Made by a program: the position numbers and the translations under genes. From positions 1 to 20,532 of the IMG/VR virus record IMGVR_UViG_3300035188_001588: a stretch of DNA of 20,532 nt. One strand, given 5' to 3'. This document shows, piece after piece, positions 1-20,532 of this stretch; positions within the stretch are counted from its first letter, which is position 1; each line of letters begins with the position of its first letter. A model generated the notes under the pieces. It was not told the DNA's origin. It made no database searches and saw only the letters and a program-made list of their open reading frames with translations. The DNA comes from a virus.

Positions 1-112
1 TTCTGCTTTCAACCAGCATCTTCGGTCTCGTCTCTTCGACCTTCGTTTATGAGATCGTGGTCGCGGTCAGCAATGTTTCGAGCAACACGTTTCTGGCTTC
101 AGCCAGCATGTT
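1..112. repeat. Pair of imperfect 22-bp direct repeats 90 bp apart
   Basis: Bases 1-22 and 91-112 match at 18 of 22 positions by eye; both contain CCAGCAT. Read on the minus strand, each copy has an ATG followed by a similar start (MLVESR at 19-1 and MLAEAR from 109). The reading frame from 109 stops after about 20 codons. The frame from 19 runs off the window and could be the first codons of the next gene. It is too short to call a gene. The 90-bp spacing is a whole number of codons, so this may be a small tandem duplication of a start region. Confidence 0.35.
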
Positions 113-127
113 CTGATAACGCCGCAC

Positions 128-703
128 TCACGGCAGCAGCGCGCCTAAGCGCGCCACCAACGTCGTCGCCAGCACGCTGGCCGCGCCTTGGTCGAAGGCC
201 GCCGCTGTCTGGCCTCTCGTCATCTCTGTTGGAATGAACAGGCCCGAACGAACGACGCTGATCGGCCCGCCCCAACGACGACTACCGCCAACACTCCGAT
301 AAACGTGCCCGCCGAGCTTGGGCGATGGCGCACGCCGTCCGCGTGGGCCTGAGGTGATGAAGGCGCGATCGTAAAAGGTCGATCTGTTCCATGGATGCGC
401 GGTGACGCCACCGCCGCCTTCCATGGCGCCGAAGTATTTCAGGCGAACGTTCCCGCCTTCTGACCAGATCGTGTAGCTGAGCGACCCCGCGTCAGCCGGT
501 AGTTCACGCTGCGCGCGTTCCAGTGTTTCGCCTCGAAGACCAGTTTGCGCCGTTTCCGCCGCCACCGTCGCCTGACGCACCGCGCGTCCGCCCTCGTTCA
601 GCGCCTGCGCGAGAACGCCGCGCCCTTCACCGCTCGAGAGCGCGTCGAGCCGCGCCGCGTAGCGCGATAGCGCCTGATCGCGAAACGAGACGACGATGTG
701 CAT
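128..703 (-). CDS. Phage tail-like structural protein (minor tail Z / HK97 gp10-like)
   Basis: A 191-aa protein. It has an N-terminal helical part (roughly residues 10-70) rich in Ala, Arg and Glu. A beta-rich part follows with WSEGGNVRLKYFGAMEGGGG (about 80-100), then a Gly/Arg-rich stretch and RSGLFIPTEM near residue 160. This layout (helical start, RLKYFG, late VRSG.F.P.EM) resembles minor tail protein Z and HK97 gp10-like tail-completion proteins, which act at the tail/connector during virion assembly. The family call comes from memory of the pattern, not from a search. The start at 703 has no clear Shine-Dalgarno and lies 24 bases from the stem of the terminator at 727-752, so its transcription probably depends on read-through or antitermination. 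No other structural gene is visible in the window. Confidence 0.55.
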   Translation of the reverse strand: MHIVVSFRDQALSRYAARLDALSSGEGRGVLAQALNEGGRAVRQATVAAETAQTGLRGETLERAQRELPADAGSLSYTIWSEGGNVRLKYFGAMEGGGGVTAHPWNRSTFYDRAFITSGPRGRRAPSPKLGGHVYRSVGGSRRWGGPISVVRSGLFIPTEMTRGQTAAAFDQGAASVLATTLVARLGALLP

Positions 704-726
704 GAGGGTGGTCCGGAAAAAGAAAA

Positions 727-752
727 CGCCCGGAAGCTGTAAACTCCGGGCG
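727..752 (-). terminator. Rho-independent terminator ending the phage early operon
   Basis: A perfect 8-bp GC-rich stem (CGCCCGGA at 727-734, TCCGGGCG at 745-752) with a 10-nt loop. On the minus strand it is followed by TTTTCTTTTT (726-717). It lies about 50 bp beyond the stop of the last early gene (804) and just before the start of the tail-like gene (703). It can therefore end the long minus-strand early transcript and may serve as a regulated barrier before structural genes. Confidence 0.8.
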
Positions 753-803
753 CATTTCTAACTTTTCAATATAACCAATTTTTACGCTTGTTCGAGAATC
801 CTG

Positions 804-1364
804 TCAACACCTGAAAACGCGTATCAGCGTGTTGAGTGCGACTCTGAGATTTCCGAGGTCGCATTCGGGCCACAGGGTCGTATCTTCATCCGCACAAACA
901 ACCCTGAAAAGTAGCAGCGAGGGCTTCCGGCCTCGTGTCATGCGGTGATCCCTGTCGCACTGATCAAGGGCATCTGTCGTTGATTTGAATCGATTTCGTA
1001 ATCGTTCAATGGTTTCCGCGTCAATTTCCGACGAGTGAGATGCACCCATCAACCCCGCCGCGATCATCAAGCCTGCAACTGCGCTCGTGTTTGGTATTGG
1101 CAGGCCGAGGATCGAATGGTGCGCGTGATAGAGCTCGGCAAATCGAACTCCTGCGTCAAATTGAAGGTCGCTGATGAGCGACTGCAGGTTCAGCCGACCG
1201 AGTGATGAGCCAAGCCGTGAATCTCGCGCCTGTTTTGCGCTCACGCCATAGTGGCGCTGCCGGGCCCCGAGCGCTGTCGCCATTGCTTCACGTTCAGTTT
1301 CCTCGCGTTTCAGCTTACCACACGGATAGCGAAGTCCGGGTTTGCGTTTGCGTCCAGCCCTCAT
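804..1364 (-). CDS. Phage protein of unknown function, last gene of early operon
   Basis: A 186-aa protein that I cannot assign to a named family. The start at 1364 is chosen because its ATG overlaps the stop of the preceding gene (ATGA), although the frame stays open to 1442. The N-terminus is very basic (RAGRKRKPGLRYPCGKLKRE). It is followed by a helical segment ending GSSLGRLNLQSLISDLQFDAGVRFAELYHAHH (pattern only: GRL, Q.DAG.RFAEL.), which I recall from other alphaproteobacterial prophage proteins. The basic start would suit nucleic-acid binding. The position, at the end of the early operon and immediately before a terminator and a structural gene, is like that of a late-gene regulator such as lambda Q. 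That role is inferred from position only. Confidence 0.65.
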   Translation of the reverse strand: MRAGRKRKPGLRYPCGKLKREETEREAMATALGARQRHYGVSAKQARDSRLGSSLGRLNLQSLISDLQFDAGVRFAELYHAHHSILGLPIPNTSAVAGLMIAAGLMGASHSSEIDAETIERLRNRFKSTTDALDQCDRDHRMTRGRKPSLLLFRVVCADEDTTLWPECDLGNLRVALNTLIRVFRC

Positions 1365-1558
1365 CGCGCCCACTCCTGCGTTTCTCGGCGTTTGCCATAA
1401 AGTTTTTCGCCCAACTGCTTTACGAGCTCGCGCTCGGGCCATGTCAGCCGCTCATCGTCGATAGAGACGGCGAGCAACCCCTGATCGTGCCAGCCGTCAC
1501 GTTTCACTTCCTCCGGCGGACGTCGTTCGCCGCCATAGCCCTGGGGGAGCCATTTCAT
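1361..1558 (-). CDS. Small phage protein of unknown function
   Basis: A 65-aa, charged, Trp-containing protein with the segment LLAVSIDDERLTWPERELVK (about residues 29-48) and then LGEKLYGKRR. It has no signal peptide or membrane segment. Both ends are in ATGA overlaps: the start at 1558 overlaps the stop of the DUF6378 gene, and the stop at 1361 overlaps the start of the 186-aa gene. That is strong evidence that it is translated. Similar short proteins occur in other prophages from memory, but no function is known to me. Confidence 0.65.
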   Translation of the reverse strand: MKWLPQGYGGERRPPEEVKRDGWHDQGLLAVSIDDERLTWPERELVKQLGEKLYGKRRETQEWAR

Positions 1559-1812
1559 GGCGTCACCTCCGGGAGCAGCGCGGCGTAGCCGATCACGTCG
1601 ATCACGCTATCGCGATGTGTCGGGTCGTGCCCGAGCCGCGCCAGTTTCAGATCGATCATGCACAGCGCGACCTGCGCAGGCGTCACGGTCATACCCAGCG
1701 TCAGCGACCAGCGCGCCGCAATAGCGCCCAGCGAGTCGACAGGATCGCCGTAGGCCGCGCTGCGCTGCGTCAGAACGAACACGGCGTCGTCGAGCGTTTT
1801 GATCGCGTTCAT
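1555..1812 (-). CDS. DUF6378-like phage protein
   Basis: An 85-aa protein. The start at 1812 is chosen because the ATG overlaps the stop of the RuvC-like gene (ATGA); the frame itself extends to 1842. It follows the DUF6378 pattern: a Tyr-Gly-Asp after an N-terminal helix (QRSAAYGDP), then IAARWSLTLG, then VALCMIDLKLARLGHDPTHR, then DSVIDVIGYAALL. The family is common in phage genomes of diverse bacteria. Its biochemical role is not established to my knowledge. The conserved LKLARL..P.H.DS.ID..GY helix pair is reminiscent of all-alpha nucleotide-pyrophosphohydrolase-like folds, but this is only a suggestion. Confidence 0.75.
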   Translation of the reverse strand: MNAIKTLDDAVFVLTQRSAAYGDPVDSLGAIAARWSLTLGMTVTPAQVALCMIDLKLARLGHDPTHRDSVIDVIGYAALLPEVTP

Positions 1813-2348
1813 CGCGCGCCGCCTTTCGTCTCGATGGCCCAAAGCAGGATGGCGATGGCGTCTGCTTCGTTATCGTCCGCCGGCGCGAAGCCGCGCGCCT
1901 TGACAGCCTCAATCACCGCTTCCTTGCCAGCGTTGCCCTTGCCGGCGATGAATTTCTTGATCGTGCCGACCGGGACGCCTTCGTAGGGGATCCCGCGATG
2001 CTCGCACCAACCAGTGAGCGTCGCGAGGAAGCCGCCGTAGATGTGCGCGGCGTCGACGCCGTTATGACGCCGCACCTCCTCGAAATGGATCGAATGAATT
2101 TCGCCGGCGTAGCGGCGCAGTTCCTCGAGCCATCCACGAAAGCGCAGGTAGCGCATGCCGCCCCCGTCGTAGCGGCTCGGGCGGAACACCGCCGTGCCGC
2201 TCGTTGCGACACCGTTTTCGGGCATTAGCGCCCAGCCGGTCGTGGTTCCAAGGTCGAGCGCGAGGATTGCGCCGGCCCGGGAAATCAGGGCGCCAGCTAT
2301 CTTTGGGGTTGATTCCGGTGCGGACAAAGCGGAAGTCATCGAAGCCAT
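1809..2348 (-). CDS. RuvC-like Holliday junction resolvase family protein
   Basis: A 179-aa RNase H-fold protein of the RuvC-like phage type. It probably resolves or trims branched DNA made during phage replication and recombination. Visible acidic motifs are LALDLGTTTGWA (Asp32), HFEEV (Glu90/91) and DDNEADAIAILLW near the C-terminus (Asp159, Glu161, Asp163). A GTIKKFIAGKGNAGKE segment (129-143) is typical of RuvC relatives. The start at 2348 has GGAG eight bases upstream; the longer open frame to 2480 would overlap the preceding gene and is not preferred. It is coupled to the downstream DUF6378 gene by ATGA. It could act as a specialised resolvase or as a non-sequence-specific junction nuclease. 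Confidence 0.8.
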   Translation of the reverse strand: MASMTSALSAPESTPKIAGALISRAGAILALDLGTTTGWALMPENGVATSGTAVFRPSRYDGGGMRYLRFRGWLEELRRYAGEIHSIHFEEVRRHNGVDAAHIYGGFLATLTGWCEHRGIPYEGVPVGTIKKFIAGKGNAGKEAVIEAVKARGFAPADDNEADAIAILLWAIETKGGAR

Positions 2349-2449
2349 GGTTGGTCTCCGTTGTTGGGGGTCATCGGTGGTGGAGGACGGCGGCGGCCAC
2401 AGCGGGTCGCATTGCTTCGGCTGCCGTCGTCCGAACGTGTTGGAGCGTG

Positions 2450-3019
2450 TCAGAACGGGATGTCGTCTCCTTTCGACCAATCGAATGGTTCGTCGGTGCG
2501 CACGCCGGTGACGACCGCGCCGGGAAAAACGCGTTTGGCTTCGAGCGCCTCAGGTCCGAGCGCTTCGATCAGCCCCCCGATCTCGGCGAGCGTGAAGGCG
2601 GGAAGGCCTTGCGGGACGGTTTCCGAATGGGCTGCGTCCCGCACGATCGCGATCAGCTCGCCGCTGCCGGGCAGCACAAGCTCCCACACCTCCGCCGCCT
2701 TTGGCTCAGCGCCGGATTCGATTGCGGCGCGTTCGAGCGTTTCCCACGCGCGTTGCATCGCCTCGGTCTGGATCCGGACGAACTGTTCCTCGCCGCTCGC
2801 CACAGCCGCCTCGACGCGCGCCTGCTGCTCGTCGAAGCGCAGGCGCAGCGGATCAGGCGCGAGACGCCGCAACCGACCGACGCCCCAACGCCGCTCCATC
2901 GCGGCGCGGACCCCGGCAAGTCGATCGACCATCGATCGGATAATCACCTCAACCGGCGCCGATGCACTGGCTGCGAGATCGAAACCGGCGTCGCGCCGGC
3001 GCACGGCCCCGCGGCTCAT
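2450..3019 (-). CDS. Phage protein with SSB-like acidic C-terminal tip
   Basis: A 189-aa, mostly helical protein of unknown family. The start at 3019 has GGAG six bases upstream and overlaps the previous stop (ATGA). The middle is rich in Arg, Glu and Ala and contains probable long helices (about residues 55-115). The C-terminus is GDDIPF, essentially the acidic tip by which bacterial SSB recruits DNA-repair and replication partners. I do not see an OB-fold pattern in the rest, so this is not a clear SSB. It may use the tip to recruit the same partner proteins to phage replication forks. It lies between the replication genes and the RuvC-like gene. Confidence 0.6.
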   Translation of the reverse strand: MSRGAVRRRDAGFDLAASASAPVEVIIRSMVDRLAGVRAAMERRWGVGRLRRLAPDPLRLRFDEQQARVEAAVASGEEQFVRIQTEAMQRAWETLERAAIESGAEPKAAEVWELVLPGSGELIAIVRDAAHSETVPQGLPAFTLAEIGGLIEALGPEALEAKRVFPGAVVTGVRTDEPFDWSKGDDIPF

Positions 3020-3471
3020 GACGCGCTCCCCGGGGCCGACGCCGAGCGCGCGACAAAGCGCGGCGAACGGGGCCCCGAAAGGGGGATGCGGCACGGCATG
3101 TGCCACGCCGCATCACCCCCCTTTAGGGGGGTGGTTTTTTGGCACATTGGCACACGCAATCTTTTCAATAACTTACCAAATCGTGTGCCACGCATTTTAC
3201 AAAATCGTGGCACACGCCCGGTTTTCCTTGTGTGCCAGCGTGTGCCACGCGTGGCACACGGTTTCGGCGAGAGCATGCTTTTGGCGTCGTTTTGGCGTCT
3301 ATTTTCGACTTGAACACAAGCGCTACGCGCGTCCGAAACATCCATCGCGCGCCGTGTGCCAATTTGTGTGCCACGAATTTCGTAGATCATCCGCAAAGTC
3401 CCGGTTTTTCTTGTGTGCCACCGTGTGCCAGCGTGTGCCGCGCTGGCACACGGCTCTTGAAACTCATTCAT
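3016..3471 (-). CDS. Unknown ORF carrying the octamer repeats
   Basis: A 151-residue frame whose ATG overlaps the stop of the primase-helicase gene and whose stop overlaps the start of the next gene; both overlaps are ATGA. This argues that the frame is translated. The peptide has two in-frame copies of a Cys/His/Thr/Arg-rich unit (GTRWHTRKTG, about residues 15-24 and 78-87), each followed by a weaker R..RGT..G segment. This peptide repetition simply follows the DNA octamers, so the sequence may be kept for its DNA role rather than for the protein. I recognise no domain. It could be a spacer frame that maintains translational coupling through an origin. Confidence 0.45.
   Translation of the reverse strand: MNEFQEPCASAAHAGTRWHTRKTGTLRMIYEIRGTQIGTRRAMDVSDARSACVQVENRRQNDAKSMLSPKPCATRGTRWHTRKTGRVPRFCKMRGTRFGKLLKRLRVPMCQKTTPLKGGDAAWHMPCRIPLSGPRSPRFVARSASAPGSAS
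3098..3451. repeat. GTGTGCCA octamer array, candidate replication origin
   Basis: By eye there are 11 exact copies of GTGTGCCA. Seven are on the plus strand (3183, 3230, 3240, 3354, 3366, 3413, 3423). Four are inverted, as TGGCACAC (3148, 3208, 3252, 3444). One-base variants sit at 3098, 3140 and 3433. Several neighbours start exactly 10 bp apart (3230/3240 and 3413/3423/3433). Bases 3183-3215 form a near-perfect inverted repeat with AT-rich arms. Two blocks (about 3183-3259 and 3366-3451) look like diverged duplicates, each with CCGGTTTT just before the tandem octamers. Dense phased octamers beside a primase-helicase gene suggest iterons for initiator binding. Lambda has a comparable arrangement, with its iterons inside gene O. 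Confidence 0.7.
3114..3140 (+). terminator. Plus-strand terminator-like hairpin inside the octamer array
   Basis: The stem is CACCCCCC (3114-3121) and GGGGGGTG (3126-3133), with a TTTA loop, followed on the plus strand by G and six T (3135-3140). It has the form of an intrinsic terminator for plus-strand transcription, which is opposite to every gene here. It may block antisense transcription into the early operon or be a structural part of the origin. Confidence 0.45.
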
Positions 3472-5792
3472 GGCGTCGCCTTTCGTGTTGTCGCATCGGC
3501 GCCGATTCCGCCGGTTGCAAGAGGGCGTTCGAAGCGTTTGAGGAAGGATCGTTGCTCGTCGTGTCGCAGCGAGAAGCCTCGCTCGGCGCCCTCCGAGACG
3601 ATGCTTGTCTCCGTCTCGCCGGCTTCAGTGACCGCGCGCCGCAGCGTCGCGCTGGTGCGCTGATGTCCCTTGGCGTCGGTCTGGCGGTAACGGGTGAAGC
3701 GTTTGTCGTCCGACCAGGCGAGAAGTTTCGCCGCAGCGTTGACGCTGATCTCTTCGCCTTTGACGCGGGCGAGAAGACAGGCTGCAATCGTTTTCATCAA
3801 CTGATCGTCGGCGCCATCTTCATCGACATCGATCGCTTCGAGTTGCACCGGCTCCAGCACGCCGACCTGATCGCCATTGGCGAGATCGACGCCGATCTTT
3901 TTGAACCAGAGCGCGTCGGGGCTAACGAGACCAAGATTGGCCTTGGCGTCGTCGAGCCGCAGATAGAGATGTCGTTCCTTGGGCGCCACGCCATACCAGT
4001 CCGCATCCCGCTCGCTCATACCAAATAGCGTCTGTACAACGCGTGCGACGCCAACCAGCGCGCTCGCGCCTCGCGCCGCGTTCATGTTGCCGGCATACCC
4101 ATCGCTCGCGCTCTGTGGCGGTTTGGCGGTGTGGTGGACGAGAAGAACAGCGCAATGGGTCGCCCGTGCGATCTCGCGATACATGGCGGCGACGACTTTG
4201 ATCTGCTCGTTGGAGTTTTCGTTCACCTCGTGAGTTTCGACGAAAGGGTCGACGATAAAGACGCCGATCTCGCTTTCCCGGATTTTCTCGATACATGCAT
4301 CGACATCGGGCAGACGGATAACCATGCCGCTTTTATCGGCGCGGGCGAGAAGCAGCGGCCGATCGGCGCCGGAGTTGAGCGCGATCCTGTTTCTAATTTC
4401 CGCGAACGGGATGGCGTGATGCTGAATTACGGCCCCAAGTCGGCGCTTCAGCTCATCGGAGTCGTCTTCGGTGTTGTAGACCCACGCCTTCACCTGTTCA
4501 TGAACAGGCTCGCCTGTAATGTCGCGACCGGTAGCGAGCGCAACGGCGCGGGCGACGCCGTGTGTGGATTTGCCGACACCCGCAGGCGCAACAAGCAGCG
4601 TCAAATGACCGCGTAAAAGTGCGCGGCCCAGCAGCCAGCGCCGGCGCGGCAGCATGGCGATGTTGAGACTGTCGAGAAAGGTTGGCGTGAGCGGCGTCAT
4701 AGTCTGCGCTGGCGCCGATGCATGATCGATCACAATCACCGGATTGGGCGCATTCCATTTGGCGCGCCCGCCAGCGATCATGACGGCGACTTCGCGCCGG
4801 GTCTGCGCAGCGGTATAGCCCGGCAGTGTCATCGCCTCGGCGGCGGCGGCGATTTCCGTATCGCTCCAGCCGCGCGAGACCCAATGGCCGACAAGCCGCA
4901 GCATATTATCGTGCCAATGGTCGCCCGAGCGAATGCGCGCCATGCAAGCGTCGACCGAGACGCCATTGGTCCCGATGTGGAGGTCGCTGCCAACGGCGGC
5001 CTGTACTGGCGCCGCTACGGTAACATTATCCTGGCTGGACGCGGCAGACGGCGTTGGGTTTGTAGCAGGCGCGGCAGCCACACGGGAACGCGGCGACGCC
5101 AGTTCCGGTTGTGCGAGGGGAAAAGCCTCGGCAATTCTTCCCGGGCTGTAAGAATTGGGTCCGCCGGCGTTGTTTTCGTAAAACTCCGTCAGTTCAAGCA
5201 CGCGCCCCTTCTTGCGCGGCCACGCAATCGATCCGCCAAGCCGCATGACGCGCCCCGGATTGACCACCATGACGTCGCCGCCAAGCGCCAACGCCAGCGC
5301 GCTGTTCTGTGTCCGGCACAGATTCGGATCGGTGACAGGATGATCGAGTCGCCACAGAATCTGCGCGCGGGGATGGGGCGTCAGACCTGTGAAGATGACG
5401 GCGGTCGGCGCGCAGCAGCGGGCGCGATATTTCTCCGCCGCCTCAAGCACGACATCATCGTCGATATCGACATAGAAGGCGGTGAGTGCGTAAAAATCCT
5501 TGTCGCTTCCCCGACCGAAGGGCGCGGTGTTGGGATGACGCAACGCCTGACCGATATAGACATTCTGGCCCTCCTTGCTGTTTTCGACGACGGCGCGCTC
5601 GAGAAGCTTGTCGAGGGTAGCGACGGTGAAGATTTCGGCATGGCTCAGACGACCGTCGTAACCGTCGGTCCACGCCAGTTCTACCTTGGCGTCATCATAG
5701 GCGATGTCGAGCCCACCGAAGAGATGCTGAAGGTGCCGGCGCATCGCATCAATATTCGGCTGTAGAATGGGCGCAACAGTCGTCGTTTCCAT
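3468..5792 (-). CDS. Phage primase-helicase (prim-pol-like N-terminus, RepA/AAA_25 helicase)
   Basis: A 774-aa two-domain replication protein. The N-terminal half has FYVDIDDD (Asp109, Asp111) and a downstream PRAQILWRLDHP, the pattern of RepB/prim-pol-like primases that make RNA or DNA primers. A Pro/Ala-rich linker (about 225-265) leads to a helical region. A RecA-like ATPase of the RepA/AAA_25 type follows: Walker A APAGVGKST (402-410), Walker B VFIVDPF (Asp515) and VLLVHHTAKP near 550, as in hexameric replicative helicases. The C-terminal tail (about 690-774) may be a winged helix. It is expected to unwind and prime phage DNA. Its stop overlaps the repeat-bearing ORF, placing the candidate origin right behind it. 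The start at 5792 has only a weak ribosome site. Confidence 0.85.
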   Translation of the reverse strand: METTTVAPILQPNIDAMRRHLQHLFGGLDIAYDDAKVELAWTDGYDGRLSHAEIFTVATLDKLLERAVVENSKEGQNVYIGQALRHPNTAPFGRGSDKDFYALTAFYVDIDDDVVLEAAEKYRARCCAPTAVIFTGLTPHPRAQILWRLDHPVTDPNLCRTQNSALALALGGDVMVVNPGRVMRLGGSIAWPRKKGRVLELTEFYENNAGGPNSYSPGRIAEAFPLAQPELASPRSRVAAAPATNPTPSAASSQDNVTVAAPVQAAVGSDLHIGTNGVSVDACMARIRSGDHWHDNMLRLVGHWVSRGWSDTEIAAAAEAMTLPGYTAAQTRREVAVMIAGGRAKWNAPNPVIVIDHASAPAQTMTPLTPTFLDSLNIAMLPRRRWLLGRALLRGHLTLLVAPAGVGKSTHGVARAVALATGRDITGEPVHEQVKAWVYNTEDDSDELKRRLGAVIQHHAIPFAEIRNRIALNSGADRPLLLARADKSGMVIRLPDVDACIEKIRESEIGVFIVDPFVETHEVNENSNEQIKVVAAMYREIARATHCAVLLVHHTAKPPQSASDGYAGNMNAARGASALVGVARVVQTLFGMSERDADWYGVAPKERHLYLRLDDAKANLGLVSPDALWFKKIGVDLANGDQVGVLEPVQLEAIDVDEDGADDQLMKTIAACLLARVKGEEISVNAAAKLLAWSDDKRFTRYRQTDAKGHQRTSATLRRAVTEAGETETSIVSEGAERGFSLRHDEQRSFLKRFERPLATGGIGADATTRKATP

Positions 5793-5858
5793 TGCAGGCT
5801 CGCGGCGGGACCGGGAAAAGGCGGGAGAGCCGAGGCTCTCCCGGGTTTGCGGGACGGA

Positions 5859-6497
5859 TCAGAAAATAGTTTCCGACAACGGCGCCGACGCCGCTGCAAC
5901 TGGCGAAGGAGGCGGCACATGTTGCGCGGGCGATCTTGCTGGCGCCTGCGTCGCGCCGCCGCGCCACACCTCGTCCGCCTCCACCGGACTGACGTTGGGC
6001 AGATCGTTCGGGCGATCGACCCACTGCGCAATAACGAGTTTTGGACGGTAATTGGTGCCATGCCGATCTTTCATCGGCTCGGCCGTTTCGCAGGTGATAA
6101 CAGGAAGCTTGCCGCGATTCGCGCTGCGCCCGGCTTCCCATTCCGCGTAGACATCCTTGAACGCATTGGCGAGATGGATCGAGTTGCCGCCAAACTCCGC
6201 TGCGCCGCCCAGAAATTTCAGGCTATAGACCATCATCACGAAGCCGCGCCTGAACCCCTCTCCTGGTGACGGCGCGGGCGTTTGCAGATCGGGGTCAAAC
6301 CGCCGCTGCGGCGCCTGTCCCTCCTGAAACTTCATCCAGCCAGTTGCGATATTATCGATATCGGCGACAAAGCCGAGCGGCATCGGGATTTCTCTGTCGC
6401 CATCGCCGCCGCCATCACGAAGGAACCAGCGTCCGGCTTTTGCGTTGTACTTGATGAATGTTTTGAAGCCGCCAGTGGCGCCGATATTGAGACCCAT
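5859..6497 (-). CDS. Phage protein, possible ssDNA-binding partner of the nuclease
   Basis: A 212-aa protein. The start at 6497 has AAGGAG seven bases upstream; a GTG directly before it is less well spaced. The first part has GGFKTFIKYNAKAGRWFLRD (about 10-29), then IPMPLGFVADIDNI and a beta-rich segment to about residue 155. The last 45 residues are a Pro/Ala/Ser-rich disordered tail ending SETIF. A folded beta-rich core with a flexible tail, encoded next to a RecB-like nuclease and a primase-helicase, is the usual setting of a phage single-strand-binding protein, and I have seen similar proteins in rhizobial prophages. The assignment is inferred; no OB-fold signature can be proven by eye. 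Confidence 0.55.
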   Translation of the reverse strand: MGLNIGATGGFKTFIKYNAKAGRWFLRDGGGDGDREIPMPLGFVADIDNIATGWMKFQEGQAPQRRFDPDLQTPAPSPGEGFRRGFVMMVYSLKFLGGAAEFGGNSIHLANAFKDVYAEWEAGRSANRGKLPVITCETAEPMKDRHGTNYRPKLVIAQWVDRPNDLPNVSPVEADEVWRGGATQAPARSPAQHVPPPSPVAAASAPLSETIF

Positions 6498-6521
6498 CAC
6501 TATTCTCCTTTTTCCATTGCT

Positions 6522-7307
6522 CTAGAAACCGAAAATCTCCGCGCCGTGTGCGCGCGTTACAGGGTTGCTCCAGTAGAAGCCGTCATAATCGGGAACGAGG
6601 AGGTTGCTCAGTTCCTGCGGGTCCCGAGACAGGCGCAGGAAGCGTTCGAGGCGTAGCGCGATTTGCCTCAGCGCGATGATCTGACGATCGATTTCCTCGC
6701 GCCCGAGTTCATAGACGGTGACGGCGCGGCCATCTTTCTTGCCGGCGGACGGCTTCACATAGGCGAAACGCATCCCGTAATTGCCGTGCGCGCGGGCGTA
6801 GATGGCGCCTTGTCGCGCGTGCGATTGGGAGATAGCGGAGGGAAAGCGTTCGCTGGTCTTGAGATCGACGATCAGACCGTGCTGGTCGAATCGCCAATCA
6901 ATGAAGCCAATTAGAGGGACCGGCACATCGTCGAGACGATATTCGACCCTGTCCTGGTAAGCGGTCGGCACGCCATATTGGCGAAGCTCAGCGAGGCCGT
7001 GCTCAACGTAGCCGGGGATATTCTGGCGTTCGCTGTCGCGTTTCTCGTCAGCGAGCAGCGCCATTTCCCGGTCATAGGCGGAAAGCGCCAACGCTACGCA
7101 ATCCTCCAGCGTCTTCGTCGAATCGATCAGTCCCGCGTGTACGCCTTCTTCGACCGCCTTGCCCCGCGCCATAAGCGCGTTGCCGGGACCGCGGCGATTC
7201 AATAGCCGCTCCATCACCCACAGCGCCGGTTCCGCCGCCCAGAGGTTCAGGGAAGACGCCGAGAGGTGCCTGACGCCATGGAGATCAAAGCCGTTCTGGA
7301 TGGTCAC
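6522..7307 (-). CDS. RecB/Cas4-like PD-(D/E)XK nuclease
   Basis: A 261-aa nuclease of the PDDEXK_1 type, probably a phage recombination exonuclease. The expected motifs are in order: SASSLNLW near the start, MARGKAVEEGVH (46-57), Glu122, GFIDW (Asp137), IVDLKTS (Asp148, Lys150) and QGAIY (Gln166, Tyr170). These form the metal-binding centre and the trailing RecB helix. The start is GTG at 7307, preceded by GGGAGGGG five bases away, and it lies 11 bases after the stop of the upstream gene. With the neighbouring 212-aa protein it would form an exonuclease/ssDNA-binding recombination pair. It lacks the Cys cluster of true Cas4. Confidence 0.85.
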   Translation of the reverse strand: MTIQNGFDLHGVRHLSASSLNLWAAEPALWVMERLLNRRGPGNALMARGKAVEEGVHAGLIDSTKTLEDCVALALSAYDREMALLADEKRDSERQNIPGYVEHGLAELRQYGVPTAYQDRVEYRLDDVPVPLIGFIDWRFDQHGLIVDLKTSERFPSAISQSHARQGAIYARAHGNYGMRFAYVKPSAGKKDGRAVTVYELGREEIDRQIIALRQIALRLERFLRLSRDPQELSNLLVPDYDGFYWSNPVTRAHGAEIFGF

Positions 7308-7318
7308 CGGCCCCTCCC

Positions 7319-7657
7319 TCAGCCGACAAGGACGGACAAGCGTTTCGCGCAGCCGAGGGCGTGCAGATCCTGCGATGTGCGTATAGCGAGATAGACGTAA
7401 TCGCTTTCGGAAATGCGGCGTTGGACGAGCCGCACCTGTCCGTTCGCTTCAGCGGCAAGCGCTCGCCTTGCGATCGTGATCAGGCGCCGGCGCTTCTCTG
7501 GAGTGTGAACCTTTGTGCATTCGCAGCGGTCATACGCAAGGTTGCCACGATAATAGGCGGCGCCAGTCCCTGCCTGCGCATCAATCAGCCAGTCAACGAA
7601 TCCATTTTCGTCGAGCGGGATCTCACGGTGGTCGATGGTAATTTCAATGAGCCTCAT
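7319..7657 (-). CDS. Small phage protein of unknown function
   Basis: A 112-aa protein that I do not recognise. The ATG at 7657 is preceded by GGGAGAGG at good spacing. It has an alternating hydrophobic start (RLIEITID), an acidic NGFVDWLIDAQAGTG segment (about 18-32), a small Cys pair (CECT, about 45-48), and a basic helix (PEKRRRLITIARRALAAEA). It ends with VYLAIRTSQDLHALGCAK. No signal peptide or membrane segment is visible. It sits 11 bases ahead of the nuclease gene and probably shares its transcript. The fold may be a small alpha/beta protein. Confidence 0.65.
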   Translation of the reverse strand: MRLIEITIDHREIPLDENGFVDWLIDAQAGTGAAYYRGNLAYDRCECTKVHTPEKRRRLITIARRALAAEANGQVRLVQRRISESDYVYLAIRTSQDLHALGCAKRLSVLVG

Positions 7658-7800
7658 CTCGAAAAGCCTCTCCCATTCGCCCGACGCTATGATCGGTCGT
7701 CAATTTCCAGCGATGTCTGCAAGATCAGCGAAGGAGCCTTGGGGCTTCTCTGCTGCCTATTGAGAAGGTAGCGATCGAGGCCCCGGATTTTCCCAGGAGG
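7658..7800. other. 143-bp spacer within the early operon
   Basis: No frame here looks coding. It contains a weak hairpin (CTTCTC at 7745-7750 with GAGAAG at 7762-7767) without a T-run, and the ribosome site of the 112-aa gene at its left end. A promoter recognised by the upstream sigma-like protein could lie here, but I see no consensus that supports one. Confidence 0.3.
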
Positions 7801-8391
7801 TCACAGGCCGGCGATCATTCTCCGCGGCGCCAGGCCAAGCATCACGAGGCGGTAACGTAATTCTCTGAGCCGCCGGTAGAATTCGCTGGTGGAAAGGCCG
7901 AGCGCACGCTGGGCTTCCGCCAGTTCGCCCTCTGCCTCGAGCGCCGCTTCAAGGATAATTTGAAGCTCCGGCGGTAATTTTTTAGTGGCCCGCGAAATAG
8001 TCAATCGATAAAGGAAATCGATTTCCGAGGGGTTCGATAAATCTTCTATGCCTTCAAGGAGCGTCAGCCCTTGCTCGTCTTCAGTCTCGTCAAGCGATTC
8101 AAAAGTCCGCTTTTCCTGGGAGAGTCGGTCTGCAACCCCCTGCGCCGCCTGGGCGGCAATTCTCAAAACAAAGGGAGTCCACGGTCCGCGCGCCGGATCG
8201 AAATAATGTCGGCGTTCAAGGAGCGTGATCAGGATGTCCTGTTCAATATCTCTAATGAAATCATTATCGAAACCGAGTTTTCGGACGATCCGCCGCGCCT
8301 GATAATTTGCGGCGACAAACATGATGTGCAGCTCGCGCCCGCCAATCGGGAGATCATGAAATTCTTCTTCATCAAATTGAAGCTGCAACAT
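7801..8391 (-). CDS. Phage sigma-70-like RNA polymerase sigma factor
   Basis: A 196-aa protein with sigma-70 layout. A region 2-like helix set spans about residues 25-95: FIRDIEQDILITLLERRHYF, followed by DPARGPWTPFVLRIA, matching the usual FDP.RG....WV..IA motif. An acidic linker (DETEDEQGLTLLEGIED) follows. A region 4-like helix-turn-helix spans about 138-183 (LPPELQIILEAAL, then ALGLSTSEFYRRLRELRYRL). The start at 8391 has GGGAG upstream. It would redirect host RNA polymerase to phage promoters or act as a sigma-like regulator. It is the third gene of the operon, directly after the ImmA/XRE pair, so it may be the output of lysogeny control. A non-sigma DNA-binding role remains possible. 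Confidence 0.7.
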   Translation of the reverse strand: MLQLQFDEEEFHDLPIGGRELHIMFVAANYQARRIVRKLGFDNDFIRDIEQDILITLLERRHYFDPARGPWTPFVLRIAAQAAQGVADRLSQEKRTFESLDETEDEQGLTLLEGIEDLSNPSEIDFLYRLTISRATKKLPPELQIILEAALEAEGELAEAQRALGLSTSEFYRRLRELRYRLVMLGLAPRRMIAGL

Positions 8392-8497
8392 CTCGATCTC
8401 CCGTCACGCAATTACTTTCAAAAGACAAAACCCGCCCGTTCACGGAATCGCTTCCGCGTTCGGTTATCTCAGGCGCGTTTGTTTGAGGCTTGTTGGC

Positions 8498-8779
8498 CTA
8501 CGCGGCGGAACGCGTCCGGAATTCCCGGTAGACTGAAACGGTGAGCTCGAGGTTTTCCTTCATATCAGGCGGCAAACGTTCCGCCTCGATGAAGGCCCTG
8601 TCCGTCGGAAGCCCCAGTTGCTCGCACGCCGCAATGATCAGATAATCGCGGGGTGCGTTTTCCAGCCCTCTCTCGATCCGTGACCAGTAGGCTGTGGAGA
8701 TATTGATGCGGCGAGCGAATTCTTTCAGCGCCACGCCAGCCTTCTCTCTTTCCTCACGGATCCAGCTTCCAAAAGCCAT
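8498..8779 (-). CDS. XRE-family HTH transcriptional regulator (phage repressor-like)
   Basis: A 93-aa DNA-binding protein. The helix-turn-helix spans about residues 15-40 (VALKEFARRINISTAYWSRI), of the XRE/Cro-CI type. The frame is open much further upstream, but the start at 8779 is chosen because AAAGGA lies just before it, because the XRE domain begins there, and because the upstream gene ends 19 bases away. It pairs with the ImmA-like peptidase encoded immediately upstream. In ICEBs1 and many temperate phages, ImmA cleaves the XRE repressor ImmR to trigger induction. By analogy this is the lysogeny repressor. It lacks its own oligomerisation domain beyond a short C-terminal helix. Confidence 0.85.
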   Translation of the reverse strand: MAFGSWIREEREKAGVALKEFARRINISTAYWSRIERGLENAPRDYLIIAACEQLGLPTDRAFIEAERLPPDMKENLELTVSVYREFRTRSAA

Positions 8780-8798
8780 GGCTTCGATCCTTTCTGGT

Positions 8799-9554
8799 TT
8801 ACTTTGATTGGGCGGAGCGGGTGAGGCCGGTGCGCAGCAAGTCGTAGCGATCAAGCCGAACACGCATAAAACTCTCCGAGACGCCGTAGCGCTCGGCGAG
8901 TGAAAAGACGACATCCTGCGCGGCGTCCGGATCCTGCATCGCGCCGTCATAGGCGGCGGCGCCGCGGATGACGGCGGAAGGCCGTTCCGAATGCTGCAGG
9001 CGATAGCGTCTCGCACAGCGCTGGAAATCGACGCGCACAAGCGCCGGCGGCGCCAGCAGTCCGCCCATAAACTCATTGGCGCGAACTTCCCGAGGATCGA
9101 ATTTCTTCGCCATGGCGCTTTCCGTGACCAGAAACGCCGGCGTCGGCTCGGGGGCCAGCGTGATCCAGCGCGGCGCGTCGAAAACCACATGTCCAAGTTC
9201 ATGCGCAATTGTTGAGCGCAGGAGGTAGCCAAAATCGGAAAGCCTTGGACCATTGATCGCGACCAGAACGCAATCCGGCGCGTTCCGGTCATATTCGGTG
9301 ACGCCCATCACCGGCCTGCCGGCCCGGTTCAACACCTCATGCTCCAGATCCCACGAAACGTCGAAAGCGACGCCGTTCACATTCATCTCGCCGAGGCGCT
9401 CCTCGACCCCGGACAGGTCTAGCGTCCGGCTGAGCGAATCGGACTGCAGTTGAGCCCGGACATCGCGCGCAACCGCCCATATTTCCTGATGATTCAGCTG
9501 TTCCGGCTCACTGGTGAACCGTGAATGGCGGTAGCTGACAATGACTTCCGGCAT
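8799..9554 (-). CDS. ImmA/IrrE-family metallopeptidase
   Basis: A 251-aa predicted zinc peptidase. Visible zinc site: AHELGH (His118, Glu119, His122) with the third ligand in ANEFMGGLLAP (Glu161), the ImmA/IrrE signature. A C-terminal YGVSESFMRVRLDRYDLL segment (about 224-241) is the usual end helix of the family. The start at 9554 has GCAGGAAG directly upstream. It is cytoplasmic, with no signal peptide. It is expected to cleave a partner repressor, here the XRE protein encoded 19 bases downstream, on SOS or quorum-type induction. The order ImmA before XRE is the reverse of ICEBs1 immR-immA. Confidence 0.88.
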   Translation of the reverse strand: MPEVIVSYRHSRFTSEPEQLNHQEIWAVARDVRAQLQSDSLSRTLDLSGVEERLGEMNVNGVAFDVSWDLEHEVLNRAGRPVMGVTEYDRNAPDCVLVAINGPRLSDFGYLLRSTIAHELGHVVFDAPRWITLAPEPTPAFLVTESAMAKKFDPREVRANEFMGGLLAPPALVRVDFQRCARRYRLQHSERPSAVIRGAAAYDGAMQDPDAAQDVVFSLAERYGVSESFMRVRLDRYDLLRTGLTRSAQSK

Positions 9555-9696
9555 CTTCCTGCTCCGACAGATGTTCCGTCTTTGTTCTCACATCGCCGGA
9601 GCCTTGTCGAGTCGAAATTTCGTGGTCACGTAACCGCTATTTCTAAGCCTCTGACCTCTTGGGAAAAATCGCGCGGGCGATCGCTACCTTCAAAGC
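9555..9696. promoter_or_regulatory. Divergent control region with two palindromic sites
   Basis: This 142-bp gap separates the minus-strand early operon from the plus-strand recombinase cassette, so it should hold divergent promoters. A perfect 10-bp palindrome CGAAATTTCG lies at 9613-9622. It is followed at once by the near-palindrome GGTCACGTAACC (9624-9635, five of six pairs). These are candidate operators for the XRE repressor. No convincing -35/-10 pair can be picked by eye. Confidence 0.45.
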
Positions 9697-9891
9697 ATGA
9701 ACCCGCTTCATCCCGATCGCATGAGCGCCGACGAGCGCTGCACCGAAATCGTTCAGATCCTCGCCCGTGGTCTGGTTCGTCTGAAGACAAAGCAGTCAAC
9801 TCAAATATCTGCGGACCGCAGAGAAACTTCTCTCGCAATTCAGTCCAACCAGAGCCGTCATGCGATCCGTAACTCACGGAGAAAGCGATGA
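9697..9891 (+). CDS. Small protein of the DUF2924/recombinase cassette
   Basis: A 64-aa basic protein. The conserved-looking part is MSADERCTEIVQILARGLVR (residues 9-28), followed by a polar Gln/Ser/Arg-rich tail. From memory, short proteins of this pattern (ADER..E...ILA.GL.RL) regularly precede DUF2924 genes in alphaproteobacterial recombinase cassettes; their function is unknown. The stop overlaps the DUF2924 start by 4 bp (ATGA). The ATG at 9697 has a poor ribosome site, and the ATG at 9721 is an alternative. Confidence 0.65.
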   Translation: MNPLHPDRMSADERCTEIVQILARGLVRLKTKQSTQISADRRETSLAIQSNQSRHAIRNSRRKR

Positions 9892-10334
9892 CAGATATCG
9901 TCCTGGCGCGCATTGCGGCATTGAAGACCATGCCCGCGCCGCAACTGAAAAATCAGTGGCGCGAATTATTCGAGACGGAGCCGCCGCCCTACAATCGACG
10001 GTTCCTCGAAAGCCGCCTCGCCTACCGTATCCAGGAATTGGCCTATGGCGGCCTCAAACCGGAAACCGTGAAGCGTCTCGAAGCCCTCGGCGAACAACTC
10101 GACGGCGGGCGTATCGACGTTCGGAAGCGCAAAGCGGACGAGCGACCAGTTTCCGGGACGCGACTAATTCGTGAGTTTCAGGGGATCGAGCACTGCGTGA
10201 CAGTGCGTGACAATGATTACGAATATCAGGGCCGCCCCTACAAATCCCTCTCCGCCATCGCACGCGCCATCACCGGCACTAGGTGGAATGGCTGGAAATT
10301 CTTCGGTCTCAAAAACTATCGGGGGCGAGCATGA
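9888..10334 (+). CDS. DUF2924 protein, recombinase partner
   Basis: A 148-aa protein matching DUF2924. It has an N-terminal helical part with LARIAALKTMPAPQLKNQWR and LESRLAYRIQELAYGG. A C-terminal compact part follows with GTRLIREFQGIEHCVTV, then YEYQGRPYKSLSAIARAITG and TRWNGWKFFGL. The last motifs look like the small DNA-binding-type fold found in these proteins. The family is almost always encoded next to a large serine recombinase, and it is probably an accessory DNA-binding factor for integration or excision; this role is inferred. Both ends are ATGA overlaps with neighbours, indicating coupled translation. Confidence 0.88.
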   Translation: MTDIVLARIAALKTMPAPQLKNQWRELFETEPPPYNRRFLESRLAYRIQELAYGGLKPETVKRLEALGEQLDGGRIDVRKRKADERPVSGTRLIREFQGIEHCVTVRDNDYEYQGRPYKSLSAIARAITGTRWNGWKFFGLKNYRGRA

Positions 10335-11662
10335 AACAGCCCTCAGGATCGAAGACAATAAATCGTAAGTTGCGCTGCGCCGTATATACACGCAAGTCGA
10401 GTGAAGAAGGGCTCGACATGGAATTCAATTCGCTTGATGCACAGCGTGAGGCCTGTAGCGCCTATATCGCCAGCCAGCGCTCCGAGGGTTGGGTTGAGCT
10501 GGCGGAGCATTACGACGACGGCGGCGTCTCTGGCGGCACCCTTGACCGACCATCACTGAAGCGGCTTCTTGCCGACATCGAAAATGGTCGCGTCGACGTT
10601 GTGGTCGTCTATAAGATCGATCGACTCAGCCGCGCTTTGATGGATTTTGCCAAACTGGTCGAGGTCTTCGACCGGCGCAATGTTACCTTCGTCAGTGTGA
10701 CGCAGTCGTTCAATACCACGACCTCGATGGGCAGGCTGACGTTGAACATCTTGTTGTCCTTCGCGCAATTCGAGCGCGAGGTCATCGGCGAGCGGATTCG
10801 CGACAAATTCGCGGCCTCGCGCCGGAAAGGCATGTGGATGGGCGGCTATGTGCCGCTCGGCTACCGGGTCGAAAACCGCAAACTCGTCATTGAAGATTCG
10901 GAGGCGACGACCGTACGTATGATTTTTGAGCGCTTCTGCACGGTGGGCTCCGCGACGGCTCTTGTGCGTACGTTGTCAGCCGAGGGTGTCCGCACGCGCG
11001 GTGGGCGACTCGTCGACAAGGGCTTCGTCTACAAGTTGCTGAATAACCGCGTCTACATTGGCGACGCGGTTCACAAGGGAACCGCCTATCCTGGCGAGCA
11101 CCAGCCGATCATCAGCCGAGCGCTTTGGGACAAGGTCCGCTCGATCCTCTCTGAGAGCCCGCGTTTGCGGGCCGGCCGCACGCGGGCGGCGACGCCGGCA
11201 CTGCTCAAGGGCCTGCTGTTCGGCCCCACCGGCTGCGCCATGACGCCAACCCACACCCGCAAGGGTGATAAGCTCTACCGCTACTATGTCAGCCAGTCGG
11301 TCATGAAACAGGGCGCCGACGGCGACCCCGTCAGCCGTGCGCCGGCGGCCGAGGTGGAGGCCGCGGTGATCGATCAGATTCGCGGCTTCCTGCGCACCCA
11401 CGAGGTCGTAGTGGCCACATGGCGGGCCGCGCGCCCCGAGATCGAGGGGCTTGCAGAGGCGGAGGTTCGCGAGGCGCTGCACCGGCTCGACCCGCTGTGG
11501 GAAGAACTGTTCCCCGCCGAGCAGGCACGAATCATCCAATTGTTGGTCGAGCGGGTCGATGTCGGCCCGCAGGGACTGAAGATCCGGCTCCGGGTCAACG
11601 GCCTGTCCAGCATCGTCCATGACCTCGCCGGGATCGGCGCGGAGAAGCGGGGGGCGGCGTGA
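10331..11662 (+). CDS. Large serine recombinase (resolvase-type integrase)
   Basis: A 443-aa site-specific recombinase that cuts and rejoins attachment sites through a phosphoserine link. The catalytic resolvase domain shows AVYTRKSSEEG (nucleophile Ser23), SLDAQR, YDDGGVSGGT and YKIDRLSRALMDF (Asp97, Arg98, Arg101). A recombinase domain follows (GYVPLGYRVENRKLVIED, about 173-190, then DKGFVYKLLNNRVYIGDAVH). A ribbon segment LLKGLLFGPTGCAMTP (about 293-308) has fewer Cys than the classical zinc ribbon, and the C-terminal helices are short. The start at 10331 overlaps the DUF2924 stop (ATGA); the frame is open back to 10283. It is likely the integrase of this element, so an attachment site would be expected nearby. 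Confidence 0.9.
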   Translation: MKQPSGSKTINRKLRCAVYTRKSSEEGLDMEFNSLDAQREACSAYIASQRSEGWVELAEHYDDGGVSGGTLDRPSLKRLLADIENGRVDVVVVYKIDRLSRALMDFAKLVEVFDRRNVTFVSVTQSFNTTTSMGRLTLNILLSFAQFEREVIGERIRDKFAASRRKGMWMGGYVPLGYRVENRKLVIEDSEATTVRMIFERFCTVGSATALVRTLSAEGVRTRGGRLVDKGFVYKLLNNRVYIGDAVHKGTAYPGEHQPIISRALWDKVRSILSESPRLRAGRTRAATPALLKGLLFGPTGCAMTPTHTRKGDKLYRYYVSQSVMKQGADGDPVSRAPAAEVEAAVIDQIRGFLRTHEVVVATWRAARPEIEGLAEAEVREALHRLDPLWEELFPAEQARIIQLLVERVDVGPQGLKIRLRVNGLSSIVHDLAGIGAEKRGAA

Positions 11663-12093
11663 TCGACGCGCAGACCATTACGGTCGAGGTTCCGTTCGTC
11701 ATCCGCCGCCGGGGCGGCCGCAAGCAGGTCATCACGCCCGACGGCGCGCCGGCCTACGCTTCCCCGCCCCCGCGGATCGACAGCGCCATGGTCAAGGCAT
11801 TAGCGCGGGCGTTCCGGTGGCGTAAGCTCCTGGAGACAGGGGTTTATGGGACCATCGACGAGATCGCCAAGGCGGAGAAGATCAACCCGTCCTATGTCAG
11901 TCGGTTGCTGCGGATGACACTGCTTGCGCCGGAGATCGTCGAGGCGATCCTGAACGGGCTGCAGGCGGCGGAATTGACGCTGGCGAGGGTCATGGAGCCG
12001 TTTACAGTTGATTGGGAAGGGCAGAGGGAGGGCATTTGTCGAGGCTATGCACGAGGTAGCAGCGCGTCGGCCGACCAAGGTGCGGCAAAATGA
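11659..12093 (+). CDS. HTH protein of the recombinase cassette
   Basis: A 144-aa protein starting with GTG at 11659, overlapping the recombinase stop (GTGA). The middle has RAFRWRKLLETGVYGTIDEI followed by KINPSYVSRLLRMTLLAPEI (about 51-90), a ParB/KorB-like helix-turn-helix, and then LTLARVMEPFTVDWEGQRE. Proteins with this motif are a regular last gene of DUF2924/recombinase cassettes. The role is unknown, with DNA binding as a recombination-directionality or regulatory factor the simplest guess. The last about 20 residues (after WEGQRE) look non-conserved. Confidence 0.75.
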   Translation: MIDAQTITVEVPFVIRRRGGRKQVITPDGAPAYASPPPRIDSAMVKALARAFRWRKLLETGVYGTIDEIAKAEKINPSYVSRLLRMTLLAPEIVEAILNGLQAAELTLARVMEPFTVDWEGQREGICRGYARGSSASADQGAAK

Positions 12094-12162
12094 GGATTGT
12101 GCCAGGACCCCTCGGGTCTATTCTGCGGTCCGATATCTGTCCATCGAATCGCGATCCGCTCC

Positions 12163-15100
12163 ATGTCCTCACCGAAAGATATTGCCGAAATACTTTACTC
12201 CATTCTCCCGGAGGATGGATCAGTCATCGGCAATGCTTCCGCGTTGACGCAAGTGCGCGCGCAGATACCGGACCTGTCAGACGAAGATTATGCGGCGGCG
12301 CGGGATGCGCTGGTCGCGTCAGGCCGTGGCGTCAAGGGCCGGGGGCGGGGCGGATCGATTGCGCGGTTGGTCAATGACGATGTCGAAGACGGAGATTCGA
12401 CCGACGACGATGATGACGCCGATGAGGATGGAGACAACGACCAATTCGCGCTGGAGTCCGAGGACGAGCCAGAAGCGCGGCCGCGGAAGGCGGCCAAGGG
12501 CAAGCGCAAGTCGTCTCGTTCGAATGGACCGGTGCAGGTCGTGAGCTATCGCCACCTCGACAAGCGCACGAACAACCCGGAAGTCGGGATGGTTCATCCC
12601 GAGAACGATCCCGATCAGCCCAAAACAACCTACGCCTATGATCCGCACATCGACCCTGCGCTGATGTTCGACACCGCGCGTTCGCGGATCGAAAAGGTCA
12701 TCGACGATGCCTTGATCTCCGGCGACGTGTACACAATGAAGGAGGCGCTGCTCGAATTGAAGCGGATGCAGGCGCCTTACCTCAATTGGGCGGGCAAAGC
12801 CGAGCGGACCTCATTCGAGATCGACACCGTGTCGCTGCATGTGCATGAGCGCGTGGACCCGGCGACCATTCTGGCCAATGCGCGCAAGCGGCTAAAGGGC
12901 GAAAAGGCGGGAGAGGTCTGGCGGCAGGCGGATCTATTCGCGGCGCCCTTCGAGAACCTGCCGCTTCGCCAGGCTGTCGACTTCTACCGGCATGAGAAGG
13001 GCTGGTCCAACCGGCTGATCGCGGGCGACAGTCTGCTGGTCATGAACTCGCTGCTGCAGAAGGAGTCGATGGCCGGCAAGGTGCAGATGATCTACATCGA
13101 CCCGCCCTACGGCATCAAATACGGGTCTAACTTCCAGCCGTTCACGAACAAGCGCGACGTCAAGGACGGCGCGGATGACGACCTGACCCAAGAACCCGAG
13201 ATGATCAAGGCTTTCCGGGACACCTGGGAACTTGGTATCCATTCCTATCTGACCTACCTGCGAGATCGTTTGCTACTCGCGAAAGAGCTACTGCACGATA
13301 GCGGCTCTGTGTTCGTGCAGATCGGTGATGAGAACCTGCATACTGTCCGATCTATTCTCGATGAAATTTTTAGACCTGAGAATTTTATATCTTTAATTTC
13401 CATGAAAAAGACCGGGGGTCAAAGCAGCAAAACGGTTGCAGGCATCTGCGACTATCTGATTTGGTATTCGAAAGAAAAATCAAGGGTGAAGTATAATCCT
13501 CTATACCTATTGAAAAAACCCGGGGAAGTCGGCGCTACCCAGTACACGTGGGCAGAACTTCCATCTGGTGAACGACGCACACTCTCATCGGCTGAAATGG
13601 AAAGCGGAGATATTGGGCGAGTGTTTCAGCCATATCCGTTGGTTTCTATGGGTGCGGCATCAAAGGATGAGAGTTTCGAATGGCGCGGCGAGACTTTTGT
13701 GCCGTCGCCCGGTCGACATTGGTCTATCGCGACCGGAATGGAACGCCTCGACAAAGCGGACAGGTTGTTGGCGCTCGGAAAAACTCTCAGGAACGTCAAT
13801 TATCTGGAGGACTATCCTGTCGCTCCAATCACAAACCTCTGGACCGATACGCAAACTAGCGGGTTCGCTGGGGATCGTTTCTACGTTGTTCAGACACTTC
13901 CTGCCGCATTGGAGCGCTGCCTCCTTATGTCCACCGATCCGGGTGATCTGGTGCTCGACCCAACCTGCGGTTCGGGAACCACGGCGTTCGTCGCGGAGAA
14001 GTGGGGCCGGCGCTGGATCACTTGTGACACGTCTCGCGTGGCGGTAACGCTCGCCAAGCAGCGGCTGATGACAGCGAGTTTCGATTATTACCGCCTGCGC
14101 TATCCACACGAGGGACTGAAGGGCGGCTTCGTTTATCAGACGGTGCCGCACATCATGCTGCAGTCGATCGCCAACAATCCCGATATCGACACGATCTACG
14201 AAGCGAAGCATTCCGCCATCGCCTCCGCCTTGGCAACGCTCAACGCAACACTGAAAGGACAGAAGCTTCGCCATCGCTCGCCCCAGGGCGGGCGCAAGGG
14301 CGAGTGGATCGACTTCTCTGCGGCCGGCAAGACGCACAAACTCGCCAATGGCGAAGCTGCGCCCGCCGACGCGCTGCTCGAATGGGAAGTGCCATTCGAT
14401 TGGCCGGAAGAATGGCCTCAAGCCGCAGCCGAGCCCTTCAAGGCCTTCCACGCTGCGCGGCGGGCGATGCAGGCGGCGATGGATGCTTCGATTGAAGCCC
14501 ATGCCGAACCGGAGACACTCTACGACAAGCCGGAAAAGGACGAGACGCGCCTGCGCATCACAGGGCCTTTCTCGGTGGAAGCTGTCCCTGCGCCGACCGT
14601 GCTCAGCCTCGATGACTCGACGCCGCCGGTCGAGGCCGATGCCTCCGCTGCGCGCTCCGGCGAGACATCCCGGCAGGCGCTTTGGCGCGGCGAACTCCTG
14701 AAGACCGGCATCCGCGGCAAGGGCGGCGCGATGCTCAAGTTCACGGAGCTTGAAGCGATACCCGGCTGCAGGCATCTCCATGCGTCCGGCTCGCTGGAGA
14801 CCGGCGAGCGTGCGGTGGTCAGCTTCGGCCCGGAACATGCGGCTCTCGAACAAAAGCGGGTGGAGCGCGCCATCGAAGAGGCGCAGACGCTGGTCCCGCG
14901 CCCGAAGATTGTCGTGTTCTGCGCCTTCACCTTTGATCCGGAGGCCGCCAAGGATATCGACGAGATGAACTGGCCCGGCGCCACGCTGCTCAAAGCGCAG
15001 ATGAACACCGACCTCCTGACCGAGGACCTGAAGAAGGCGCGTTCATCCAACCAGAGCTTCTGGCTCATGGGCCAACCGGATGTCGATCTGCGGCGCGAGG

Positions 15101-15441
15101 GCGACGAATGGCGCGTCGAGGTCAACGGTTTCGACTATTTCGATCCTCGTTCCGGTGAGCTTGTCTCGGGTGGCAAATCGAAGATCGCCATGTGGTCGCT
15201 CGATACCGACTACGATGGCCGCAGCCTGATGCCGCATCAGGTGTTCTTCCCTATGGCTGGCGCGAAGGATGGCTGGAACCGCCTGCGCAAGACCATCCAG
15301 GCTGAGCTTGACGAGGATCTGCTGGAGCAATTCCACGGCACGGTGTCACTGCCGTTTAAGGCGGGCGAGAACCGGCGCGTCGCCGTCAAGATCGTCGATG
15401 ATCGAGGGATCGAAAGCCTGAAGATCATGGGCCTGGAGTGA
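12163..15441 (+). CDS. Type III-like restriction-modification DNA methyltransferase (Mod)
   Basis: A 1092-aa adenine-type methyltransferase, longer than classical Mod (about 650). The order is DPPY (313-316, in YIDPPYGIKYGSNF) before DPTCGSG (599-605), i.e. the beta class of type III enzymes. The 280 residues between them should hold the target-recognition domain. Residues 1-66 resemble a winged helix (IAEILYSILPEDG, then YAAARDALVASGRG). A strongly acidic linker follows (about 70-105), then a Lys/Arg-rich patch. The C-terminal 450 residues contain VVFCAFTFDPEA and are typical of the long Mod proteins that pair with a helicase-type Res. The frame is open from a TTG at 12097; the ATG at 12163 is chosen because the domain begins there, although the ribosome site is weak. 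It methylates host DNA and guides the restriction subunit. Confidence 0.9.
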   Translation: MSSPKDIAEILYSILPEDGSVIGNASALTQVRAQIPDLSDEDYAAARDALVASGRGVKGRGRGGSIARLVNDDVEDGDSTDDDDDADEDGDNDQFALESEDEPEARPRKAAKGKRKSSRSNGPVQVVSYRHLDKRTNNPEVGMVHPENDPDQPKTTYAYDPHIDPALMFDTARSRIEKVIDDALISGDVYTMKEALLELKRMQAPYLNWAGKAERTSFEIDTVSLHVHERVDPATILANARKRLKGEKAGEVWRQADLFAAPFENLPLRQAVDFYRHEKGWSNRLIAGDSLLVMNSLLQKESMAGKVQMIYIDPPYGIKYGSNFQPFTNKRDVKDGADDDLTQEPEMIKAFRDTWELGIHSYLTYLRDRLLLAKELLHDSGSVFVQIGDENLHTVRSILDEIFRPENFISLISMKKTGGQSSKTVAGICDYLIWYSKEKSRVKYNPLYLLKKPGEVGATQYTWAELPSGERRTLSSAEMESGDIGRVFQPYPLVSMGAASKDESFEWRGETFVPSPGRHWSIATGMERLDKADRLLALGKTLRNVNYLEDYPVAPITNLWTDTQTSGFAGDRFYVVQTLPAALERCLLMSTDPGDLVLDPTCGSGTTAFVAEKWGRRWITCDTSRVAVTLAKQRLMTASFDYYRLRYPHEGLKGGFVYQTVPHIMLQSIANNPDIDTIYEAKHSAIASALATLNATLKGQKLRHRSPQGGRKGEWIDFSAAGKTHKLANGEAAPADALLEWEVPFDWPEEWPQAAAEPFKAFHAARRAMQAAMDASIEAHAEPETLYDKPEKDETRLRITGPFSVEAVPAPTVLSLDDSTPPVEADASAARSGETSRQALWRGELLKTGIRGKGGAMLKFTELEAIPGCRHLHASGSLETGERAVVSFGPEHAALEQKRVERAIEEAQTLVPRPKIVVFCAFTFDPEAAKDIDEMNWPGATLLKAQMNTDLLTEDLKKARSSNQSFWLMGQPDVDLRREGDEWRVEVNGFDYFDPRSGELVSGGKSKIAMWSLDTDYDGRSLMPHQVFFPMAGAKDGWNRLRKTIQAELDEDLLEQFHGTVSLPFKAGENRRVAVKIVDDRGIESLKIMGLE

Positions 15442-15446
15442 GGGGC

Positions 15447-18251
15447 ATGGAGAAGCCGAAGTCCCTTATCATCAACTCGCCCTTTGTCGCCCCACACCAG
15501 CACTGGATCGAGGGCAAGGGTGGCGTGCTCGAGGTCAAGCCGGAGCGCAGACCCGCGAGCTACGAGGTGTTCGACGCCCGCAACAACACGCGGCGCGTCG
15601 AAATGCTCGACCTCGTGAACACGATACGTTCGCGCGTCGACGCCTGGCGTGATGCCGGCTGGCCGGGCGTCACCATAGTGACGCGGCGCCTGCTGGAGCA
15701 CTGGCATGACGAGACGGCGCGCGAGTATCCGTTCTACTTTTGCCAGCTCGAAGCGATCGAGACGCTGATCTGGTGGGTCGAGGGCGCTCCGGAGTTCAAG
15801 CAGGGCATCGTGGTTCCGGGCGACGGCGGCCCTTGGGAACGTCTCTGCAACAAGATGGCGACCGGTGCAGGCAAGACCACAGTGATGGCGATGATCATCA
15901 CCTGGCAGACCCTGAATGCGCTGACCTATCCCAAGCGCAGCAAGGATTTCAGCCGGGCGGTTTTCATCGTTGCTCCGGGATTGACCGTGAAGGGACGCCT
16001 TCAGGTTCTGATCCCGAGCGAGGGGAGCTACTACGATCAGTTCAATCTCTGCCCTTCCGAGGCCTTTCGCCAGAAGCTGAACCAAGCGGAGATTCTGATC
16101 GAGAACTGGCATACGCTGATGCCAGCAGCGCAGCCAAAGCGTTCAGTAGTTAAAAAAGGCGCTGAATCTGACGAGGCGTTCACACGTCGTGTTCTTGGGA
16201 AATTAGCGGGCCACCGGGACATCATCGTCCTTAACGACGAAGCGCACCATGCTTACCGCAAGCCCGCAGAACTGAAGATCAGCAAGAAGGCAGCGGCAGA
16301 CCAAGGGATCGATCTCGAGGAGGCGACCCGATGGATAGAGGGGCTCGATCGTCTGCACAAAACCCGCCGCATCCAGCGGTGCTTCGATCTCTCGGCGACA
16401 CCATTTGCGCCAACCGGAAAGGCGAGTACCGACACGGCGCTGTTCGACTGGATCATTTCCGACTTTGGATTGAATGACGCGATCGAAAGCGGTCTTGTGA
16501 AGACCCCACGCGTCGTCGTGCGCGATGACGCTCTACCCGATGCGAAGACGCTGCGCTCCAAACTTTATCACATCTACCGCGATCCTTCGGTTTCCGAGGA
16601 TCTCAATCGCAAGGCTGAGCCACACGAACCTCTGCCAAAGCTCGTGCAGGATGCCTACACATTGCTCGGTGCTGATTGGCGCAAGGCACTGAGTGATTGG
16701 GCAGCGCATCATTCACCGCCGGTGATGCTGACCGTTTGTAACCGAACCGAGGCCGCAGCGCGTATCGAGTACTATTTCAACGGTGGTGACGCTCACTGGC
16801 CGGAATTGCATGCCCCGGAGAGGACGTTACGTGTGGACTCAAAAGTCCTAGAAAAGGCGGAGCTTGGCGAGCAAGCGACGTCCGATAAAGGCTATGAGGA
16901 GCGCCTGAAGGCGATTGTGGATGCAGCCAACATCCCCGCCACCCGGAAAGAACGCCTTAAAGAGCTGAAGAAGGAAGAACTGCTCCGCGAAATCGTCGAC
17001 AATGTCGGCAAGCGGAACGGCGCCGGCCAGGATCTGCAAAACGTCATCTCGGTTGCGATGTTATCGGAGGGCTGGGATGCCAAGAACGTCACCCATATAA
17101 TGGGCTTGCGAGCGTTCACCTCGCAGCTCCTTTGCGAACAAGTGATCGGTCGCGGCCTGCGCCGTGTGACATACGACAAGGACGAGAGCGGTCTCTTTCG
17201 ACCTGAGTATGTGAACGTCTTCGGCGTGCCACTGTCGATCTACGAGCCTGCGGAAGGTGGTGAAGCCCCGCCTCCTCCAAAGCCCTCCACGCAGATTGAT
17301 GTCGTCCCTGAGCGTGCCGCCCTGGAGTTGCGATGGCCGAACATCCTGCGGATCGAGCAGGTGGTGAAGCCCGTTCTTGCAGTCGACTGGTCGAAGGTCG
17401 AGCCTTTGACGCTTGATCCGACGGCGACTGTAATTACAGCGGAACTGGCTCCAGCATTAGGTGGCGCGACGGATATGAGCAAGGTCACTGAAATCGACCT
17501 TGCGGCCTTGCCTGAAGGATTCCGCCTGCAACGGCTCATCTTTGTTGCGGCACGTAAGGCATTCTCTTCCCTGCGTGGCAGATTTCATGGTGCCGAGGAA
17601 TACCTGCTCGCTCAGCTGGTACGGTTGGTCGAAGCATTCGTCAATTCGAAGAGGATTGATATCCCCTCGCTATTCCATAGCGATCCGTTACGGCGTCGGA
17701 TCCTGATTGCCCTCAGTATCGATGGGGTGGTTCGGCATCTTTTGAACTTTGTGACCGAGCAGAATACGACCAAACTTGAGCCCGTGTTTGACGAGGAACG
17801 TCCCATAGGTTCGACTGCTGATATGAGAGTTTGGTACACCACTAAGCCGAACTTCGTGGCGCAAAAGTCCCATATCAGTCATGTGGTGGGAGATTCGGCA
17901 TGGGAGGGACACGCGGCGAACGTTTTTGAAACGCGTTCGGAAGTGATTGCCTACGCCAAAAATGACCACCTCGGCTTTCACATCAATTATTTATGGCAGG
18001 GATCAAGGCGACGCTATGTGCCGGATTTCATTGTTAGACTACAAAATGGCTTGACGCTTGCTCTCGAAATCAAGGGAGAAGACTCGCCGCAAAACAAGGC
18101 AAAGCGCGACGCGCTCGCAGAGTGGGTAGAGGCAGTGAACGCGCACGGCGGCTTCGGAGCATGGGTTTCCGACGTCGCATTCACGCCCGCGGAGGTGGTC
18201 GATATTGTCCTTAGGCATGCGCGTAACGGCACCGTAACGAAACCCGCGTAG
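15447..18251 (+). CDS. Type III-like restriction endonuclease/helicase subunit (Res)
   Basis: A 934-aa ATP-dependent restriction subunit. Helicase motifs are ATGAGKT (138-144), DEAHH (264-268), SATPF (316-320), a GWDAKNVTHIMGLRAF segment, and QVIGRGLRR (565-573). A C-terminal PD-(D/E)XK nuclease follows: PDFIV (Asp860), then LALEIKG (Glu874, Lys876). It pairs with the Mod upstream and should cut unmodified incoming DNA. From memory it is closest to the group labelled BPTD_3080-family restriction endonucleases. The ATG at 15447 has GGAG at 8-base spacing; a GTG at 15438 overlapping the Mod stop is the alternative. All key residues are present, so it looks active. Confidence 0.9.
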   Translation: MEKPKSLIINSPFVAPHQHWIEGKGGVLEVKPERRPASYEVFDARNNTRRVEMLDLVNTIRSRVDAWRDAGWPGVTIVTRRLLEHWHDETAREYPFYFCQLEAIETLIWWVEGAPEFKQGIVVPGDGGPWERLCNKMATGAGKTTVMAMIITWQTLNALTYPKRSKDFSRAVFIVAPGLTVKGRLQVLIPSEGSYYDQFNLCPSEAFRQKLNQAEILIENWHTLMPAAQPKRSVVKKGAESDEAFTRRVLGKLAGHRDIIVLNDEAHHAYRKPAELKISKKAAADQGIDLEEATRWIEGLDRLHKTRRIQRCFDLSATPFAPTGKASTDTALFDWIISDFGLNDAIESGLVKTPRVVVRDDALPDAKTLRSKLYHIYRDPSVSEDLNRKAEPHEPLPKLVQDAYTLLGADWRKALSDWAAHHSPPVMLTVCNRTEAAARIEYYFNGGDAHWPELHAPERTLRVDSKVLEKAELGEQATSDKGYEERLKAIVDAANIPATRKERLKELKKEELLREIVDNVGKRNGAGQDLQNVISVAMLSEGWDAKNVTHIMGLRAFTSQLLCEQVIGRGLRRVTYDKDESGLFRPEYVNVFGVPLSIYEPAEGGEAPPPPKPSTQIDVVPERAALELRWPNILRIEQVVKPVLAVDWSKVEPLTLDPTATVITAELAPALGGATDMSKVTEIDLAALPEGFRLQRLIFVAARKAFSSLRGRFHGAEEYLLAQLVRLVEAFVNSKRIDIPSLFHSDPLRRRILIALSIDGVVRHLLNFVTEQNTTKLEPVFDEERPIGSTADMRVWYTTKPNFVAQKSHISHVVGDSAWEGHAANVFETRSEVIAYAKNDHLGFHINYLWQGSRRRYVPDFIVRLQNGLTLALEIKGEDSPQNKAKRDALAEWVEAVNAHGGFGAWVSDVAFTPAEVVDIVLRHARNGTVTKPA

Positions 18252-18391
18252 CTCACACTGTGGCAGGGGCTGCGGTTTACGCAAGGCAGGTGTGCTCACA
18301 TCATGTTGAATTTTTGTATGGCAGTGCATGCCGACAACTTTGGATAGTCGGTGGAGCTTAGGCCTCTGCCGAGTAATAGGAGCTTTCCTTT
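18252..18391 (+). promoter_or_regulatory. Intergenic region with ribosome site for the protease-toxin gene
   Basis: This 140-bp gap holds no coding frame that I trust. AGGAG at 18378-18382 lies nine bases before the ATG at 18392 and fixes that start. The gap is long enough for an independent promoter, so the 414-aa gene may be expressed apart from the restriction genes. I see no clear intrinsic terminator after the restriction gene. Confidence 0.5.
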
Positions 18392-19636
18392 ATGCCCATT
18401 TCAGTGTCCGGCATCCTTGACGTGCTCGAAGCTTACGACATCCAACCATTGAACGACGAACGAGAAGATGTCGATCAGCCGGGGGTTGGACAGGTTGAAG
18501 AAGGAGAGACGATTTATTCGACTTCGATTCGTGAGGTTTTTGGGGAGGAGGGCAAAGAAGTTCTCGTAGCCGTCGATGAGGATACATTGCGGCCTTGGGA
18601 GATCTACGGCTCCGATGATCCACGTCTGCGCGAATGGTGGGGAGAAATCGAGCGGATTATTGATGATCCGAACAGCTCTCGACGGAGAGCGCTGGAAGGC
18701 GGTCGGGAAGCGCCCGAGCCGCATTGCGCGTGGTATTGCCCGATTCATTTCTTCGGGCATGGATGGGGGATCTATATCCGGGAGGCCTGCATTCTCTCCC
18801 TCGCGGTCGATATTGCCGCTCTGGTCCACTGGCCATCCGTCCGGGCTCCAAGGCGGGACATTGCTCGGCAACTGCTCCGAAGCTCGTTCTATATGCTCTT
18901 TCTGCACGAGCAATTCCATCACAAGGTCGAAAGCTTGGGTTTTCGGTTGCTGATTTCAACTAGCAGTGATCGATATAGGCCATACAAGGCAAACGTCTAT
19001 CGCCGAAGCTACTTGACCATTGACTGCCTAGAAGAAAGTCTCGCAAACGCGGAAAGCTTCCGTCGCCTTAGTGAGCCTCGCTACACTAGGCGCGTAGACC
19101 ATGCTATTCTTTCCGGTCTACGAGAATACCTTCAGATCTCAATGCGAATGCAACCGCCGGGTTACGCCGAGGGCGTTCACTACCTTGGCAAGGCAGCCTT
19201 CAGAGACGGCCTGTTCAGTCTGCAATCGCAGGTTCTCGACGGTGCGATGCCAGCAACTACATCAGCAGCGCATTGGTCTGTTGCTCCAAATATGATTACG
19301 GCACTGACCGATATCACCGACAATATTTATGTTGTCCTTCCACGCGGCGCGCGGCCAATCTTTCGGCCCACGTCTATCGATCCTGGCGTAACCATTTCAA
19401 GTCGGGCATTGGAAACTGCCCTAACGAAGCATCATGGCTATCGACCCGTCCCCGGCGGAAAAGGGTCGCATGTGAAGTTGGCGAAGCCAGGCGCGCCGAC
19501 CGTAATCATTCCCGGGAACCGCCCCGTCCTTTCGCCCGGCGTCGTGAAGCACGCGCTCGAAGCGATTGGCGGCTATCCGATATCGAGGCTTCCAGATCTT
19601 GTTGACGGCAGACTACCCATTGGTGGCCGAGTATGA
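18392..19636 (+). CDS. HExxH metallopeptidase-like protein with C-terminal HicA-like domain
   Basis: A 414-aa protein with two apparent parts. The first about 330 residues contain LFLHEQFHHKVES, with HExxH ligands His172, Glu173 and His176, and a downstream helix LEESLANAE (Glu214/215) that could give the third zinc ligand. This is the arrangement of gluzincin-like peptidases. The last about 65 residues (roughly 334-400) match the HicA pattern: a helix (ALETALTKHHGY), a strand, GKGSHVKL with His360, PTVIIPGNR, and a final helix (SPGVVKHALEAIGG). HicA is an mRNA-cleaving toxin with a dsRNA-binding-like fold, and the GSH histidine is its catalytic residue. No signal peptide is visible. Domain assignments are by eye. 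It follows a restriction-modification pair, so a defence or suicide role is plausible. No HicB antitoxin is seen. Confidence 0.7.
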   Translation: MPISVSGILDVLEAYDIQPLNDEREDVDQPGVGQVEEGETIYSTSIREVFGEEGKEVLVAVDEDTLRPWEIYGSDDPRLREWWGEIERIIDDPNSSRRRALEGGREAPEPHCAWYCPIHFFGHGWGIYIREACILSLAVDIAALVHWPSVRAPRRDIARQLLRSSFYMLFLHEQFHHKVESLGFRLLISTSSDRYRPYKANVYRRSYLTIDCLEESLANAESFRRLSEPRYTRRVDHAILSGLREYLQISMRMQPPGYAEGVHYLGKAAFRDGLFSLQSQVLDGAMPATTSAAHWSVAPNMITALTDITDNIYVVLPRGARPIFRPTSIDPGVTISSRALETALTKHHGYRPVPGGKGSHVKLAKPGAPTVIIPGNRPVLSPGVVKHALEAIGGYPISRLPDLVDGRLPIGGRV

Positions 19637-19749
19637 GCGAAAACGCCGAGTCGGCCGCCGTTGCCAGCATAATGGGGATCGAACGCGGCATGTTGGAGCA
19701 GCGCGAGCGACGGCCCCATAGCCGTCATTTGCGCCTCAGTTTAGGATGA
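19633..19749 (+). CDS. 38-aa ORF overlapping the protease-toxin stop
   Basis: The ATG at 19633 overlaps the TGA of the 414-aa gene (ATGA) and gives a 38-aa peptide. It starts MSENAESAAVASIMG, continues with a charged helix (ERGMLEQRERR), and ends in a basic tail. It is too small for any family that I know and is not a HicB antitoxin by appearance. Coupling argues for translation. It could be a small partner or antitoxin, or the stump of a longer gene cut at the junction with the degenerate DNA beyond 19700. Confidence 0.4.
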   Translation: MSENAESAAVASIMGIERGMLEQRERRPHSRHLRLSLG

Positions 19750-19951
19750 CGGTCACCGAAATACTGCTTACCGTCCTTGGCCGCGCCCCAAGGGTCGCCG
19801 AAGGCTTTGGGGGTCGGGGATGGCGCCTGAATCGCTCTCGATGAGGGCGTACATGGGAGCGCTCCTGCCGATGGGCGCGTGCCTTGTCGTCCTTCTCGCT
19901 GTCGGCGAGGGTGATGCCTGCAATCGGCGTCCTCTTGCGGCTCCGGCTCAA
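19725..19951 (-). pseudogene. Frameshifted small alphaproteobacterial gene
   Basis: From a TTG at 19951 one frame reads MSRSRKRTPIAGIT followed by a charged helix (SEKDDKARAHRQERS), and loses sense before stopping at 19736. The ending expected for this kind of small protein, DPWGAAKDGKQYFGD and then HPKLRRK, appears in another minus-strand frame that stops at 19725. From memory, proteins with this beginning and this ending occur intact as about 75-90 aa in alphaproteobacteria. The two halves therefore suggest a broken gene, with the shift somewhere between about 19790 and 19850. The start codon may also have decayed from ATG to TTG. Confidence 0.5.
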
Positions 19952-20532
19952 TCAATTGTCTCTTCTTGCTCAGCTCCGGGATAAATCGCGGCGCACCCGG
20001 CGTGGCCTTCAGGCTGCTCCTCCGGTCTGGCGGCGTCAATCGCCTGGCCAAGATAGCCGCGCAGCTTCGAAAGCCGGCCCCATGACACGCGATTGGCGGA
20101 GGTGGGCAAGCCCGGCACCCTACCAGGGACCGTCAAAACCCCAAAAATATCAACGACGCAATTCGATCTCAGTCTCCACCGCCCGACCGAAACCCAGCCA
20201 GAACTACGGAATCGAGACGCTCGAAAATCGCGTTTAATTTCAGCGAGTTGAAAGCTCCATACTGAATTCCGGAAGTCAGGAGGTTGAGAGACTTTGGGCG
20301 GGAGAGAGACCAAAACGGGGGGGGTGCCGGCCGCGGCAGTCAGGAGATATTCGCGGAAAAGCTCCAAATTCCTCGGGTTCTTCGAGGGTGTGTGCGGCGC
20401 GGGAGACTTGTTGCTAGGTCTTAGCTGGCGGAGGGTGAGAGTCGGAATTCCAACCCTCTCCGCCTTAGATCACTGAATTCAAAGGATATCCTTCGAGCCA
20501 TTTTGCCGTCGACGCCGCTGCACCCATTTAAG
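19952..20532. other. About 580 bp without a recognisable gene
   Basis: Open frames exist on both strands, including a 139-codon minus frame (19948-20367), but none has recognisable motifs, a good ribosome site or neighbour coupling. The stretch has a run of eight G at about 20317-20324 and the hairpin at 20427-20464. It looks like degenerate or non-coding flank, possibly an element boundary. Confidence 0.4.
20427..20464. repeat. Imperfect hairpin resembling a tRNA 3' end
   Basis: GGCGGAGGGT (20427-20436) pairs with ACCCTCTCCGCC (20453-20464) except for a 2-nt bulge, and the loop holds the palindrome GGAATTCC. CCCTCTCCGCC is like the 3' end of bacterial tRNA-Ser genes, and the left arm is like its complement. 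No complete tRNA cloverleaf is present. It may be an attachment-site remnant or a simple hairpin; there is no T-run for termination. Confidence 0.3.

Follow-up and report, generated by a model that had tools for sequence, protein, structure and literature searches.

The array of short repeats found directly 3′ of a primase-helicase gene in a virus genome fragment of 20,532 bp (here, the window) is most probably a phage replication origin, and the product of this immediately upstream gene would bind the iterons through its C-terminal domain. The suggestion in the initial annotation that the repeats form an initiator-binding origin is supported by the conserved position of the array, by its co-variation with one domain of the putative initiator, and by two exchanges of domain and array as a cassette. 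The features of the window are listed in Table 1.

TABLE 1 Features of the array, the adjoining operon, and the rest of the window
Feature	Coordinates	Strand	Description
189-aa gene	2450–3019	−	Next gene in operon; homologue 3′ of array in 47 loci
151-codon open frame	3016–3471	−	Runs through array; ATGA overlaps at both ends
Iteron array	3098–3451	both	11 exact GTGTGCCA and 3 one-mismatch copies
Origin core (candidate)	3098–3155		Iterons 3148−, 3140− on one side of C-box; opposed iteron 3098+ on the other
C-box	3116–3131	not applicable	CCCCCCTTTAGGGGGG
IHF-like site	3163–3175	+	TTTCAATAACTTA; one mismatch to WATCAANNNNTTR
Array block 1, central part	3183–3259		Sites 3183+, 3208−, 3230+, 3240+, 3252−
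Array block 2	3354–3451		Sites 3354+, 3366+, 3413+, 3423+, 3433+ (near copy), 3444−; diverged copy of block 1, +183 bp
774-aa putative initiator	3468–5792	−	AEP-like primase N-terminus, RecA-fold (AAA_25/RSF1010 RepA-like) helicase, C-terminal DNA-binding-like domain
C-terminal domain, proposed iteron reader	3507–3824	−	aa 657–762
Predicted recognition helix	3615–3650	−	aa 715–726, AF2 model
Sigma-70 region 2-like protein	7801–8391	−	Phage early region; borderline Pfam match
DUF2924 protein	9888–10334		Upstream of serine recombinase
Large serine recombinase	10283–11662	+	Resolvase, Recombinase, and Zn ribbon
Type III restriction-modification pair	12097–18251	+	Mod (N6_N4_Mtase; PADLOC MTase_III E = 4e-170) and Res-like helicase (ResIII)
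414-aa protein	18392–19636	+	HicA-like C-terminal domain, aa 340–393, just above Pfam cutoff

Organization of the repeat array

Exact matches to the octamer GTGTGCCA number 11, with 7 on the plus strand and 4 on the minus strand, and are confined to 304 bp (3148 to 3451); zero copies were found elsewhere in the 20.5-kb record, within which uniqueness was checked, and dinucleotide shuffles of the whole window contained 0.4 copies on average and 2 at most. Three one-mismatch copies also belong to the array, namely, ATGTGCCA at 3098(+) and 3140(−) and GTGTGCCG at 3433(+), so that all 14 sites originally reported, on both strands and within about 350 bp, were recovered. The array is placed between the stop codon of the 774-aa gene and the ATG of the 189-aa gene. 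Neighboring iterons are spaced, start to start, by exactly 10 bp in three cases (3230 to 3240, 3413 to 3423, and 3423 to 3433), in agreement with the proposed phasing by one helical turn, and spacings of 8, 11, and 12 bp occur as well. The two diverged blocks that had been described are real: segments of the array recur at an offset of 183 bp with 86 to 87% identity. The “AT-rich inverted arms,” by comparison, proved to be octamer copies in opposite orientations with AT-rich edges, together with an IHF-like site. A search of the array region against 50,697 phages with blastn returned no match. An alternative reading of TGGCAC as a sigma-54-like element was abandoned, since this sequence varies between relatives while the position stays. 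At some distance from the array, the type III restriction-modification pair adjoins the serine recombinase.

Conserved position and variable sequence of the array among relatives

Relatives of the locus were gathered from viral contigs, bacterial genomes, plasmids, and named phages; two doubtful relatives (L090 and L091) were excluded from the nonredundant set and from the statistics. Several of the loci are fragments, control windows were taken from the same contigs, and the 92 nonredundant loci share descent, so that tests on them are only partly independent. The same array position was sought in these relatives, and the 400 bp 3′ of the helicase stop codon had the highest maximum 8-mer count in 78 of the 92 loci when ties are included (strictly, in 65). 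The position is thus shared, and the repeat itself differs from lineage to lineage: the 69 arrays that have at least 4 exact copies fall into 26 clusters, that is, at least 26 motif families, with examples including GTGTGCCA, GTGTTTCA, GTGTTTCG, GTGTGGAC, TTACGGAAG, GGCGGAAGT, GGCGGAGAC, and AAGGTGACGC. No clear array was found in the first 400 to 450 bp 3′ of the helicase gene in five loci (L097, L099, L108, L112, and L188).

Other elements recur across these otherwise dissimilar arrays. The pattern CCCC-N2-6-CCCC/GGGG, here denoted the C-box, is present in 55 of the 92 arrays, compared with 4.3 in control windows, and the exact IHF consensus is present in 14 (0.7 in control windows). Where a C-box is flanked by iterons on both sides, the nearest ones are oppositely oriented in 31 of 35 cases. 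The idea that the C-box generally forms a hairpin was rejected because many relatives have CCCCC-N-CCCCC, which is not a palindrome; our guess is that it serves as a priming or opening site.

The same module was also identified on a circular 31.5-kb plasmid of Methylobacterium, pVL1_6 (7592 to 9200), that carries a phage tail gene, ParA, toprim, and AAA_25 genes, and the array, with no other annotated replication initiator; this element is likely a phage-plasmid replicon. Conversely, a module-bearing plasmid in Microvirga lotononidis carries repBC as well, which counts against the origin reading.

A tandem-octamer scan of viral contigs produced 49 matches, only a few of which are dense arrays. 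One contig (L040, 12500 to 13200) contains a large GTGTGCCA array, the locus having 24 exact copies in all, and the gene that it follows encodes an unrelated primase-helicase; this is an apparent convergence with the window on the same octamer. In two others (L066, 4090 to 4400, and L069, 6120 to 6480), GTGTGCCA arrays consist of two oppositely oriented halves flanking an AT-rich center; no primase-helicase was recognized nearby, and terminase-like genes lie downstream.

The array varies together with the C-terminal domain of the primase-helicase

Among 82 loci, similarity between arrays correlates with similarity between C-terminal domains when the ATPase is controlled for (partial Mantel, 0.43; 0/999 permutations) but not with similarity between ATPases when the C-terminal domain is controlled for (−0.08). 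These sequence comparisons show an array that belongs to this gene pair and whose sequence varies with the C-terminal domain alone.

Two pairs of close relatives document the same relationship on a finer scale. Identity between the window and L001 is 82 to 100% along most of the helicase gene, as far as about position 3840 and apart from a few 60-bp blocks of lower identity (e.g., near 5000 and 3990), and 87 to 100% along the 189-aa gene. Between 3838 and 3061, the stretch that comprises the C-terminal domain and the array, identity is 0.70 or lower, and the octamer GTGTGCCA of the window gives way to GTGTTTCA in L001. A second exchange distinguishes L176 from L182, which are 32 to 66% identical within about −300 to +290 of the stop codon and mostly 84 to 98% identical outside these limits. 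As judged from the alignments, domain and array were swapped as one cassette in both of these natural exchanges. Co-variation and cassette exchange imply probable recognition of the iterons by the cognate initiator, and the 774-aa protein is likely to be the iteron binder, through its C-terminal domain. The 189-aa protein was ruled out as the specificity determinant because, although the array was replaced, its gene and the L001 counterpart are 87 to 100% identical.

Proteins with the C-terminal domain type of the window (type W) are associated with iterons that consist of GTGT followed by four variable bases (GCCA, TTCA, TTCG, GGAC, GCCC, GCGG, or TCAA). In a small sample of 18 sequences, the columns that track the iteron bases best include aa 714 to 717, located where the predicted recognition helix begins, as well as aa 667 and 704; aa 667, which lies outside the predicted helix, tracks them about as strongly as aa 717.

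The pairing of domain and array argues for recognition but leaves its purpose unspecified, and the array sits within a co-directional operon, so that it might instead be an operator through which the C-terminal domain or another regulator controls transcription of the replication operon, with replication starting elsewhere. We consider this unlikely: operators normally precede the gene, whereas this array follows the helicase gene; an operator would need fewer elements than the 14 sites, opposed iterons, C-box, and IHF-like site present here; and the precedents in SaPI, SCCmec, and PLE elements, discussed below, are origins or origin-like sites. Still less probable is a role of the array in partition (as a centromere) or in packaging (as a pac site), with a different phage protein as the binder, for instance, the terminase or the 189-aa protein. 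Phased repeats do occur at centromeres too, and a 189-aa gene accompanies many arrays, but this gene is nearly unchanged where the array was replaced, the arrays follow the helicase C-terminal domain, and the ParA gene of pVL1_6 is located ∼12 kb from the array.

Domain composition of the putative initiator

In the 774-aa protein, AAA_25 matches aa 377 to 558 (E = 1e-33) with 117 bits against a curated cutoff of 27, which places the protein in the RSF1010 RepA (AAA_25) family, and the family profile matches the hexameric helicase RSF1010 RepA (PDB 1g8y; E = 1.4e-16). With this RecA fold, it is not an initiator helicase of the SaPI-type AAA+/D5 class. The N-terminal match to RepB_primase does not reach the Pfam cutoff in the window protein (12.9 versus 24.3 bits); a weak match was also seen in 11 of 12 relatives, the best with E = 0.0012. 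For the C-terminal domain, a search with profiles against the PDB and searches of Pfam and PHROGs found nothing significant. The AF2 model of its 106-residue core (pLDDT, 89; pTM, 0.79) is an alpha/beta fold with a winged-HTH-like order of elements, and Foldseek returned no significant match for two AF2 models of the domain (none at E ≤ 0.001), so that the predicted label of a winged helix rests on the order of the elements.

An open frame maintained through the array

The array is embedded in a 151-codon ORF whose start and stop had been noted to overlap the neighboring genes. Both overlaps are present: the ATG overlaps the helicase stop codon as ATGA (3471 to 3468), and the TGA overlaps the start of the next gene in the same way (3019 to 3016). 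Of 44 loci with a homologue of the 189-aa protein, 32 have a frame that crosses the array without a stop, compared with 15.4 expected from shuffles. In the 28 loci in which the next gene starts at ATGA, the frame that ends at the overlap contains 15 stops in 2,584 codons, versus 134 stops in 5,203 codons in the other two frames (Fisher P = 5e-11; the loci are not fully independent), and, for most of these frames, a start codon is found no more than about 11 nt from the helicase stop. Loci in which the next gene does not start at ATGA show no such bias.

Given that the frame stays open across relatives and is joined to its neighbors at both ends, the ORF could be regarded as the real feature, that is, a gene for a repetitive protein of which the DNA repeats are by-products. 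Several observations make this the least probable of the alternatives. Differences between the window and L002 are spread roughly evenly over the codon positions of the frame (23/35/25), with no excess at the third position, compared with 48/38/70 in a control gene, and the alignment of the two frames is partly out of frame; furthermore, the octamers lie on both strands, and the peptides share no sequence between most lineages. A conserved protein was accordingly rejected on the codon-position comparison. The opposite interpretation, a spurious ORF, was rejected as well because the frame test across relatives showed that openness itself is selected. The most likely explanation, consistent with these sequence patterns, is that selection acts on ribosome passage and translational coupling, not on the peptide. 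Hence, of the claim that the DNA signal is accommodated within a translated stretch, the open frame is supported throughout the family, and the peptide bears no sign of selection. Two relatives (L019 and L089) share a recognizable small protein, with the tail SPRQLGTNPR.LRAAR, which lies between the array and the 189-aa homologue and forms the end of the frame.

In phage lambda, the iterons of ori lie inside an open reading frame, gene O, and this parallel had been drawn for the window. The likeness extends to iterons within an open reading frame and fails beyond that: the array begins after the helicase stop codon, directly behind the initiator gene and not inside it, so that the open frame here is distinct from the initiator gene and encodes a peptide that lacks conservation.

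Comparison with known replicons and a proposed mechanism

Repeats that closely follow the genes for SaPI Rep and SCCmec Cch2 are bound by the C-terminal domains of these helicases (PMC7581432). These systems resemble the window in combining a helicase that has a C-terminal DNA-binding domain (putative here) with short iterons directly downstream; the array is found directly 3′ of the helicase gene in the window and, counting ties, in 78 of 92 relatives. They differ in their D5/AAA+ type helicases and, in Cch2, a separate primase pair, whereas in the window a RecA-fold AAA_25 helicase with an AEP-like N-terminus is accompanied by a core built around a C-box and by an open frame that traverses the array. 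In PLE satellites, the origin varies along with the DNA-binding domain of RepA; the two are swapped together and must match for replication to occur (PMC8263062). This Vibrio cholerae replicon (RepA_N domain and ori) is likewise a co-varying modular pair, as demonstrated experimentally there and comparatively here, but its DNA-binding domain is N-terminal, RepA is not described as a primase-helicase, and its ori consists of three ∼30-bp iterons in a noncoding region.

The archaeal plasmid pRN1 requires an element just 3′ of the gene for its primase-helicase, ORF904 (PMC4234260). ORF904 is an AEP primase-helicase with a C-terminal winged helix (only predicted in the case of the window), but the element 3′ of its gene is a 100-nt stem-loop instead of iterons, and the helicase belongs to SF3. 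The same domain order is found in AEP fusions with a RepA-type helicase and a C-terminal WH domain (PrimQH and related families). Kazlauskas et al. suggested that the C-terminal WH domains of AEP primase fusions recognize origins (PMC5862659); in the present family, this suggestion is backed by natural co-variation and cassette exchange. The best reading of these comparisons is that the window element would work like the SaPI and PLE replicons with a different engine, an RSF1010-RepA-like helicase.

Under this scheme, several copies of the 774-aa protein would bind the octamers via the predicted recognition helix, host IHF would bend the DNA at the array, and the iterons that face each other across the C-box would position two helicase-primase assemblies. 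The DNA would then open at the core, where the RecA-fold helicase may load itself, and the primase domain would begin synthesis. The open frame would let ribosomes run from the helicase gene through the array to the next gene, keeping the transcript and translational coupling intact with the peptide unselected.

We found no publication on this phage system in the literature searched, which largely excludes subscription journals. With about even confidence, the loci can be viewed more broadly as a large phage family in which exchangeable origin-specificity cassettes (reader domain and iterons) stand behind a fixed primase-helicase engine, the many natural pairs form a readable protein-DNA recognition code, and the conserved core of opposed iterons around a C-box is located where translatability is preserved solely to let ribosomes pass. 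An uncharacterized class of phage replication genes would thereby become a testable series of dozens of initiators, each with a predicted origin and near-isogenic pairs included. Such a series would permit tests of how initiators switch specificity and would make it possible to ask whether origins diversify against cross-replication or against origin-targeting nucleases, as proposed for PLEs. It would also provide a rule for locating candidate origins in metagenomic phages, namely, to search directly behind the AAA_25 gene.
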